Assembly (NCBI GenBank): GCA_945878575.1
Contig: CAMDUB010000008.1
Span: forward strand, 1-64,000
Direction: 5' to 3'
DNA length: 64,000 bases
Origin: Phycisphaera mikurensis NBRC 102666
Lineage (GTDB): Bacteria; Planctomycetota; Phycisphaerae; Phycisphaerales; SM1A02
Of this stretch, positions 1-64,000 are shown piece after piece. The position numbers were made by a program, and so were the translations under genes. The notes beneath the pieces are model-generated. The model made no database searches. It saw nothing but the letters and a program-made list of their open reading frames with translations, and was not told the origin of the DNA. Each line of letters opens with the position of its first letter. Position 1 is the first letter of the stretch.

Positions 1-585
1 GATTCGCGCGGCAATGATGTCTCTCGCGCAGAAGCGCTGCAGCGGATTGGTGCCAGCCTCACTCACGCAGAAACCGAAGTAGCCGCCTTGCTTGAAGCAA
101 CGCCGCACACCCGAGTAGCACAGGCTGAACACGCTGCGGAGATTGACCACCATTACGCCTCGGCAGTGTTGGAATTCCCAGGCGGCCCGACGGTGCCGCT
201 CACCGAGCCCGTCTCCGCGGAAACCATGGCACAGATTCAGCGTGAACTGGGGTCAAGCACGTTTGCCGTCATCACCAGCGACAATCCGATGAGCATTCCT
301 GGATCACCGCATGCCAACATGTTGCGGCGCAGCGTTCTTGCACTGGAATTGCGCAATGCGAAGTTGGTGCATCGACCGGTGATCGGGCGGAGCGCGGACG
401 GCAAATGGTCCGAGAATGGCTTTGCGATATCTGCAAGTATTGGAGAAGCGGACGCATTGTCAGAAATTCACGGGCAACGTGCGTACTACTGGTTCAATGG
501 TTCGTACTTTCTGATTCACGGCATGACCGCCGATCACGGCGCGATTCGCCTCCCACGCACGCACTCCGCATCGCCAGAGACATGA
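1..585 (+). CDS. DUF3293 domain protein, 5' end cut by window edge
   Basis: The frame is open from base 1, so the start probably lies outside the window; an internal TTG at 88 is the first possible start inside. The C-terminal about 120 residues resemble the DUF3293 family: a VITSDNPMS stretch, an N-x-x-x-L-R-R-x-x segment, an aromatic G-x-W-x-E-x-G-F segment and a C-terminal G-Q-R-A-Y-Y-W motif. The family has no established biochemical function and is usually a stand-alone cytoplasmic protein of about 130 residues, so the extra N-terminal part is unexplained. The stop overlaps the start of the ECF sigma factor gene by 4 nt (ATGA), which suggests co-transcription and translational coupling. 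The family call is from memory of its pattern and moderately sure. Confidence 0.7.
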   Translation, partial: DSRGNDVSRAEALQRIGASLTHAETEVAALLEATPHTRVAQAEHAAEIDHHYASAVLEFPGGPTVPLTEPVSAETMAQIQRELGSSTFAVITSDNPMSIPGSPHANMLRRSVLALELRNAKLVHRPVIGRSADGKWSENGFAISASIGEADALSEIHGQRAYYWFNGSYFLIHGMTADHGAIRLPRTHSASPET

Positions 586-1211
586 AGACGGACACCCATG
601 CTGAATCGATCTTGCATCAGGTTGCCGCGGGTACGCCCGGCGCCATGGATGCATGCATGGAGAAATTCAGCGGACTGGTGTGGTCGCTGACCCGGCAGCT
701 TTCATTCGCTGGGTCCGATGCAGATGACGCTGTGCAAGAGATCTTTATTGATGTCTGGAAGAGCGCCGTTCGGTTTGACCCAGCGATTGCCAGCGAATCA
801 ACGTTTGTTGCCATGATTGCTCGACGAAGACTGATCGATCGCGGGCGGCGGCGGCAGCGGCGGCTTGACTCAACTTCATTGCCCGATGCGATGGCGCCGG
901 AGGCGGCGCCGATCCCTGACATGCCAGAGCGAACCGAAGAAGCGAGCCGCGCCACGGTCGCTTTGGGGAAATTGCGACCTGAGCAACAGCGCGTTCTGCA
1001 ACTTGCCATTTACCACGGTTGCTCGCATGAAGAGATTGCGCGCTGCACCGGACTGCCGCTCGGAACGGTCAAGACACATGCGCGGCGCGGCTTGATACGG
1101 CTGCGCGAAATCTTGGAGTCAGAAGGCGCACTCCAACCGGCTCGCCCGGAGGCCCCGGACGTGGCGAAAGTTGCTGACCAAGCGACCGATCGCCGCAAAA
1201 AGCCTCAATAA
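582..1211 (+). CDS. ECF-family RNA polymerase sigma factor
   Basis: This 209-residue protein has the two-domain layout of extracytoplasmic-function sigma factors. Region 2 covers about residues 25-90, with DADDAVQEIFIDVWK and an RRLIDRGRRR core for promoter -10 recognition. Region 4 covers about residues 125-185, with LRPEQQRVLQLA and a helix-turn-helix EEIARCTGLPLGTVKTHARR. I chose the ATG at 582 because it overlaps the upstream TGA (ATGA) and gives the normal family length; the same frame extends upstream to 405 but only inside the preceding gene. No zinc-finger anti-sigma factor follows; the next gene on the strand is a tricorn-type protease 66 bp away. The C-terminal about 25 residues are charged and variable. 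Its regulon cannot be read from the sequence. Confidence 0.93.
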   Translation: MKTDTHAESILHQVAAGTPGAMDACMEKFSGLVWSLTRQLSFAGSDADDAVQEIFIDVWKSAVRFDPAIASESTFVAMIARRRLIDRGRRRQRRLDSTSLPDAMAPEAAPIPDMPERTEEASRATVALGKLRPEQQRVLQLAIYHGCSHEEIARCTGLPLGTVKTHARRGLIRLREILESEGALQPARPEAPDVAKVADQATDRRKKPQ

Positions 1212-1277
1212 CTCCGTAAAGACAGCACTCCGCGCCCAACGCGCGCTGTCCGCGCGGGTAAAACTTCACCTCTTCAC

Positions 1278-4200
1278 ATGCTGACCTCCCACCTTTCCGC
1301 GATCGTCGCGGCCGCGCTCAGCGCCGGCCCAACCACCACGCCCGATGCCTCCATGCTTCGCTACCCGGATATTGGGCGCGAAGACATCGTCTTTGTCTAT
1401 GCGGGCAACCTGTGGCTCGTACCCAAGACGGGCGGTATGGCGCGACCGCTGACCAGTGCGGCGGGCGCAGAGGTCATGCCGCGCTTCTCACCGGACGGGA
1501 ACAAGATTGCGTTCGTTGGCAATTATGACGGCAACCGTGACATCTACGTGATGCCCACCGTTGGCGGCGCCCCGGAACGTGTCACGCACCATCCGACCGC
1601 GGAACTGGTGAACGAATGGACCGCTGACGGTTCGCTGCTCTTCAGTGCCAGTGGCATGGAGGGCATCGCCCGCGCTGGTCGCTTGTACACGGTGAAGGAA
1701 ACTGGCGGGCTTCCCGAAGCATTGCCCGTCCCGTACGGAACCAACGGCACTATCAGTCCCGATGGCGAGTGGTTGGCATACACGCCGCACTCGATCGATG
1801 GGCGCACGTGGAAGCGCTACCGCGGCGGAATGCAAACGGATGTGTGGGTCTACAACCTCCGCAGCAACGAAGCCAAGCGCGTCACTGACTACGAAGGAAT
1901 CGACACGCTGCCAATGTGGGGCGGTACCACGCTGTACTACTTGAGCGACGCCACCACTGACCCCAAGGCACCGCACAAACTCAACATTTGGTCATGGGAT
2001 TCCAAGTCCGGCACCACCAAGCAAGTCACCTCATTCACGGATGAAGACATCAAGTGGCCAGCGATCGGCGATGGCGAAATCGTCTTCCAAAAAGGCACAA
2101 AGTTGATGGTATTGGATCTGGGGTCCGGCAGGTCTCGCAACGTGGAAGTGAAGATTCCAGGCGACCGCCCCACCGTTCGCACGCGCACTGAAGATGTCAG
2201 CGACGAACTGCAAGGCTCCAGTATCAGCCCAAGTGCCAAGCGCGTGGCAGTCGCTGCGCGCGGCGATATCTGGACCGCCCCTGCGGAGAATGGTGTTCCG
2301 CGCAACCTGACCCGCACCGACGGTATTGCTGAGCGCACGCCAGCATGGAGCCCGGATGGCAAATGGATTGCTTACTTTGATGACTCCACCGGTGAGTATG
2401 AACTATGGGCGATGCCTGCTGATGGCAAGGGTGAGAAGAAACAACTCACCAAGGATGGCGGACCCTTCAAGACCAACATTCAGTGGTTCCCTGATTCCAA
2501 GAAACTGATCTATCAAGACAAGACCGCCACGGCGTACCTGGTGGACTTTGCAAGTGGCGAACGCAAGATGATCGACAAGGAGCCGTGGGACGGCAACCTT
2601 GATATCAGTGTCAGTCACGACGGCGCATTCTTGGCCTACGCAAAGTCACTGCCTGAGCGTCGCACCGCCAGCATTTGGTTGTACGACGTGGCGAAGGGCG
2701 AGAGTCACGAAGTCACCAGCGGTGAATTCAATGACAGCAATCCCACCTTCGATCGCGCCGGCGACTGGCTGTACTTCTCCAGCCAACGCGGCTTCGGCAA
2801 GGCTGAGTACGGTGAGTTGGACGAAACCTGGGTCTATCAAGACACCGTTCGTGGCTACGCCGTGCCGCTTCGTAAAGACGTGAAGAACCCCTGGCTCCTG
2901 GAAATTGATGAGGAGAAGGGTAAAGACACTAAGAAAGACGACAAGTCCGACGACAAGAAGGACGAGAAGAAGGACGAAGCCAAGCCTGACGGAGCCGCTG
3001 GCGAGGGTGCACCCGCGGGCGATCGCCCACGTCGTCGCCGTCCGAGCAGCGAGATTCAAGACGAGCCAAAGCCTGCAGACCCGAAGCCCGCTGATCCAAA
3101 GCCTGCTGATCCAAAGCCCGCTGATCCAAAGCCTGCCGAGCCCAAGCAAGACGAGAAGCCCGCGACCCCAGCCGCAGCCACCGCACCTGCCGCGACTGGC
3201 CCTGCTGGTACTTGGAACTGCACCACCAAGGAGGGTGAAACGGCGTTGACCTTCACGCTGGTAGTGACGCTCGGTGATGCCGGCGCCGCTACCGCCAAGT
3301 TCACCTCCGACAAACAGAACGGCGAACTCACCGGGCAGTGGGACGCGGACGCTAAGAAGCTGACGCTCACCGGTAAGAACGACGCGGGCACCGAAAAAGA
3401 GATGTCCTACTGGCTTGAAGCCACCGTCGACGGTGATGCCGTCACTGGTAACGGCACTGCCACCGGCAAGGACGGCGAGACCAAATACGCATTCACCGGA
3501 ACACGCGCTGTCGCTGACACCAAGAAGGACGAGAAGAAGCCCGAAGAGAAGAAGCCGATCACGGTCGACTTTGATGGCTTTGAATCGCGCGTCATTGAAC
3601 TGCCACTTGGCACCAGCCGCATCGGCGGCATGGGAGTCAATGACAAGAACCAACTGATCTTCAGCCAGGGCGGCCAGATCAAGGTGTTTGACATCAAGGA
3701 CAAGAAGAAGGAAGTCAAGAAAGTTGCCGATGGCGGCGGCTTCCAACTCACTGCTGACGGCAAGAAGATGCTGATGGGGCTGCAGATTCTGGACGCTTCC
3801 GCCGGATCATCCGGCAAGACCATTGTTAGCCAACCCATGCTCACGGAAATCAATCCCAAGCGTGAATGGAAGCAAGTGGTCAAGGATGCGTGGCGCATCT
3901 TCCGGGACTATTTCTATGACCCGAACATGCACGGCGTTGATTGGAACGGCATCGGCGAGCGGTACTTGGCGATGGTGAATGATGCCAACAGCCGCGAAGA
4001 TGTCAGTTACATCATCAGCGAGATGATCAGCGAACTGAACGTCGGTCATGCCTACTACAACGGGCGTGACGGTGGCGGCGGACCAAGCGTCAGTATCGGA
4101 ATGCTTGGCGTTGACTGGGAAGTAGCAATCGGACCAGACGGCAAGAACGTCTACCGATTCAAGCACTTGGTGTCCGGCGCTCCGTGGGATACTGATGCGC

Positions 4201-5111
4201 GCAATCCATTGCAAGAGCTTGGCATGAATGTCAAGGAAGGCGAGTACCTGCTGGCCGTCAATGGTCTGCCTGTCAACGGCGCCAAGGATCCATGGGCTGC
4301 ATTCGAAGGCCTGAGCGGCAAGACCGTTGCGCTCACCATCGGAACAAACCCAACGATGGATGACAAGGTGCGCGAAGTAGTCGTCAAGCCAATGGGCGGC
4401 GAAGACAATCTGCGCTACCGCGACTGGATTGAATCGAACCGCCGCTACGTCTCCGAGAAATCTGGCGGCAAGGTGGGCTACATCTACGTGCCCAACACGG
4501 GGCTCGATGGCCAGTCTGATCTGGTGCGGCAATTCCAAGGCGAGCAATTCAAGCAAGCGCTGATCATTGATGATCGTTGGAATGGTGGCGGACAGATTCC
4601 ATCACGTTTCATTGAAATGCTCAATCGCCCGGTCACCAACTACTGGGCGCGCCGCGACCAGCACGATTGGATCTGGCCCGGCAGTGCGCACAACGGACCG
4701 AAGGCCATGCTCATCAACGGGCTCGCTGGCTCGGGCGGCGACATGTTCCCGTGGCTCTTCCGGCATGAGAACCTTGGCCCGCTGGTTGGCACCCGCACGT
4801 GGGGTGGCCTGGTGGGAATCAGTGGTAATCCTGGAATGATCGATGGCTCCGGCGTCCGCGTCCCAGTCTTTGCGTTCTATGAGAAGGACGGCACGTGGGG
4901 CATCGAAGGCCACGGCGTTGATCCAACCGTCGAGGTGCTTGATGACCCGGGCGTCATGAAGGGTGGACCGCATTACGGCGGCGTTGACCCGCAGATGGAC
5001 AAGGCTGTTGAACTCCTGCTCGCTGAGCTGGCACGCGCACCGGTCACGCACCCTGCTCGCCCGGCGTATCCGAACCGCTCAGGATTTGGCATTACCCCAG
5101 AAGACAAGTAA
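1278..5111 (+). CDS. Tricorn-type S41 serine protease with PDZ domain
   Basis: This 1277-residue protein matches tricorn protease homologs: N-terminal TolB/WD40-like propeller repeats (about residues 30-540; motifs such as FSPDGNKIAF and WSPDGKWIAY), then a tricorn C1 region from about residue 860, a PDZ domain (about 955-1045) and an S41 protease core. Likely catalytic residues are His924 in NVGHAYY and Ser1152 in AGSGGDMF. A hydrophobic N-terminus suggests export. Two insertions are unusual. A Lys/Asp- then Pro-rich stretch (about 547-635) includes five PADPK-type units, and a compact beta-rich domain (about 640-745) begins with a GTWNC motif and resembles small lipocalin-like inserts seen in other planctomycete enzymes. 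No strong Shine-Dalgarno sequence precedes the ATG. The protein is expected to degrade peptides, but substrates are unknown. Confidence 0.9.
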   Translation: MLTSHLSAIVAAALSAGPTTTPDASMLRYPDIGREDIVFVYAGNLWLVPKTGGMARPLTSAAGAEVMPRFSPDGNKIAFVGNYDGNRDIYVMPTVGGAPERVTHHPTAELVNEWTADGSLLFSASGMEGIARAGRLYTVKETGGLPEALPVPYGTNGTISPDGEWLAYTPHSIDGRTWKRYRGGMQTDVWVYNLRSNEAKRVTDYEGIDTLPMWGGTTLYYLSDATTDPKAPHKLNIWSWDSKSGTTKQVTSFTDEDIKWPAIGDGEIVFQKGTKLMVLDLGSGRSRNVEVKIPGDRPTVRTRTEDVSDELQGSSISPSAKRVAVAARGDIWTAPAENGVPRNLTRTDGIAERTPAWSPDGKWIAYFDDSTGEYELWAMPADGKGEKKQLTKDGGPFKTNIQWFPDSKKLIYQDKTATAYLVDFASGERKMIDKEPWDGNLDISVSHDGAFLAYAKSLPERRTASIWLYDVAKGESHEVTSGEFNDSNPTFDRAGDWLYFSSQRGFGKAEYGELDETWVYQDTVRGYAVPLRKDVKNPWLLEIDEEKGKDTKKDDKSDDKKDEKKDEAKPDGAAGEGAPAGDRPRRRRPSSEIQDEPKPADPKPADPKPADPKPADPKPAEPKQDEKPATPAAATAPAATGPAGTWNCTTKEGETALTFTLVVTLGDAGAATAKFTSDKQNGELTGQWDADAKKLTLTGKNDAGTEKEMSYWLEATVDGDAVTGNGTATGKDGETKYAFTGTRAVADTKKDEKKPEEKKPITVDFDGFESRVIELPLGTSRIGGMGVNDKNQLIFSQGGQIKVFDIKDKKKEVKKVADGGGFQLTADGKKMLMGLQILDASAGSSGKTIVSQPMLTEINPKREWKQVVKDAWRIFRDYFYDPNMHGVDWNGIGERYLAMVNDANSREDVSYIISEMISELNVGHAYYNGRDGGGGPSVSIGMLGVDWEVAIGPDGKNVYRFKHLVSGAPWDTDARNPLQELGMNVKEGEYLLAVNGLPVNGAKDPWAAFEGLSGKTVALTIGTNPTMDDKVREVVVKPMGGEDNLRYRDWIESNRRYVSEKSGGKVGYIYVPNTGLDGQSDLVRQFQGEQFKQALIIDDRWNGGGQIPSRFIEMLNRPVTNYWARRDQHDWIWPGSAHNGPKAMLINGLAGSGGDMFPWLFRHENLGPLVGTRTWGGLVGISGNPGMIDGSGVRVPVFAFYEKDGTWGIEGHGVDPTVEVLDDPGVMKGGPHYGGVDPQMDKAVELLLAELARAPVTHPARPAYPNRSGFGITPEDK
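3072..3146 (+). repeat. 15-bp coding minisatellite, five copies
   Basis: Five tandem 15-bp units inside the tricorn-like gene encode PADPK (four times) and PAEPK (once). Units differ only at third positions or by one substitution, so the array is young. It forms part of the flexible linker between the propeller and the protease half. Confidence 0.9.
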
Positions 5112-5127
5112 GCACTTCCACAAACAC

Positions 5128-5172
5128 AACAGGTGGGTACGTGAGCCTTGGCTCGCGTACCCACCTGTTCAT
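5128..5172. terminator. Bidirectional terminator hairpin
   Basis: A 14-bp perfect outer stem (5128-5141 with 5156-5169) continues through one mismatch into a 5-bp GAGCC/GGCTC inner stem, followed by a short T-containing tail. It lies between the convergent tricorn-type gene and the large minus-strand gene, so it probably serves both. Confidence 0.8.
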
Positions 5173-5214
5173 TTCTGCGCTATCACCACAGCCGTCAGCG
5201 ACACTCAACTGCCG

Positions 5215-7650
5215 TCAGCGCGGCGTTGCAACATGGTCGCCCGAGTCGCTGTACTCAGTACCGCGAATGCCCTCGCCTGCCCAGCGGTCGTAGGTGCCCC
5301 AGCCACCGTGACCTGTAGGAGACGAGTACGGGCCAGCGTTTGGCCCAAGGTTGTTACCAATCTGCGTGCCTGAACCCCAATAGGCGCCCGGATTAGCAAA
5401 CTGCTGCGGCGGGTGGAATCCGTTGGGACGTGCCAACGGTGAATACCCCCAGTTTCCGCCGAGGTTGGAGCCCATGCCGGTCCACGAGCGGTACGCCGCA
5501 GCGGGATATCCGTACTCGTTACCCGGGCCGCGGAACGCCGCCGGCGCATCGCCAGCAGCGCCTTGGAACTGCTGATTGATCGCCTGCTGATTCTCGGTGG
5601 CGGCCTGAGTCGAAGCATCGCGACGCGAGCCTTGATTGCCCGCGCTACGAATACCGGTTTGCCCCGCATTCGCCATGGAGCCGCGCGCCGCTGGCCAGGA
5701 ACGCTTGTCGATCGGCTTGTTCCGCTCAGCGTTGCGCTTGGCTGCATCGGTCAGACCTTGCTTGTGCCAATCCGAGTGATTGTCTGCCCAACGGTTGTAG
5801 TACGGGTGCCACTGATTCATCCACCAGCCCCAGTGATTCCAACCCCACCAGTTGTTCATGCCGTAGCCCCAACCGACGTTCCAACCGGAGCACCAACCCC
5901 ATCCGCCCCAACCGTCGCCAGTGAGGTACATGGGATTCACATCTGCGCTTCCGTAATAGGCGTAATCATCGTTCGGATCATCCGGCGGCGAGAACGTGCC
6001 GGTCTGCGAGTCATAGGTTGCATCGCTGCCGTAAGTGGCTGGGTACGCGCGGTACGCGCCGCCCGCAGGCGCTGTGTACACACGACCGGTTCCATACACC
6101 GGCGTTCCGTCCATCAAATACGTGCCGAGGTATCCGGGTGAAAATCCATACGTCACCGTATCCGGCGTTGCGCCAAAGACCCACACGTAAGTGCACGCAT
6201 ACGCGGGGCACGAAGTCGGGAGCGCATAGATCGCACCCGGAACGGTCTCCGCAAGCGCCCACGGTCCGGTGACTGACGGCGCCATGAACCATGCACCGGA
6301 ATCGCAGCAATAGGTCTTGCCCTCAAAGAGCAATACCGGCTGCGAAGCACCGGGCAACCACTTCACTGGCGAGCTCTCAATGGACGCCCATGCAGTGTTG
6401 CCATCCGGCATGCCACCCGCAACGGTGAATTTCGGCTGCGCGCCAGCACGATTTAGCGTGACGGTACGAATCTCGCGCGCGGCCAGCGTTGCCTCGTCGG
6501 CCTCATCGGTACCAGGGACTGCAGCGCGTGCGCCGTCGTAACGCTTGGTGTGCGACAGACCAGCAAACTGGGCAGGCACTGCGCCGGGTGACACTGCGCT
6601 CCATGCGCCCGTGCCGAGCGAAGTGGTCATGAACCATCGACCCGAAGCCAACAGATAGAACGCATTGCCATCGGTAGTCAGCAGAATGCTGTTGGTGTTC
6701 TTAACGCACTGCACGCCGGGACCAGCGTTACCAAGTACTGGCGCGCCATCCATGGAGACCAACACGGTTGGCTTGGTAGCTACCACCACCGTGGCGGGCT
6801 TGAGTATGGGCGCCTTTACCAGGGGCGGCATTGCGGACACAGCCTTGGGTAGCGCAGGTGTCGTGCCAAGTGCGGCAACGACATCCGCCGGCGGCGGCGC
6901 AGACGCAGCCAGATATCCAGTCTCCATCACCGCGGATGAAACCCACGCTCCACCAACGCGTGTCCACCACGCGCCATCCTTTGACTTCAGCAAAACGGAT
7001 GCGGTGTTGGTGACCATCATCCAACCGGTGGCGCCAAGCGGAGCCATCCGCGGTGCGCCATCCACAGCGATCAGCACCGTGGGCTGCTGCGTCAAAGTGA
7101 TTGCCGGCACTTCGGAAACAACGCCCGGCGTTGAACTGCCGCGCGCATTCACCAACCGCATGTTCTGCAGCAAGATGGGTCGCGTGGTGGTCATGGCTAC
7201 CACATAGAGTGCCTGTGACAGCGCCTTCACATCGGCATCGGAGGCAGGTTTGCCATCGATCGTGAACGCGCGCACGGCAAACTGATTGATCTCCACTTCG
7301 CCCGGAACATCAGCGGCCATCATCTCGGCCTGCAACTGTGCATTGCCAGTCACGGTCTTGCCATCAGCGCCGTCCATGGATACTTGCGTGACCAAGTACG
7401 CACGCGCGCCGTCGATGCCGGTGACACGCGGCTGAAAGACTCGATAGGTCTTGCCGTTGGAAGTGATGTCCTGCGGCCAGAGATTTGGGTGCGCGGGCAT
7501 GGCTGGATTTTGTGCGGGGGCAGCGCTGTTCCCCGCCGCAGGCGCGGGAGTGCTCGCCGGAGGCGCGGAATTGCCAACTGCTGGCGCCTGGGTGGGGGCA
7601 ACGAAGGCGATGGAAAGGCTGACGAGGGTGGCGGCGATTGTGTGGGTCAT
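5215..7650 (-). CDS. Large secreted protein with three related modules and a Trp/Gly-rich tail
   Basis: This 811-residue protein begins with a signal peptide (MTHTIAATLVSLSIAFVAP) when started at 7650; the frame extends upstream to 7797, but that part has no signal sequence. After a Pro/Ala linker comes a WPQDITSNGKTYRVFQP segment, then three related modules with the pattern V-L-x-x-D-G-A-P ... N-T-x-S-x-L-L ... D-G-x-x-W. A YVWVFGATPDTVTYGFSPGY segment follows, then a strikingly Trp/Gly-rich stretch (about residues 573-620, nt 5790-5930) and a low-complexity Asn/Gly/Ala tail. From memory, similar proteins are named carbohydrate-binding family V/XII in Verrucomicrobia and Planctomycetes, but no sugar-binding function is shown here. 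Location is most likely extracytoplasmic. Confidence 0.72.
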   Translation of the reverse strand: MTHTIAATLVSLSIAFVAPTQAPAVGNSAPPASTPAPAAGNSAAPAQNPAMPAHPNLWPQDITSNGKTYRVFQPRVTGIDGARAYLVTQVSMDGADGKTVTGNAQLQAEMMAADVPGEVEINQFAVRAFTIDGKPASDADVKALSQALYVVAMTTTRPILLQNMRLVNARGSSTPGVVSEVPAITLTQQPTVLIAVDGAPRMAPLGATGWMMVTNTASVLLKSKDGAWWTRVGGAWVSSAVMETGYLAASAPPPADVVAALGTTPALPKAVSAMPPLVKAPILKPATVVVATKPTVLVSMDGAPVLGNAGPGVQCVKNTNSILLTTDGNAFYLLASGRWFMTTSLGTGAWSAVSPGAVPAQFAGLSHTKRYDGARAAVPGTDEADEATLAAREIRTVTLNRAGAQPKFTVAGGMPDGNTAWASIESSPVKWLPGASQPVLLFEGKTYCCDSGAWFMAPSVTGPWALAETVPGAIYALPTSCPAYACTYVWVFGATPDTVTYGFSPGYLGTYLMDGTPVYGTGRVYTAPAGGAYRAYPATYGSDATYDSQTGTFSPPDDPNDDYAYYGSADVNPMYLTGDGWGGWGWCSGWNVGWGYGMNNWWGWNHWGWWMNQWHPYYNRWADNHSDWHKQGLTDAAKRNAERNKPIDKRSWPAARGSMANAGQTGIRSAGNQGSRRDASTQAATENQQAINQQFQGAAGDAPAAFRGPGNEYGYPAAAYRSWTGMGSNLGGNWGYSPLARPNGFHPPQQFANPGAYWGSGTQIGNNLGPNAGPYSSPTGHGGWGTYDRWAGEGIRGTEYSDSGDHVATPR

Positions 7651-7769
7651 GTTGTTCCAAGAGGCGCGGTGCATGCGCCGAGCGGGGCAAAGTCTACCTC
7701 CAACAATGGTGCTGACATTGGATCGCCGGGCAGATGTCGAAGCGTCGCCTGGTTGGCGTATGCCCACCC

Positions 7770-7982
7770 GCTCGCGCAGTGCGGCCAGGCTGATCAACGT
7801 GAGTGAGCTTGCAGCACCGTTTCAGATAACGCGACCAACGATCCGCGACTACGTCACGCTGCTCGAGCGCATCTTCATTCTGGAAGAGTTGCCGCCATGG
7901 CATCGTCCTATACGACGGCGAGGTCACCGTGGGATTCGGCGACGGGATGTTCGCGGTCCCGATCGCCGAACTGTGGCGTTGA
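7770..7982 (+). pseudogene. Decayed AAA ATPase / DUF4143 remnant
   Basis: One frame from about 7770 to 7903 reads RLINVSELA, then RPTIRDYVTLLE and ending EELPPWH, the pattern of the DNA-binding-like part of DUF4143 ATPases. A second frame (7902-7982) continues IVLYDGEVTVGFGDG then FAVPIAELWR and a stop, which is the characteristic C-terminus of the same family. The two pieces are joined by a frame change, and the roughly 100 residues that normally lie between them are missing, as is the whole ATPase domain. It is therefore a relic of a larger gene, not a functional one. The rest of 7651-8069 holds no other gene. Confidence 0.75.
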
Positions 7983-8008
7983 TTCCCAAGTAGGTCGGCC
8001 GAAAAAGA

Positions 8009-8038
8009 ACCAAGGCGACCCATACGGGTCGCCCTGGT
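8009..8038. terminator. Terminator-like hairpin of the GGCGACC type
   Basis: The arms 8009-8021 and 8026-8038 pair with one mismatch around a 4-nt loop. The core GGCGACC/GGTCGCC recurs in hairpins at 30876, 38684 and 39625. It lies just downstream of the stop of the minus-strand PAPG-tail gene. Confidence 0.65.
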
Positions 8039-8069
8039 GTCATTCGTATCTTCAGATCGTCGGTGCGAT

Positions 8070-8615
8070 TTAGGCGCGGCGACGACGGCTGCAGAAGCCT
8101 GCGAGTCCCAAGAGCGCAACGGCGCCTGGGGCTGGAACTGCGGTCACGCCGAGCAGCGTGATGGTGCCGGTAAAGGTACCGGAGGTGCCAGCGGCACCGT
8201 AGCCGTTACCGATCCAGATGGACAAGGTCGAAGCGGCGTCCATGTTGATGCCGGTCGTGAAGTTCACGGTGCCGGTCACGGTGGTGCCGGGAGCGTTGCT
8301 GGCGCCGTTTGCCCAGCCGTAGCGCTGGGTTGCGTTGAGGTTCGAGAAACCGCCGCACTGCAGCGCGCCGCCGAGTGCCAACGGCGATCCGGCCACGTAA
8401 ATGCACAGGTCGTCGGCGTAGGTGTAATTGGTGGATGCATTCAACGTCGCGTTCACGGTCGCGCCAGTCAGGGTGCCGGTGAGGCTGCCTGCGGCGTAGG
8501 CTTCGGTGAAGTTGAAGCCGGTCCAAACTTGGTTGGTGAACGTGAAGGTAACGTCCGCTGATGCGGATGAAACCAAAGCAACTGCGGCGATGCCGGAGGC
8601 GATCAGAGTCTTCAT
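8070..8615 (-). CDS. PEP-CTERM-like (PAPG-tail) exported protein
   Basis: This 181-residue protein has a clean signal peptide (MKTLIASGIAAVALVSSASA), a Thr/Gly/Asn-rich beta-type middle, and a C-terminal sorting tail with PAPGAVALLGLAGF followed by SRRRRA. The tail has the PEP-CTERM plan (Pro motif, short hydrophobic segment, Arg cluster), which in other bacteria is processed by an exosortase. I start at 8615 because the signal peptide begins there; the frame is open further upstream. It is a diverged paralog of the protein at 25546-26103: both share SLTGTLTGATVN/IAGTLTGATIN, a late S-x-W-I-G-N-G motif and similar length. Cargo function is unknown. Confidence 0.88.
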   Translation of the reverse strand: MKTLIASGIAAVALVSSASADVTFTFTNQVWTGFNFTEAYAAGSLTGTLTGATVNATLNASTNYTYADDLCIYVAGSPLALGGALQCGGFSNLNATQRYGWANGASNAPGTTVTGTVNFTTGINMDAASTLSIWIGNGYGAAGTSGTFTGTITLLGVTAVPAPGAVALLGLAGFCSRRRRA

Positions 8616-8779
8616 GGTGTAAGTCCTAAATAAGGGAAACGAAAGGGAAGCAGACCGAGGGGATTCGTCAGAGGGGGGGGGAAACCCGCTAACGATCATG
8701 ACTATGCCCGGCGCCCGGGCAATTGCAAGGAACTTTCTTAATATTTCTAGTCCCGGGCACGGTAAAGTCCCTGACGCCA

Positions 8780-10201
8780 ATGGCTTCCCCCTCTGAAACC
8801 CCTGATCTTGAGGCCCTCCTGACCCGTGGAGCCTTTGGGGAAGTCCTGCTACGAACCAGCGCAAGCCTGCGCCGAAACCCCCGAGATTTTCGCTCCTGGT
8901 ACGCCAACGCCCGAGCAGCCTTTGCTCTGGGGCGCCTGACCGTCGCCGACGAGTCCATCGAACGCGCCATCCGCCTCAGCGGAACCTCCCCGGAGATTGC
9001 CCTGCTGCGGGCCATCATCGACCACCGACTCGGCCGCAGCGACGCCGCCATCGACCGCCTCCGCACTCTCATCGCCCGCGGATCACCCAACACCACGGAC
9101 GCCACCATGGTGCTTGCGGAAGTGCTCCACCGCGCGGGGCGCCGGCAAGAACTGCAAGCACTGGTGAGCGGCGGCGGCGCCTGGCTCAACGACCCGCGCG
9201 CGCCGATCTTCACCGCACGGGTGACCGCACTGACGGACCCCGCCGGCACCGCCGACCGACTGGAAGCCTTCGCACGCAGCGACGCGCTTGCCATGGCGCG
9301 CCGCATCGCTGGCTTCGATGCGGTCCGCATGCTTGATGCCGCGGGCGAGTACCGCCGTGCCTTTGCACTGGCGGAACACCTGCACGCCACCACCGGCGAA
9401 CGCTTCGATGTTGACGGAGTGATTGCCGATGCCAACGCACAATCAGCGCTGCTCGCCCGCGGCAAGCCATGGTTCACGCCGCGCGCGCCCGCGGTGAATG
9501 GCGTTGCGCTGGTGGTTGGCATGCCCCGCAGCGGCACCACCCTGCTTGAGCAGATGCTTGATCGCCATTCCGCGGTGACTGGCATCGGCGAGTACGACGG
9601 CATCAACACACTGGGCACTGCAGTCATCTCCGCTGGCGCATGGCCAACCGGACTGGCAATGCTGACCACTGATGAAGCGCTGGCGATGCAGCAGGCCTAT
9701 CTATCAGGCATCGCTTCCATGCGACGCGGCAATACTCAGTGGATGTTCGACAAGTCACTCAACACCTGGCACTGGTTGCCCGCTGTCGCGGCCGTCATGC
9801 CGGGCGCCGTGTGCTTCCACATCATGCGCGAACCGCGCGACACGGCGGTCAGCCTGTTTCTCTCGAACTTCCATCCAAAAAACGTCGGTTGGACAAGCTC
9901 GTTGGAAAGCATCCGCCGCATCATCGCCACCGAGCGGGCGCTGGTGCCGCAAGCCCTGCAAACCCTGGGAATCCCGCACGAATCGATCGTCTACGAAGAG
10001 TTGGTTGCCGACCCGCGCAGCCACATGGAGCGGTGCCTGCAGCGCATGGGCTTGCCGATGGAAGATTCCGTTCTTGCGCCGGAAGCAAACGCGCGCACCG
10101 TGCTGACTCTGAGCCATGAGCAGGTACGCAAGCCGATCAACCGATCGTCCATTGGGCGCTGGAAAAACTATGAATGGGCGTTCGGTAAAGAGTGGGACTG
10201 A
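8780..10201 (+). CDS. TPR-containing sulfotransferase (first of tandem pair)
   Basis: The 473-residue protein has an N-terminal helical half of TPR-like repeats (about 10-220) and a C-terminal sulfotransferase domain. The PAPS 5'-phosphosulfate loop is GMPRSGTTLLEQML near residues 247-260. The 3'-phosphate site is IMREPRDTAVSLF. A closing EQVRKPINRSSIGRWKNYE motif is typical of TPR-sulfotransferases in bacteria. I use the ATG at 8780; a TTG at 8723 lies in the same frame but has little support. The expected reaction is transfer of sulfate from PAPS to an acceptor that cannot be identified here. It shares order, length and motifs with the next gene, so the two arose by tandem duplication. Confidence 0.88.
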   Translation: MASPSETPDLEALLTRGAFGEVLLRTSASLRRNPRDFRSWYANARAAFALGRLTVADESIERAIRLSGTSPEIALLRAIIDHRLGRSDAAIDRLRTLIARGSPNTTDATMVLAEVLHRAGRRQELQALVSGGGAWLNDPRAPIFTARVTALTDPAGTADRLEAFARSDALAMARRIAGFDAVRMLDAAGEYRRAFALAEHLHATTGERFDVDGVIADANAQSALLARGKPWFTPRAPAVNGVALVVGMPRSGTTLLEQMLDRHSAVTGIGEYDGINTLGTAVISAGAWPTGLAMLTTDEALAMQQAYLSGIASMRRGNTQWMFDKSLNTWHWLPAVAAVMPGAVCFHIMREPRDTAVSLFLSNFHPKNVGWTSSLESIRRIIATERALVPQALQTLGIPHESIVYEELVADPRSHMERCLQRMGLPMEDSVLAPEANARTVLTLSHEQVRKPINRSSIGRWKNYEWAFGKEWD

Positions 10202-10254
10202 TCGAGTATTTCGCGCAGCGGCCGCACCGCTGTGACTAGTAGCATCCGAACTCC

Positions 10255-11718
10255 ATGCCACCTCCTGTCAATCAACGGGCAGAACTTCAGCGCTTGCTGC
10301 AACGCGGCGATTTCCTGAATGCCAAGCATCTTGCGGGCGACATGTTGCGCCGCAACCCGCGCGACGGCGAGGCATGGCTTGGTGTTGCACGTTGCGCGAT
10401 CGGTATGAACCGCATGCGAGTTGCAGAAGAAGCGCTCGAACGCGCGGAGCGCATGATCACTGGCGACCACCGCATTGGCATGGCATGGGCGATCGTTGAT
10501 CACTACCTCGCTCGCAGCGACAAGGCCATTGATCGCCTGCGCGTCTTGATTGCGCGCAAGGCGCCGAACGCGCTGGACGCAACCATCTTCCTCGCTGACA
10601 TCCTGCACCGCACCGGAAAGCGTGCAGAAATGAAGGCCTTGGTTGAGCAAGGCGGCATGTGGCTCACTGATGTGCGCGGCCGAATCATGGCGGCACGTGT
10701 GCGCGCGAAAGATGACCGCGAAGGTGCGGTTACTGAGTTTGAAGCAATCGCACGCGAGCCAGGCGAAATGTCCATGCGCCGCAACGCGGGGTTCGAAGCA
10801 GTGCAGTTGCTCGATTCTGCTGGCGAATATCGCCGCGCGTGGGAACTTGCCACGTACATCCACGAACACACCGCCCCACTCTTCAACCTTTCCGACATGC
10901 ACGCGGACGTCCATGCGCAGCGGCAACTGCTTGCCAACGGCAAGGCCTGGTTCAACCCGCGCGTTCCGGAGGTGCAAGGCATTGCATTCATTGTTGGAAT
11001 GCCGCGCAGTGGCACAACGCTCCTTGAGCAAATGCTGGACCGGCATTCCTGCGTCGCTGGAATCGGCGAGTACGAAGGGATCATGGCGCTTGGAGATTCG
11101 CTGGTTCATGCGGGTGCATGGCCGCGCGGACTTGGCACCCTGAGTCCAGAAGATGCGGTGATGTTTCAGAACAACTACATCTCCGGCGCGCGGACACCAG
11201 ACGTAGCAGGCAAGGCGTGGTTGGTAGACAAGTCGCTCCAGACATGGCGCTGGCTGCCTGCTGTTGCCGCCATTCTGCCCGGCGCAAGTTGCATGCACAT
11301 CACCCGCGATCCACGTGACACGGCGGTGAGTTTGTATCTCTCTAGTTTTAACCCCAAGCACTTTGGTTGGACCGGTTCAGTCGGCGGCATCCGCGAAGTC
11401 ATGACCGCCGAACGCGCGCTCTCCATGGAAGCACTTTCTGTACTCAAGATTCGCCACGAAGAAATTGTGTACGAAGACTTGATCGAAGACCCCGACGGAC
11501 ACGCGCAACGGGTCACCAACTTCCTAGGAATTGCACCGGAATCTGACATGCTTCGCCCGGAGGACAACACGCGCACGGTGTTGACGCTGAGCCATGAGCA
11601 AGTCCGACGCCCCATCAATCGAACCTCGATCGGCCGCTGGAAAAACTACGAATCCGCGTTTGGACCGGAATGGGACGCGCTGGTAGCCACCCACAATTCT
11701 CGCCGGCGCTGTCCCTGA
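10255..11718 (+). CDS. TPR-containing sulfotransferase (second of tandem pair)
   Basis: This 487-residue paralog of the preceding gene lies 53 bp downstream. The N-terminal TPR-like half starts PPPVNQRAELQRLLQRGDF. The C-terminal sulfotransferase domain has GMPRSGTTLLEQML at about residue 248, a 3'-phosphate motif ITRDPRDTAVSLY, and the closing EQVRRPINRTSIGRWKNYE. The catalytic motifs are intact in both copies, while the TPR halves and loops have diverged, which suggests different acceptors rather than dosage. The short spacing and shared strand point to one transcript. Sulfated products could be surface polysaccharide or protein; this is inference only. Confidence 0.88.
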   Translation: MPPPVNQRAELQRLLQRGDFLNAKHLAGDMLRRNPRDGEAWLGVARCAIGMNRMRVAEEALERAERMITGDHRIGMAWAIVDHYLARSDKAIDRLRVLIARKAPNALDATIFLADILHRTGKRAEMKALVEQGGMWLTDVRGRIMAARVRAKDDREGAVTEFEAIAREPGEMSMRRNAGFEAVQLLDSAGEYRRAWELATYIHEHTAPLFNLSDMHADVHAQRQLLANGKAWFNPRVPEVQGIAFIVGMPRSGTTLLEQMLDRHSCVAGIGEYEGIMALGDSLVHAGAWPRGLGTLSPEDAVMFQNNYISGARTPDVAGKAWLVDKSLQTWRWLPAVAAILPGASCMHITRDPRDTAVSLYLSSFNPKHFGWTGSVGGIREVMTAERALSMEALSVLKIRHEEIVYEDLIEDPDGHAQRVTNFLGIAPESDMLRPEDNTRTVLTLSHEQVRRPINRTSIGRWKNYESAFGPEWDALVATHNSRRRCP

Positions 11719-11746
11719 GTAGCTGCGTCGGGCAACAGTGGTTGCA

Positions 11747-14446
11747 ATGACGCGCACTTTCCACGTATCCGCTCTCGCCGCCCTCGCTATCGCTCTGCCT
11801 GCCGTTGCGCAGAGCGCCTCGTTCGTGAACTGGGAATCACCGCAGTCGCACCCCATCGATCTCACGCCGAACGGACTCGTCCTGCTCGCCGTGAATACTG
11901 CCGATGCGCGACTGGAGGTGTACGACGTTGTGGGCGGCTCGCCGGTGAAGCGCGGCTCGGTGCCGGTTGGTCTTGACCCGGTGTCGGTGCGCGCACGCAA
12001 TGCTACGGAAGCGTGGGTTGTCAATCAGATTTCTGACTCCGTCAGCGTGGTTGACCTTGCCACCATGCGCGTCACCCGAACCATCTTGATCGGCGACGAG
12101 CCATCCGACGTGGTCTTTGCCGGCACTCCGCAGAAAGCGTTTGTTTCACTCTCACTCGCCGAGCGACTGGCGGTGGTTGATGCTGCAAGCCCAGCGACTG
12201 TGACAACGGTAGCGATTGCCGGCAGTCAACCGCGAGCACTCACTGCGAGTGCGGATGGCAACACCGTGTACCTGGCCATCTTTGAATCTGGCAATCACTC
12301 CACCATGTTGCCACACGCAACGGTGAGTCTGGCAAGTGGCCCGTACGGCGGCGTGAATCCGCCTCCGAATTCTGGTACCACCTTCAGCCCAGCGAAGGCT
12401 GCATCGAACGGCACTGCGCCAAGGGTTGGTCAAATCGTTCGCAAGAACACCACCACCAACCAGTGGCTTGATGGAAACAATCGCAACTGGACCAGCTTTG
12501 TCACGTGGGACCAGCACGACAACGATATTGCTGTCATCAACGCGCAGACCAACGCAGTGAGTTACGTGAAGGGTCTCATGACGATCGTTGCCGGTATCGG
12601 CACTGCGCCCAACGGCGATGTAGTTGCCATTGGCATGGAATCACGCAATGAACTGCGCTTTGAACAGAATGTCAATAGCGTGTTTGTGAAGTGCGTTGCT
12701 GCGCGCCTTTCTGGCGGTGCAGGCCCGGGCTCGGTGATTGACATGAATCCGCACCTCACCTACACCAGCCCGACCACATCGGTGCTCAATCGATTGCAGT
12801 CGATTGGTGATCCGCGCGGCGTGGCGTTCAGCGCAAACGGCACGACGTGGGTTGCTGGTCTTGGCTCCAACAACGTGATTGGGTTTGACGCAAGTGGCGG
12901 GCGCACTGCCACGATCACTGTTGGCGAAGGCCCAACTGGTCTGGTGATGAATGCCGACGGTAGCCGGCTCTATGTGTTGAATCGATTTGAAGGATCGGTG
13001 TCTGCAGTCAGCACCGCCACCAATTCTGAGATTGCACGGATTGCGTTCCATGATCCAACGCCTGCCACCGTGAAGGAGGGGCGCAAGTTCCTGTTTGACA
13101 CGCATCTCACCTCCGGCCTTGGGCAGTCAAGCTGCGCATCGTGCCATGTGGATGCACGGAGCGATCGTGTGGCGTGGGACATTGGTAATACCCAAGGCAC
13201 CGTGCAGCTCTTTGATGAATCGTGCCAAGTACCGGGCTGCATCAGTTGGCACCCGATGAAGGGACCGATGACGACGCAGACGCTCTTTGGAATCATCGGC
13301 ACCGAGCCGTTCCACTGGCGCGGCGAGAAGAATGATCTGGCTGAGTTCAATGAGGCGTACGTCCATCTGCAGGGGCGTGACAGTGAAATCACCGTGACTG
13401 AGATGGCCAGCATGGAGCACTATGTTGCCTCGCTCACCTTTGGACCAAACCCCAATCGCAACATTGATAACACGCTGAAGGCTTCCATTCCGATCGTTGG
13501 TGGCGTGGTCACTGGTGCTGGCGGCACGGGTAGTCCAACTGCTGGGCAGACCATCTTTAATACCTCGCAGATCTTTGGCGCGCCTCCCGGACTCACGTGC
13601 ATCAATTGCCACGCTGGGATCACTGGCACGAATCAGCTCGTTGATATCCCGGCTCCACCGCCGGCAAATGAGCCGCAGAACCGCAAGAATTCTCCACTGC
13701 GCGACACGTACCGAAAGGTCGGCGCCAACAAGAGTTCGCTGGTCAACAACCGCGGCTTCGGGTTCGATCACGGTGGCGATGAAGCCACCCTGCAGGATGT
13801 CCTCAACATTGGCTTCCGATTCCCTGCTGGCGCCACCGGTGCTACGCAACGGCGCGACGTGGAGGCGTTCCTGTTGAGTTTCGGTACTGACACGCATGCT
13901 GGCGCGGGCCAGCAAGTCACCGCGCGTAATGCGGGTGGAAGTGGCGATGACAGTGCGCGCATTACCCAGCTCATCACTTTGGCAACAAGTCAGAGTACGC
14001 AGATTGGCTTGATCGCCAAGGGAAATCGTGACGGTGTGGCGCGCGGCTGGCTGCTGCAAGCCGGAAGCTTTGTGAGCGACCGTACTGGCGAAACTATCAC
14101 CGCCGCGGCCCTGCTTGCTGGTGCCACCAGTGGCAATGAAGTCACCTACACGCTGGTGCCTCCAGGCATGGCGCGTCGATTGGGTATTGATCGCGACGGA
14201 GATGGCGCGCTCGACCGCGATGAAGGGATTGCGGGTACCGATCCGTCGGATCCGAATAGTTACCCAGGTGCGTGCCCGGCGGACATTGCACCAATCAACG
14301 CACGGAACGGCGTGGTGGGTGGCGAGGACCTTGGATTGCTCCTGAGCGCATGGGGACTCTCGGGCCCTGGCGACCTAGACGGTAACGGCGTAGTGAATGG
14401 CTCGGATCTTGGGCGGCTCTTGAGCGCCTGGGGTGCATGCCAGTGA
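11747..14446 (+). CDS. Secreted YVTN propeller, diheme cytochrome c and dockerin-tail protein
   Basis: This 899-residue protein has a signal peptide (ALAALAIALPAVAQS). A YVTN-type beta-propeller follows (about residues 30-440; repeats such as VSVVDLATMRVTRTI and NADGSRLYVLNRFEGSV). Next is a cytochrome c-peroxidase/thiol-oxidase-like region with two heme c sites, C463-ASC-H467 and C618-INC-H622. The C-terminus has two dockerin-like repeats, EDLGLLLSAWG and SDLGRLLSAWG, preceded by a Ca-binding-like DRDGDGALDRDEG segment. I chose the ATG at 11747 over an in-frame GTG at 11738. Hemes would be attached outside the cytoplasm, consistent with export. The redox substrate is unknown. A strong terminator follows. 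Confidence 0.87.
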   Translation: MTRTFHVSALAALAIALPAVAQSASFVNWESPQSHPIDLTPNGLVLLAVNTADARLEVYDVVGGSPVKRGSVPVGLDPVSVRARNATEAWVVNQISDSVSVVDLATMRVTRTILIGDEPSDVVFAGTPQKAFVSLSLAERLAVVDAASPATVTTVAIAGSQPRALTASADGNTVYLAIFESGNHSTMLPHATVSLASGPYGGVNPPPNSGTTFSPAKAASNGTAPRVGQIVRKNTTTNQWLDGNNRNWTSFVTWDQHDNDIAVINAQTNAVSYVKGLMTIVAGIGTAPNGDVVAIGMESRNELRFEQNVNSVFVKCVAARLSGGAGPGSVIDMNPHLTYTSPTTSVLNRLQSIGDPRGVAFSANGTTWVAGLGSNNVIGFDASGGRTATITVGEGPTGLVMNADGSRLYVLNRFEGSVSAVSTATNSEIARIAFHDPTPATVKEGRKFLFDTHLTSGLGQSSCASCHVDARSDRVAWDIGNTQGTVQLFDESCQVPGCISWHPMKGPMTTQTLFGIIGTEPFHWRGEKNDLAEFNEAYVHLQGRDSEITVTEMASMEHYVASLTFGPNPNRNIDNTLKASIPIVGGVVTGAGGTGSPTAGQTIFNTSQIFGAPPGLTCINCHAGITGTNQLVDIPAPPPANEPQNRKNSPLRDTYRKVGANKSSLVNNRGFGFDHGGDEATLQDVLNIGFRFPAGATGATQRRDVEAFLLSFGTDTHAGAGQQVTARNAGGSGDDSARITQLITLATSQSTQIGLIAKGNRDGVARGWLLQAGSFVSDRTGETITAAALLAGATSGNEVTYTLVPPGMARRLGIDRDGDGALDRDEGIAGTDPSDPNSYPGACPADIAPINARNGVVGGEDLGLLLSAWGLSGPGDLDGNGVVNGSDLGRLLSAWGACQ

Positions 14447-14500
14447 TGTGATGGACGCGTTCGGCAGGAACGCACAGTCGGCGAATTCTTAACCCCCACG

Positions 14501-14541
14501 CTCACGCGCTCGGCCTGTCTGGCGAGCGCGCGAGTTTTTTT
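14501..14541. terminator. Rho-independent terminator shared by convergent genes
   Basis: A 12-bp GC-rich stem (14501-14512 with 14523-14534, one mismatch) is followed by seven T residues at 14535-14541. The T-run overlaps the TAA stop of the convergent minus-strand binding-protein gene. Confidence 0.88.
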
Positions 14542-15781
14542 ATGGCGCGAGTTGCAGCGTGCCGTTCGCAACGGAAACGATCCAGACTTTCTTTTGGGGA
14601 ACCGGCCCGTTGGCATAACTGATCGTGCCGGTGATGCCTTGGAAATTGGTGGTTGCGGCCAGCGCAGCGGCGATGGCTTTGGGATCGTCGCTGCCGGCGC
14701 GCGCACGTGCGTCAATGGCTAGGCGAGCGGTGTCGTAACCGAGTGCTGCAAACGCGTTGGGCGGCGGAGTTCCGTACGCGGTGGAATACGCATCGACAAA
14801 TACAAGTGCGGCGGGCGAGGCGCCAGCGCCAAGCCACGCGTGAGTGGTGAACCAGACGCGATTACTGGGGGCCGTTGCCGGCGCTGCGTTCGTACTTGCT
14901 TGGCTGTTGGCGGTGGGCGTATTCAGTACCGCTGCGCAGTCGAATGAATCTCCGCCGATGATCGGGGTTGTTGGCAGTGCAGATCGAACGGACTTCAGTA
15001 CCGCGGCGATGTCTTCTGGCATGCATGCAACAAAGATGAAGTCCGCTTGGTTGGCTGGCGAAACCAAGTGCGGCGCAACGGCGGCGGCGGGTGTGAAGCT
15101 CAGGTCAAACTCTGCAACCACGGTGCCGCCCAAGTCATTTCCCATGTGGTTGCGAAAGTAGCTAGCGAGCGTGCGCGTGTATTCATAGCGTGAGTCGAAG
15201 ATGACGAGTGTGCGTTTCCCAAAGCGCGCAGCGCCAAAGTCGGCGGCGGCGATCGCTTGTGCGTCGTCGCCAAAGCATGCAAGGAATGTGCCAACGCCGC
15301 AGCGGGCGGGCAGCTTTGGGTCGGTGGCGCCGAGCACCACGAATGGTTTGCCAAGGCGTGTGAATTCGGGGATAGCCACCAGTGCTGGATCACTGTCGGT
15401 GAAGCCGATACCAAGCGTGTTGCGAGCGGCGGCGGCGCGGGCGAGTTCAGTGGCGCGTGGTGATGAGCTCTGCGTGTCGATGCACTCGGTGTCGAAGCGG
15501 AGTGTGGATGTGCGGTTGTGTTCCGTGATGGCAAGTTGCGCCCCGCGCATGGCAGCGATACCGATGGGTGACATCGATCCGGTCTCAGCGGCGATGACGG
15601 CGATGTGGGTGGGTGCGGATGCGGATGCGGGCGGCGCGAGTGGCGAAGGCGGCGCGTTGAGTGTGTTCGGGGTGTTTGCGGCGTTCGGAGCGCACGCGGT
15701 GGCCAGGCATACGCAAGTGATGGCGGAGCCGCGAATGATGGTGGCGACGCTGTTGCGAACGGCGTGTGTGGAGGCTTGCAT
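14540..15781 (-). CDS. Leu/Ile/Val-type ABC substrate-binding lipoprotein
   Basis: The 413-residue protein has a lipoprotein signal (ITCVCLATAC, with the lipidated Cys in ATAC) and a type I periplasmic binding fold: an early GSMSPIGIAAMRGAQLAI segment like LivK and an ALGYDTARLAIDA segment near the C-terminus. Such proteins deliver branched amino acids, amides or other small ligands to LIV-type ABC permeases. No permease or ATPase gene is adjacent, so it is an orphan here and could act as a sensor. I start at 15781 because the lipoprotein signal follows directly; an upstream in-frame start at 15862 would add a charged N-terminus. A Pro/Ala-rich linker follows the lipidation site. Ligand unknown. 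Confidence 0.83.
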   Translation of the reverse strand: MQASTHAVRNSVATIIRGSAITCVCLATACAPNAANTPNTLNAPPSPLAPPASASAPTHIAVIAAETGSMSPIGIAAMRGAQLAITEHNRTSTLRFDTECIDTQSSSPRATELARAAAARNTLGIGFTDSDPALVAIPEFTRLGKPFVVLGATDPKLPARCGVGTFLACFGDDAQAIAAADFGAARFGKRTLVIFDSRYEYTRTLASYFRNHMGNDLGGTVVAEFDLSFTPAAAVAPHLVSPANQADFIFVACMPEDIAAVLKSVRSALPTTPIIGGDSFDCAAVLNTPTANSQASTNAAPATAPSNRVWFTTHAWLGAGASPAALVFVDAYSTAYGTPPPNAFAALGYDTARLAIDARARAGSDDPKAIAAALAATTNFQGITGTISYANGPVPQKKVWIVSVANGTLQLAP

Positions 15782-15876
15782 GGGGGGATCGTATGGAGCG
15801 TCGCGTCGATACTGCGCAGCGCCGTTTGGCTGCGATTTATGCAACGTCCGCCGTGTTATCAAGTTGCAGTTACCCC

Positions 15877-15905
15877 TTGCGCACGTTGTCGGCTGTGACT
15901 ACAAT
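15877..15905 (+). promoter_or_regulatory. Sigma70-like promoter of the tRNA-Gly gene
   Basis: A -35 box TTGCGC (15877-15882) and a -10 box TACAAT (15900-15905) are separated by exactly 17 bp. The expected transcription start near 15912 is about 60 bp before the tRNA. Confidence 0.7.
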
Positions 15906-15972
15906 CTCTCTTTCCGAGTTCGGGCGCGCGCGAAGTTCGAAGTAGCCGGTTGCGCGCCCGACCGGAGGTTTT

Positions 15973-16044
15973 GCGGGTGTAACTCAGTGGTAGAGTGCCA
16001 CCTTGCCAAGGTGGACGTCGAGGGTTCGAGTCCCTTCACCCGCT
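15973..16044 (+). tRNA. tRNA-Gly (anticodon GCC)
   Basis: A full cloverleaf can be drawn. The acceptor stem is GCGGGTG/CACCCGC. The D stem is ACTC/GAGT. The anticodon stem CCACC/GGTGG has loop TTGCCAA, giving anticodon GCC. The T stem GAGGG/CCCTT has loop TTCGAGT. The discriminator is T and the CCA end is not encoded. Confidence 0.97.
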
Positions 16045-16053
16045 CTTAAGCTT

Positions 16054-16092
16054 GAAGCCGAAGGTCTGTGCCTTCGGCTTCTGTGCTTTTTG
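16054..16092 (+). terminator. Terminator of tRNA-Gly
   Basis: An 11-bp perfect stem (16054-16064 with 16071-16081, loop of 6 nt) is followed by a T-rich tail about 10 nt after the tRNA end. Confidence 0.85.
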
Positions 16093-16163
16093 GGGTGTCC
16101 GATGCACTCCAGCCGACGCCCAATCTCCACACATCCACGCCGCCCTGACCGCCAATCCGCCAA

Positions 16164-17141
16164 TCAGCGCTGCGCCTGCGCCGCATCCGCGAGTACCAAT
16201 GCCAGCCGCCATCGGTCGCGCGTGGGTTTGGCGTACTCCAATGGGTAGTTGTCGATCAGGCTCTCCGCGGAATCGGTGATCACCGGCCGCATGACCGGAT
16301 CGCGCGCGTACTCGACGAGCATCTCCATCGGCACGCGGAGTGCCCACCGGGACGCGAAACCCAGCGATTCAACCGAGGTCGGGTCGCCGGCTGCCTTGTG
16401 CTCCAGGTACAGCCGGATGGCGCGCGGGTGGTGGTGGAGGTCGAGCTCCGCGCAAGCCTCCCAGCCGATGCTCGAGTTCGCAAGCCCGAGCGAATCGGCG
16501 AATCCCTCCGCGGCAAGCTCGCGCGTACGCCGGAACCAGCGGATCGCCTCCGCGGGATCGTCGAATTGGTACGAGCGACCGATCATGAACGCAGCCCATG
16601 TCGAGCGCCACACCCGGTCGGCGGGCGGCATGGCAAGGAGCGCGTGCCACGTCGCCCGCGCGCCGGGCAGGTTGCGTGATTCCGCGAGCGAACGACCCGC
16701 GAGGTAGATGGCGAACTCTGCCGCCGCCGGCCCGCAGCCGTCGAGCTCTTCGCCCAGCGGCTCGCCAAATCGGCCCTCGACGATCGACCACAGCAGGCGC
16801 GCGATGCGGACGTCGCTCACATCGTCACGGAAGAGCGGCACGTAGCGGTAGTCCGCTGGCGGGAGATCCACCAGCGTGCCCACCGGCCCAGGCGGCAGAC
16901 CGCCGGACCAGATCACCCTGCCCATGAGGCCGGTGGCCGGAACGCGGCGCGGGTCCTGTGCGCCTGTTAGCGGCGACGTCTTGGAATCCGGCAACGGCGC
17001 GCCAATGCGCTCGCCCTCCGAAATCGCAGGCACACCCACCAGCACGAACCACGCGATCAGCGGAAAGACCACCGCGATCAGCGGCAGCAGATGCCATCGA
17101 TGCGACGTACCCCAAGTTGTGTGCGGATGCTCAGTGCCCAT
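16164..17141 (-). CDS. Membrane-anchored helical protein of unknown function
   Basis: This 325-residue protein has one N-terminal membrane segment (about residues 19-38, LLPLIAVVFPLIAWFVLVGV) preceded by a His-rich cytoplasmic end. The rest is mostly helical and Ala/Arg-rich, with TPR-like stretches such as AEFAIYLAGRSLAES and DDPAEAIRWFRRTRELA. The start at 17141 is well supported: a GGAGGG Shine-Dalgarno lies 17144-17151 on the minus strand. I recognise no family. It is divergent from, and 242 bp from, a membrane-anchored RuvB-like protein that also has a strong ribosome binding site, so the two may share a regulatory region and act together. That link is inference. Confidence 0.8.
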   Translation of the reverse strand: MGTEHPHTTWGTSHRWHLLPLIAVVFPLIAWFVLVGVPAISEGERIGAPLPDSKTSPLTGAQDPRRVPATGLMGRVIWSGGLPPGPVGTLVDLPPADYRYVPLFRDDVSDVRIARLLWSIVEGRFGEPLGEELDGCGPAAAEFAIYLAGRSLAESRNLPGARATWHALLAMPPADRVWRSTWAAFMIGRSYQFDDPAEAIRWFRRTRELAAEGFADSLGLANSSIGWEACAELDLHHHPRAIRLYLEHKAAGDPTSVESLGFASRWALRVPMEMLVEYARDPVMRPVITDSAESLIDNYPLEYAKPTRDRWRLALVLADAAQAQR

Positions 17142-17383
17142 GGTTCCCTCCTAGCGCAGGCGCGGCGTCCCATCCTGGAACGCACTCATGACAGCATCGG
17201 TCGCCACGCGGGATGCAGTTGAGTGAATGCGATGGTGAAATTCCTATCTGCCAGTTGGTGCAAGAATCGACGGCGGCAATGAACACGCCACGAAATCTGC
17301 GAACGAGATTCCGCCCCGCCCCGCAACCTCCCCCGCCCGCCCTCCGTATAGTGCTCACGTCCAAGCACCCCTCCGGAGGCACC

Positions 17384-18397
17384 ATGGCAAATCAACGATC
17401 CGGGCCCGTCCAGTTGCCCTCGCTGCTCGAACTGCAGGCACCAACGCTGAACCACATGTCAGAGGCGCCGGGCCTGGCGGCAACGCTTGCGCGCGCGGTG
17501 CAGGCGAGCCTGGAGACCGGACCGCGCTTCCCCCACCTGCTGCTGATCGGGCCCGCCGACAGCGGCAAGCAGACCATCGCCGCCACCGTGGCCCGGGAGC
17601 TGGGGGCGCCGCTCGTCTGCATCAACCCTGCCTCGCTCCAGGGGTCGGACGAACTGCATGACATCCTGATGACGGTGCCTCACGGGGCGGTGGTCCTGGT
17701 TGGCAACCTCGAGGGACAGTGGGCCATCTGCAGCGACCTGTGCCGCGTGGCGCAGGGCGACCGGGTGCGGAAGAGGCCGACGCCGCCGTGGGAGCTTTCG
17801 GGCGAAGGCTGGAAGCGCACGGACGCCGACGAGCCGTACCGCCAGTTCACCATCATCGCCACCACGCGCGACACCAACGCCGAGGGCTATGGATGCACCG
17901 CGTGGGCGGAGATGGTCCTCTACACGACCCGCACCGCCAGCACGGAATCCTTGCGCATCGACCGCACGCTGCGCCGCGTTGGGCTTTCGTCGGACACGGA
18001 AGCGCTCGCGAAGCTGGCCGAGTTCGCGGTGAACTCTGGGGTCCGCACGCTGCGGCTGGCGCGTTCCATCGCACTGTGGGCCGGTGAGCGCAACGCCACC
18101 ACGCTGAATGCGGAACTGGCGACGGTGGCCCTCGGAGAGCTCAGCGATCAGCTGGTGGAACCCGCACGGCTCGTACATCTGCGCAGCGGAAAGCCGGCGA
18201 ACGCAAGCAAGTCCGCCGCATCACCCACCGGCGAGTGGAGCGACGCTTCCGCCACCGAAACCGCCTCGCGAGAGACCGGCCCGACTACCAAGCAGCTCCT
18301 CGCTGCATCCGTGCTCGTGGTGGCCATCGTGGCCTCGGCCATGTTCCTGGCGATGGGGACGTACCACCTGATCTTCGGCCGCCTGCCGAGCCCGTGA
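17384..18397 (+). CDS. RuvB-like protein with degenerate ATPase motifs and a C-terminal membrane anchor
   Basis: The 337-residue protein resembles the AAA core of RuvB (Holliday-junction helicase): FPHLLLIGPADSGKQT at the Walker A position, the sensor-1-like FTIIATTRD, and a helical lid after residue 190. Key residues are altered. Walker A G56-PADSG-K62 is followed by Gln63 instead of Ser/Thr. The Walker B position reads VVLVGNLEG (residues 103-111) where RuvB has acidic DE. The arginine-finger region of RuvB is not recognisable. A C-terminal hydrophobic segment (about 303-327) would anchor it in the membrane, which RuvB never has. The start at 17384 is fixed by CGGAGG at 17374-17379. It is probably a non-hydrolysing scaffold or sensor; this is inference. 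Confidence 0.78.
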   Translation: MANQRSGPVQLPSLLELQAPTLNHMSEAPGLAATLARAVQASLETGPRFPHLLLIGPADSGKQTIAATVARELGAPLVCINPASLQGSDELHDILMTVPHGAVVLVGNLEGQWAICSDLCRVAQGDRVRKRPTPPWELSGEGWKRTDADEPYRQFTIIATTRDTNAEGYGCTAWAEMVLYTTRTASTESLRIDRTLRRVGLSSDTEALAKLAEFAVNSGVRTLRLARSIALWAGERNATTLNAELATVALGELSDQLVEPARLVHLRSGKPANASKSAASPTGEWSDASATETASRETGPTTKQLLAASVLVVAIVASAMFLAMGTYHLIFGRLPSP

Positions 18398-18432
18398 GGG
18401 CGGGCCGCACCACCGACGGAGTCACAAAACGA

Positions 18433-18470
18433 CCGATCCCGCGAGCCGCACACGCGACCCGCGGGATCGG
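18433..18470. terminator. Hairpin between convergent genes
   Basis: An 11-bp perfect stem CCGATCCCGCG (18433-18443) pairs with CGCGGGATCGG (18460-18470) around a 16-nt loop. It lies between the RuvB-like gene and the convergent PAPG-tail gene. No T-run follows, so its strength is uncertain. Confidence 0.65.
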
Positions 18471-18495
18471 ATGTCAAATCACACCAGCGTCGGCA

Positions 18496-19155
18496 TCAGG
18501 CGCGACGACGGCTGCGGATCGCCAGCGCGAGACTCGCGAAAGCGGCCACGCCCGGGGCGGGGACCAAGATCGCAGTGCCCAGCGAGCCAATGTTGCCCAA
18601 CGCATCCGCGGACACGAATCCGACCTGCGTGCCGATCGTTCCGACGGTGCTCACTACACCCGAGTAGTTCGGGTCGATCGCGCCCTGCGCATCCCAGCCC
18701 CAGAAGAAGCTGGAACCGGTGGTCGCGGCGCCGAAGCTGACCTGGTTCACGTTGACGCCGAGGTTGTTGAACAAGCAGACGCCGTCGCCGCCGGAGCTCA
18801 GGCCGAGCCCGCTGCCCGAGTAGTAGCCAACCTGCACGTTGGTGAGGCCGCCCCAGAAGGTGCGGAAGGAAGCGACGCCCGCGCCCGCTGCGCTTTCGAT
18901 GAAGATCACCGACTCACCGGCGCCGATCGAGGTGATGCCGCTGAGCGAAGCTGCGGCGGCGATGTTGAAGGAACCATCGTCCATCTTCCAGCCGCTGAGG
19001 CTCACGGCGGAGCTGCCGTCGTTGGTGACTTCAATCCAGTCGGGAGTTCCGTTGGTGCCGCTCGAACTCATCACCTCGGTGATGACGATGCCGGCGTGCG
19101 CAGCGGGAATAGTGACAGACGTGACCACGAGGGCCGAGAGAAGGGAGTAACGCAT
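18496..19155 (-). CDS. PAPG-tail exported protein with a lamin-tail domain
   Basis: This 219-residue protein has a signal peptide (MRYSLLSALVVTSVTIPAAHA). A lamin-tail-like Ig fold comes next: it opens GIVITEVMSSS, continues with DWIEVTN and SLSGWKMDDG, and has a late beta-rich half (ANYSG-type turns). The C-terminal tail is PAPGVAAFASLALAIRSRRR. Lamin-tail domains on bacterial surface proteins are thought to mediate binding, but the partner is unknown. The tail lacks the usual LLG core (AAFASLALA instead), a variant within the window's PAPG family. The frame extends upstream to 19245 but the signal peptide sets the start at 19155. Confidence 0.86.
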   Translation of the reverse strand: MRYSLLSALVVTSVTIPAAHAGIVITEVMSSSGTNGTPDWIEVTNDGSSAVSLSGWKMDDGSFNIAAAASLSGITSIGAGESVIFIESAAGAGVASFRTFWGGLTNVQVGYYSGSGLGLSSGGDGVCLFNNLGVNVNQVSFGAATTGSSFFWGWDAQGAIDPNYSGVVSTVGTIGTQVGFVSADALGNIGSLGTAILVPAPGVAAFASLALAIRSRRRA

Positions 19156-19336
19156 TGAGATAGCTCCAAGTAAGGGGAAAGGAAAGAGAAAAGAAGCAGA
19201 AGACGAATGCCCGTGGACGTTTGAAACGCCACGTTGCCCCTTCAACCAAACCTTCGTATGGCGAAAAACTAAACCACCTCTGTTAGCAATGTGTTCAGAA
19301 ACAATTCAGTTGCCGTTCGGACATTGTTTGAATTGT

Positions 19337-22279
19337 TCAGCCCCATTTAGACAGCAGGAATGCGAGATCCGCACCGTCAACCGAGCCGTTTCCGTCCAGA
19401 TCGGCGGGACACGGTGACGTGCACGGTCCCCATGCCCCCAAGAGCAGGGCAAGGTCGAGCCCGTTAACGATGCAATCGGTATTCAGGTCGCCGATGGCGT
19501 CGCAGATGGCGTTCACCTGGAAGACTGACAGCGTGCCGCTGACTTCGTTTGCCACCAGCACCAGCGGATAGCCGTTCGGCGATTGCGCAGCAGGGACGAA
19601 GCACACGCCCTCGGAGCCCAGGTCGCCGGCGTTGCCGCTCGATGGAAGAGCCGTGAAGATGCGACTGTTCACGTACCCCTCAAAGCTCGGCGATGCAGGG
19701 TTGTCCACGCAGAAGGCGAACAGGCCGCCGATCCGCTCCGCGACGCCGAAGACAAACTGGTGCCCTGCGACGACACCGACCGTCACACCCTCGGGCTCCG
19801 GACCCTTCGATCGGCTGCGATTGTCGCGCGTGTTGTTGGTGTGGCTTGCGTTGAAGTAGAGGGGATACAAGGATGCGGTGACCTGCTCAAGCAGATCACC
19901 GGAGTCCCACACCCGACTGCCGTCCGCGGCCCAAATGGTGATGCCACGTCCACCATAGGACACGATGCGGTCGAAATCACCGTCGCCGTCCAGGTCACCC
20001 AGGTCCTTACGAATCTGCAAGCGGCCCAGGCGCGCGTTGCCACGCAGCCAGTTGCGTCCGGGGAACACGTCCTTGTCGAGCGTGACTGCAGCCACGGTGG
20101 TGCCGTCGACGAAGCTGCCCCACTCGCGGGCGTCGCCTTCGTTGGCGGTCACGTAGTAATCCTGTCCGCCGGACCGGAACGCGGCGATCGCGTCCGGCAT
20201 GTAGGCGCCGTCAACTGGCCATCCACGAATGGCATTGGCACTGTCTTGGTCGCTGGGATCAAGACCGTTGCCGGAGAACGTGATCATCCCGAGCACCGTC
20301 GACGCGGGCGACGGATTTGAAGTCAAGAGGCCAGTGGTACGGTCGAACGTGCCCTGCACCTGGAAATCGTTGTCGTTGATGACGAAGATCGTGGACGGGT
20401 CTCGCATTGCCAGACCCTCCACCTTGTCGCCAATCGCGGCGTAGCCCACTGCGGCAAGATCAACCTTCAACGTCTTGCGGACCGGCACGATGCCAGCAGC
20501 GGCAAGCTGAGCCGGGGTCATGCGATCAAGCGTTCCGCCGGGACCAGCGATCGCGGCGGAGAGTGTTGAAAGGTCGGTGGCGCCGGCAAGGTCGATCTCG
20601 TAGATGCGCTTCTGGCTGGATGCACCGACGGCGCTGTCGCGCTCAACCACCAGGAAACGCCCGGGGCCGAAGGCACAAGCGTCACCGAGCTTGTCGCTGG
20701 CGCCACCCTCCAAGATGTACGCGTACTCGGCAACAACGCTGCGGGTGACGGGGTTGAACTTGGCGATCCGCACCAGCCGCGAGGCCTTCGAGTTCGCGTC
20801 GTTCGCCACGTCCGGGTTGTCGAGCGGGCTCTGCACAAAGCAGAACAGCTGGTCATCCCACACCGCAATTGCCTCAAACCCGCGGTTATCGCGGCGCTGC
20901 GCGTACACCGCTGGGAACGCCTCGGTCCCAAGCGTCACGCCGTAGCTGTTGGCGCCGATCGGTACGAAGCGGTCGACCATGAGACCGGTCGCATCGAACC
21001 GGTACAGCGAGGGTCGGTACTCGTCGCACATCCAGAACGAGCCATCGGCGGTGCGCACCAAACCTTCAAGGTCGGCGCCCAGCGGGTCGAGCGTGAGTGG
21101 GTTGCCGAATAGGTCGCAGGGATCCTCATCGGTGTTCGCCAAACCAGCGGACTGACCGAACACGTTCGGAAGGCCGGTGAGCGGGGATCCGTCAGGCTTG
21201 CGGAGCAGAAGTTGCCCGGTGAGCGCGAGTGCGTTGGTCGCCGGGTTGTAGGTGAACGTGCAGATGCGCGGCTGGTAAGCGGGCAGCACGAACGGACGCT
21301 CGAGCGCCGCATCGCCGTCCAGATTCAGGGGCTCGCAGTTGGGGCCGCGGTCAGGGTGCGCAAGGAATGTGATCACGCCGGTGGTTGCATCAACGGAATC
21401 GATCCACAGGCCGCTGAAGCCGCCGAGCAGGATGTCCTGTCCCGCGGCGGTGGTGCCGACCACGGGCGGTGCAGTAAACGTGGCGGTGGTCAAGGCCGCG
21501 GTGCCGGAGCCATGGGGCTTGTAGCCAAGCGGACGCACGGCGACGATGGTGCGCGTAGCGATGTCGACGACCGCCACCGCGCTGTGTTCCTGCAGTGTGA
21601 CCCAAGCGGTGGATGAATCCGCGGAGAACGCGATGTACTCGGGCTCAAGGTCCTGTCCGATGGTCGGCGAATTCGGGCCGAACGCACGGATGGCTGGGTC
21701 GATCACGCCGGCGGGCAAGCCGTTGAAACCAATGGTCGTGACGCTCGCCTGTGAGATCGTGCCGGTCACGTCGATGATGCTGATCGAGCCCTCTGGGTCA
21801 ACAACGTAGTTGGCGTCTGGCTCGCCCTCATTGGCGGTCATGACCTTGGTTCCGTCCGGCGTGAAGCCGACCATGTCCGGACCCGAGCCGACCGTGACCA
21901 CGGCTACGAAGGCACCGGTGGTGGTGTAGAAGACGATCTTGCCGGGGTCAGTGTTGGTTGTGGCCGAAACGGCTGCCGCGACGAGTCCATTGCGCACGGC
22001 CAAGCTTTGCAGCTGCCCACCGTACGGAAGCATCGGAATGGAGCCAACGCGAATCGGCGCCGCGGGGATCGAGAGGTCCATGATCTCAACCGATGCGGTG
22101 AGCGCATTGACCACAAAGGCGCGGGCGGTGGCGGGGTCGTACGCGGCAATCTCCGCGGCGGACACGTCATATCCACCGGAGGTTGAGCGACCGAGGAACT
22201 GCAGCGAGATGAACGGCGTGCCTGCGAAGGCGGCGGCACAGAGCGAGGCGGCGAGGAGCGAGGCATAGTGCGAGCGCAT
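19337..22279 (-). CDS. Choice-of-anchor I protein with phytase-like insert and dockerin tail
   Basis: The 980-residue protein begins with a signal peptide (SLLAASLCAAAFAGTP). A beta-propeller then carries the choice-of-anchor I hallmarks MTANEGEPDANYV near the front and VTANEGDAREWG later. Between them sits an esterase-like phytase segment (DLEGLVRTADGSFWMCDEYRPS, split here as DLEGLVRTADGS and WMCDEYRPS; also GFEAIAVWDDQL and KVEGLAMRDPSTIFVINDND). The C-terminus has two dockerin-like repeats ending DLALLLGAWG and DLAFLLSKWG. Proteins of this type are exported and may cleave phosphoesters, but activity is not shown. A divergent regulatory region of 192 bp separates it from the plus-strand repeat-protein gene. 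Confidence 0.87.
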   Translation of the reverse strand: MRSHYASLLAASLCAAAFAGTPFISLQFLGRSTSGGYDVSAAEIAAYDPATARAFVVNALTASVEIMDLSIPAAPIRVGSIPMLPYGGQLQSLAVRNGLVAAAVSATTNTDPGKIVFYTTTGAFVAVVTVGSGPDMVGFTPDGTKVMTANEGEPDANYVVDPEGSISIIDVTGTISQASVTTIGFNGLPAGVIDPAIRAFGPNSPTIGQDLEPEYIAFSADSSTAWVTLQEHSAVAVVDIATRTIVAVRPLGYKPHGSGTAALTTATFTAPPVVGTTAAGQDILLGGFSGLWIDSVDATTGVITFLAHPDRGPNCEPLNLDGDAALERPFVLPAYQPRICTFTYNPATNALALTGQLLLRKPDGSPLTGLPNVFGQSAGLANTDEDPCDLFGNPLTLDPLGADLEGLVRTADGSFWMCDEYRPSLYRFDATGLMVDRFVPIGANSYGVTLGTEAFPAVYAQRRDNRGFEAIAVWDDQLFCFVQSPLDNPDVANDANSKASRLVRIAKFNPVTRSVVAEYAYILEGGASDKLGDACAFGPGRFLVVERDSAVGASSQKRIYEIDLAGATDLSTLSAAIAGPGGTLDRMTPAQLAAAGIVPVRKTLKVDLAAVGYAAIGDKVEGLAMRDPSTIFVINDNDFQVQGTFDRTTGLLTSNPSPASTVLGMITFSGNGLDPSDQDSANAIRGWPVDGAYMPDAIAAFRSGGQDYYVTANEGDAREWGSFVDGTTVAAVTLDKDVFPGRNWLRGNARLGRLQIRKDLGDLDGDGDFDRIVSYGGRGITIWAADGSRVWDSGDLLEQVTASLYPLYFNASHTNNTRDNRSRSKGPEPEGVTVGVVAGHQFVFGVAERIGGLFAFCVDNPASPSFEGYVNSRIFTALPSSGNAGDLGSEGVCFVPAAQSPNGYPLVLVANEVSGTLSVFQVNAICDAIGDLNTDCIVNGLDLALLLGAWGPCTSPCPADLDGNGSVDGADLAFLLSKWG

Positions 22280-22471
22280 AGGGTTGTCCAGTCACGAGGA
22301 GGGCAGAACCGGTTCGGTTCGTGTGCGGATGCTCCGCAATGATCATGTGATTCCCATTCAGGGAGGACTCACGAACGGTCAGATTGCGGTTAAGAGGCCC
22401 GCTACGCGGGATAGGTGAGTCGCGAAAGGCAACATGAATACACTCCAGCACTCTCAGCACACGGGGACACC

Positions 22472-22981
22472 ATGAAACACATATCAAAGCGATCCGATCT
22501 GCGCGTGCTTGGACTGTCCATCGCCGCCCTGCTCCCGCTGACAATCGCCACTGCCACCGCAACCGCCCTCGGGGCGTGGACTACCGCTGCAATGACATCC
22601 ATCAAGTTCTATAAAGGTGCCGGCTCAAGCACGGTGCTCTTCAACAGCAACGGTCGCAACTTCTATGAAGGCGCGGGCTCAAGCAAAGCACTACTCAACG
22701 TGAGCGGCAACAAGGGCTACGAGGGCGCGGGTAGCTCCAAGGCGCTGTTCACCGTGTCAGGCACAAAGGTGTACCGCGCCGCAGGCACATCGGAGTGCTT
22801 ATGGAACATCACCAGCGGCAAGGTGTACGAAGGCGCTGGTTCCTCCAAGGCGCTGTTCAACGTCTCCGGCACCAAGCTGTACCGCGGCCCTGGCACATCG
22901 GAAGTGGTGTGCAACTGGTCGGGCGGCACCCTGGAAACCAGCGAGATTGCGGCGATGCTTTGGTTGATTGAAGCGCCGTGA
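22472..22981 (+). CDS. Exported protein of six 18-residue beta-type repeats
   Basis: This 169-residue protein has an N-terminal hydrophobic export segment (LGLSIAALLPLTIATATATA). Six consecutive 18-residue repeats (residues 47-154) follow, with consensus Y-E-G-A-G-S-S-K-A-L-F-N-V-S-G-T-K-V, then an acidic amphipathic end ELAAMLWLIE-like. Each repeat has a glycine-turn followed by alternating hydrophobic residues, as in small beta-flower or beta-propeller-like domains. I recognise no named family with certainty. The ATG at 22472 is preferred over 22415, which would precede the export signal by an unstructured extension. Repeat 4 and repeat 6 are the most diverged (Cys and Trp replace small residues). 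Confidence 0.82.
   Translation: MKHISKRSDLRVLGLSIAALLPLTIATATATALGAWTTAAMTSIKFYKGAGSSTVLFNSNGRNFYEGAGSSKALLNVSGNKGYEGAGSSKALFTVSGTKVYRAAGTSECLWNITSGKVYEGAGSSKALFNVSGTKLYRGPGTSEVVCNWSGGTLETSEIAAMLWLIEAP
22610..22933 (+). repeat. 54-bp tandem coding repeats, six copies
   Basis: Six 54-bp units encode the 18-residue repeats of the preceding protein. Units 2, 3 and 5 are most alike in sequence (the GAGSSKAL core), indicating amplification by unequal exchange. Confidence 0.88.
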
Positions 22982-23031
22982 CGCACGCACAACCTCTCCC
23001 ACCCGACTACTAACGAGTATAGTTTTTTCTT

Positions 23032-23283
23032 ATGAGCGAAACACCTGCACCTCCAATTCAACTCGTCCCAGGGAATTCGTTGATCACCAAGACGCCAGAG
23101 GAGGGGCGGATGCTTGCCATCAAGATGTCGAGGCTCATCATCAAGGCCACGCAGCCCGACAACGCAGTCCGTGAACGGCTCCGAGGGGTCTATGCCGAAG
23201 ATGCCGGCATGTTGATCGCCATCGGCCAGACAGTCGCTACTGAGTTTGCGACCATCGCTGCTGCCAACAATTATTGGCGATAG
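23032..23283 (+). CDS. Small hypothetical protein, 83 residues
   Basis: An 83-residue frame starts at ATG 23032 and ends TAG at 23281-23283. Composition looks like a real cytoplasmic protein: a Pro-rich beginning (ETPAPPIQL), two likely helices (EEGRMLAIKMSRLIIKAT and RERLRGVYAEDAGML) and a final AIGQTVATEFATIAAANN helix. No family recognised and no export signal. It lies 50 bp after the repeat-protein gene on the same strand, preceded by an AT-rich stretch (TATAGTTTTTTCTT), so it may have its own promoter or be a downstream partner. Confidence 0.55.
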   Translation: MSETPAPPIQLVPGNSLITKTPEEGRMLAIKMSRLIIKATQPDNAVRERLRGVYAEDAGMLIAIGQTVATEFATIAAANNYWR

Positions 23284-23395
23284 AGGGACGGGGAGGTTGG
23301 CAATCGCCGCCCCGACCTTGCGATGTACAGATAATTCTGCTTTGTTGACAACCACGGAGATTGCTTCCTGGGAATTTTCGTGCCACACTTCGCGC

Positions 23396-25315
23396 ATGCG
23401 CGCCCATCATCTGCCGATCTCGCTCCTCGCCGCCTCGGTCGTCGCGATCGCGACCGCTGATGTCACCCAACAAGTGTCGCCCACGCGCCAGGCCTACCGG
23501 GTGTCCGGGATGTGCGACTTTGATCAGTTACGTACCGCCTCGGGAAACATCCCCGGACTTGGGCTGAACGGACGGCAACACTGCGCACCGACAGCCACGA
23601 GCAATGTGCTCGCGTATCTCGCCGGAGCGACGCCGGGCGGAATTTCTGGCGTGCCCAACGACTCGTGGACTGATCGCAACGCTGACGAATATGCATCATC
23701 AAACACGCTCATTGCAACCTGCGGCAACGTGATGCAGACCAATGCGTTCGGTAATGGGACGCGCTACTCAGAAATCAATCGCGGCTTCCAATTCTTCCTG
23801 CCCAGCGACGAGTTCACGCTGCTCACCCTCGGCGGCGCCGCTGGCGTGTTCAACGGGCTCGGGTCAGCGACGGTAGTGCAGATACTCGCCACCCCGCTCT
23901 TCCCGCGCCCCGCAAGCGCCGTATGCGTGGGGTGGCTGCAACCGCCAGCCTCTGGTTCCACCTTTTGGAATATCACCGGTGGCCACTGCTTCACCATGGG
24001 CGAAGCAATCTGGCAAGTCCCGAACAACAAGGTTGAACTGGATATCTTTGATCCAGCAGATAGCGCACGCATCGATCCCACCGAGCCGACCACCGCACAG
24101 TCAGTGTTCACCACCGCCATCTACAACGCGGTCGATGGGGCCTATCCGATCAACGGCACTTGGACCATCACCGGCGGTTGGATGCAAGGCCTCTCTGCAG
24201 GTACCACGCGCGGCGTTCTGTTGTCGCAGCAGTTGGTCTTCCCAACCACCATATACACCTGCGATCCAAGCGGGCTATTGCTGCAACTCGTGCGACCGCT
24301 GCGATTTGAATACGAAGACATCAACCCGATACAGCCGATCGCCATCACCCTCCCCACCGCCGTCACCGACATGACGTTCGACTTTGTTTCACGACGCATC
24401 TACGCAATCCACGGAAGCGGCACCTCCGCGAAGTTAACGCTGACGGACGGACTGACAACGAGCACCACCGCCGTCACACTGAGTTCGCAGCCGCGCAAGG
24501 TGGTGGCTGGTCGTTTCGGCGAAGTGTTTGTTCTGGGTACGAACGGCACAAGCAACACGCTCACGCGCCTCCAGACATCCGAGACATCCACTCCTACACA
24601 GCGAACTCTGCCGCAACAGCCAGACGCGATCTGCTACGACGATGCCAACGACCGACTGCTTGCGTACCACCTCGCGACGCGCACCTTGTATGTCATTCCA
24701 CGCCTGGAAGCCGAGGCAGTGACATCATCCACCGCACCACTCACGGTGGCACTTGCGGGTGACATCAGTATGGCGGTGAATCCCGACAACGGCACGGTGT
24801 GGATTGCCGGCAGCGGCACCGCAGGCAAGTTCTATGTGTTGGCGCTCAGCGCGTCGGGTGGCGTCTTGTCGGCTACAAGTATCTCGAGCACCTCCGTTGT
24901 GGCGCCGCGGCACATGCGGTTGCTCGGGCGTGGGAAAGTGGTGTTCGCAAGCGGTAATTCGCTACGGGTGCTCGCCGAGAACGCAACTGCCGGAACATGG
25001 TCTGCAGACACCACGTCGCGGCTCTGGGGCGCAAGCGTCGGTCCGGCGTATGACATCAGCCGCGAGCGGAACAACTTCCCCGCCGGCCACCCCGCGCTGA
25101 ACGTCGAGTTTGCAGTGCTCCCGACCTCCACGCCAGTGATCCGCGCGCAGTGCCCGGCTGATCTGAACCTGGACGGAATTGTTGATGGTCTCGACCTCGC
25201 GATCGTGCTCAGCGAATGGGGCGCTGACGGATTGGGCGACCTCGATCGCAATGACGTCGTCAACGGCGCGGATCTGAGTGGGGTACTCGCGTCCTGGGGT
25301 CCGTGCCCCAACTGA
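23396..25315 (+). CDS. Exported cysteine-peptidase-like protein with dockerin tail
   Basis: The 639-residue protein has a signal peptide (ISLLAASVVAIATADV). Next is a domain with papain/C39-like motifs: Cys63 in NGRQHCAPTATSN and His197 in NITGGHCFTMG, followed by an acidic LDIFDPADS segment. A repeat-rich beta region (about residues 340-590) comes next, and two dockerin-like repeats close the protein, DLAIVLSEWG and DLSGVLASWG. The spacing of Cys and His fits a cysteine peptidase, but the third catalytic residue is not assigned and activity is inferred. I use ATG 23396 because the signal peptide begins there; the open frame extends to 23246. The fold of the middle region resembles a propeller of irregular blades. 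Confidence 0.75.
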   Translation: MRAHHLPISLLAASVVAIATADVTQQVSPTRQAYRVSGMCDFDQLRTASGNIPGLGLNGRQHCAPTATSNVLAYLAGATPGGISGVPNDSWTDRNADEYASSNTLIATCGNVMQTNAFGNGTRYSEINRGFQFFLPSDEFTLLTLGGAAGVFNGLGSATVVQILATPLFPRPASAVCVGWLQPPASGSTFWNITGGHCFTMGEAIWQVPNNKVELDIFDPADSARIDPTEPTTAQSVFTTAIYNAVDGAYPINGTWTITGGWMQGLSAGTTRGVLLSQQLVFPTTIYTCDPSGLLLQLVRPLRFEYEDINPIQPIAITLPTAVTDMTFDFVSRRIYAIHGSGTSAKLTLTDGLTTSTTAVTLSSQPRKVVAGRFGEVFVLGTNGTSNTLTRLQTSETSTPTQRTLPQQPDAICYDDANDRLLAYHLATRTLYVIPRLEAEAVTSSTAPLTVALAGDISMAVNPDNGTVWIAGSGTAGKFYVLALSASGGVLSATSISSTSVVAPRHMRLLGRGKVVFASGNSLRVLAENATAGTWSADTTSRLWGASVGPAYDISRERNNFPAGHPALNVEFAVLPTSTPVIRAQCPADLNLDGIVDGLDLAIVLSEWGADGLGDLDRNDVVNGADLSGVLASWGPCPN

Positions 25316-25347
25316 CGCGCGCTGACAGGGCGGGGATGATGAAAATC

Positions 25348-25368
25348 TGCGGGGAGGGGCGCCCCGCA
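25348..25368 (+). terminator. Weak hairpin after the dockerin protein
   Basis: A 7-bp stem TGCGGGG/CCCCGCA lies about 35 bp after the stop. No T-run follows, so this may be a weak terminator or coincidence. Confidence 0.35.
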
Positions 25369-25545
25369 TCGAGGCCACGGGCTTCACAAATTCGAAAATT
25401 GTGTTCCCTTTGCTTGCCTTGCTTTCATTACGTGGCACACTTCTCACTCTTCGAGAGGCTGTGAAAAGGGGTCGTCCGCGCACATTCCCGTGTGCACGGA
25501 AGGGTGTGTTGTTGTTCCTTTCCCCTGTTAGATAAGTTTCCAGCC

Positions 25546-26103
25546 ATGATCACCAACAAGTTGTTTCTCTCCGGGTTTGCTACCGTTGCTCTCATTTCAT
25601 CCGCCGCCTCCGCTGACGTGACGATTTCGTTTACCGGCTTGACGCTCGCTGGATACCAATTCGCTGAGGCCATCACGCCCGGGCAGATCGCTGGCACGCT
25701 GACCGGCGCCACCATCAATGTTGAAATGACCAACTCGTTTTGGTTCACAAGGGCCAACGACTTGACCCTGTATCTGGATGTCGCTCCCCTCGGCACCGGC
25801 GGTCTGCTGCAAATCGGCGGCGCCCTGAATGCCGGCGCGGCTGAGCGTCGTGAATGGCCAACTGGTGGCGGACTCTTCTCCACTAACTCCACTGGGCGCG
25901 TGGACTTGGACAACGCAATCAATCTGGAAAACCATCCAGACATGTCGTTCTGGATTGGTAACGGTCGCGAGAGTTACATCGCGTCCGGAACATGGACCGG
26001 AAGCATCGTTCTGCACGGCGTCAGTCTGGTGGGCGTGCCATCGCCAGGCGCCATCGCCCTGCTGGCAGTGTCTGGAATGGTTGCCCGTCGCCGCCGCGCC
26101 TAA
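25546..26103 (+). CDS. PAPG-family exported protein, paralog of 8070-8615
   Basis: A 185-residue protein with signal peptide ITNKLFLSGFATVALISSAA and a C-terminal tail PSPGAIALLAVSGMVARRRR. Here the Pro motif is PSPG rather than PAPG. The middle shares with the 8070-8615 protein the GTLTGATIN segment, a D-L-x-x-Y-L-D-V-like strand and the late SFWIGNGRES motif, so the two are diverged paralogs placed 17 kb apart on opposite strands. The ATG at 25546 begins the signal peptide; a longer frame from 25492 lacks one. It lies 29 bp upstream of the DUF1569 gene of the molybdoenzyme operon, probably by chance. Confidence 0.86.
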   Translation: MITNKLFLSGFATVALISSAASADVTISFTGLTLAGYQFAEAITPGQIAGTLTGATINVEMTNSFWFTRANDLTLYLDVAPLGTGGLLQIGGALNAGAAERREWPTGGGLFSTNSTGRVDLDNAINLENHPDMSFWIGNGRESYIASGTWTGSIVLHGVSLVGVPSPGAIALLAVSGMVARRRRA

Positions 26104-26132
26104 GCGTGGTGGTCGCCGAGTAATCTGCGTTC

Positions 26133-26642
26133 ATGCCCGTCAACACCAAGACTGTCGCGCGTCGTCATCTTTTCTTCAAGTGCTTGGGATGCCTGCGCGG
26201 TGAATTGGACCGGATCGAGGCCGCACATCGCGCCGGAACCCTGACCACCACCGGAAACTGGACGCCTGGTCAGAATCTTGACCACTGCGCGGTGCCTCTT
26301 GAAGAGGGCCTGGACGGTTCGACCAAGAAGGTGTCGTTCGTGGTGCGAATGTTTGCAAAGCTCATCAAACCGATGCTTCTGAAAGCGAAGCCCGATGCAA
26401 TGCGCCCGGGCTTCAACGTCGGCAAGTCCAACCCGGAGCTCATGCCCAGACCCGGCGTTACCTTTGAGCAAGGCATGGCGCGAATCCGCAAGACGCTCGC
26501 ACGGATCGAAGCCGGCGAGCGCATGACCAAGCCAAGCCCGTGGCTCGGCGCAATGACGCATGATGAATGGGTGCGGCTCAACCTGAACCACACGGCAATG
26601 CACTTTGGATTCTTGACGTATCCGGGCGCGGCGCAACCATGA
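26133..26642 (+). CDS. DUF1569 (DinB-like) protein
   Basis: The 169-residue cytoplasmic protein fits DUF1569: an N-terminal RRHLFFKCLGCLRGELDRIE helix, GNWTPGQNLDHCA, and a closing WVRLNLNHTAMHFGF motif with the metal-binding-type His residues of the DinB-like four-helix bundle. DinB-like proteins commonly act as thiol-dependent transferases or metal-binding proteins, but DUF1569 itself has no fixed role. Its stop overlaps the fdhD start by 4 nt (ATGA), making it the first gene of the formate-dehydrogenase-type operon. That placement suggests an accessory role, though this is only context. Confidence 0.82.
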   Translation: MPVNTKTVARRHLFFKCLGCLRGELDRIEAAHRAGTLTTTGNWTPGQNLDHCAVPLEEGLDGSTKKVSFVVRMFAKLIKPMLLKAKPDAMRPGFNVGKSNPELMPRPGVTFEQGMARIRKTLARIEAGERMTKPSPWLGAMTHDEWVRLNLNHTAMHFGFLTYPGAAQP

Positions 26643-27490
26643 CGCGGACTGTCACAGCCGACATCACTCGCTTTCAAGGACCCGAGCACCACGAAGTCAC
26701 TGATCGTGTGGCGATTGAAGAGCCGCTGGAGATTCGCGTTGACTTTGTTGCCAACGGCGAGCGCGCCGTCCGCAGTCTGTCGATCACCATGCGCACCCCT
26801 GGGCATGATGAAGAATTGGCCGCCGGATTCCTGATGTCTGAAGGGTTGGTTCGTTCGGCACGTGACATCGAATCAATCCGCGCGTGCGGACCAGAGAGCG
26901 GCGCGCACAATGGAAACAATGTGGTCAAGGTGCGCCTAGCCGATCACGCCACTATGGCATGGCCAAACGTGGAGCGCCACTTCTACGCAACCTCCAGTTG
27001 TGGCGTTTGCGGCAAAGCATCGCTTGAAGCATTGGAGGTGCCCGGACTGTGCCCGATTGCGCGCGATGGATTTCGCTTTCCGGTTGCTGCCATCCGCATG
27101 TTGTCCGATCGCCTCCGCGCGCAACAATCGGTGTTTGAAGAAACCGGCGGACTGCACGCGGCGGCACTCTTTAACTCAGCGGGCGAGATACTTGCTATCC
27201 GCGAAGACGTCGGGCGCCACAACGCCGTCGACAAGTTGCTCGGCGCGCAGTTCTTGCAGGGGCAGACACCACTTTCAAGCAACCTGCTCTTCCTAAGCGG
27301 GCGCATCAGCTTTGAACTGGCGCAGAAGGCGCTGGCGGGCGGTATTCCGATGGTGGTGGCGGTGGGCGCCCCATCCAGCCTGGCCATTGCACTGGCCAAG
27401 CGATTTGACATTACTCTGGTCGGATTCGTGCGCGGTGAACGGTTCAATGTCTACGCGGGTGACTGGCGATTGACTGACGAAACGGAATGA
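26639..27490 (+). CDS. fdhD: FdhD sulfurtransferase for formate-dehydrogenase-type enzymes
   Basis: This 283-residue protein matches FdhD: the paired cysteines of SSCGVCGKAS (Cys121 and Cys124), the N-terminal IEEPLEIRV, the HDEELAAGFLMSEG motif, and the C-terminal GRISFELAQKA. FdhD carries sulfur from a cysteine desulfurase to the molybdenum cofactor before insertion into formate dehydrogenases. Start and stop both overlap neighbours by 4 nt (DUF1569 upstream, the DUF7009 gene downstream), so translation is coupled. The co-encoded YdeP-type oxidoreductase is the likely client. Confidence 0.94.
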   Translation: MTRTVTADITRFQGPEHHEVTDRVAIEEPLEIRVDFVANGERAVRSLSITMRTPGHDEELAAGFLMSEGLVRSARDIESIRACGPESGAHNGNNVVKVRLADHATMAWPNVERHFYATSSCGVCGKASLEALEVPGLCPIARDGFRFPVAAIRMLSDRLRAQQSVFEETGGLHAAALFNSAGEILAIREDVGRHNAVDKLLGAQFLQGQTPLSSNLLFLSGRISFELAQKALAGGIPMVVAVGAPSSLAIALAKRFDITLVGFVRGERFNVYAGDWRLTDETE

Positions 27491-27870
27491 AACTTCGAAT
27501 CCGAAAAAATTCCCTGCGCCTGCGACTGCAACAGCATGAAGTAAAGCAACTGGTTGCTGCTGGCGCGGTGATTGATGAAACATGCTTCGGCAAAGAGACG
27601 CTGCGCAACTCAATCGAGATCAGTGCCGATGTCAGCGCCATGTGCGCTGACTTCGCAAGCAATACCATCCGTGTTCGCGTGCCGATGGCGGCCGCGTTGC
27701 ACTGGGCGAATTCCGATGAAGTTGGAATGCTTGCCGAACAAGTCACGCCTGCTGGCCCGCTGCTTCTACTGATTGAAAAGGACTTTGCCTGTCTGCAACC
27801 GCGCGACCCGGCTCTGCGTGAGGATGACTCCGACGCGTTCATGAATCCCAATTCATCGTGTGGTCCGTGA
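27487..27870 (+). CDS. DUF7009 small protein of the molybdoenzyme operon
   Basis: The 127-residue protein begins MKLRIRKNSLRLRLQQHEV and ends with a LLLIEKDFACL strand and an Asp/Asn/Pro-rich tail, the pattern I recall for DUF7009. No enzyme motif is visible. Its position between fdhD and the oxidoreductase, with a 4-nt ATGA overlap upstream and a 25-bp gap downstream, repeats an arrangement seen elsewhere for this family. It is probably an assembly helper, an inference from context. Confidence 0.72.
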   Translation: MKLRIRKNSLRLRLQQHEVKQLVAAGAVIDETCFGKETLRNSIEISADVSAMCADFASNTIRVRVPMAAALHWANSDEVGMLAEQVTPAGPLLLLIEKDFACLQPRDPALREDDSDAFMNPNSSCGP

Positions 27871-27895
27871 GGCACCTGCTCCACCAACTCATTTC

Positions 27896-30256
27896 ATGAA
27901 TCAACCAACCAACCGTTCGCGCACGCCACTACTTCGCAGCCCAGCTTTTCTCAGCCCGGAGCTGCTTGATCCCGGTATTCAGATTGGCGCGCCCGCGGCA
28001 GTAGCCGGCGGCGCGCCGGCAGTGACTGTGGCACTCACCACCTCGGTGGCACAAATGGGCGTAGCGCGAACCATGGCAACGCTGCTGCGCGTCAACCAAA
28101 CCACCGGCTTTGACTGCCCCGGTTGCGCCTGGCCAGACCCTGCAGGCAGTCGTTCCAAGTTTGAATTCTGCGAAAATGGCGCGAAGGCAATCGCTGAAGA
28201 AGCGACGCTCGCCCGCGCCACTCCAGCGTTCTTTGCGGCGCATTCCGTTGAGGAACTTTCACGCCAAAGCGATTACCAACTCGGCAAGCAAGGCCGCCTC
28301 ACTGAGCCGATGTACCTGCCGCGCGGGGGCACACACTATGAGCCGATTTCATGGGCAAACGCCTTCACGGTGATTGCTGATGAACTCAAGGCCTTGAAAT
28401 CCCCAAACGAGGCGCACTTCTATACCTCCGGCCGCACCAGCAACGAGGCTGCGTTTCTTTATCAGTTGTTCGTACGCATGTTCGGCACCAACAACCTCCC
28501 CGACTGCTCCAACATGTGTCACGAGTCGAGCGGCGTTGGCATGATGCGAACGATCGGATCCGGCAAAGGCACAGTGACGCTCAAGGACTTTGAGTCCGCC
28601 GACTGCATTGTGGTGATTGGTCAGAACCCGGGCACGAATCATCCGCGCATGCTGATCACGCTGCAAGAAGCCGCGCGCCGCGGTTGCAAGATCATCAGCA
28701 TCAACCCGCTTGCAGAAGCTGGTCTGAAGCGATTCCGCCATCCGCAAGAAGTCGGCGGCATGCTTGGCAAGAGCACCGCACTGGCCACGCACCACGTGCC
28801 GGTGCGCATCAATGGCGATGTTGCGCTTCTGAAGGGAATTCAGAAGGCGATCCTGGAAACGCCGGGCGCGCGAGTTGATCGTGCATTCATTGATCAATAC
28901 ACCGAAGGCTTCGATGCATACCGCGCGAATCTTGCGGCGGAAGAGTGGAGCGCCATCGTGGAGGGCTCCGGTATTTCCGAAGCGGAGATTCGCGAAATTG
29001 CAGATGTCATCGGCAAGTCACAGGCGATGATCTGCTGCTGGGCGATGGGGCTGACGCAACATCAGAATGCGGTTGCCAATATTCAGGAGATCATCAATCT
29101 TCTGCTACTCGGCGGACACCTCGGCCGCCCCGGCGCCGGTGCGTGCCCCGTGCGTGGCCACAGCAATGTGCAGGGTGACCGCACTATGGGAATCTGGGAA
29201 CGCCCAAGCCCCGCGTTCCTCAAGAGTCTCGCCGACGAGTTTGGTTTCGAGCCTCCCGTTGAACATGGGCATAGCACCGTTGAAGCCATCAACGCCATGC
29301 ATCATGGACAAGCCAAAGTGTTCATCGCACTTGGTGGCAACTTTCTATCCGCAACACCGGACACCGCGTACACCGCACAGGCACTGCACAACTGCAACCT
29401 CACAGTGCAGATTTCCACCAAGCTGAATCGATCGCACCTGATCACCGGCGCGCATGCTTTGATACTGCCCTGCCTCGGTCGCACTGAGCGAGACATCCAA
29501 AGCAGCGGCGCGCAATTTGTGAGCGTCGAAGATTCCATGGGAGTTGTCCACGCATCAACAGGGACGCTGGCCCCCGCTTCCAAGCACCTGCTGAGCGAGC
29601 CCGCGATTGTGGCGGCCATGGCCAGCGCTACGCTCGGCGTCGATTGGAGCGGATATGTGGCTAATTATGATGCCATTCGCACACGCATCGCGCGGGTTAT
29701 CCCTGGCTTTGAAGAGATGAATATGCGCATTCGCCAGCCGAATGGCTTTGAATTGCCGCATGCAGTTCGCGATCAACGTGAGTTCCGCACTCCGGATGGA
29801 AAGGCGAAATTCACTGTTCACCACATTCCAACATTGCCGGTTGGCCCTGGCCAGTTCATCATGACCACGATCCGGTCGCACGATCAGTTCAATACCACCA
29901 TCTATGGATTGGATGACCGCTACCGTGGCATTCGCAACGGCCGCCGCGTGGTGCTGATGAATTCGGATGACATCGCCGCGCACCAATTTGCCGACGGTGA
30001 TGCAGTGGACATCGTGAGTCACCACAACGGAGCCGAACGACGTGCGCACAATTTCCGCATCGTGTCCTATGAGATTCCGCGCGGATGCCTCGCGAGTTAC
30101 TTCCCGGAGACCAATGTGTTGGTGCCGATTGATAGTTTCGCCGAGGGAAGCCACACGCCCACTTCAAAGTCGGTGATCGTGTCCCTAGTGAAGGCGACGC
30201 TGGTGAACGCGACCCAATCGAAAACGACTGAATCGAAGGCGACTGTTGGCAACTGA
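27896..30256 (+). CDS. YdeP/FdhF-type molybdopterin oxidoreductase
   Basis: A 786-residue cytoplasmic molybdoenzyme of the YdeP/FdhF branch. Visible features are N-terminal GFDCPGCAWPDP, typical of YdeP in place of a full 4Fe-4S Cys set; a Cys in PDCSNMCHESSG; and molybdopterin-dinucleotide segments such as VVIGQNPGTNHPRM, GQAKVFIALGGNFL and ITGAHALILPCLGRTERD. The C-terminal MopB domain includes TTRSHDQFNT-like sequence (IRSHDQFNTTIYG). The natural substrate of this branch is unsettled; formate is only a guess. The ATG at 27896 is preferred; an in-frame GTG at 27860 would overlap the preceding gene. Followed directly by mobA. Confidence 0.9.
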   Translation: MNQPTNRSRTPLLRSPAFLSPELLDPGIQIGAPAAVAGGAPAVTVALTTSVAQMGVARTMATLLRVNQTTGFDCPGCAWPDPAGSRSKFEFCENGAKAIAEEATLARATPAFFAAHSVEELSRQSDYQLGKQGRLTEPMYLPRGGTHYEPISWANAFTVIADELKALKSPNEAHFYTSGRTSNEAAFLYQLFVRMFGTNNLPDCSNMCHESSGVGMMRTIGSGKGTVTLKDFESADCIVVIGQNPGTNHPRMLITLQEAARRGCKIISINPLAEAGLKRFRHPQEVGGMLGKSTALATHHVPVRINGDVALLKGIQKAILETPGARVDRAFIDQYTEGFDAYRANLAAEEWSAIVEGSGISEAEIREIADVIGKSQAMICCWAMGLTQHQNAVANIQEIINLLLLGGHLGRPGAGACPVRGHSNVQGDRTMGIWERPSPAFLKSLADEFGFEPPVEHGHSTVEAINAMHHGQAKVFIALGGNFLSATPDTAYTAQALHNCNLTVQISTKLNRSHLITGAHALILPCLGRTERDIQSSGAQFVSVEDSMGVVHASTGTLAPASKHLLSEPAIVAAMASATLGVDWSGYVANYDAIRTRIARVIPGFEEMNMRIRQPNGFELPHAVRDQREFRTPDGKAKFTVHHIPTLPVGPGQFIMTTIRSHDQFNTTIYGLDDRYRGIRNGRRVVLMNSDDIAAHQFADGDAVDIVSHHNGAERRAHNFRIVSYEIPRGCLASYFPETNVLVPIDSFAEGSHTPTSKSVIVSLVKATLVNATQSKTTESKATVGN

Positions 30257-30800
30257 GCTGCACGGACTGGTACTCACCGGCGGGGCAAGTTCCCGCATGG
30301 GCCGGGATAAAGCAGAAATCACTTACGGCGCACAGCCACAATGGCGCGCGGCAGCTGACCTCTTGGCGCCGATCTGCGCGCGCACCTACTGGTCTTGCAC
30401 CGCAAAGCAACGTGATGACTGGGAAATTGGCGAATCGGGCGTGCTTGATCAGGTGCCTGGCCATGGCCCCGCAAGCGGAATACACGCCGCTTTCCGTCGC
30501 GCGCCGGATGCTGCGTGGCTCGTGATCGGATGCGATTACCCGTTCCTTGAAACGCAAGACATCCGCCGCCTGCTTGAAGCGCGCGCGCCCGGAGTGGACG
30601 CGGTGACATTCCTCAATCAAGAAACATCTGAGATTGATCCAATGATTTCGCTCTGGGAGCCCACGGCAGTGCAGCACTTCATGCAACGCTTTGCGGCAGG
30701 CGAATACAGCCCGCGCCGGATACTGCAGTCCTGCAAGTTAGTGACCGTGGACCCGCGCGAGCCGCAGATCCTGCACAACCGCAACAGCCCCGCGGAGTAA
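30246..30800 (+). CDS. mobA: Molybdenum cofactor guanylyltransferase MobA-like
   Basis: The 184-residue protein has the MobA N-terminus LVLTGGASSRMGRDKAE (nucleotide-binding loop), a VIGCDYPFL metal-binding motif and a D-P-M-x-x-L-W-E-like substrate segment. MobA attaches GMP to molybdopterin to give the bis-MGD used by FdhF-type enzymes, which matches the gene just upstream. The start is a TTG at 30246 inside the end of the oxidoreductase gene, supported by a GAAGG Shine-Dalgarno at 30235-30239. An 11-nt overlap indicates coupling. At 184 residues it is close to the usual length. Confidence 0.9.
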   Translation: MATELHGLVLTGGASSRMGRDKAEITYGAQPQWRAAADLLAPICARTYWSCTAKQRDDWEIGESGVLDQVPGHGPASGIHAAFRRAPDAAWLVIGCDYPFLETQDIRRLLEARAPGVDAVTFLNQETSEIDPMISLWEPTAVQHFMQRFAAGEYSPRRILQSCKLVTVDPREPQILHNRNSPAE

Positions 30801-30875
30801 CTGAATGCCTCACCGCGATGAACGCGATGGGGACGAATACACGCGTGCGAGGCGAAACACGTGCAGCCAAAAGAA

Positions 30876-30904
30876 ACAGTGGCGACCGTGATGGTCGCCA
30901 CTGT
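30876..30904. terminator. Bidirectional terminator hairpin of the GGCGACC type
   Basis: A 12-bp perfect stem ACAGTGGCGACC/GGTCGCCACTGT with loop GTGAT lies between the convergent mobA and PAPG-tail genes. Its core and loop are identical to the hairpins at 38684 and 39625. Confidence 0.82.
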
Positions 30905-30939
30905 GGGGTTACTGCCTATACGTCAAGCGTATGAAACAA

Positions 30940-31557
30940 TCATGCGCGGCGGCGAGTGTGGCCGCTCACGAGCCCAGCAGCTGCGAGCAGCGCGAGCACA
31001 CCAGGAGCCGGCACTGCAAAGTACAGGTTGTCGACCGTTGCGTATGACGTCGAGCCTGTCATCTGAAACACCTTGATCGTCAACTTGGCGATGGATGCGG
31101 TGTCGGAGTAGAAACCGATGAAATTCTCCACATTGTCCGAATTTCCAAAGTAGGAAACGCCGTCTACGAGCGTTACTTTGATGTACGCAAAGCTTGGGGT
31201 CTCCCCGAGAACACTGGTGTAGATGTTGCCACCAATGCCCTGAACACCTGGCGCAAAGTTAAACACCAGGTCTTCGGTTGCAGTGTCCGGGCGCAACGTG
31301 GCGAAGTTCGTCACCAGGCCATGCGTTGGCGCGGTCGCCGTCCAAGTGATGCCGGAAGCGGGGAGCGGGCTACCAGTGAGCGAGACAGCCGCGCCCGGAG
31401 CGAAACTGTTGAAGTCCTCAACCGCAACGGTCTGCCCGTTGGCAGTGACGGTGCTACCCCAAACGCTGTAGTTCGTAAAGACGGCGACTGCGGCTGAAGC
31501 CCCTTGAACTGCTGAGAGGGTCACGAGAGCGGAGATAGCAAGTGTTGTATTTTTCAT
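30940..31557 (-). CDS. PAPG-tail exported protein, five-paralog family
   Basis: This 205-residue protein has a signal peptide (MKNTTLAISALVTLSAVQGASA) and a tail PAPGVLALLAAAGLVSG then HTRRRA. It belongs to a family with the genes at 31632, 38741, 39682 and 40588: all share an N-terminal T-x-x-x-W segment, a F-A-P-G-V-Q-G-I-G-G-N-like motif, T-L-x-D-G-x-S-Y, F-I/V-G-F-Y-S and Y-A-T-V-D-N-L-Y-F-A just before the tail. The shared motifs suggest one beta-sandwich fold. Its signal-peptide start and 20-nt leader are identical in part to those of the next gene on the strand. Function unknown; likely surface-located. Confidence 0.87.
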   Translation of the reverse strand: MKNTTLAISALVTLSAVQGASAAVAVFTNYSVWGSTVTANGQTVAVEDFNSFAPGAAVSLTGSPLPASGITWTATAPTHGLVTNFATLRPDTATEDLVFNFAPGVQGIGGNIYTSVLGETPSFAYIKVTLVDGVSYFGNSDNVENFIGFYSDTASIAKLTIKVFQMTGSTSYATVDNLYFAVPAPGVLALLAAAGLVSGHTRRRA

Positions 31558-31631
31558 GATTGAAAGGTCCCGGAAAGGGGAGAAGTGATGGTGATGATGT
31601 GAACTATCGGCAAATGACTTACGAACACTTG

Positions 31632-32279
31632 TCAGACGGCTGCCGAGTTTGCACGGCGACGGCTTCGTCCACCGACAACACCAGCGAGACTGAGCAAGGC
31701 CAGAGCGCCTGGAGCAGGCACGGTTGCGAAGTAAAGATTGTCGACCGTGGCGTAGGTGTCAGGAGTTGACGTCGAGATCGAGATGCTCGAAATCGTTGCA
31801 CCATTGGAGTAGAAGCCCACGAAGTCAGTCGCCGTGGTCTGATCATTGACGTACGAGGTGCCATCAGCAAGCGTCACAGTGATGCGGGCGAGCACAACCC
31901 CGAAACTGGAGGTCCTACCGAACATCTCCCCGCCGATACCTTGAACGCCGGGAGCGAAGGTGAAATTCAGCGTCGCGTTGGCGATATTGGTGGAAATGAC
32001 CCGATGATCGGGCGGCACATTGACATTACCGAAGTAAAGGTTACCTGCTGCGCTCGCGGTCCATGTCGTATCACCCACGATGCGCGAGGCTGATGCTGGG
32101 GCGGCGCCAACTACGAAACTCTCAAAGTCCTCTGTAGCGACCGTCGCACCATGGAATCCGACGTACGCATTCCACGTAGTCCGACTATTGAGGACCACAA
32201 TGGCACCCGAAGCGATGGAGGACATGCCAAGACCAGCAACGGTGGCAACGATGGAAACGGCAAGTGTTGTATTTTTCAT
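31632..32279 (-). CDS. PAPG-tail exported protein, five-paralog family
   Basis: A 215-residue paralog of the neighbouring gene. It has signal peptide MKNTTLAVSIVATVAGLGMS, the family motifs FAPGVQGIGGEMF, TVTLADGTSY, DFVGFYSNGA and YATVDNLYFATV, and tail PAPGALALLSLAGVVGG then RSRRRA with a short extension NSAAV after the Arg cluster, which is unusual for the family. The start at 32279 is set by the signal peptide; a longer frame reaches 32444. It is the upstream member of a same-strand pair with the 30940 gene, 74 bp apart. Confidence 0.87.
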   Translation of the reverse strand: MKNTTLAVSIVATVAGLGMSSIASGAIVVLNSRTTWNAYVGFHGATVATEDFESFVVGAAPASASRIVGDTTWTASAAGNLYFGNVNVPPDHRVISTNIANATLNFTFAPGVQGIGGEMFGRTSSFGVVLARITVTLADGTSYVNDQTTATDFVGFYSNGATISSISISTSTPDTYATVDNLYFATVPAPGALALLSLAGVVGGRSRRRANSAAV

Positions 32280-32537
32280 AACCATCCTGAGGAAATCCGA
32301 AACTTTTGGACCAAGAACGAGTACGCAACGACCATGAAAACCTCCCGGAAGGCAGGTCCACCCTGATAGGCGTAACTTCCGTGCACAGCGGATCATCGAT
32401 TGGCGATAAATCGTGGAAATTCTTGTAGCGAACCTCTTTAGCATCCAAAGGCTGCGTTTCTGGCAATGAAACAGCGCTGGCCTTCAAACATAAGCCCGTC
32501 CTACCAAAGCATTTGCCGTTTCTTTACCGGCTGGCGG

Positions 32538-33722
32538 ATGGCATGCCGGCTCCGAGCAATGCCGGTTTCGCTGACAGCTCCACTTGCGGCACGCCTCTCC
32601 CAATCGGCTGCCCTGCTGACCGTCATGTCCATGCTTGCGGGCACCGCCGCCCTCGTTCCAACCGATGTCTTTGTGGGCGGCCAGGGCGGTCACGCGGTCT
32701 ATCGGATCCCGTCAATCATCAGAACCACCTCGGGGCGACTGTTGGCGTTCGCCGAGGCCCGCGGCTCCCAAGCCGACAACGGTTCAAACAATATTGTTGT
32801 GCGCACCAGTGACGATGGGGGTTCGACGTGGGGCGCCATGCGCACCGTGCTTGACGAACCCGGCCGGTCGCTCAACAACCCGTGCGCTGTGAATCTGACG
32901 AGCGGTCCTCACGCTGGTCGCATACTGCTGATGTTTCAGTCATACCCCACCGGCAAGGGCGAAGGATCAGTAGCGGCCGGCTTTGATGGACCAGACACCT
33001 GCCGCACGCTCCTCATGCATTCGGATGACCGTGGCGAAACATGGTCGCCACCCCGCGATGTCTCTCGCCAAGTGAAGCGCCCGGCACCAGTCACCAGCGT
33101 CGCCACCGGCCCCGGCATCGGCATCCAGCTTGTGAAAGGAAGCCACGCTGGCCGCGTGGTGATGCCCTTCAACGAAGGCCCGGCCGGCAAGTGGCGCGTG
33201 TACGCCGCGTTTAGCGACGACGGCGGCGACGAATGGAAACTCGGCGAGCCCGCACCGGAAGACAGCGCTGGCCACGGCAACGAAGTGCAGATGGCTGAAC
33301 GCCCCGATGGCTCGCTCCTCTTAGTGGCGCGACAGTTCGGCGGCGGCGGTCGCCGAAAGTCCGCGGTTTCCACCGACGGCGGAGCATCGTGGAGCACACT
33401 GCAGGCAGTGCCTGACCTTGTTGACCCCTCATGCATGGGTGGGTTAGTCGCGGCATCAATCGACGGCGCGCCGTGCCTCGTCTGCACTGGGCCGGCAAGC
33501 ACAAATGATCGGACCAACGGTCAAGCGTGGATCTCTACCGACGGCGGGTCCACGTGGCCGCGGTCGCTACCCATGTATGCCGGCAACTTTGCGTACAGCG
33601 TCCCCGTTGTGCTCGGCGACTCACGCATTGGAATACTCTTCGAACGCGATTCCAACAGCAAGATCTCATTCATCACGCTTGAACTCCCCAGCAACGCCGC
33701 GCCTGTACCAAAGACCCCATGA
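32538..33722 (+). CDS. Exo-alpha-sialidase-like BNR protein (GH33 type)
   Basis: The protein has a signal-like N-terminus (MSMLAGTAALVPTDV region) and the sialidase pattern: a YRIPSIIRTTSG arginine segment, a LAFAEARGS strand and five Asp boxes (SDDGGSTWG, SDDRGETWS, SDDGGDEWK, STDGGASWS, STDGGSTWP). Sialidases of this type are exported six-bladed propellers that release terminal sialic acid. The start is uncertain: ATGs at 32466, 32538 and 32559 are all in frame and no clear ribosome binding site decides; 32538 retains the most plausible signal peptide. A 394-residue product. No sialic acid catabolic genes are nearby, so the sugar may serve others. Confidence 0.83.
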   Translation: MACRLRAMPVSLTAPLAARLSQSAALLTVMSMLAGTAALVPTDVFVGGQGGHAVYRIPSIIRTTSGRLLAFAEARGSQADNGSNNIVVRTSDDGGSTWGAMRTVLDEPGRSLNNPCAVNLTSGPHAGRILLMFQSYPTGKGEGSVAAGFDGPDTCRTLLMHSDDRGETWSPPRDVSRQVKRPAPVTSVATGPGIGIQLVKGSHAGRVVMPFNEGPAGKWRVYAAFSDDGGDEWKLGEPAPEDSAGHGNEVQMAERPDGSLLLVARQFGGGGRRKSAVSTDGGASWSTLQAVPDLVDPSCMGGLVAASIDGAPCLVCTGPASTNDRTNGQAWISTDGGSTWPRSLPMYAGNFAYSVPVVLGDSRIGILFERDSNSKISFITLELPSNAAPVPKTP

Positions 33723-33849
33723 ACAAAGTCCTCGTCGCTGCCCTCCGCTATTCGCAAGGTCCGGGCGCCACCGCAGGCCTGGCTACCGAAATGCTGGGGC
33801 TTGGTCTGCGTGCAGGCGATCAAACGCGCGGATACCGCCGGGCGCGCTG

Positions 33850-34458
33850 CTATTCAGTGACGCCGTCACGGGCTTCACGAAGCGTGACATCAGGAAAGTG
33901 ATACACGGCGACATTGTGCCGCTTGCCGCGCCGCTGGGCACGAGCCTCACGAACGAACGACATCAGTTCAGTGACCTTGGCGTTGACTTCCTGAAGTTGT
34001 TGGTCATCAAGCCACGTGGTTTCAGAAACCAGCGCAGCATTGCGGAGGTCGCGTGCCTCCACCGCCTTCTTCACGCGCGCCTTACCCCAGCGGCGCAGGC
34101 GGAGTGCCAGGTCACTGAGAAGTTGCACTCCCAACGAAATGGACGAATGACCATCGCTTGATTGATCAGTGGACTGTCGATTCCAAGCCACGGCTGCACC
34201 CGGCCTGTACACGCGCCGCGGGCGGCCCTTGCCGACTTCAATCTCCACCGCCACCAGTTGCGCGGCCTCTAGAATTTCAAGATGCGGATAGAGCGAAGTG
34301 CCGGTCCGCCCGGTCCATCCACTCAGGTCCTTGATGGTGGCGCGACTAGCCCCCTCGATGAATTGCAGCAGTTGCAGGCGATGGGCGGATGAAATGGCGT
34401 CCCATTGAGCTGCCGTCCAAGAAGGAAGGGTGCCATCAGGGGAGGTGTGGGTAGACAT
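33850..34458 (-). CDS. Winged-helix transcriptional regulator
   Basis: The 202-residue cytoplasmic protein has an ArsR/PadR-like winged helix in its first 80 residues: QWDAISSAHRLQLLQFIE, a recognition-helix region TGRTGTSLYPHLEILE, and a basic wing GKGRPRRVYRPG. A long charged helical C-terminal half follows (KARVKKAVEARDLRN, REARAQRRGKR). It is convergent with the sialidase gene. Target operator not seen. The divergent 426-bp upstream region could hold its operator. Confidence 0.75.
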   Translation of the reverse strand: MSTHTSPDGTLPSWTAAQWDAISSAHRLQLLQFIEGASRATIKDLSGWTGRTGTSLYPHLEILEAAQLVAVEIEVGKGRPRRVYRPGAAVAWNRQSTDQSSDGHSSISLGVQLLSDLALRLRRWGKARVKKAVEARDLRNAALVSETTWLDDQQLQEVNAKVTELMSFVREARAQRRGKRHNVAVYHFPDVTLREARDGVTE

Positions 34459-34884
34459 GTGAGGTGGGGATTGGGTATGAGGTGCGGGTTATCAGAACAA
34501 AATTGCGTGAGAGATAGCCACCTCAGCAAAGGCCCACGGTGCGTTTTCGCTGCCTCCGGGTGCCGGATTCATTGAAAGCGGCTATTTCTGAAAACACTTC
34601 CCGAAGCTGGCCCCTCACCACGGCCCGGTTCGAACCCATGGTCATTGCCATCAACAAACGACACTCCGACGTCAATACCCCTGCAATTATTGAAAAACTC
34701 CCGATCTACTACTTGTTGGCGGGGACATCCGCGCTACCTTTCGTCTTAGTTAAAGTCTGACAATCGCCACGTAATTGCGGTGCGCGTGGTGACCAAATGA
34801 CTGTTCGGTAGACCCCGGACACATGTGTGAAGCGAGCAGATCGCCTGCCCGTCATCATCTTTCTAGACAAGGAACTTCGCCAAG
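34459..34884. other. 426-bp region without a supported gene
   Basis: This stretch between the divergent regulator and the dockerin protein is AT-richer than its surroundings. Short frames exist (for example 34539-34760) but have atypical composition and no ribosome binding site. No convincing terminator, tRNA or repeat is visible. It probably holds the two divergent promoters. Confidence 0.6.
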
Positions 34885-36462
34885 ATGTCAATCTTTAAGT
34901 CTTCCATCGCTGTTCTCGCCACCGCGTGCCTTGCCGCTTCCGCGCAAGCGCAGTTGGATCCACCGGTGTTTAGCGCCGGTCCGGATACCACCACGCGATT
35001 CAACGTCAATGCCATCAGTACCACCTACCCGACCGGTCGCCCCGACGCTACTACGTACCAACCGGTGTATGTGACGTCCAACGGCGGTTCGCTCCTCCGA
35101 GTGAATCAGGCCAGCGTCGGTATCCGCCGCGTCGGTAGCGTCGCAACGCCAGCAGTGGCAGTGACCGTGGAAGTCACCATCCTGGAGATGACCTTTGACG
35201 GCACCAACTACAACCTTGGCAATGTGGTCCAGACCTTCACGCAGGACTTAGCCGCGTCCACCACCTCGCTGACGCAAGTGGTTTCCAAGTCATGGGGCGA
35301 TGCTGACCCAGCGGTTCGTCCAGTAGTGAACCTGCAGACCATTACCAACGGAGCCAATGGTTACGCCGGCTTCTGGGTTGGCGTCCGCTTCACGGGCGCT
35401 GGTTCGAGCAGCAGTACCAACGGATGGCGCGTCGTCACTGAGCCCGTCGTTGGCCGTTCCAACAACAACTTTGGCATCAATGACCCAACCACCACGGGTT
35501 GGGGTGCAAACTTCTACTTCGGCACCACCGTCGGTACTGACGGCGTGACCCGCGAGAACCAAGCTCGTTTCTCCGTGAACGTGAACGGTCTGGTGACTGA
35601 TTCAGTCACCCCGCCAGCCACCCTGGTGTACGGCAAGATCTTTGAAACTGGCGCGTACTGGATACCCTCCGATGCGCTCGATGGCGTTGGTTCCAGGCGG
35701 TTCTACAACAGCGCCTTCGTGCAAGCCAATGTTGGCGATGCCCTGACCCCAAGTAAGGTCTCCATGGACGTCTACCGTGGCGGCACCGCAGTAACTCCGG
35801 CTCCCGCCATCGGCGTGGAACTGGCGTTGGTCAAGATGACCTGGGACGCAGTTGCTGGCACCTACGGTGTTGGTGATGTGGTGGCAACCCAGACGTTCCA
35901 ACTCGCAGCGTCCGACACGGCCAAGACGGATCGCATCGATTGGACGTGGAGCAACCCAGCGACGGCGCCAGTAGTTGCTCTGAACACCGACAACCCTGCC
36001 AACGCCAACATCGGCGGTATGTGGGTGGGTGCTCGTTTCCTCGGTGACTCGGACGCACTGCTGGGCAACAACGGTCCAATCACTGGGTTTGCTCCAGCGT
36101 ACGGCGGATCGTTTAACAGTTTCGTCATGGACAATGGCACTGGCGTGCTCGCCACCTACACCTTCAACCCGCCGTACACCTGGACCCCCGCCGCGACGGG
36201 AGTCGTTACGTTCTACAACCGTCCGTCGCGCTTCATGGTTGAAGCATTCGGAGTGGTTGGACCGAACGTTCCGCCACCTCCGGCCTGCCCTGCTGACTTG
36301 AACCTCGACAACGTGGTCAACGGTGCCGACCTTGGTCTGATGCTCGGCGCATGGGGCCCATGCCCATCCAGCCCGTGCGCTGCTGACTTGAACCTCGACG
36401 GCGTGGTCAACGGTGCTGACCTTGGTCTGATGCTCGGTTCTTGGGGCAACTGCCCAGTCTGA
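34885..36462 (+). CDS. Exported dockerin-tail protein with internally duplicated domain
   Basis: This 525-residue protein has signal peptide MSIFKSSIAVLATACLAASAQA. Its body consists of two related halves (about residues 40-235 and 265-440), each with a V-E-L/V-T-x-L-x-M-T-F/W-D strand, a LG/GVGDVV-T-F segment and a G-x-W-V-G-V/A-R-F motif. The C-terminus has two nearly identical dockerin-like repeats, CPADLNLDNVVNGADLG and CAADLNLDGVVNGADLG, each ending in LGxWGxC. No enzyme motif is visible. Exported, probably surface-associated through the tail. Ends in a strong terminator. Confidence 0.82.
   Translation: MSIFKSSIAVLATACLAASAQAQLDPPVFSAGPDTTTRFNVNAISTTYPTGRPDATTYQPVYVTSNGGSLLRVNQASVGIRRVGSVATPAVAVTVEVTILEMTFDGTNYNLGNVVQTFTQDLAASTTSLTQVVSKSWGDADPAVRPVVNLQTITNGANGYAGFWVGVRFTGAGSSSSTNGWRVVTEPVVGRSNNNFGINDPTTTGWGANFYFGTTVGTDGVTRENQARFSVNVNGLVTDSVTPPATLVYGKIFETGAYWIPSDALDGVGSRRFYNSAFVQANVGDALTPSKVSMDVYRGGTAVTPAPAIGVELALVKMTWDAVAGTYGVGDVVATQTFQLAASDTAKTDRIDWTWSNPATAPVVALNTDNPANANIGGMWVGARFLGDSDALLGNNGPITGFAPAYGGSFNSFVMDNGTGVLATYTFNPPYTWTPAATGVVTFYNRPSRFMVEAFGVVGPNVPPPPACPADLNLDNVVNGADLGLMLGAWGPCPSSPCAADLNLDGVVNGADLGLMLGSWGNCPV
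36292..36450 (+). repeat. 90-bp direct repeat encoding the two dockerin units
   Basis: Two copies offset by 90 bp (from 36292 and 36382) encode the two dockerin repeats of the preceding protein. They differ by only a few bases, so the second unit is a recent copy or has been homogenised. Confidence 0.85.
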
Positions 36463-36491
36463 TCGAAGCGCTCCATCTCACTGCTACTACC

Positions 36492-36534
36492 AGTTCGCTG
36501 CTCGAGGACACCCCTCGAGCAGCGAACTTCTTTC
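36492..36534 (+). terminator. Strong terminator with 16-bp perfect stem
   Basis: The arms 36492-36507 and 36513-36528 (AGTTCGCTGCTCGAGG and complement) pair perfectly around a 5-nt loop, followed by TCTTTC. It ends the dockerin-protein transcript before the DUF485 gene. Confidence 0.88.
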
Positions 36535-36582
36535 ATGGGCCGAGCAGGCACATCACCCGGGTTCGCTCCTATCCTCCGCACC

Positions 36583-36843
36583 GTGCCAGACCAACCCGCA
36601 GCGCGTTCCTTAACGAGCACTCCAAATCGCCACCAACATCGCCGTGATTGGAAGCGCTGGGCGCTGCTTGCCGTGTACGTCTGCGCGTACGGAGGATTCA
36701 TTGGCGTAGCAGTGGCTGCCCCCGCGCTATTGGCGACCGCCGTCATTGGCGGCATCAATCTTGCAGTGGTGTGGGGGTTTGCACTCATCGTGCTGGCCTT
36801 CGTGATTGCACTGGCTGCACTTCGCCTTCCGGAGCAAGCCTGA
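36583..36843 (+). CDS. DUF485 membrane protein, companion of the symporter
   Basis: The 86-residue protein contains two membrane helices (LLAVYVCAYGGFIGVAVAA and VWGFALIVLAFVIALAAL) and the basic RRDWKRWA start of DUF485 (YjcH) proteins, which sit next to acetate permease ActP. I use GTG 36583; the in-frame ATG at 36535 lies in the tail of the preceding terminator. The stop is 1 nt before the actP-like start. Likely an accessory subunit or partner of the symporter; its role is not established. Confidence 0.8.
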   Translation: MPDQPAARSLTSTPNRHQHRRDWKRWALLAVYVCAYGGFIGVAVAAPALLATAVIGGINLAVVWGFALIVLAFVIALAALRLPEQA

Positions 36844-36844
36844 C

Positions 36845-38593
36845 ATGCTGGCAAACAACACACCCACGGACTGGGTGTCGGTAGGTGTCTTCGGCGCCTT
36901 CACGGTGGCCGTACTGGTACTGAGCTCACTGCTTGGCCGCCGCGCATCAAGTGCCAAGGGCTACTTTGCAGCGCACGGACAGATCGGTTGGTTTGTCAAC
37001 GGCATTGCGTTTGCGGGCGACTATCTCTCCGCCGCCAGTTTCCTTGGTATCTGCGGACTGATTGCCTTCTGGGGGTATGACGGATTTCTTTACTCCATCG
37101 GCTACCTGGCTGGATGGATCGTGGCGCTGCTGGTGGTTGCAGAACCGATTCGTCGGCTTGGTAAGTACACGTTTGCAGACGCACTGAATGCACGATTCGG
37201 CTCACGGCTAGTCACGCTTGCGGCAGCTGTGAGCACGCTACTGGTCAGCCTCTTCTATCTCATCCCACAAATGGTGGGCGCGGGTGCACTCATTAAACCA
37301 TTGCTGGGGCTGCCATCATGGGTAGGGGTTGGACTGGTGGGCGTCGTAGTGACGGTGATCGTGACTACCGCCGGAATGGTGAGTACAACGTGGGTGCAGT
37401 TCATCAAGGGCGGACTCTTACTTTCTTTGTGCGCCATTCTTGCTGCACTGATTCTGGGGCGCGGATTTGAAGTGCGCGCGTCAGGACCGGCGCGCGAGGC
37501 ACCAGCGCGCAACGTTGGATCCGTGGTTGCACTGCCCGCGTGGGCCATCATGGAAGGTCCACCAGGCGCAGCGGCAAGCTTCGCCGTGGATCCGGATGGA
37601 CTGGTACGCACCGAAGGCGCGCGCACTGGTCCACTCGGCCCGATCGACTTCCTACGCGTCTTCTCCGCAAGTGACATTGCAGCGTGGCGCACTATCAGTG
37701 CCAAGGATGAAACCGGCGCCGTGCACAGCATGGCTACACCGGAGACGATCCATGGTGATGTGCTGCTCCAACCAGGAAACAGCCCCGCATTCAGGGGATT
37801 GCGTTCTGGAAGCGTGATGGACCGCGTTGACTTTGTCTCACTGATGCTGGCGCTCTTCCTGGGGACGGCCAGCCTGCCGCACATCTTGATCCGTTACTAC
37901 ACCGTTTCCGATGTGCGCAGTGCGCGGCTCAGCACGGTGGTGGGCATTGGCGCCATCGGATCGTTTTATATTCTGACGCTGTACTTGGGTCTTGGTGCGA
38001 TGACTGGTGGCGCGCTGGACACTTCTGACAGCAATATGTCGGCGCCACTCTTGGCGCGCAGCTTCGGCAGCGTGCTCTTTGCGCTGATTTCCAGCGTGGC
38101 GTTCTTCACTGTGCTTGGAACGGTCAGTGGATTGGTGCTCGCGGGTAGCGGCGCTGTGGCGCGTGACCTGGTCATCACCGTACTCGGCCGCACGCCGGAT
38201 GATCACGCGCAAGTACGCATCGCGCGTATTGCGGCATTGGCGCTGGGCACGTGCGCCATGATTCTTGGATTGCTATTCAAAGACCTCAACGCCTCATTTC
38301 TGGTGGGATGGGCGTTCAACATTGCAGCCAGCGCCAACTTGCCAGCACTGTTGATGGCGCTGTTCTGGAAGCGCGCCACCAAGGAGGGCATTGCCACCGC
38401 CATCATTGTGGGGCTGTCCTCCAGCTTGGTGTGGGTGCTGCTTTCCAAGGACGCGTTTGAGAAGGTGTACGGTCTTCCTGGCGCAGATGCGTGGATGCCG
38501 TTTAGCCAGCCCGCATTGGTCACCATCCCGCTCGGCGCAGTGGCCGGCATCCTGGTTTCACTTGCCACGCGGCCGCGAACGCAACCCGTCTGA
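36845..38593 (+). CDS. actP: ActP-type sodium/acetate (monocarboxylate) symporter
   Basis: The 582-residue protein is a sodium:solute symporter of the ActP branch, with about 13 membrane segments, GDYLSAASFLGICGLIAFWG early, the LISSVAFFTVLGTVSGLVLA segment in the middle and LFKDLNASFLVGWAFNIAASANLP late. ActP takes up acetate and similar short acids coupled to sodium. An Ala/Pro-rich loop of about 110 residues (about 225-335) is longer than in the E. coli protein and probably lies outside the membrane. The substrate is inferred from family and from the DUF485 partner 1 nt upstream. Tandem 14-bp repeats begin at its stop codon. Confidence 0.87.
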   Translation: MLANNTPTDWVSVGVFGAFTVAVLVLSSLLGRRASSAKGYFAAHGQIGWFVNGIAFAGDYLSAASFLGICGLIAFWGYDGFLYSIGYLAGWIVALLVVAEPIRRLGKYTFADALNARFGSRLVTLAAAVSTLLVSLFYLIPQMVGAGALIKPLLGLPSWVGVGLVGVVVTVIVTTAGMVSTTWVQFIKGGLLLSLCAILAALILGRGFEVRASGPAREAPARNVGSVVALPAWAIMEGPPGAAASFAVDPDGLVRTEGARTGPLGPIDFLRVFSASDIAAWRTISAKDETGAVHSMATPETIHGDVLLQPGNSPAFRGLRSGSVMDRVDFVSLMLALFLGTASLPHILIRYYTVSDVRSARLSTVVGIGAIGSFYILTLYLGLGAMTGGALDTSDSNMSAPLLARSFGSVLFALISSVAFFTVLGTVSGLVLAGSGAVARDLVITVLGRTPDDHAQVRIARIAALALGTCAMILGLLFKDLNASFLVGWAFNIAASANLPALLMALFWKRATKEGIATAIIVGLSSSLVWVLLSKDAFEKVYGLPGADAWMPFSQPALVTIPLGAVAGILVSLATRPRTQPV

Positions 38594-38690
38594 TGGACTC
38601 GGCCTGATGGACTCGGCCTGATGAACTCGGCCTGACGCACTATGCGCATGAAACAGAACCTCAATGAAACAGAACCTCAATGAAACAGGG
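38590..38690 (+). repeat. Two short tandem repeat arrays after actP
   Basis: Three 14-bp units CTGATGGACTCGGC (38590-38631, third with one change) start at the actP stop codon. Then two and a half 16-bp units ATGAAACAGAACCTCA lie at 38648-38690 and lead into a terminator hairpin. Both look like slippage products. Confidence 0.85.
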
Positions 38691-38714
38691 GCGACCGTGA
38701 TGGTCGCCCCTGTT
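38684..38714. terminator. Bidirectional terminator hairpin of the GGCGACC type
   Basis: A 13-bp perfect stem AACAGGGGCGACC/GGTCGCCCCTGTT with loop GTGAT lies between the convergent actP and PAPG-tail genes. Identical in sequence to the hairpin at 39625, as part of the tandem duplication. Confidence 0.85.
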
Positions 38715-38740
38715 GTGTTTCCGTGAGTTCCGCAGTTCTC

Positions 38741-39346
38741 TTAGCGGCGCTTGCGCGAACCACCGATGAGACCGGCGACGCCGATGAGCGCTACTGCGCC
38801 TGGAGCTGGCACTGCGAAGTAGAGGTTGTTAACCGTGGCGAAGTTGGTTCCAGCGGGCAAGTTGCCTGCCACCGAGATGGAGATGCTGGAGATGGCAGCA
38901 CCCGTTGAGTAGAACCCAACGAAGTCAGCGGCTGTTGCTGCATAGCCCAAGTAAGACGAGCCATCGGCCAATGTCACGCCAATGATGGCTGGGACGATGC
39001 CGAAGCTGGCGTCAGTCGCGAAGAAGTTGCCGGCAACTCCCTGCACGCTTGGAGACAAGGTGAACGTGAGGAGCGCTTCAGCATTGTTGGTGGACATGTA
39101 GCCCAAACCTGCATAGAGGTTTCCCGGCGCACTGGCTGTCCATTGGATCCCGCCGGCATTACCGGTGAGGCCGTTGGCATAGAAGCCGTTGTATGCGTCG
39201 AAAGACTCGGTGGCAACCGTCTTCCCTTGAGCGACAGTGAAAGCGCTCCACAAAGTGTTGTTGGTGAAGGTGACCATGGCAGCAGATGCGGCCTGGGTCA
39301 TCGCTACGGTCATAGCCGCAGCTGATAAAGCGATTCGAATTGACAT
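38741..39346 (-). CDS. PAPG-tail exported protein, tandem-duplicate copy A
   Basis: A 201-residue protein with signal peptide MSIRIALSAAAMTVAMTQAASA, family motifs (SPSVQGVAGNFF, GVTLADGSSY, DFVGFYSTGA, FATVNNLYFAV) and tail PAPGAVALIGVAGLIGG then SRKRR. It differs from copy B at 16 of 201 residues, mostly conservative. The start at 39346 has GGAG about 12 nt upstream on the minus strand; the frame extends to 39445 without adding a better signal. Function unknown; member of the five-paralog family that includes 30940, 31632, 39682 and 40588. Confidence 0.9.
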   Translation of the reverse strand: MSIRIALSAAAMTVAMTQAASAAMVTFTNNTLWSAFTVAQGKTVATESFDAYNGFYANGLTGNAGGIQWTASAPGNLYAGLGYMSTNNAEALLTFTLSPSVQGVAGNFFATDASFGIVPAIIGVTLADGSSYLGYAATAADFVGFYSTGAAISSISISVAGNLPAGTNFATVNNLYFAVPAPGAVALIGVAGLIGGSRKRR

Positions 39347-39624
39347 TGAGAAATCTCCGAAAGGAAAGGAGGGGAAACAGAAAGCAGACGGGAAAGCAGA
39401 CGGGAAAGAAAGCACAAACCAACGGGGAAATCGCACATACCTCAATGACGAGCGGTATGAGAACTAGCGAAGTATGCCACCGATTAATGCTGGCGCAAGC
39501 AACCGTCTCAAAATTGCCAAAGATCCGTGCATGTTGCTTTGGAGTGCCGTGTCCCGCATGGATAGCGGGTGTAGGCCCATCCGCGGCGCCAATGTGACCA
39601 TGAGCAGGGAACGGTTGAAAAATA

Positions 39625-39655
39625 AACAGGGGCGACCGTGATGGTCGCCCCTGTT
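39625..39655. terminator. Terminator hairpin of the GGCGACC type
   Basis: The same 13-bp stem and GTGAT loop as at 38684, here downstream of copy B. It was duplicated together with the gene. Confidence 0.85.
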
Positions 39656-39681
39656 GTGTTTCCGTGAGTTCCGCAGTTCTC

Positions 39682-40287
39682 TTAGCGGCGCTTGCGCGAA
39701 CCACCGATGAGACCAGCGAGGCCGATGAGCGCTACTGCGCCTGGAGCTGGCACTGCGAAGTAGAGGTTGTCAACGGTGGCGAAGTTGGTTCCAGCGGGCA
39801 AGTTGCCTGCCACCGAGACGGAGATGCTGGAGATGGCAGCACCGGTTGAGTAGAACCCAACGAAGTCAGCGGCGGATGCTGCGTAGCCCAAGTAAGACGA
39901 GCCATCGGCCAATGTCACGCCAATGATGGCTGGGAGGATGTTGAAGCTGGCGTCAGTCGAGAAGAAGTTGCCGGCAACTCCCTGCACGCTTGGCGACAAA
40001 TTGAACGTGAGGAGCGCTTCAGCATTGTTGGTGGACATGTAGCCCAAACCTGCATAGAGGTTTCCCGGCGCACTGGCTGTCCATTGGACCCCGCCCGCAT
40101 TACCGGTGAGGCCGTTGGCATAGAAGCCGTTGTACGCGTTGAAAGTCTCGGTGGCAACCGTCTTCCCTTGAGCCGCAGAGAAACTGCTCCACAAGGTGTT
40201 GTTGGTGAAGGTGACGATGGCAGCAGAGGCGGCCTGGGTCATCACTACGGTCATGGCCGCAGCTGATAAAGCGATTCGAATTGACAT
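39682..40287 (-). CDS. PAPG-tail exported protein, tandem-duplicate copy B
   Basis: This 201-residue protein is about 92 per cent identical to copy A (16 differences). Signal peptide MSIRIALSAAAMTVVMTQAASA; motifs SPSVQGVAGNFF, GVTLADGSSY, DFVGFYSTGA, FATVDNLYFAV; tail PAPGAVALIGLAGLIGG then SRKRR. Copy B keeps the family-wide Asp in TVDNLYF, which copy A has changed to Asn, so B may be closer to the ancestral sequence. A GGAG Shine-Dalgarno lies upstream of 40287. The gene has its own copy of the downstream hairpin. Confidence 0.9.
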   Translation of the reverse strand: MSIRIALSAAAMTVVMTQAASAAIVTFTNNTLWSSFSAAQGKTVATETFNAYNGFYANGLTGNAGGVQWTASAPGNLYAGLGYMSTNNAEALLTFNLSPSVQGVAGNFFSTDASFNILPAIIGVTLADGSSYLGYAASAADFVGFYSTGAAISSISVSVAGNLPAGTNFATVDNLYFAVPAPGAVALIGLAGLIGGSRKRR

Positions 40288-40520
40288 TGAGGAAACTCCG
40301 GATAAGGGAAGAAAGGGAACTACAGACGGGAAACAATGGGAAAAGGACGCAAAACCAAGCAGGAGGCGCGTATCTGCACGCCAGGGAAGACGTGCACCTT
40401 TCCAACATTTGCAAACCGACTAGTGAAAGATGCCCCGATATTGGATCGATGCAAGCAATCGTGAGGAAAAAATTCTCAATACCGCATGGATGTTGATTCA
40501 GGTTCTGGCGCAAAAGAAAT

Positions 40521-40548
40521 CCCGCCCAGCGCGTTGGCGCTGGGCGGG
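40521..40548. terminator. Hairpin downstream of the 40588 gene
   Basis: A 12-bp GC-rich perfect stem CCCGCCCAGCGC/GCGCTGGGCGGG with loop GTTG lies just after the stop of the minus-strand gene. Confidence 0.8.
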
Positions 40549-40587
40549 TGTGTACCTGTAGTGGCTAATAACTGTTCTTAGACCCGA

Positions 40588-41211
40588 TCAGACCCGACGC
40601 TCCCGGCGTCGAGAAACCAGCCCGGCGACTCCAAGCAGCGCTACGGCACCCGGTGCCGGGACTACTGCGAAGTAGAGGTTGTCCGCGGTGGCATAGATGG
40701 GGTTCCCACCGCTCGGGTAATTTGATGCCGAAACGGCGAGGCTCGCGATGGTGGCACCCGTCGAGTAGAAGCCAATGAAATCCGCGGGTCCGTTTGAGTT
40801 GCCGATGTAGGTGGTGCCATCGGACAGGGTCACCGTGATGGTGGTCGGGACAGCGGCGGCACTGGAGTTGATTCCGTAGAGGTTGCCCGCGATGCCGTTC
40901 ACGCCGGGTGCAAAGGTGAAACTGAGGTTGTTCGAGGCGGTTCTGGTGGACACCAAGCCCGCCGTGGCGTCAACGCCGCCAATGGCGTTGGCGGTCCAAG
41001 AAATTCCGGCGGTTGAGCCGGCAATACCGGAGCCGTAGAAACCGCTCGACACGGTGTTGAAGTTCTCGGTGCTGAGGGACGCTCCACGGTCTGTGGCGTA
41101 GGTGGCCCAGACAGCGGCATCAACGGTATAGAAGATCGTTGACACGCCCGCAGTGGCGTAGCCGGCAGAAGTCAAGGCGATAACGGATGCAAGAAGGGCG
41201 CGGGAAGACAT
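40588..41211 (-). CDS. PAPG-tail exported protein, five-paralog family
   Basis: A 207-residue protein with signal peptide SSRALLASVIALTSAGYATA, family motifs (FAPGVNGIAGNLYG, TVTLSDGTTYIG, DFIGFYSTGATIAS, YATADNLYFAV) and tail PAPGAVALLGVAGLVSRRRE then RRV. It is the most diverged of the three clustered copies at 38.7-41.2 kb. The ATG at 41211 is chosen because the signal peptide starts there. A 9-bp hairpin sits in its upstream region at 41256-41279. Confidence 0.88.
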   Translation of the reverse strand: MSSRALLASVIALTSAGYATAGVSTIFYTVDAAVWATYATDRGASLSTENFNTVSSGFYGSGIAGSTAGISWTANAIGGVDATAGLVSTRTASNNLSFTFAPGVNGIAGNLYGINSSAAAVPTTITVTLSDGTTYIGNSNGPADFIGFYSTGATIASLAVSASNYPSGGNPIYATADNLYFAVVPAPGAVALLGVAGLVSRRRERRV

Positions 41212-41546
41212 ACGTGAGGCTCCAGAAAGGAATAGGAACAGACAGAACTTCAAACACAGTGTTGGGGGAGCAACACTGTTGGTAACTCATGGATCCGCGG
41301 AAGCGGATGCATGCCCTGATCACTTTCTTCAAATACGAGAACGAGAATGGCGGCTGCCACCCATCACGCTGCTGCGAAAGGAAATCAACTTTGTTTAGGT
41401 CCTGATAAACAGGCTCAAATGAGCCTTGATTCGATGTTTCGTGCGACGATCCACAGCAACTAACTCCAGAGCCGAGAGGACTTTCCGCTTCGCCTGCGCT
41501 GCACGAAACGGCGGCGCGACCGCTGCGGGGCTCGTAAAGTGCTCGG
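41212..41546. other. 335-bp divergent intergenic region
   Basis: This region lies between the minus-strand PAPG-tail gene and the plus-strand YceI gene and should hold both promoters. Apart from the hairpin noted separately, no gene, repeat or RNA is visible. Confidence 0.6.
41256..41279. promoter_or_regulatory. Inverted repeat in the upstream region of 40588
   Basis: A perfect 9-bp stem ACAGTGTTG/CAACACTGT with loop GGGGAG lies 45 bp upstream of the 40588 gene start. It could be a 5'-leader hairpin or an operator. There is no further evidence for either. Confidence 0.35.
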
Positions 41547-42191
41547 ATGACCCTGAACCACGCCCAGCCGCGCATCCGATTCGCCACACTCACCGCCGCA
41601 GCGCTTGGAATGGCGACTCTGTCGCTTGGAATGGCAGTTGCGCCGAGCCGGACGGCGGATCCGGCAACCATCACGCTCGATCCGGTGCATTCCGTGGCAC
41701 TGTTCCGCATCCAACACTTGGAGGCGGGACTCTTCTGGGGGCGATTCAATGCCCTGGAAGGCACGGTGAAGTGGACGATGGAACCGACCGCGGCGCCCAC
41801 CTTTGATATCTCAGCCAAGATCGCCAACGCCGATACGGGCAGCGAGAAGCTTGATGGCAATCTGCAGGGACCAAACTTCTTCAACGCGAAGGAGTTCCCC
41901 ACCATCACCTTCAAGTCAACCGGTGCAACCGCTGCGGGCGACCGACACTGGATGGTGAAGGGTGATCTCACCCTCCACGGTGTGACCAAACCCGTTGAGG
42001 TGGACTGCGTGGCGACCGGCATTGGCACGGGCCCGGCGGGTACCAAGGTGGGGTTTGAATGCAACCTCACGCTCAAGCGCAGTGACTTTGGCATGAAGTG
42101 GGGCATTGAGAAACCAGCCAAGGCGCTTGGCGATGAAGTGAAACTGATCATTGCGCTTGAGGGCGATGCCGTTGGCGGAACGGCGCCGTGA
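41547..42191 (+). CDS. YceI-family periplasmic lipid-binding-type protein
   Basis: The 214-residue protein has an N-terminal export segment and the YceI fold pattern: DPVHSVALFRIQHL, WGRFNALEGTV, FFNAKEFPTITFKST and a late LTLKRSDFGMKWG motif. YceI proteins are lipocalin-like barrels that bind isoprenoid-type lipids in the periplasm. A downstream membrane protein overlaps its stop by 4 nt (GTGA) and a DUF4105 protein follows, so the three form an operon. The bound lipid is not known here. Confidence 0.92.
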   Translation: MTLNHAQPRIRFATLTAAALGMATLSLGMAVAPSRTADPATITLDPVHSVALFRIQHLEAGLFWGRFNALEGTVKWTMEPTAAPTFDISAKIANADTGSEKLDGNLQGPNFFNAKEFPTITFKSTGATAAGDRHWMVKGDLTLHGVTKPVEVDCVATGIGTGPAGTKVGFECNLTLKRSDFGMKWGIEKPAKALGDEVKLIIALEGDAVGGTAP

Positions 42192-42982
42192 GTTACCTGC
42201 TGAGCGTGGTGCTGCTGCCGATACTGGTGGGTAGCGGCGTTGCCAGTGCTGCCCTGCTTGGTTCGCTCCGTCAACGAGCGGCCATCATTGAATGTTGCGT
42301 GGCATATGGGCTAGCAATTGCATTTCTCATTTCGTTTGTGCGCGAAGTCGATCTACCTGCACTGCTACGGCAATTGCCGGTTGAATTGAAAGATGATGAC
42401 GCGCCGTTCGAGCGTTGGCACCAGCTTGGGCTGGTTGCATTGCTGTTGGCGATGGTGTCGCCGACGCTGGCGCTGCTGACGGCTGCACTGCCGGCACAAC
42501 GCAAAGTGATAGTGATTACCGCCACGCTGCTCGCTGCGTGCGGCGTGGCAGCGCTTGTTACATTTCCTGGGGCAAGTAACGGAAGCCGCACATTGTTCGC
42601 TGTGGTGTGCGCCCTGTCATCCGGCGCGATCGCTATGTGTGGACTTCGCACTGCGCTGGGTGCGCTGGCGGTGTCCTGCTTCGGCATGGCGGTGTGCGCG
42701 GTGATGACGGGATTCCCCTCGCTTGCAATCATGTGTGTGGCCGTGGCGGGGACTGCTGGAAGTATTGCCTTGGTTGCGTGCTGGAGACGGAGTCCACGTA
42801 TGCATTCCGTGGCTGGCGCCATCTCCGTGGTGTCTGGAACACTGGTGGGAACCGTGGCGGCGTGCGGCGAGGCATACGCCAGCGGTAACTTGCCAAACTG
42901 GACGTGGAACGCGTTAGCAGTGGGCGTGCCAGTTGCAGGCGCCCTGCTCTATCGAACGACCACTTCCTCCACACCGTCATGA
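42188..42982 (+). CDS. Integral membrane protein of unknown function
   Basis: This 264-residue protein has about eight hydrophobic segments, beginning SYLLSVVLLPILVGSGVASAALLG. It starts at a GTG overlapping the YceI stop (GTGA) and ends overlapping the next gene (ATGA). A hydrophilic loop VELKDDDAPFERWHQ follows the second segment. No family is recognised. The coupling to a YceI protein and a DUF4105 protein suggests a role in the envelope. Confidence 0.8.
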   Translation: MSYLLSVVLLPILVGSGVASAALLGSLRQRAAIIECCVAYGLAIAFLISFVREVDLPALLRQLPVELKDDDAPFERWHQLGLVALLLAMVSPTLALLTAALPAQRKVIVITATLLAACGVAALVTFPGASNGSRTLFAVVCALSSGAIAMCGLRTALGALAVSCFGMAVCAVMTGFPSLAIMCVAVAGTAGSIALVACWRRSPRMHSVAGAISVVSGTLVGTVAACGEAYASGNLPNWTWNALAVGVPVAGALLYRTTTSSTPS

Positions 42983-44121
42983 ACTCCAACGTGCCCGTAC
43001 CACCGCCGCTTGACGCTCCAGCACCAGTGCGCCATCGCGTCATTCACCACGTGTTTGGCGTGGCGTGGCGCACACCGCTGGGATTCGTGTGGCTGGTGCT
43101 CACTGCGTGGTGCACCATGGCGATCGGATACGCCCCCGATGGACCGTCTGCCATCACATGGTCCATGGGTGCTGCATGTGCGCTGGCGTGCGGGGCGCTG
43201 GCGGCTGGACCACTGCCAACATTCGCGCGTGCACGGGCGGTGCGATGGATGGGCTTGGCCGTCTTGTGGGGCTCCGTGGTCACGTGGTTCTGGTTCGTTC
43301 CTGCACCCGCACGGGCGGACTGGCAACCCGACGTGCAGGACACTGCTACGTTTGCAGTGACCGGGGATGAAGTGACCGTGTCGGGCATTCGAAACTTCCG
43401 CTACCGCAGCAGTGACACCGACTGCGAAGAAGTCTGGGTGGAGCGTAACTATGACCTGTCACGACTACGCACGGTTGACTTGTTCTTTTCGTTCTGGGGG
43501 CCGCAACGCATTTGCCACAATTTTGTGAGTTTCGGGTTTGAGAGCGCCGACGGAACCATGACGTACTTGGCCGCATCTATTGAGGCGCGCAAGCGTGTTG
43601 GCCAGCAATACTCCGCGGTGGGTGGATTGTTTCGGCAATACACGCTGATCTATGTATGGGCGGATGAGCGGGATGTTGTGCGTGTGCGAACCAACTTTCG
43701 AGGCGAAACGGTGCGACGCTATCGGATTCAGTGCACACAAGAGAACGCGCGCATCTTGTTCGAGCGGTACGCGTTGCATTCGATTGAAGTAGTGCATGCA
43801 CCGTGTTGGTACAACGCCGTCACGCAGAGTTGCGGCGTGGACATATTGCGTACTGCGCTTGGTCAGCGTATTCCGCTGTTCCCGTCACCACGGTTGCTGC
43901 TCAATGGAACGTGGGAACAACAGGCATGGGACGATGGATGGATGAAGTCTGCCGCAACCTTTGCGGACGCGCGGCAGCAGGCCGACATCACTGAAGACGC
44001 CAAGCATGCTGGGATGGATGACTTCTCGCAGGCGATTCGCAAGCGGGATGTTTCGCTGCAGATTCGCACGGGTGACAGTGCGGGTGCGAGTGAAGGCACA
44101 GGTGAAGAAGTAGTGCCGTAG
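42979..44121 (+). CDS. DUF4105 (Lnb N-terminal-like) membrane protein
   Basis: A 380-residue protein with two N-terminal membrane helices (about residues 27-100) and a DUF4105 domain outside the membrane (about 115-330). Visible motifs are RNFRYRSSDTDCEEVW, CHNFVSFGFESADG, AASIEARKR and a Cys pair in HAPCWYNAVTQSCGVDI. DUF4105 corresponds to the N-terminal part of Lnb-type lipoprotein N-acyltransferases, in which Cys and His act in acyl transfer. Whether this one is an enzyme is not known. Its ATG overlaps the upstream stop by 4 nt. Ends with a charged low-complexity tail. Confidence 0.8.
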   Translation: MNSNVPVPPPLDAPAPVRHRVIHHVFGVAWRTPLGFVWLVLTAWCTMAIGYAPDGPSAITWSMGAACALACGALAAGPLPTFARARAVRWMGLAVLWGSVVTWFWFVPAPARADWQPDVQDTATFAVTGDEVTVSGIRNFRYRSSDTDCEEVWVERNYDLSRLRTVDLFFSFWGPQRICHNFVSFGFESADGTMTYLAASIEARKRVGQQYSAVGGLFRQYTLIYVWADERDVVRVRTNFRGETVRRYRIQCTQENARILFERYALHSIEVVHAPCWYNAVTQSCGVDILRTALGQRIPLFPSPRLLLNGTWEQQAWDDGWMKSAATFADARQQADITEDAKHAGMDDFSQAIRKRDVSLQIRTGDSAGASEGTGEEVVP

Positions 44122-44138
44122 CGGCGCCGTTACGCCGC
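44121..44138. terminator. Short hairpin between convergent genes
   Basis: A 6-bp GCGGCG/CGCCGC stem with a 6-nt loop follows the DUF4105 stop, in the 43-bp convergent gap. Weak; no T-run. Confidence 0.3.
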
Positions 44139-44164
44139 GTAGGGGCGAATGGTGTTGCGCACAA

Positions 44165-45847
44165 TCATTCCGGGGGCGCGGGAGCAGGCGCGGGCGTTGC
44201 AGATGGAGTTGCTCCGGGTGTTGCAGTTGGGCCCGCCGCGGCAGTAGCCGGGCGCGGCTTGGTGGGCTCGGGGCCTGGAGTGCCGGTGCGGAATTTCTGC
44301 AGCGCCTGTTTGTACTGCTCGCGGGTCTTCTGGTCTTTCTCAAGCTTCACGGCGCGTTCGGCATTCTCAATGGCTTTCTCGCGGTTTCCTTTGGAGAACC
44401 AGGCGAGACCCAACGTGTCGGCGGCGCGGGCATCTTCACCCTTGGCCAATGTGTCGGCCGTCACCGCAAGTTCCATGGCGAAATCAACATCGCGTCGCTT
44501 GGCATAGGGGGAATTCAGAATCGCCCGCGCCAAGGAGCGCGTGGTGAGCATGTCTTGCGCATACTCCTTGGCAATGCGGCGACCGAATTCGTAGCCGGCG
44601 TCGGGCATATCGCCAAGGCCGATCATGATGACGAAACGCTGCGCGTCGTACTGGCCCGCGCGTTCCGGAATGGCGGCGCGCACCGCATCGAGTGCCGTGA
44701 ACATGGGCGTCCAATCGCCAGTCTTGTCACACTCACGCGCCACGCGGTCTAAGAGATCTTTGCCGCGCGACACAGTGGAATCAGTGATCGCTGCGGCGCG
44801 GACCGTTTCCGGATCCCACGTTCCTGCAACCACCTTGGCGATCGGCTCCTCCGCCTCCTTGGGATGGCCAAACCACTGCACGATGCCGTTCTTAATGACA
44901 AAGAAGCGTGGATTGAAGTTACGAAACGTGCCATTCTGCAAGGTGATCATGGCTGATCGATCCGGATCAGAGACCACTGAATACGGCACTTCATTCAGCT
45001 TCCCCGGTAACGCAAGCCATGCCTTGACGATGGGCGCTTCCTCATCAGTAATGGCAATGAATTCCGCGCCCTGCGCTCCGTAGGTGCGAGCTAAGCGAGT
45101 GATCAGTTCTGCAAATTCCTTGCAGTGCGAGCACGACGTACTGAAGAACTCAAAGACGTACACCTTGCCCGGCGTGAATGAAGTGATCGGCGTGCCCTTC
45201 ACCCATGCCGCGAATGCTGGAAACGAAACGCGAGCGCCGGGCTGAATGGGTGGATTGACGCGCGCAAAGGTGATGGGGCGCTGCGCGGGCGGTGTCACGG
45301 GCGCGGCGATAGTCGGTGGCGCTGGCTGCGACACAGTCGGACGATCGGCGAGTGCAAGCTCTTCTACTGAGTCAACGGTTGTCGGCGGAGCAACGGCGCC
45401 GGGTGCTGACTTCATGACGCGACCGAGCACGGTGAGCGAAACCGGATCGGCACCGTCCACCACAAAAGTCACGGACTTCATCAGCGACTCGTCCTGCGTG
45501 ACCGGAGCCTTCACGGTGACGAGTGCCTCGGCGGTGCCGCCGGCAGTAATGGGATCAGGCGGAAAAGTTGATGTGGTGCATCCGCAGTTAGCGATCGCGG
45601 CGGTGATTCGAATGGTTCGTGCAGAAATATTCCGAAGCGTGACTGCGACTGTCTTGGGCGATTCGGCGACCAGTTCGCCCATCTCCAGCGTGGCGGGCTC
45701 GAAGGCAATGACGGGAGCGGCGGGCGCGGGCGCGAGGGTTCGGGTTGGCAGAAATCCGCGGGCCACCATGACCGCGCCGGCTGCAATTCCAACCAGAGAG
45801 ACCGTTATTAACAGTGGACGGGCAGCGGGTCCGGGGCGCAGAATCAT
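44165..45847 (-). CDS. DUF1573 plus thioredoxin-like protein with helical repeats
   Basis: The 560-residue protein has an N-terminal membrane anchor (LLITVSLVGIAAGAVMVARG), then a DUF1573 Ig-like domain (about 45-140, with NCGCTTS), a Pro-rich linker, a thioredoxin-like domain with active-site C239-SHC-C242 written as FSTSCSHCKEF, then TPR-like helices (AWFSKGNREKAIENAERAV) and a Pro/Ala/Thr-rich tail. The order of domains suggests a surface or periplasmic thiol oxidoreductase with a tethering module. It is divergent from a second thioredoxin-domain gene 23 bp away, so the two share one short promoter region. Confidence 0.86.
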   Translation of the reverse strand: MILRPGPAARPLLITVSLVGIAAGAVMVARGFLPTRTLAPAPAAPVIAFEPATLEMGELVAESPKTVAVTLRNISARTIRITAAIANCGCTTSTFPPDPITAGGTAEALVTVKAPVTQDESLMKSVTFVVDGADPVSLTVLGRVMKSAPGAVAPPTTVDSVEELALADRPTVSQPAPPTIAAPVTPPAQRPITFARVNPPIQPGARVSFPAFAAWVKGTPITSFTPGKVYVFEFFSTSCSHCKEFAELITRLARTYGAQGAEFIAITDEEAPIVKAWLALPGKLNEVPYSVVSDPDRSAMITLQNGTFRNFNPRFFVIKNGIVQWFGHPKEAEEPIAKVVAGTWDPETVRAAAITDSTVSRGKDLLDRVARECDKTGDWTPMFTALDAVRAAIPERAGQYDAQRFVIMIGLGDMPDAGYEFGRRIAKEYAQDMLTTRSLARAILNSPYAKRRDVDFAMELAVTADTLAKGEDARAADTLGLAWFSKGNREKAIENAERAVKLEKDQKTREQYKQALQKFRTGTPGPEPTKPRPATAAAGPTATPGATPSATPAPAPAPPE

Positions 45848-45870
45848 GTTTGAAAGGGTATCGTCACGTC

Positions 45871-47292
45871 ATGCTTCAAGCACCACTTTCCATTTCCGCG
45901 TCGCTCCTACTGACCGCATCCATGGCGCTGACCTGCGCCCTACCCGTCACCGCCGATGACACGGCGCCCGGAACCGCCCAAGACACCCCTGTCCGAGGCG
46001 TCCCGATGGTTACCCGGAAGGCGATTCCGCTGGTGACCCAGACCAAGGCTCCCGGCGCAGCCGAAGCCCCCAAGGCTGTGGATGTGATGGACGCCAAAGC
46101 GAAGGCGATCCATGATCGCGGCATTGAGACCGTCAAGAAGTTGAAGGGCATCGAAATGATCGCTGAGATGAAGGTCGCGAGCGTGGACCCAAGCATGTTG
46201 CCACCGGGACTTGATGGCCAGTCGCGCGTGGTCATTGACTTTAAAAATGACGGTGGCGGACCCGCTCCGTTCGGCCGCTTTGTGCTGGAGTCATTGAAGG
46301 ATGGCAAGCCGCAGATGCGCTTTGCGTTCGATGGCAAGGGCGCCGTCATGATTGACGAAGCCAAGAAGAGTTACACCGTCTCCGGTGCACAGTGGTTCCA
46401 GATGCTCGGCCAGCGCGCCGCGGCACTGCCGCAGTGGTACATCGAGAACCGCATGGACATGGCCGCAATGGGCGGAAGCCCAGAGGACATGCCGCAGATG
46501 GTTGCCGCAACCATCGTCGGTGAAGAGACCGTGGATGGCACCCCGTGCGATGTGGTGAAGGTTGTGCGCAGCATGAAGCTTGAAGGCATGGAAGATGATG
46601 ACGGCAAGCCGCTTCCAGCGAGTGAGATGCGCATCACTGAAACGATCGCGTTCGCGCGCACGGATGGACTGCCACGCCGCGTTGCAAGTGCAACGGAAAT
46701 TCCTGGCGAAGAAGCCATGTCCGGCATGAACACCCTTGCGACATTCAGTCGTGTGAAGGCCGACCCAACCATGGACGAGAAGACCTTCTCGACCGCTGCT
46801 CCTGCTGACTACAAGAAGCAGGAAATGGCTGCAGAGTCTGAACAACGCGGACCGGAGATGAAGGTCAAGGCCGGCGATGCCGCCTTGGACTTCAAGCTCA
46901 TGGACCTTGCTGGCAAGGAAGTCACGCTTGCATCACTCAAGGGCAAGGTTGTTCTGCTGGACTTCTGGGCCACCTGGTGCGGACCTTGCAAGCAGGCGAT
47001 GCCTTCTATTCAGAAGATCAGCGAGGACTACAAGGGCAAGGACGTAGTGATCTTGGGCGTGAATACTTGGGAGAAGAAGGAAGGCGCTGGCAAGAAGTAC
47101 ATGACCGACAAGGGCTTCACCTACGGGTGCCTCTTGGCGGGTGATGACTTGGCGGTTGCCTACGGCATCTCTGGCATTCCCACCTTGATCGTGATTGGTA
47201 AGGATGGCAAGATTGAGAAGATCGAAGTGGGCTTTGGACCAGAAGGTGACAAGGGTCTGCGCGCAGCGATTGAAGCTGGGTTGGCTAAGTAA
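45871..47292 (+). CDS. Exported protein with LolA-like and TlpA-type thioredoxin domains
   Basis: A 473-residue protein with signal peptide SLLLTASMALTCALPVTA. An N-terminal half follows that resembles LolA/DUF2092 outer-membrane-type proteins (FSTAAPADYKK closes it). The C-terminal TlpA-type thioredoxin domain (about 340-473) has WATWCGPCKQAMP with C370 and C373, and the cis-Pro in SGIPTLIVIG. TlpA-type proteins reduce disulfides, for example in cytochrome maturation. The only cytochrome c in the window (11747) is far away. Start ATG 45871 is 23 bp from the divergent gene, so promoters must overlap. Confidence 0.87.
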   Translation: MLQAPLSISASLLLTASMALTCALPVTADDTAPGTAQDTPVRGVPMVTRKAIPLVTQTKAPGAAEAPKAVDVMDAKAKAIHDRGIETVKKLKGIEMIAEMKVASVDPSMLPPGLDGQSRVVIDFKNDGGGPAPFGRFVLESLKDGKPQMRFAFDGKGAVMIDEAKKSYTVSGAQWFQMLGQRAAALPQWYIENRMDMAAMGGSPEDMPQMVAATIVGEETVDGTPCDVVKVVRSMKLEGMEDDDGKPLPASEMRITETIAFARTDGLPRRVASATEIPGEEAMSGMNTLATFSRVKADPTMDEKTFSTAAPADYKKQEMAAESEQRGPEMKVKAGDAALDFKLMDLAGKEVTLASLKGKVVLLDFWATWCGPCKQAMPSIQKISEDYKGKDVVILGVNTWEKKEGAGKKYMTDKGFTYGCLLAGDDLAVAYGISGIPTLIVIGKDGKIEKIEVGFGPEGDKGLRAAIEAGLAK

Positions 47293-47315
47293 GTAGTTCA
47301 CTGCAAGTAATAAAC

Positions 47316-47352
47316 AAGGCGCCCTCCGCAGTGATGCGGAGGGCGCCTTTCA
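47316..47352. terminator. Rho-independent terminator
   Basis: A 14-bp perfect stem (47316-47329 with 47336-47349, 6-nt loop) ends in TTTC. It lies between the convergent thioredoxin gene and the GGDEF-EAL gene. Confidence 0.87.
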
Positions 47353-47411
47353 ATTGGTCAGTTCGTTTATTCACAGCGCGCGGTGCGCCGCCTCTCGCGC
47401 GCGAGATCTAG

Positions 47412-49253
47412 TCAGTACACCGGCTGCGCTTGGCGCTTCTCAATCCACTTGATGGCATCAGCCGATGGCAGCGGGCGTGACCACCAGTAACCCTGCCCTT
47501 GCTGGCAGCCCATGACGCGGAGCAAGTCTGCTTGTTCTTGCGTCTCCACGCCTTCAGCGGTGACGCGCATGCCGCACGCGGCGGCCATGCGAAGTGCCGC
47601 CTCGCACAGCGCGGTGCCAGCACCGTTGTCACCAAGGCATTGCGTGAAACTACGGTCAATCTTTACCACGTCAAACGGAACGCTCTGCAGGAGGCGGAGT
47701 GATGCGTAGCCGGTACCGAAGTCATCAAGTGCGAGGCGGAATCCCATCGCCTTCAGTTCCAGCAGCGCGTTGCGCGCTGGACCGTCGCCGTCGAGCCATT
47801 GACTCTCAGTGATTTCCAGGCACAAGCGACTGGGTGCAACGCCGGACTCTGCAGCGGCGGCAGCGGCAGCCTTTGGGAATCCGTCGCGCATCAACTGGCG
47901 GAGCGAGACATTGACATTGGCTGTCATGCCATCAAGTTGCGAACCTGTTGACGCCAAGAGTTGGCATGTGGAACGGAGCACACTCATTCCCAGGGAATCG
48001 ATCAGCGAACTCTCTTCGGCAATCGGAATGAACACCGACGGCATGATCACGCCTGATGGCGTATCCGCGAGGCGGGCGAGCATTTCAAACCCCACCGGCG
48101 CGCCGGTGGCGAGGTCGATGATCGGCTGAACGTGAGTGAATACCTTGTCCGCGGCAATGGCATCGGCGAGAACGCGCGCAACGCGGCGGCGCTCGTTGGC
48201 AAGTTGGCGATCTTCGGCGCTAAAGGCCACCCACCGATCACGACCGCGATCTTTCGCGGCGATACATGCTTGCTCAGCTTGGTAAAGGGCGGCCTCAAAG
48301 TCGGTGGTGTACGGATCCCACTCAACAATGCCAGCGGAAACCGAAAGCCGGATGGGTAGCCCGTCAGCAATGAATGGCTGCTTAAATGACGCAATCAACC
48401 GACTGAAGCGCGCGTGCATGGCCTCATTGTTGGCCGGCGTAATCAGGACAAATTGATCGCCACCGAAACGAATTGGCAGGTCACCAACACCAGCGGCCTC
48501 GGCAATACGCGCGCCCACGTCCTGTAGAAGTAGGTCCGCGGCGCGATGGCCAAGGTTCTCGTTGTGCATCTTGAAATGGTCAAGATCAACAATGGCAATG
48601 CAGCGCGGCGTTGTGGTTGGATCGGCGACCAGGCGTGCAACCTCACGCTCAAGCTTGCGACGATTACCAAGACCAGTGAGGCTGTCGTGCGTGGTCTGAT
48701 GATCGCGATCCGCATCGACGCGATGGCGCTCAATGGCAACGGCGGCGAGGTGGACGAAGTGGTCAACAAACGATAAGTCTTCCGTAGTCGGTGTACGGCA
48801 ATCGCCGTAGTACATTCCGAACACGCCCAAGAGGCGTCCATCAGCACCCAGGATGGGCGACGACCACGCCGACTGAATACCGTAGGAGGCAGCGAATTCG
48901 CGGAACGCGCCCCAGAGTGGATCGATGCGAACGTCCTCACTGATGACGCGCTCGCGACGGAATGCGGCGGTTCCACAACTGCCGGTGGCGGGACCAGGCA
49001 CCATTCCATCCACTGCGGCAGCGAAGGTGGCGGGCAGACAGCCGTATCCACCCTTGCGCAACGATTGCGTGGCTTCGTCGTACACCAAGATGGAGGCCAT
49101 CATGGTTGGGATGGACGTTTCGGAGTAGCGCGAAATGGCGGTGAGCGTGTCAAAGAGCGGCGCAGCACTCGCGACTTGTTCCAGCACCTGTTGCTGAGCG
49201 GCTAGGAGTTGCTCAGGAGCGAGCCGACCAATCGTTTGAGCGGCTGATTTCAT
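47412..49253 (-). CDS. GAF-GGDEF-EAL cyclic-di-GMP protein, GGDEF degenerate
   Basis: The 613-residue cytoplasmic protein has a GAF sensor domain (about 20-185), a GGDEF domain (about 190-340) and an EAL domain (about 355-610). The signature of the GGDEF domain is G264-GDQF, with Gln267 replacing the catalytic Glu, so diguanylate cyclase activity is probably lost. The EAL domain keeps its key acidic and amide residues: E390 in FEMLARL, NVNVS, LEITES, DDFGTGYASL, KIDRSF and EGVETQ, so c-di-GMP hydrolysis is likely. GAF ligand unknown. I start at 49253; an in-frame upstream start at 49313 adds 20 residues. Confidence 0.9.
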   Translation of the reverse strand: MKSAAQTIGRLAPEQLLAAQQQVLEQVASAAPLFDTLTAISRYSETSIPTMMASILVYDEATQSLRKGGYGCLPATFAAAVDGMVPGPATGSCGTAAFRRERVISEDVRIDPLWGAFREFAASYGIQSAWSSPILGADGRLLGVFGMYYGDCRTPTTEDLSFVDHFVHLAAVAIERHRVDADRDHQTTHDSLTGLGNRRKLEREVARLVADPTTTPRCIAIVDLDHFKMHNENLGHRAADLLLQDVGARIAEAAGVGDLPIRFGGDQFVLITPANNEAMHARFSRLIASFKQPFIADGLPIRLSVSAGIVEWDPYTTDFEAALYQAEQACIAAKDRGRDRWVAFSAEDRQLANERRRVARVLADAIAADKVFTHVQPIIDLATGAPVGFEMLARLADTPSGVIMPSVFIPIAEESSLIDSLGMSVLRSTCQLLASTGSQLDGMTANVNVSLRQLMRDGFPKAAAAAAAESGVAPSRLCLEITESQWLDGDGPARNALLELKAMGFRLALDDFGTGYASLRLLQSVPFDVVKIDRSFTQCLGDNGAGTALCEAALRMAAACGMRVTAEGVETQEQADLLRVMGCQQGQGYWWSRPLPSADAIKWIEKRQAQPVY

Positions 49254-49350
49254 ACGGGGAAATTTACTTGCATTGCGGCGGATGTACAGATAAATGCGTG
49301 AAAATGATTGCATTGGTAGGGAGGCGCACCGATCGCACCCGCTTCCTGCT

Positions 49351-49456
49351 CACTCACCCGCCGCAATTTGATGCCTGTTCCTGCCACAACCGGACAAATA
49401 CTGGAAGGTTGAGGCGCCCCCACTCACCCGCCGCGCTTTGATTCCAGTTCCTGCCA
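49351..49456. repeat. 36-bp imperfect direct repeat at the end of the ABC-F gene
   Basis: The last coding bases of the ABC-F gene (49421-49456) are repeated at 49351-49386 just downstream of its stop, with 32 of 36 positions identical and a 70-bp period. Confidence 0.8.
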
Positions 49457-51298
49457 GCGCGCGTAGAGCGTGGTGACCGCCAGTTGCGCCACTTCAAGCG
49501 CTTGGCAGGCGGCGGCCATCTTGGCGTGATTGGCGGCAATACCGGGTTCGCCAACGCGGGCTTCGGCCAGTGCGTGCGCGCGTTCGGCGGCTTCGACGGC
49601 GGCTTCCATGCCGTCAAACTCGCGCTGCTCCTTGAAGTTCAGACGACGGCGTTGGCTGGATACATCCGCGGCGGGTGACTGCGCTGCGGGGGCAGTGCTA
49701 CGCGCGGCGCGGTCGCGTTCTTGCACGCTGCGTTCGGCGCGTTCGAGCGATGCGAGTGCTTGATCAAGGCTTGCTACTACTGATACCGATGCGTCGGGGG
49801 CGCCGATCACTGCAATGGTCTTGGCCAATCGCTTGAGCATGGTGCGGTCATGGGTGACCAACAGCACGGCGCCCGGGAATGATTCGACGGCTTCTTCAAG
49901 CACTTCGAGCGTGGGGATGTCAAGGTCGTTGGTAGGTTCGTCAAGCACCAAGATGTCGGCGGGCTCAAGCATCATGGCGGCGATGTGTGCGCGCGCGCGT
50001 TCGCCGCCCGAGAGCGTGCCGATGGTCTGCAAGAGTTGCGCGTCCTTGAAGAGGAAGCGACGGCTCCACGCAGTGATGTGCATGGGGCGACCTTGAAAGT
50101 CAACAACATCGCCGTGCGGGCAGATGGCATCGCGCAAGAGTGTGTCGGGCGGAATGTCCGTGCGCTGCTGGCGCAAGACCACAATGCGCGGCTTTGGATC
50201 CGCAAAGCGTACGGTGCCGGTGTCGGCGGCAAGGTCGCCGCACAAGATGCGCAGCAGTGTGGTCTTGCCGCTGCCGTTTGGACCCATCAGACCAAGGCGA
50301 TCGCCAGGGATGAGTTCCAAGTCAAGATCGCGGAAGAGTGTTCGTCCCTCAAAGCCCTTGGAGATACCAGTGGCATGCACAAGGCGACGCGTACGGCGAC
50401 CGCTCGCGGTGAAGTCAACGCGCGCGCCACCGGCTCCGGCGGCGGCGTTGCGTTCAGCAATGGCGCCAAGTTCCTCGCGGCGTTCCGCGCTGTCTTCGAT
50501 GCGACCCTTTGCCTTGGTGCGCCGCGCCTGTGCGCCGCGACCGAGCCAGGCGTCATCGATGCGCACTTCGTTGGCAAGCACTGCTTCGGCGCGCGCTTGC
50601 CCTTCTAAGAATTCACCGCGGCGGCGGAGGAACTCTGAGTAGTTTCCCTCGGCGGCAAGCGTGCCCTGCGGATAGGCGCGGCTCAGTTCCACCACGCGAG
50701 TGGCGACGCGCTCAAGAAATGCGCGGTCATGGGTGATGAAGACGCACGCACCGGCACGAATGTCGTTGGAGGCGCGTGAAAGAAACTGTTCAAGCCAGCG
50801 GATGCCTTCGACGTCCAGGTGGTTGGTTGGTTCATCCAAGAGCAAGAGGTCTGGCGTACCGCCCGCTTCGGCAAGTCCGCAGGCGATGGAGAGGCGCTTC
50901 TTCCAACCACCGGAGAGGCGCTCCACGGGTTCATCCATGCGCGCTTCGGGGAAGCCGAGTTTGCCAAGGATCATGCTGCCAAGCACCTCGGCTTCGTGAT
51001 GATCGCCGTGCACGGACGCAGCCTTCATGGCGGCGGCGGTCGCGGCCATGCGCGGCGTGAGGCCATCGTCAAAGTCATCACGCTGCGGGACGTAGACGAT
51101 CACTGCGCCGCGCTGCGTGCGCACGATGCCTTCGTCTGGCTCTTCCGCGCCGGCAAGCATGCGCAGGAGCGTGGACTTGCCCGCGCCGTTCGGGCCGATG
51201 AAACCCACGCGGTCGCCGTCGGCCACGCTGATACTGACTCCATGAAAGAGTTCGCGCAGGCCGTGGGACTTGGAAAGATCAGTGGCGACGAGGAGCAT
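49424..51298 (-). CDS. ABC-F family ATPase (Uup type)
   Basis: This 624-residue protein has two ABC ATPase domains without membrane segments. The first Walker A is GPNGAGKST at residues 35-43 with signature LSGGWKKR. The second is GPNGSGKTT with signature LSGGERAR, and both have LLDEPTN/VLDEPTN Walker B motifs. A charged linker joins them, and a helical C-terminal region rich in Ala/Glu (AAVEAAERAHALAEARV) matches the Uup coiled-coil tail. Family members act on ribosomes or in DNA stability; the exact role is not shown. Start at 51298 is chosen because it begins the standard LLVATDLS strand; the frame extends to 51358 through a repeated hairpin. Confidence 0.9.
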   Translation of the reverse strand: MLLVATDLSKSHGLRELFHGVSISVADGDRVGFIGPNGAGKSTLLRMLAGAEEPDEGIVRTQRGAVIVYVPQRDDFDDGLTPRMAATAAAMKAASVHGDHHEAEVLGSMILGKLGFPEARMDEPVERLSGGWKKRLSIACGLAEAGGTPDLLLLDEPTNHLDVEGIRWLEQFLSRASNDIRAGACVFITHDRAFLERVATRVVELSRAYPQGTLAAEGNYSEFLRRRGEFLEGQARAEAVLANEVRIDDAWLGRGAQARRTKAKGRIEDSAERREELGAIAERNAAAGAGGARVDFTASGRRTRRLVHATGISKGFEGRTLFRDLDLELIPGDRLGLMGPNGSGKTTLLRILCGDLAADTGTVRFADPKPRIVVLRQQRTDIPPDTLLRDAICPHGDVVDFQGRPMHITAWSRRFLFKDAQLLQTIGTLSGGERARAHIAAMMLEPADILVLDEPTNDLDIPTLEVLEEAVESFPGAVLLVTHDRTMLKRLAKTIAVIGAPDASVSVVASLDQALASLERAERSVQERDRAARSTAPAAQSPAADVSSQRRRLNFKEQREFDGMEAAVEAAERAHALAEARVGEPGIAANHAKMAAACQALEVAQLAVTTLYARWQELESKRGG

Positions 51299-51357
51299 GG
51301 GGAGCGGCACGCGCGGGGTGCCGGGGTGGGGATCATAGGTGGAGGTACAAAGCACCA

Positions 51358-51472
51358 CCGCGCGCCTCTGAACGGGGCGCGCGGCGGAGAATGAGACGAA
51401 AGAGATCGAAGCCGAGGCTTAGCGACGACGGCGTGAGCCGACGAGGCCAGCGACGCCGAGGAGCGCGATGGC
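51358..51472 (-). repeat. Repeated 3' cassette, copy 1 (hairpin plus PAPG-tail end)
   Basis: About 115 bp containing a 9-bp hairpin (51358-51384) and the last codons of the 51419 gene recur at 52331-52445 with only a few changes. The hairpin probably terminates the PAPG-tail gene. Confidence 0.85.
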
Positions 51473-52129
51473 GCCGGGGGCGGGGACGGCGGTGGTGGTT
51501 GCCGTCAACGTCAGGTCATCAATACGCCAATTGGCCGAGTTGGTGTTTGGGGATCCAGATCCGCCGTAACCGTACAGGCGGAACGTCACGGGCGTCGCTG
51601 CCGTCAAACTTGCCGCCGTCGTTAGCGGCGCGGTCTTGTAGTACCAATTGTTGTTGGACAAGCTGGTAGCAGTCGCAAGATCGGAGGCGTAACCGTCTGC
51701 GCTCGAGCGGAGGGTGAACGAGACCGGAGCAGTGCCGGTTGATCGAGTACCAAACCCCAACGCGGTCAGCGATCCAGAATATCCAGCATCCGCCGTCAAT
51801 GTGAACTGGAAGTATGCGCTGCCACTCTCGCCGGTGACGAGCGCGCCGGTCCGAGCCGCTGCACCCGCAATGAACGTACCCGAAGCGGAGGTCGAGGTCC
51901 CATTGAGGTCGAACGTGTAACCGGACGACGACGCAGTCTGTGTGATCATGACTGTGACGCCGTTGTTGTTGCCCTGCGTCAGGTCGCCGACAGTGAGGTT
52001 GCCGACGTTGTTGGACGTGGGGCTGGCAGTGCCCATGTCCCAATACACAATTCCGGCCTGCGCCGCACTCGCTGCGATCATCGCGCAAGTTCCAGCAGCC
52101 AGGAGGGCCATTGTGTTCATGTACTTCAT
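51419..52129 (-). CDS. PAPG-tail exported protein with conserved ends
   Basis: A 236-residue protein with signal peptide NTMALLAAGTCAMIAASAA and tail PAPGAIALLGVAGLVGS then RRRR. The middle is a beta-rich region, with STSASGTFIAG, FTLTADAGYSGSL and DDLTLTATTT. Its first 25 and last 20 residues and their DNA are highly similar to those of the next gene (52394), while the middle differs. The start at 52129 is set by the signal peptide. Function unknown; likely surface protein. Confidence 0.88.
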   Translation of the reverse strand: MKYMNTMALLAAGTCAMIAASAAQAGIVYWDMGTASPTSNNVGNLTVGDLTQGNNNGVTVMITQTASSSGYTFDLNGTSTSASGTFIAGAAARTGALVTGESGSAYFQFTLTADAGYSGSLTALGFGTRSTGTAPVSFTLRSSADGYASDLATATSLSNNNWYYKTAPLTTAASLTAATPVTFRLYGYGGSGSPNTNSANWRIDDLTLTATTTAVPAPGAIALLGVAGLVGSRRRR

Positions 52130-52330
52130 ATTGAGCGTTCTTTCGATCGTTTGAGAGATACGGGGGACTAGGGAATGCAAGGAAAGACCGCTATTGTTGA
52201 TATGAACGAAAATCACGGCGGTGATCCATCAGGGTTTGACAGATACCTTTTAGAATCGTGTTGCGGTGTAGCACGAGTGTGTGTCCGTGATTCGAGTGGA
52301 AGTCCAGTGTGTGTAGAGGCGATGAAACAC

Positions 52331-52445
52331 CGCCGCGCGCCTCTGAACGGGGCGCGCGGCGGAGAGTGAGACGAAAGAGATCGAAGCCGAGGCTTAGCGA
52401 CGACGGCGTGAGCCGACGAGACCAGCGACGCCGAGGAGCGCGAGG
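52331..52445 (-). repeat. Repeated 3' cassette, copy 2 (hairpin plus PAPG-tail end)
   Basis: This copy contains an 11-bp perfect hairpin CGCCGCGCGCC/GGCGCGCGGCG (52331-52361) and the last codons of the 52394 gene. The downstream flank of the 51419 gene has the same arrangement. Confidence 0.85.
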
Positions 52446-53164
52446 GCGCCGGGGGCGGGGATGGCGTCCGCATTAAACTGGAAATTGTCCATGCGGTTAT
52501 TGCCTGTCGCTGAGGTAGCGCCGGTGAAGGTGACCCGCATGTAAGCCGTTGCCGCATTATTCAAGCCACTTGCAACTGACAACGATGAAACAACATTGGC
52601 TGGGGTTGCGCCTGCAGCAAAGCTAGCTTGAATTCCAGTGATGGTTGCCGCGGAACTCCAGTTGGTTCCATCAGTGCTGTAATCCCATTGTTGGGTTGTA
52701 AATCCCGAGGCTGTTCGTTGCACGGCGTAGGAAACCGCCAAGTTTCCCATTCCAGTCATGCTGAATTTGAAGACCATGGACTTGCCGTTGGCTCCGAAAG
52801 TTCCGGCTGGCACACTCGCTGCGCCACCAACAACTGCAAGGGCCGACGGACTAGTGGTTACGGTTGACATGCTTCCAGTGGCGTTTAGGGCTGTTCCGCC
52901 GAAGCCATTGATTTCCGTGTTAGTTGTGCCAGAAGCTGGCTCATAGAAATCACTTGAGCCATTGGTTCCGTCGAGATACAGAGAGCCTGACCCGAAGTTG
53001 GCTACAAACAACCTTGGGGTAGCGGGTGCTGCAGCGACGGCCGTGCCGCCGTTGGTGGTGGTCTGAAAATCCCACTGAGCAACCATCGCCGCATTCGCCG
53101 CACTCGCAGCGATCATTGCGCAGGTTCCAGCAGCTAGGAGGGTCATTGTGTTCAAGTTCTTCAT
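52394..53164 (-). CDS. PAPG-tail exported protein with conserved ends
   Basis: A 256-residue protein with signal peptide NTMTLLAAGTCAMIAASAA and tail PAPGALALLGVAGLVGS then RRRR. The middle includes MVAQWDFQTTTNGG, a STVTTSPSALAV segment and QWDYSTDGTNWSSAATI, a pattern seen in many exported planctomycete proteins that carry PEP-CTERM-like tails. The start-codon region and upstream 45 bp are shared with the 51419 gene. Its middle shows little visible similarity to that gene's middle, which is unusual for neighbours with such conserved ends. Function unknown. Confidence 0.88.
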   Translation of the reverse strand: MKNLNTMTLLAAGTCAMIAASAANAAMVAQWDFQTTTNGGTAVAAAPATPRLFVANFGSGSLYLDGTNGSSDFYEPASGTTNTEINGFGGTALNATGSMSTVTTSPSALAVVGGAASVPAGTFGANGKSMVFKFSMTGMGNLAVSYAVQRTASGFTTQQWDYSTDGTNWSSAATITGIQASFAAGATPANVVSSLSVASGLNNAATAYMRVTFTGATSATGNNRMDNFQFNADAIPAPGALALLGVAGLVGSRRRR

Positions 53165-53324
53165 AAAGTGTGTTCTTTCGATCGTTTGAGAAGTAAAGGG
53201 AACTAGGGGATTCGGGGAAAGACCTGTGTCACCTATGCAAACGAAAGGCAGAGGCTTGAACCATCATCGAAATGTGGACTGTTTCGTTAGGAGATTGCTA
53301 AGAACGCAGTCGACATCATGCTCG

Positions 53325-53960
53325 TCAGCGACGCTTGCGCGCGCCGACGAGACCAGCGACGCCCAACAGCGCAAGTGCGCCCGGGGCGGGAACAACAGAG
53401 AAGGTGCCAGTACTGGTGGTGGTGGTGCCATTCACCTGTGAGGTCGAACCGTTGTACTGGTTGAAGTTGTACGTAGTGGTGAAGGACACCGAGTAGTTGC
53501 CGTTGGACAGACCCGCAGCGAGATTGGTTCCTTGTGAGGCACCAACAAGCTGCCAGAAGCGGTTGCTGCCGCTGTTGCCAGTTTGATAGAGACCGTAGGT
53601 GTTGCTCGAAAGTTGCGATGAGCCCTGTGACAACGTCACCACCAGTGAGGCGATGTTGGCGCCGTCAAGCCAGTTATTGTTCGTGGTACCGCCGGGAGGA
53701 GTGCTGCCTCCGTTGTAGGCATAGTTCTCGAAATACCAATTCTGCAAGAGGAGCGTCTGGCCAGTGAGGGCGTTGACCGAGCCGAAGTCGTAACCATTGA
53801 GGCGCGGATTCTGCCCCGAGCCGATGGCCGACACGTACGTGGCGCTGCTGCCGCCCGGGAGTTGGAACATGCCGGTGGCCTCAACTACGCCGACATCCGC
53901 ATTGGCAGCTGCGGTCAACGATGCAAGGACGCACAACGACGAAATGAAGGTACGGGTCAT
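53325..53960 (-). CDS. PAPG-tail exported protein
   Basis: A 211-residue protein with signal peptide RTFISSLCVLASLTAAANA and tail PAPGALALLGVAGLVGARKR. The middle is rich in Asn, Gly, Ser and Thr (LQNWYFENYAYNGG, SGSNRFWQLVGASQG, FTTTYNFNQYNGS). It shows no clear relation to the other PAPG families in the window outside signal and tail. The start at 53960 begins the signal peptide; the frame reaches 54077 upstream. Function unknown. Confidence 0.86.
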   Translation of the reverse strand: MTRTFISSLCVLASLTAAANADVGVVEATGMFQLPGGSSATYVSAIGSGQNPRLNGYDFGSVNALTGQTLLLQNWYFENYAYNGGSTPPGGTTNNNWLDGANIASLVVTLSQGSSQLSSNTYGLYQTGNSGSNRFWQLVGASQGTNLAAGLSNGNYSVSFTTTYNFNQYNGSTSQVNGTTTTSTGTFSVVPAPGALALLGVAGLVGARKRR

Positions 53961-54200
53961 GAAAATGCTCCAAGAGGAAATGCGAGTGATCCGAGGAATT
54001 GAGGCGGAACCAAGAAATGGGGAAGGTTCCGACTCAGCGAACGACGGCAGAAGGACCCCGAAAGGGAAGGAATCCATCTGACACCCTTATGAACGAAATC
54101 TGCAGGTGCCACCCATCACGGATTCTGAATAAATCTCCAACCGACCGACAATTGTTGGCCCAACCGCCCGTTGCAGCGCGTGGCGGCTATCGTTAACCCC

Positions 54201-55391
54201 ATGCCTGACACCCGCCAGCCCCCGGTTCCGCGCACTGCCTGCGTGGTCGGCGGGGGTCCGGCCGGGGCGGTTTCGGCGGCCGTTCTGGCACGCCATGGCT
54301 GGCAGGTGACCCTTCTGGAGCGGCAGCCCGCGCCCCGAACGAAGTGCTGCGGCGAATGCCTGGTGCCCCGCGCCGCGGCGTGGCTCGCGGAGCTTGGCTT
54401 GGGGAACGCGCTGGAGCAGGCGCGCGCCGGATCCACGCGGGAGGTGCGCATGTTGGACGCCCGCACCGGGAATGCACACCCTGTGTGGACGCACGCGTTC
54501 GCCGGTCAGCCGGGCGTGATCGTGCCGCGCGCGGCGTTCGATGCAGCGTTGCGCGATGGGGCCCGCCGCGCGGGTGCCGCGATCCACGCGGGGCGTGGAG
54601 TGAAACTCATCCATGCGGGTGGAGATGTCGGCGCACCAGCGGTCGTGACCATCACTGCGCTCAACGATCCATCAGTGGCGCCGCGTGATGTGCACTTTGA
54701 TCTGGTGGTAGCGGCGGACGGAGTGGGCAGCGCCATCGCGCGCGCCGCCGGACTGGCGCCCACGACAACGGGCTCGCGCGCCGGTTGGAGCTTTACGTTC
54801 GAACATTGCACTGACGACCACACGTTGGCACCAGCCGGAACCATCGAACTGATTCTCTTTGGAAGCGCGTACTTGGGCCTGGTGCGGCGCGGTCATGTGG
54901 TGCACATGGCGGCGATTGTGGAGCGCGGCGATCGTTGGCCGTCGGCGCCCGCGGAGGCGCTGCGCATGATGGCCACGCGCGCGCCGCAGTTGGCGAGGTT
55001 TCTTGCGCACTATGAAGCATCGCAACCGCTGCCCGCGCTGGAAGCGGCATGCGGTCCACTGCCTTGGCAACCGCGCGCCGTCACGGCGGGTCGCGTGGCA
55101 CTGGTTGGTGATGCCGCGGGCTACGCAGAGCCGTACACCGGTGAAGGAATGGGCTGGGCGATCGAAGGTGCCATGCTGCTCGGCGAGTGTTTCCGCGACG
55201 GATGGACCGCAGCGGCGGCAGCGGAATACCAACGGAGATGGCGCGCCACGGTTGGCCGCGCGCAAACACACAACTTGCGCGTGGGCATGTTGCTGCGCGG
55301 CGGACGAGTAGCAGCACACGCCACGCGCGCGGCGGTGAAACTTGCACCGTGGGCTGCGCGACGCGCCAGCGAAATTGTGGTGGGGGCGTGA
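54201..55391 (+). CDS. FAD-dependent oxidoreductase, geranylgeranyl-reductase-like
   Basis: The 396-residue protein has the Rossmann FAD motif VVGGGPAGAVSAA at its start, a CCGECLVPRA segment typical of the geranylgeranyl reductase / halogenase-like group, an ADGVGSAIARAAG strand and a late GDAAGYAEPYTGEGMGWAI motif for the pyrophosphate. It overlaps the type III polyketide synthase start by 4 nt (GTGA), forming a two-gene operon. In related clusters such an enzyme modifies the polyketide product by reduction or oxidation. The actual substrate is inferred. Start ATG 54201 is preferred over 54171. Confidence 0.88.
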   Translation: MPDTRQPPVPRTACVVGGGPAGAVSAAVLARHGWQVTLLERQPAPRTKCCGECLVPRAAAWLAELGLGNALEQARAGSTREVRMLDARTGNAHPVWTHAFAGQPGVIVPRAAFDAALRDGARRAGAAIHAGRGVKLIHAGGDVGAPAVVTITALNDPSVAPRDVHFDLVVAADGVGSAIARAAGLAPTTTGSRAGWSFTFEHCTDDHTLAPAGTIELILFGSAYLGLVRRGHVVHMAAIVERGDRWPSAPAEALRMMATRAPQLARFLAHYEASQPLPALEAACGPLPWQPRAVTAGRVALVGDAAGYAEPYTGEGMGWAIEGAMLLGECFRDGWTAAAAAEYQRRWRATVGRAQTHNLRVGMLLRGGRVAAHATRAAVKLAPWAARRASEIVVGA

Positions 55392-56452
55392 GTACACCCC
55401 GTCCGTTGCTGCACACGCCGGGAGTAGCAACACCCACGTTGGTGCGCGCGCAAACGGATATTGCAGCAGAACAAGCCGAGCGTCTGGGGCTTTCATCCAC
55501 GGCGCAGCAATTCTTGGCGCGCGTGGTAGCTGGCAGCGGCATCGAACAGCGTGCCGCAGTGTTGCCGCTGGCTGATGTGTTACACATGAGTACCGCTGAG
55601 CGCATGCATGCGTTCCACGTGCACGCCCCGTCGCTGGCTGAACGCGCCGCGCGGCAGGCGTTAGTGAACGCGGGAATTGGCGCGCAAGACATCACCGATC
55701 TGATCATCGTCACCTGCACTGGCTTTCGCTCGCCAGGTGTTGGCTTGGCGATCGCTCAATCGATGGGCATGCGTGATTCCGTGCGGCACATGCAGGTGGG
55801 ATTCATGGGCTGCTTCGGCGGCGTCACCGGACTGCGTGCTGCGGCTGGTCTTGCCTGCGCCGATCCCGAGGCGCGCGTTCTCTTAGTGTGCGTGGAACTG
55901 TGCTCGCTGCACTTTCGACCTGATGCTGATCCGCAGAACTTGGTGGCGATCACACTCTTTGCTGACGGCGCGGCGGCGGCGGTGATTTCCTGCGCGCAGT
56001 TGCCGGGCGCAGCGATGGCGGCGATCGGTGCTGGACGCAGCCGCGTTATTCCGGGCACGGAAGATCACATGACGTGGACCGTGACTGACAGCGGGTTTGC
56101 AATGACGTTGGCGCGCGAGGTTCCGGACGCAGTGGAGCAAGCGATGCGTGAGTTTGCCGGCGCGAACGCGGCGGTGATCTTGCATCCGGGCGGCGCGGGC
56201 ATCATTGATGCATGTGTGCGCGCCGGTGTGGTGCGCGCGGGCGAGCCGAGTGCGGAAGTGCCGCGTGCGGTGTTGCGCGAGCATGGCAACATGTCCAGCG
56301 GAACGGTGCTCTTTGTATTGGAGCGGATGTGGCGAAACACGCACCGAGCTGGCACCACAGACGGCTCATCGATCGGGCTACCAGCGCTGGTGGCGGCGTT
56401 CGGACCGGGACTGACGGTGGATGCGTTGGAGCTTGCACCGACGACTTGCTGA
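55388..56452 (+). CDS. Type III polyketide synthase
   Basis: The 354-residue protein matches the chalcone-synthase superfamily: active-site Cys142 in GFMGCFGGVTG, His266 in ILHPGGAG, Asn301 in EHGNMSSGTVLF and the late AFGPGLTVD loop. Type III synthases condense CoA starters with malonyl-CoA into alkylresorcinols, alkylpyrones or phloroglucinols. The GTG start at 55388 overlaps the upstream stop. The neighbouring FAD oxidoreductase fits a lipid-like polyketide cluster, but the methyltransferase or prenyltransferase often found with them is absent here. Starter and product are unknown. Confidence 0.92.
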   Translation: MSTPRPLLHTPGVATPTLVRAQTDIAAEQAERLGLSSTAQQFLARVVAGSGIEQRAAVLPLADVLHMSTAERMHAFHVHAPSLAERAARQALVNAGIGAQDITDLIIVTCTGFRSPGVGLAIAQSMGMRDSVRHMQVGFMGCFGGVTGLRAAAGLACADPEARVLLVCVELCSLHFRPDADPQNLVAITLFADGAAAAVISCAQLPGAAMAAIGAGRSRVIPGTEDHMTWTVTDSGFAMTLAREVPDAVEQAMREFAGANAAVILHPGGAGIIDACVRAGVVRAGEPSAEVPRAVLREHGNMSSGTVLFVLERMWRNTHRAGTTDGSSIGLPALVAAFGPGLTVDALELAPTTC

Positions 56453-56643
56453 GCAAGGGCAACGGGGGAACAGGATGAGAGTCGTTCCGGTACGCGATAC
56501 TGTTTGGTTTAACACGTCCAATAATATAGACCATGAGCCGACAAAATGCCATTTTACTGGCAATGAATGGTGACACAGGGGTCACTCTCTGATATTTCCA
56601 GAAAGATCGTGATGGTCGTCGGGAATGAATTACGTGTTAATTG

Positions 56644-56667
56644 AGGCAGGAAAACCTGCCTTTATTG
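56644..56667 (+). terminator. Hairpin between the polyketide operon and the next gene
   Basis: A 7-bp perfect stem AGGCAGG/CCTGCCT with loop AAAA is followed by TTATT. It may end the polyketide transcript, or be a leader element of the following gene. Confidence 0.55.
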
Positions 56668-56720
56668 TCCCGGTCCTGCTCGACCGCTTTCACCACTTCC
56701 CTCCTCACCCAAGGAACCTC

Positions 56721-57416
56721 ATGTTCGATCGCAAGACAATCGCACTGTTCGCCGCCATGCTCCCTGCCGCACTTGCACCGCTCGCATCGGCAGGCTTCGT
56801 CGGCTGGACGGGATCCATGTACACGCTCAATGGCAACCTCTACCTCGATGTGTTCGCTGGAATGACCGCGACCACCGACCGCCTTCTCAATGTCTACGAC
56901 GCCAACATTAGCGCGACCGGCGCATCTTTTTACCAAGCACCCGGCATGGGGACTCGTTCATGGGCACCCGGATTTGAAACCTTAACGGCGATCGATAGTT
57001 TCATGACCTTGGGCGGATTTGCAGATACCGGCGATTACTACGCCGCGTCTGGAACAGCAGGCGACCCAAACTTCACAGGCTTCGCCTCCGCCACCGGAAC
57101 AACCGTTCCCGCCAATGCTGGTTGGTACAACACCAACCCGACATCAACTGAAGGACTTGCTCAAGACTTGGCGTTTCTCGGTTCCACCACGCGTATCGGT
57201 GCCACCGCGCAGTACGGCGTGTGGGTCGCACACTTTGTGTTTAACGATGCAAGCGCCGGTAGTTCTGTGAGCTTCGCAGGCAGCATCGGCTTCAAGACTG
57301 CCACCACCACCGGAACCCAAATGGCCACCACCACTCAGGTATTTGCGATCCCGGCCCCAGGTGCGATCGTGGCATTCGGAGCACTCGGCTGCCGCAGCCG
57401 ACGCCGAAACGCGTAA
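56721..57416 (+). CDS. PAPG-tail exported protein
   Basis: A 231-residue protein with signal peptide MFDRKTIALFAAMLPAALAP and tail PAPGAIVAFGALGCRSRRRN. Its beta-rich middle includes FVGWTGSMYTLNGN, YLDVFAGMTATTDRL and HFVFNDASAGSSVSF. The tail has a Cys at the end of the hydrophobic stretch, which differs from others in the window. The start at 56721 has an AAGGA Shine-Dalgarno close upstream; a longer frame from 56625 lacks one. Function unknown. Confidence 0.87.
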   Translation: MFDRKTIALFAAMLPAALAPLASAGFVGWTGSMYTLNGNLYLDVFAGMTATTDRLLNVYDANISATGASFYQAPGMGTRSWAPGFETLTAIDSFMTLGGFADTGDYYAASGTAGDPNFTGFASATGTTVPANAGWYNTNPTSTEGLAQDLAFLGSTTRIGATAQYGVWVAHFVFNDASAGSSVSFAGSIGFKTATTTGTQMATTTQVFAIPAPGAIVAFGALGCRSRRRNA

Positions 57417-57433
57417 GCAGAGGACAGTATTCA

Positions 57434-57479
57434 CGTCGGGGGCATGGCGCTCACCATTGATGGTGCCCTGCCCCCGACG
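57434..57479. terminator. Bidirectional terminator
   Basis: An 11-bp perfect stem CGTCGGGGGCA/TGCCCCCGACG encloses a 24-nt loop that itself forms a small CACCAT/ATGGTG stem. It lies between the convergent PAPG-tail and arnT genes. Confidence 0.82.
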
Positions 57480-57483
57480 CTGA

Positions 57484-59160
57484 TCACCGCCAATACATGA
57501 TGGTGACGGGGCCGACCGACTCAGAGCTGTCGGCTGCAGGAAGTCCAGGAGTCTGCGCCAAGCGTTCGAGTTCATGGGTTGAACCGAGTACGGCGATGGA
57601 TTGTGCAGGGGCGAGCGCTTTGGTGGCAAGCACCTTGGCCGCCACGGCAGACCATGCGATCTTGCGCGATTCCTCGTGCGGAAGATTGAGTTCGTTGTCA
57701 AACTCGCCGGGCGGGCCGGCAATCACCAGGTCGCGGCGACCGGTGACCCAGGAAAGTGCGTGCGCAGGTGCTGCACTGGTCACCAATACGTTGGTCGATC
57801 GCAATTCTTCAGCGTGGCGCTGTAAGAGCGGCCATGGATGCTTCATAGCGGTCAGCGCGGCTTCGGGATAAAGGAATGGGATGACAAGCAAGACGGGCGC
57901 GGGAGCAAGTGCCGTGCGTAGGAGCCACGTGCGCGGATCGGTGGCCTTCCAACTCCACACATCAAGTTGCGCCCACAGGAGGAGCGCGGCGCCGATGTAC
58001 GTGAAGCGCAGTGACTCACCGGAATCCCACAAGATGGGAATGCCGAAGCGGCGCCCACCGGCGATGGCGATGATGAACGCAGCAACCGCGGCAATGCGCA
58101 CCAGCGTGCGCGCAAAGACTGCGAGGCGATCCGGCATAACTCGCTCTGAGGCGCGGGCGCGGAGCAGCCCGATGGCAACCAGCACTGCGACTGGCGCAAA
58201 GAGCGGTAGCACGTAGGTGGGCAATTTGCCGCTACTCAATGACAGAAGTGTGATCGGTGCGATCACCCACGCGGCCATGAAGCGCATACCACTGCGCCAT
58301 TCGGTTGCATCGCGCAGACCTTTCCATGCGTTGGGCCACGCAAGCGTCCACAACAAGGCGCCGATCGGAAACACCACTAAGAATTGCCACCACGGTTCGG
58401 GATGCTGATTGGAATCCGGGCTGGCGACGCGCCGGAAATGTTCGACCACAATGAAGTATTCCCAGAAGCCCGGCTCAGCACGGTGGATCATCCACGCGAA
58501 CGGCGCGATGGTGATGGCGGCGGCGCCCAGCGGAATCCACGGCATGGTGAGCATGTCCTTCCAGCGCCGCTCCCATGCCAAGAACAGCAGCGCGGTGACG
58601 CCGGGAATTGCGAAGGCGAGCAGGCCTTTGGTGAGGAACGCGAATCCGGCAGCGACGCCGGCGAGCGCCAGCCATCCGGCACGCGCGCGGCCGATAGCTG
58701 TGCACGCGCAATAGAGCGCACCCATGGAAAGCGCAACGAACGCGGCGAAGGGCGGATCAAGCAGCGCGACCGTTCCAATGATGAGTGGTGCCAGCGTGGT
58801 GGCCTGCACCATGAATGCCAGTGGGCCGTCATCGCGGCGGCCGGTGATGCGCACTGCCATCCATGCGACGACCAGTGCAACCACCAGCGTGGCGACGGCG
58901 CTCGGTAGGCGGATAGCAAATGCGTTCTGACCGAACGCGGACATGCTGGCGGCGGTGAGCCAGTATCCGAGCGGCGGCTTCTCGTAGTAAACAAAGCCAG
59001 CCATGCGCAGTGCCAGCCAATTGCCGGAATCCACCATCTCCGCCGGAATGATTCCGTAGCGCGGTTCGTCCGGCACGACCAATGGACGAACGGTCAATCC
59101 CGCGACGCTCAGCGCCAAGAACAAGAGTATGCCGATGATCCAGTTGCGCCGTGCATCCAT
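57484..59160 (-). CDS. arnT: ArnT-type aminoarabinose transferase
   Basis: A 558-residue membrane protein of the GT39/GT83 class with about 12 membrane segments. The first periplasmic loop has the acidic VVPDEPRYGIIPAEM segment and YYEKPPLGYWL. ArnT moves 4-amino-4-deoxy-L-arabinose from an undecaprenyl carrier to lipid A on the periplasmic face. It is the last gene of the arnBCADT order, 12 bp after arnD. The flippase genes arnE and arnF, which follow arnT in enteric bacteria, are not found here. Confidence 0.9.
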   Translation of the reverse strand: MDARRNWIIGILLFLALSVAGLTVRPLVVPDEPRYGIIPAEMVDSGNWLALRMAGFVYYEKPPLGYWLTAASMSAFGQNAFAIRLPSAVATLVVALVVAWMAVRITGRRDDGPLAFMVQATTLAPLIIGTVALLDPPFAAFVALSMGALYCACTAIGRARAGWLALAGVAAGFAFLTKGLLAFAIPGVTALLFLAWERRWKDMLTMPWIPLGAAAITIAPFAWMIHRAEPGFWEYFIVVEHFRRVASPDSNQHPEPWWQFLVVFPIGALLWTLAWPNAWKGLRDATEWRSGMRFMAAWVIAPITLLSLSSGKLPTYVLPLFAPVAVLVAIGLLRARASERVMPDRLAVFARTLVRIAAVAAFIIAIAGGRRFGIPILWDSGESLRFTYIGAALLLWAQLDVWSWKATDPRTWLLRTALAPAPVLLVIPFLYPEAALTAMKHPWPLLQRHAEELRSTNVLVTSAAPAHALSWVTGRRDLVIAGPPGEFDNELNLPHEESRKIAWSAVAAKVLATKALAPAQSIAVLGSTHELERLAQTPGLPAADSSESVGPVTIMYWR

Positions 59161-59172
59161 GCGCTGCGAATG

Positions 59173-60117
59173 CTAGCCGCCGACGCAGAGCCAGCCTTCG
59201 CGGCCGGGGATGGTTCCGCGTGCAACGCGTCCGAGGTGCGGAGCGGGTTGGCGGGTGAGCCAGTCGCTGAGTGGCTCGAACTGGTGCCCGGCCGCAAGCG
59301 CGCGGTCGAGGAATTGCTCGAAGAGTGCGGCTTTGGTGCCGCCTTCGCTCTCCGCGTGGATGGTGAGGACGTGCGGCGCACCGTCGGCGAGGCGGGTGAG
59401 CAGCATGTCGTTCCAGCGCTCGTCGGCGTCGGCGCCGCGACCAACGCCTTCGTCGTAGGTGGGGAGGTCGACGGGAATCTGCGGTTGCGCAAACGTGCGG
59501 CCGAGGTGGGGCGTGGATGGCATGGATGGCATGGATGGCATGGATGGCATGGATGGCACGTCCGGAATGCGTGGCACAAACGGCACGGCGGGTCCGCGTG
59601 CGTCGCTGCGCCATGCGAATGCTTGTGATGATGGAAGCGACAGGATGCGATCGTCGCAGCGCCAGCCGGGCGCGGCACACGCGTGCGGCGCGCGGCCGTA
59701 GACCGTGGTGAACGCGGCGATGGCGCGGACGAGTTCGGCGTCCAGTGCATCATCAGGGAGCGACTCGGCGCCCACCTGCCAGCGGTGGTGATCCCAAGCG
59801 TGCAGCGCAACCTCATGACCGGCGCGGTCGGGAAGGCGCAGCGTGTCGGCCAGATGCTCGGAGATCACCGTGCCCGGCCACAACGTGCCGCGGAAAGCGA
59901 TATCCCAGCCGTACAGATTGGGCGCGCCCGAACGCAGCATCTTCAGTGCAAACGAGGGCTTTAACAGGCGGCGCACGTGACGGCCCATGTTGTCCGGCCC
60001 CAGCGTCACAAACCACGTGGCACGAACACCGCGGCGCTGCAGCGCGGACAAGAGCCGCGGCAACCCATCACGGGTGCCGCGGAATGTGTCCACGTCGATG
60101 CGCAGCGCGACGGTCAC
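59173..60117 (-). CDS. arnD: ArnD-type polysaccharide deacetylase (deformylase)
   Basis: The 314-residue protein is a NodB-type deacetylase: ALRIDVDTFRGTRDGLPRLL with the metal-binding Asp pair, HEVALHAWDHHRW with the metal His residues, and TIHAESEGG. In the arn pathway ArnD removes the formyl group from the undecaprenyl-linked sugar. Its ATG overlaps the arnA stop by 4 nt. An extra PSMPSMPSMPSMPSTP segment (nt 59513-59565) encoded by a short tandem repeat lies between conserved parts and is probably a flexible loop. Confidence 0.88.
   Translation of the reverse strand: MTVALRIDVDTFRGTRDGLPRLLSALQRRGVRATWFVTLGPDNMGRHVRRLLKPSFALKMLRSGAPNLYGWDIAFRGTLWPGTVISEHLADTLRLPDRAGHEVALHAWDHHRWQVGAESLPDDALDAELVRAIAAFTTVYGRAPHACAAPGWRCDDRILSLPSSQAFAWRSDARGPAVPFVPRIPDVPSMPSMPSMPSMPSTPHLGRTFAQPQIPVDLPTYDEGVGRGADADERWNDMLLTRLADGAPHVLTIHAESEGGTKAALFEQFLDRALAAGHQFEPLSDWLTRQPAPHLGRVARGTIPGREGWLCVGG
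59513..59565 (-). repeat. 9-bp coding minisatellite in arnD
   Basis: Five to six 9-bp units CATGGATGG encode SMP repeats (P-S-M on the minus strand). Identity is almost perfect, and 9-bp steps keep the frame, so the length may vary between strains. Confidence 0.92.
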
Positions 60118-62150
60118 GCCGAGCCGGCCGGGGTGCGCGTGCGCGGAGCGCGTGGCGTGGCATTGGCCGCATCCACTACGAATCCGTTCTCGCGCGCGTG
60201 TTGCTGGAGGAACCAGTCGACGGTGCGCTCAACGCTCTCGCGAGTACTGATGGCAGGCGTCCAATCAATGGAACGCTGCGCATTGCGAATACTGGGACGG
60301 CGGTGTTGCACGTCTTCGTAACCGGCGCCGTAGTAGCGCGCGCTTTCGATCTCTTGATAGCCAGCAAACGGCGGGTAGAACGGTCGCAGCGGATTGCTAT
60401 CGAATGCCGCAACGATCATCTCCGCCAGTTCCTTGATGCTGGCTTCGTTGTCGGGGTTACCGATATTGAAGATGCCACCATCGCAGTTGCCGCTCTTGTT
60501 GGCAACCACGCGGTACAGGGCTTCGATGCCTTCGTCTACATCAGTGAAGCAGCGACGCTGTTTGCCGCCGTCAACCAGCAGGATGGGCGTGCCTTCCACC
60601 AAGTTGAGGATCAGCTGCGTGATGGCACGCGAACTGCCAACGCGTGCGGAGTCCAGCGAATCCAGGCGCGGTCCGATCCAATTGAAGGGGCGGAATAGGC
60701 TGAAGCGAAGACCACGCTGCGCTCCGTATGCCCAGATGACGCGATCGAGCAGCTGCTTGCTGGTGGAGTAGATCCAGCGCTGACGGTGAATCGGGCCAGT
60801 GATGCACGGGCTGGAATCTTCGTCAAAGCGCTCGTCGGTGCACATTCCGTACACCTCGGAGGTGCTTGGGAAGATCAGGCGCTTGCCGTACTTCACGCAG
60901 TCGCGGACCACGCGCAGGTTCTCTTCAAAGTCCAACTCAAAGACGCGCAGTGGATTGCGGACGTATTCAATCGGTGTAGCGATCGCTACCAGCGGCAGTA
61001 CCACATCGCACTTACGGACGTGGAATTCAACCCATTCGCGATTGATGGAAATGTCGCCTTCAACAAAGTGGAAGCGCGGATGCTCAGTGAGCGAACCGAG
61101 GTTCTCCTTGTGGAGGTCCATGCCATAGACCTCAAAGGTGTCATCTTGCAGGAGACGCTCGGAAAGATGGCTGCCGATGAAACCGTTGACGCCCAAGATC
61201 AACACCTTGGTGGTCTTCTTCTTGCTGGACTTGATTGGCGAACCAAGGCGAATCTTTGGCAGAAGGTTGAGTTCCTTGGCCAACTGCGTGCCGTTGGACC
61301 ACACGCCGTCGACGGACTGACCTTCAAGAATTTCCAGTGCGCCGGTGCCGCAGGCGATCACCAGTGGTTCTGAGGAGAGCACTTCGCCAGCCTTGCCGGT
61401 GCCCTGCGCAAGACGGGTGCGCCACACCATTACCTTGCGCGCGCCCGCGTGCGTGAACGCGCCGGGCCAGGGCGATGCAACCGCGCGCACCAAGTTGTGA
61501 ACTTGCGCTGCGGTGAGGTTCCAATCGATCTGTCCGTCGTCCGGACCTCGGCGACCCATGACGGTGGCCTTTGATTCATCCTGCGCGGTGCGCGGGGCCT
61601 TGCCCTGCTTGACCAGCGGAAGCACTTCATCCAAGAGCGCGGCCGATGCGGTGGCCATGCGCTGGGTGAGCGACCATGCGTTGTCCTCCGCAAGGATCTC
61701 CACGCGCTTCTGTCCAATGATGTCGCCCGCGTCGGCCTTGTCAACCATGTGGTGCACGGTGACGCCGGTCTCGGTCTCGCCATTCACAAGCACCCAATTG
61801 ATCGGGCAACGACCGCGGTACTTCGGCAACATGCCCGAGTGCAGATTCAGGCAACCCGCCGGGAACAGTTCGCGCACCTTGGCGCCCACCATGTTGCGGT
61901 AGTGGAACGAGAGCAGAAGCTCGGGCTTCATGTCGCGAATGCGTTCGAGCCAGATGGGGTGATCAAGGCGATCGGGTGCGAACACGGGAATGCCGTGCTC
62001 GGCGGCGATGCGTGCCACGGATGCAAACCAAGTGCCTTCCGAAGGTGTATCGCGGTGCGTGAACACAGCAACCACGTTGAGACCATTCTTGATCGCGGCC
62101 TTCAGGCTGGCTGCGCCGATTTCGTGATATGCAAGGACGACGGTACGCAT
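60114..62150 (-). CDS. arnA: ArnA bifunctional formyltransferase / UDP-glucuronate decarboxylase
   Basis: The 678-residue protein combines both ArnA domains. N-terminal formyltransferase (about 1-300): CLNLHSGMLPKYRG with the catalytic Asn and His, and VHHMVDKADAGDIIGQ with the Asp. C-terminal dehydrogenase/decarboxylase (about 315-660): NAD motif GVNGFIGSHL, PSTSEVYGM with Ser-Glu, YSTSKQLLDRVIWAYG with Tyr-Lys, and HRRPSIRNAQ. It makes UDP-Ara4N precursor and formylates it. The start at 62150 gives the usual domain start TVVLAYHEIG; the frame extends to 62276. Sits 10 bp after arnC and overlaps arnD by 4 nt. Confidence 0.94.
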   Translation of the reverse strand: MRTVVLAYHEIGAASLKAAIKNGLNVVAVFTHRDTPSEGTWFASVARIAAEHGIPVFAPDRLDHPIWLERIRDMKPELLLSFHYRNMVGAKVRELFPAGCLNLHSGMLPKYRGRCPINWVLVNGETETGVTVHHMVDKADAGDIIGQKRVEILAEDNAWSLTQRMATASAALLDEVLPLVKQGKAPRTAQDESKATVMGRRGPDDGQIDWNLTAAQVHNLVRAVASPWPGAFTHAGARKVMVWRTRLAQGTGKAGEVLSSEPLVIACGTGALEILEGQSVDGVWSNGTQLAKELNLLPKIRLGSPIKSSKKKTTKVLILGVNGFIGSHLSERLLQDDTFEVYGMDLHKENLGSLTEHPRFHFVEGDISINREWVEFHVRKCDVVLPLVAIATPIEYVRNPLRVFELDFEENLRVVRDCVKYGKRLIFPSTSEVYGMCTDERFDEDSSPCITGPIHRQRWIYSTSKQLLDRVIWAYGAQRGLRFSLFRPFNWIGPRLDSLDSARVGSSRAITQLILNLVEGTPILLVDGGKQRRCFTDVDEGIEALYRVVANKSGNCDGGIFNIGNPDNEASIKELAEMIVAAFDSNPLRPFYPPFAGYQEIESARYYGAGYEDVQHRRPSIRNAQRSIDWTPAISTRESVERTVDWFLQQHARENGFVVDAANATPRAPRTRTPAGSA

Positions 62151-62160
62151 AGTGTTGACC

Positions 62161-63162
62161 TCAGTTGCCGCTCGAACGCGCGGCGTGCGCTTGGGTCGCG
62201 ATGCCGGGACGCTCGCCGAGCGTCTCCCCGACCACGCGGTCCAGAATGTAACGGGGGCGTTCGCGCACATCGGCATGAATGCGCCCGATGTACTCGCCCA
62301 TCAGACCGAACGCGATGAACTGCGCGCCGATGAAGAAGAACAGAACTGCAAACAGCGTGAACACGCCAGCGGCGGCCCACTCTGGACCGTAGATCAAGCG
62401 CAATACCAGGAGCAATGCACCGAATCCAACCGAGAGTGCAGAGATAGCGACGCCCACCCAAGTGACCAAGCGCAACGGTGCGGCGGTCATGCAGGTGAGC
62501 AAGTCAAACTGCAAGTTGATGAGCTTGAGCACCGAGTACTTACTGGTGCCGCGCGAACGCTCTGCGTGCGCTACTGGAATTTCCGTCACACGCTTGGCGA
62601 ACAGATTGGCAAGCACGGGAATGAACGTGTGACGCTCGCGACAGAGAAGCATCGCTTCCACCACGCGGCGTCGGTACGCGCGCAACATGCAGCCGTAATC
62701 GTGCAATTTCACGCCGGTGGTGCGGCGCACCATCAGATTGACAACGCCGCTAAATACCTTGCGGAAGAGCGCGTCTTGGCGATCTTGACGAACGGAGCCA
62801 ACGATGTCGTAGCCCTCGTCCATCTTGGCGCAGAGCGCGCTGATTTCTTCGGGCGGATTCTGCAAGTCAGCATCGAGCGTCACCATGATGTCGCCCTGCG
62901 CAGCAGCAAAGCCGCACAGAATGGCATTGTGTTGACCGTAGTTGCGGTTGAGTAGTAGCGACTTGATTTCGCCGGGATGCGCTCGGGCTGCATCGGCAAG
63001 CAGATCGGTGGATCCATCACGGCTGCCGTCGTCAACCAAGATGAGTTCCCACGGGCGACCGAGTGTGCGACACGCCGCAAGCGTGCGCGCGAGCAGTTCC
63101 GGAAGGTTGTCCTTCTCGTTGTAGACGGGAATGATCACGCTGACCGAGGAGCGTTCGCTCAT
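62161..63162 (-). CDS. arnC: ArnC-type undecaprenyl-phosphate sugar transferase
   Basis: A 333-residue GT2 glycosyltransferase: [33 protein letters not shown], and [15 protein letters not shown] with the DxD-type metal site, then two C-terminal membrane helices (about 225-310). ArnC transfers the formylated amino sugar to undecaprenyl phosphate. Its ATG overlaps the arnB stop by 4 nt and a 10-bp gap precedes arnA, in the canonical operon order. An extended tail ends [10 protein letters not shown]. Confidence 0.93.
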
Positions 63163-64000
63163 CGAATGCCTCCTGCAACAGTGGTGCGAGCGCCAGCGAC
63201 TACTTCCTTGATTGCTTCCAACACACCGTGCGCATCCGCGTCGGTCATGTCAGGGAAACACGGGATGGTGCAGATGCGCGCGGAGTTCCACTCAGTGGCG
63301 GGGAGTTGTCCCATCCACTCGGGGCGATGCTCGCGGTACCAACGGTGCGTGTGCGAAGCGAGGAAGTGAATGCCAGTGCCGATGTTGCGCGCCTTCAGAC
63401 CTTCCATGAACGCGTTACGGTCCATGCCGCACGCACGCTCATCAACACGCACTACAAAGAGATGACGAGCGTGCCGATGCGACCAGGTGGGGTCCGCAAG
63501 TGGCAGGATGCCGTCAACATCAGCAAGGCCAGCGCGGTAAATCGCGGCGATTTCATCGCGACGCTCGATGATGGCGTCCAGGCGCGGCAGCTGGCGTACT
63601 GCAAGAACCGCGTTCATATCCGCCATGTTCTGCTTGTAGCCAGGCTCTTGCACTTCGGCTTGCGGCGAACGTCCCTGCTGCTTGCGGTCATGCGCGTCAA
63701 CGGCCAGACCGTGGAAGCGGAGGCTGCGCACCTTGTTGGCAAGGGCGTCGTCGTTGGTGGTCAAGATGCCACCCTCGCCGGAGGTGATGTTCTTGATGGG
63801 GTGCAACGAGAAGATCGCGGTTTCACCGCTGCCAACTTCTCTGCCCTTGTACTGCGTGCCGATGGCGTGCGCGGCGTCTTCCAAGATTGGAACGCCGCGG
63901 CGCGCGCACACGGCGCGGATGGCGTCAATGTCAACGGGTGCGCCCGCATAGTGCACCGGAATCACCAGCTTGGTGCGAGGGGTGATGGCCGCATCGATCG
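63159..64000 (-). CDS. arnB: ArnB-type aminotransferase, cut by window edge
   Basis: The visible 280 residues are the C-terminal part of a DegT/DnrJ/EryC1-type PLP aminotransferase: [15 protein letters not shown] at the visible start, [29 protein letters not shown] with the Schiff-base Lys, and a [15 protein letters not shown] segment. ArnB adds the 4-amino group to UDP-4-keto-arabinose. The frame is open to base 64000, so the N-terminus lies outside. It is the first gene of the operon as far as the window shows. Confidence 0.92.

Follow-up and report, generated by a model that had tools for sequence, protein, structure and literature searches.

A RuvB-derived, probable pseudo-ATPase with a C-terminal membrane helix in planctomycetes

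The window, by which we mean the whole 64,000-nucleotide stretch of planctomycete DNA that was analysed, carries a gene for a 337-residue protein that descends from RuvB, has lost most motifs of the RuvB motor, ends in a membrane helix, is under purifying selection and has no conserved partner gene. We call this protein type A, as the first of several related types. Its RuvB ancestry is clear; its function is not. We lean, with a little better than even confidence, towards a membrane-tethered, non-hydrolysing AAA+ scaffold or switch that works independently of the TPR-like gene beside it. To our knowledge, RuvB is regarded as a universal and strictly soluble recombination motor. A lineage that retains multiple RuvB copies under selection, apparently without catalysis and in one case with a membrane anchor, offers a plain bacterial example of a DNA motor turned pseudoenzyme, and a defined group of proteins for studying the role of the RuvB fold in the absence of ATP hydrolysis. 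A first-pass annotation made from the sequence had placed both genes of this divergent pair correctly and had proposed that one of them encodes a pseudo-ATPase, a RuvB core put to new use and attached to the membrane, which sequence, profile, structure prediction and selection now back.

Table 1. Positions in the window of the type-A gene, the TPR-like gene and their features.
Feature	Residues	Position	Strand	Basis or remark
tRNA-Gly (GCC)		15973..16045	+	directly before the variable stretch
Stretch missing at the same site in genome G002		16091..17241		synteny break; contains the whole TPR-like gene
TPR-like single-span gene (P0001)	325 aa	16164..17141	-	separate gene, not in a conserved pair
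N-terminal membrane helix of the TPR-like protein	13-34	17040..17105	-	predicted
Strong ribosome binding site CCGGAGG		17373..17379	+	just 5' of the ATG at 17384; read from the sequence
Type-A RuvB-derived tail-anchored pseudo-ATPase gene	337 aa	17384..18397	+	stop included; Pfam, G002 ortholog, dN/dS
Altered Walker A, GPADSGKQT	56-64	17549..17575	+	alignment with genuine RuvBs
Walker B position, VVLVGNLE	103-110	17690..17713	+	alignment
Walker B-to-sensor-1 region	111-154	17714..17845	+	AlphaFold2: helix and low-confidence loop
Sensor-1 strand, FTIIATTRD	155-163	17846..17872	+	alignment
Arginine-finger position, CTAWAE	171-176	17894..17911	+	alignment
Possible sensor-2 segment, SGVRTL	218-223	18035..18052	+	alignment
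Disordered, fast-evolving linker	270-303	18191..18292	+	pLDDT, dN/dS
C-terminal membrane helix	305-323	18296..18352	+	ends 14 residues before the C-terminus

Descent from RuvB

Searched alone, the type-A protein matched the NCBIfam RuvB model (E 3.8e-7) and, at 25.3 bits (E 1.5e-5), fell slightly below the 27-bit curated cut-off of Pfam RuvB_N. A family profile, made from an alignment of 15 relatives and set against 11 genuine planctomycete RuvBs, matched them with a probability of 96.8 (E 2.9e-10) over RuvB model columns 26-222, which take in the P-loop domain and a portion of the lid. The same profile found RuvB as its top match among PDB sequences (E 8.6e-9). AlphaFold2 modelled the core confidently (pLDDT about 90), and a Foldseek comparison of this model with the PDB, a check that the first-pass annotation had suggested, recovered the RuvB fold: the first 43 matches were RuvB chains or complexes, the best with an E-value of 4.2e-14. 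Compared with the domains of RuvB (Pfam RuvB_N, AAA_lid_4 and RuvB_C), type A keeps the fold, the order of P-loop domain and lid, and the spacing from Walker A to Walker B. We find it extremely improbable that the protein is a degenerate clamp-loader subunit of the delta-prime kind and no relative of RuvB, a reading to which weak PHROG matches point (E 1.7e-3 and 1.4e-4) but which RuvB outscored in Pfam, NCBIfam, the PDB profile search and Foldseek.

Genuine RuvA, RuvB and RuvC are encoded elsewhere in the same genome, with RuvB on contig C1, so the type-A gene is an extra copy. Strong ribosome binding sites precede both it and the TPR-like gene and are, as had been remarked, uncommon here: AGGAG or GGAGG occurs no more than 20 nt upstream of 5 of the 46 window genes of at least 100 aa, these two included.

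Loss of the motor motifs

In RuvB, ATP is handled by Lys65 and Thr66 of Walker A, the finger residue Arg171 and the sensor-2 residue Arg218, and the presensor-1 beta-hairpin is the binding site for RuvA domain III (PMC9477746). Alignment of type A with genuine RuvBs confirmed the two RuvB-like motifs quoted in the first-pass annotation (Walker A and the sensor-1 strand), and also the glutamine that it had reported: Lys62 is retained, and Gln63 replaces the Mg-binding Thr. The further claim that the Walker B acids are gone stood in substance, since in an ungapped alignment starting at Walker A the Asp and Glu columns hold Gly107 and Asn108, but the segment VGNLEG (residues 106-111), described earlier as free of acidic residues, has one: Glu110 sits three residues past the Asp column, at the His of DEIH. 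The arginine-finger column holds Trp174, conserved across the subfamily, so that a check of the Walker B and finger columns against RuvB, also suggested earlier, found both the acids and the finger Arg absent. Other residues conserved in the subfamily are RFPH, R191, R194 and R221.

Beyond the nucleotide site, the alignment with genuine RuvBs revealed no MEDF trans-signature. AlphaFold2 predicted no strands for a presensor-1 hairpin in residues 107-155, a region of partly low confidence. No Pfam match to the C-terminal winged helix (RuvB_C) was obtained, and only a disordered linker and the membrane helix follow the lid. Type A therefore differs from RuvB in lacking the Walker B acids, the Mg-binding Thr, the finger, the winged helix and the predicted hairpin, and in carrying a membrane helix; with these losses it would be a RuvB paralog without motor function, reduced to the P-loop domain and lid. 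Eukaryotic RUVBL1 and RUVBL2 (pontin and reptin) are RuvB-related AAA+ proteins that serve as scaffolds, but their ATPase is active and they contain a domain II insertion that the window protein does not have.

Could the protein still act on branch migration, as a regulatory subunit, taken up into the genuine RuvB ring or bound to RuvA, that tunes or blocks the process at the membrane? The shared fold and the genuine RuvABC in the same genome would suit such a role. We nevertheless think it unlikely, given the unpredicted hairpin, the lost trans-signature and finger, the lack of a DNA-binding domain, and the position of the gene, distant from the ruv genes.

Possible remnants of nucleotide handling

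Some features count against a wholly non-hydrolysing protein. Degenerate AAA+ proteins can retain weak hydrolysis, and the conserved acid three residues past the Walker B Asp column could in principle compensate for the lost ones: that column is acidic (E or D) in 28 of 28 pseudo-type sequences, whereas it holds His in 22 of 22 active RuvBs. The Walker B Glu is absent from all 28 pseudo-type sequences and the Asp from 27 of them. The sensor-2 Arg may be retained as Arg221, whose register against RuvB sensor 2 is uncertain by one residue, and this hints at nucleotide handling.

The main rival to our reading builds on these features. The protein would be a slow nucleotide switch that, like Staphylococcus aureus PcdA, binds and weakly hydrolyses ATP, and whose cycle controls assembly at the membrane. 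PcdA has a degraded Walker A and lacks the Walker B Glu, yet it turns over about 1 ATP per minute (PMC10602043), and so sets a precedent for slow hydrolysis in a degraded, reused AAA+ motor. Like type A, it derives from a DNA-processing motor and is lineage-restricted; it differs in being an McrB-derived cell-division factor with EVE domains and in keeping the Mg-chelating Asp, and the available text reports no tail anchor for it (PMC10602043). We give the slow switch appreciable but clearly minor weight. Lys62, the sensor-1-like strand, the possible Arg221 and the invariant Walker B +3 acid are conserved, which speaks for it; on the other side, the loss of the Walker B acids, Mg-binding Thr and finger goes further than in PcdA, and the sister pseudo types have additionally lost the Walker A Gly or Lys.

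A predicted tail anchor

The terminal membrane helix described in the first-pass annotation was borne out by hydropathy, with the best 19-residue value, 2.65, at residues 305-323, and by an AlphaFold2 helix at residues 304-330. It lies at the same position in the orthologs of G002, G030, G013 and G166 and is common to type-A orthologs as little as 34-36% identical; by hydropathy every type-A ortholog has it and no other subtype does. The protein has the layout of a tail-anchored protein, with a single C-terminal helix near its end and a soluble N-terminal domain, and some type-A orthologs continue for about 50 residues beyond the helix. The linker before it has a pLDDT below 50 (residues 270-309) and a dN/dS of about 1, calculated from few changes.

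Basic residues directly precede the helix in the G030 and G166 orthologs (KRRNKK and KRKKRNK), which by the positive-inside rule suggests a cytoplasmic core. In the arrangement that we infer for orientation, oligomerisation, nucleotide binding and scaffold role, the core would face the cytoplasm at the inner membrane, to which it would be tail-anchored, since the disordered linker leads into the C-terminal membrane helix. There it would bind partners as a scaffold or conformational switch, perhaps with nucleotide held through Lys62.

Selection

The closest relative, an ortholog in genome G002 of the same genus, is 96% identical in protein sequence. Between this near ortholog and the window gene dN/dS is 0.24, a value that rests on just 13 non-synonymous and 19 synonymous changes and to that extent tempers our reading; for the paralogs of types B and D it is 0.11 and 0.06. 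This purifying selection indicates that the gene is not decaying. A functionless RuvB duplicate on its way out would fit the loss of most catalytic motifs and the narrow distribution, and yet we regard it as quite unlikely, because the frame is intact, selection is purifying, and RFPH, W174, R191, R194, R221 and the membrane helix are conserved. On the dN/dS value and the conserved residues, the pseudogene reading was dropped.

The TPR-like neighbour

The first-pass annotation had joined the two genes into one envelope-linked sensing or defence module. Its description of the minus-strand protein held: a single membrane helix is predicted, and the helical repeats resemble TPR structures, weakly by E-value (best 2e-3) and with a local TM-score of up to 0.83. 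P0001 is a half-length member of a separate family, as its relatives have about 640 aa and it covers only profile positions 7-307.

A two-gene module would be in keeping with the divergent arrangement, the 242 bp between the genes, their strong ribosome binding sites and their single spans, but the comparative data make it very unlikely. In G002 the locus has no TPR gene: the DNA flanking the missing segment on either side is 90-92% identical to the window, where that segment lies between tRNA-Gly and the RuvB-like gene. Since this exact locus is assembled in G002, the absence is real even though the MAGs are incomplete. Among 181 genomes from the window's taxonomic family, 9 carry the TPR family (G000, the window's own genome, and G004, G009, G010, G122, G129, G135, G147 and G151), and only in G000 does it co-occur with a type-A gene, that is in 1 of 181 incomplete MAGs. 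At 10 loci of the TPR family that we inspected, no RuvB-like gene was found. The co-occurrence check suggested with the module thus found no conserved partnership, and by the annotation's own standard the conserved pair is refuted; at most, a recent link specific to this lineage could be left.

Nor did the proposed defence role gain support, as PADLOC, PHROGs and searches of phages and plasmids gave nothing specific. PADLOC gave the RuvB-like protein only a generic P-loop match to IetA, 31 residues long (E 0.0033), and the TPR-like protein none; the phage search gave no match, the sole plasmid match was an ordinary RuvB, and viral contigs contained no relative.

We also considered a conserved operon around type A, whose flanking genes encode a periplasmic binding protein, an LTD-domain protein and a large secreted protein, and rejected it: these genes are shared only with G002, and the neighbours of type A in genus g18 differ. 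Elsewhere in the window (8780-11715) there are two tandem TPR-sulfotransferase-like genes of about 66% DNA identity, which are in tandem in G002 too.

A family of RuvB pseudo-ATPases

Besides type A, the window's genome encodes a type-B pseudo-ATPase on contig C4 and a type-D one on contig C102. Matches came from 36 of the 181 genomes of the taxonomic family, a few of them genuine RuvBs and, in one genome, an HNH-RuvB fusion with intact motifs. The pseudo types were found in genera g1, g18, g43, g55 and g2, and type A itself in G000, G002, G030, G159 and G166. A further candidate, contig G013:C59 (L008), would have been a third type-A member from the window's genus. It is 3.2 kb long and, with a 3.5-kb gap, shares 97-98% identity with G030:C16 of another genus; on that identity it is probably mis-binned, and we left it uncounted.

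Among the sequences inspected from 400 genomes of the order and 392 of the phylum, only active RuvB2 proteins were added, so on this sample the pseudo-ATPases are restricted to one planctomycete family. The sole match outside the order in the phylum sample (G719) was likewise an active RuvB2. Types A, B, C and E group together in the tree with support of 100/99, and the active RuvB and RuvB2 sequences are all joined in a second clade, also supported at 100/99. This topology, unrooted and with long branches that meet, allows a single origin of the pseudo-ATPases. The five records that a narrow scan with the A5 pattern returned are all planctomycete MAGs; a pond is the source of at least one, and the remaining close members are probably lake MAGs, judging by their isolate names.

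What we call RuvB2 is an additional RuvB paralog that begins with PPTLxHVIGQ, is apparently active and occurs in another family of the order. It shares the N-terminal motifs PTLxH and PHTLL with the pseudo-ATPases but, unlike them, retains GPPGTGKT, DEAH/DEIH, LRDR and the C-terminal domain (L130-L133, L135-L137). A RuvB2-like protein also occurs elsewhere in the phylum (loci L130-L133, L135-L137 and L143 together).

A literature search, mostly of open-access journals, found no description of planctomycete RuvB pseudo-ATPases, and within that literature the family is previously undescribed. For annotation pipelines this is a warning that genes of the pseudo types should not be named RuvB helicases.

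Other subtypes and the WYL regulator

A gene for a WYL/WCX-domain regulator adjoins the type D or G pseudo-ATPase at 15 of 16 loci in two genera (G000:C102, with L053 5033-5941 and 3657-4358; L096; L105-L107; L113-L122). WYL regulators of the PafBC kind detect single-stranded DNA and govern DNA-damage responses (PMC11804915); for CapW the target is an immune operon (PMC9122588). The pairing hints at a DNA-stress setting for the pseudo-ATPase family, one that we do not extend to type A, which has no WYL/WCX neighbour at its loci. A larger non-motor AAA+ system, in which types A, B and D would form mixed rings or scaffolds, with A as the anchor and WYL regulators controlling other subtypes, with DNA damage or nucleic acids as the signal, strikes us as improbable.

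Genus g55 has a RuvB-derived type of its own (L075-L077, L081, L082, L087), with open frames of about 500-570 codons; it is without the Walker A Lys and the Walker B acids, and some members retain the arginine-finger motif LRxRF. The HNH-RuvB fusion (L084 220-2364, on G036:C96, with a second copy on G036:C122) joins a complete RuvB, with intact Walker motifs and the winged helix, to an N-terminal region and an HNH endonuclease domain in a single frame.
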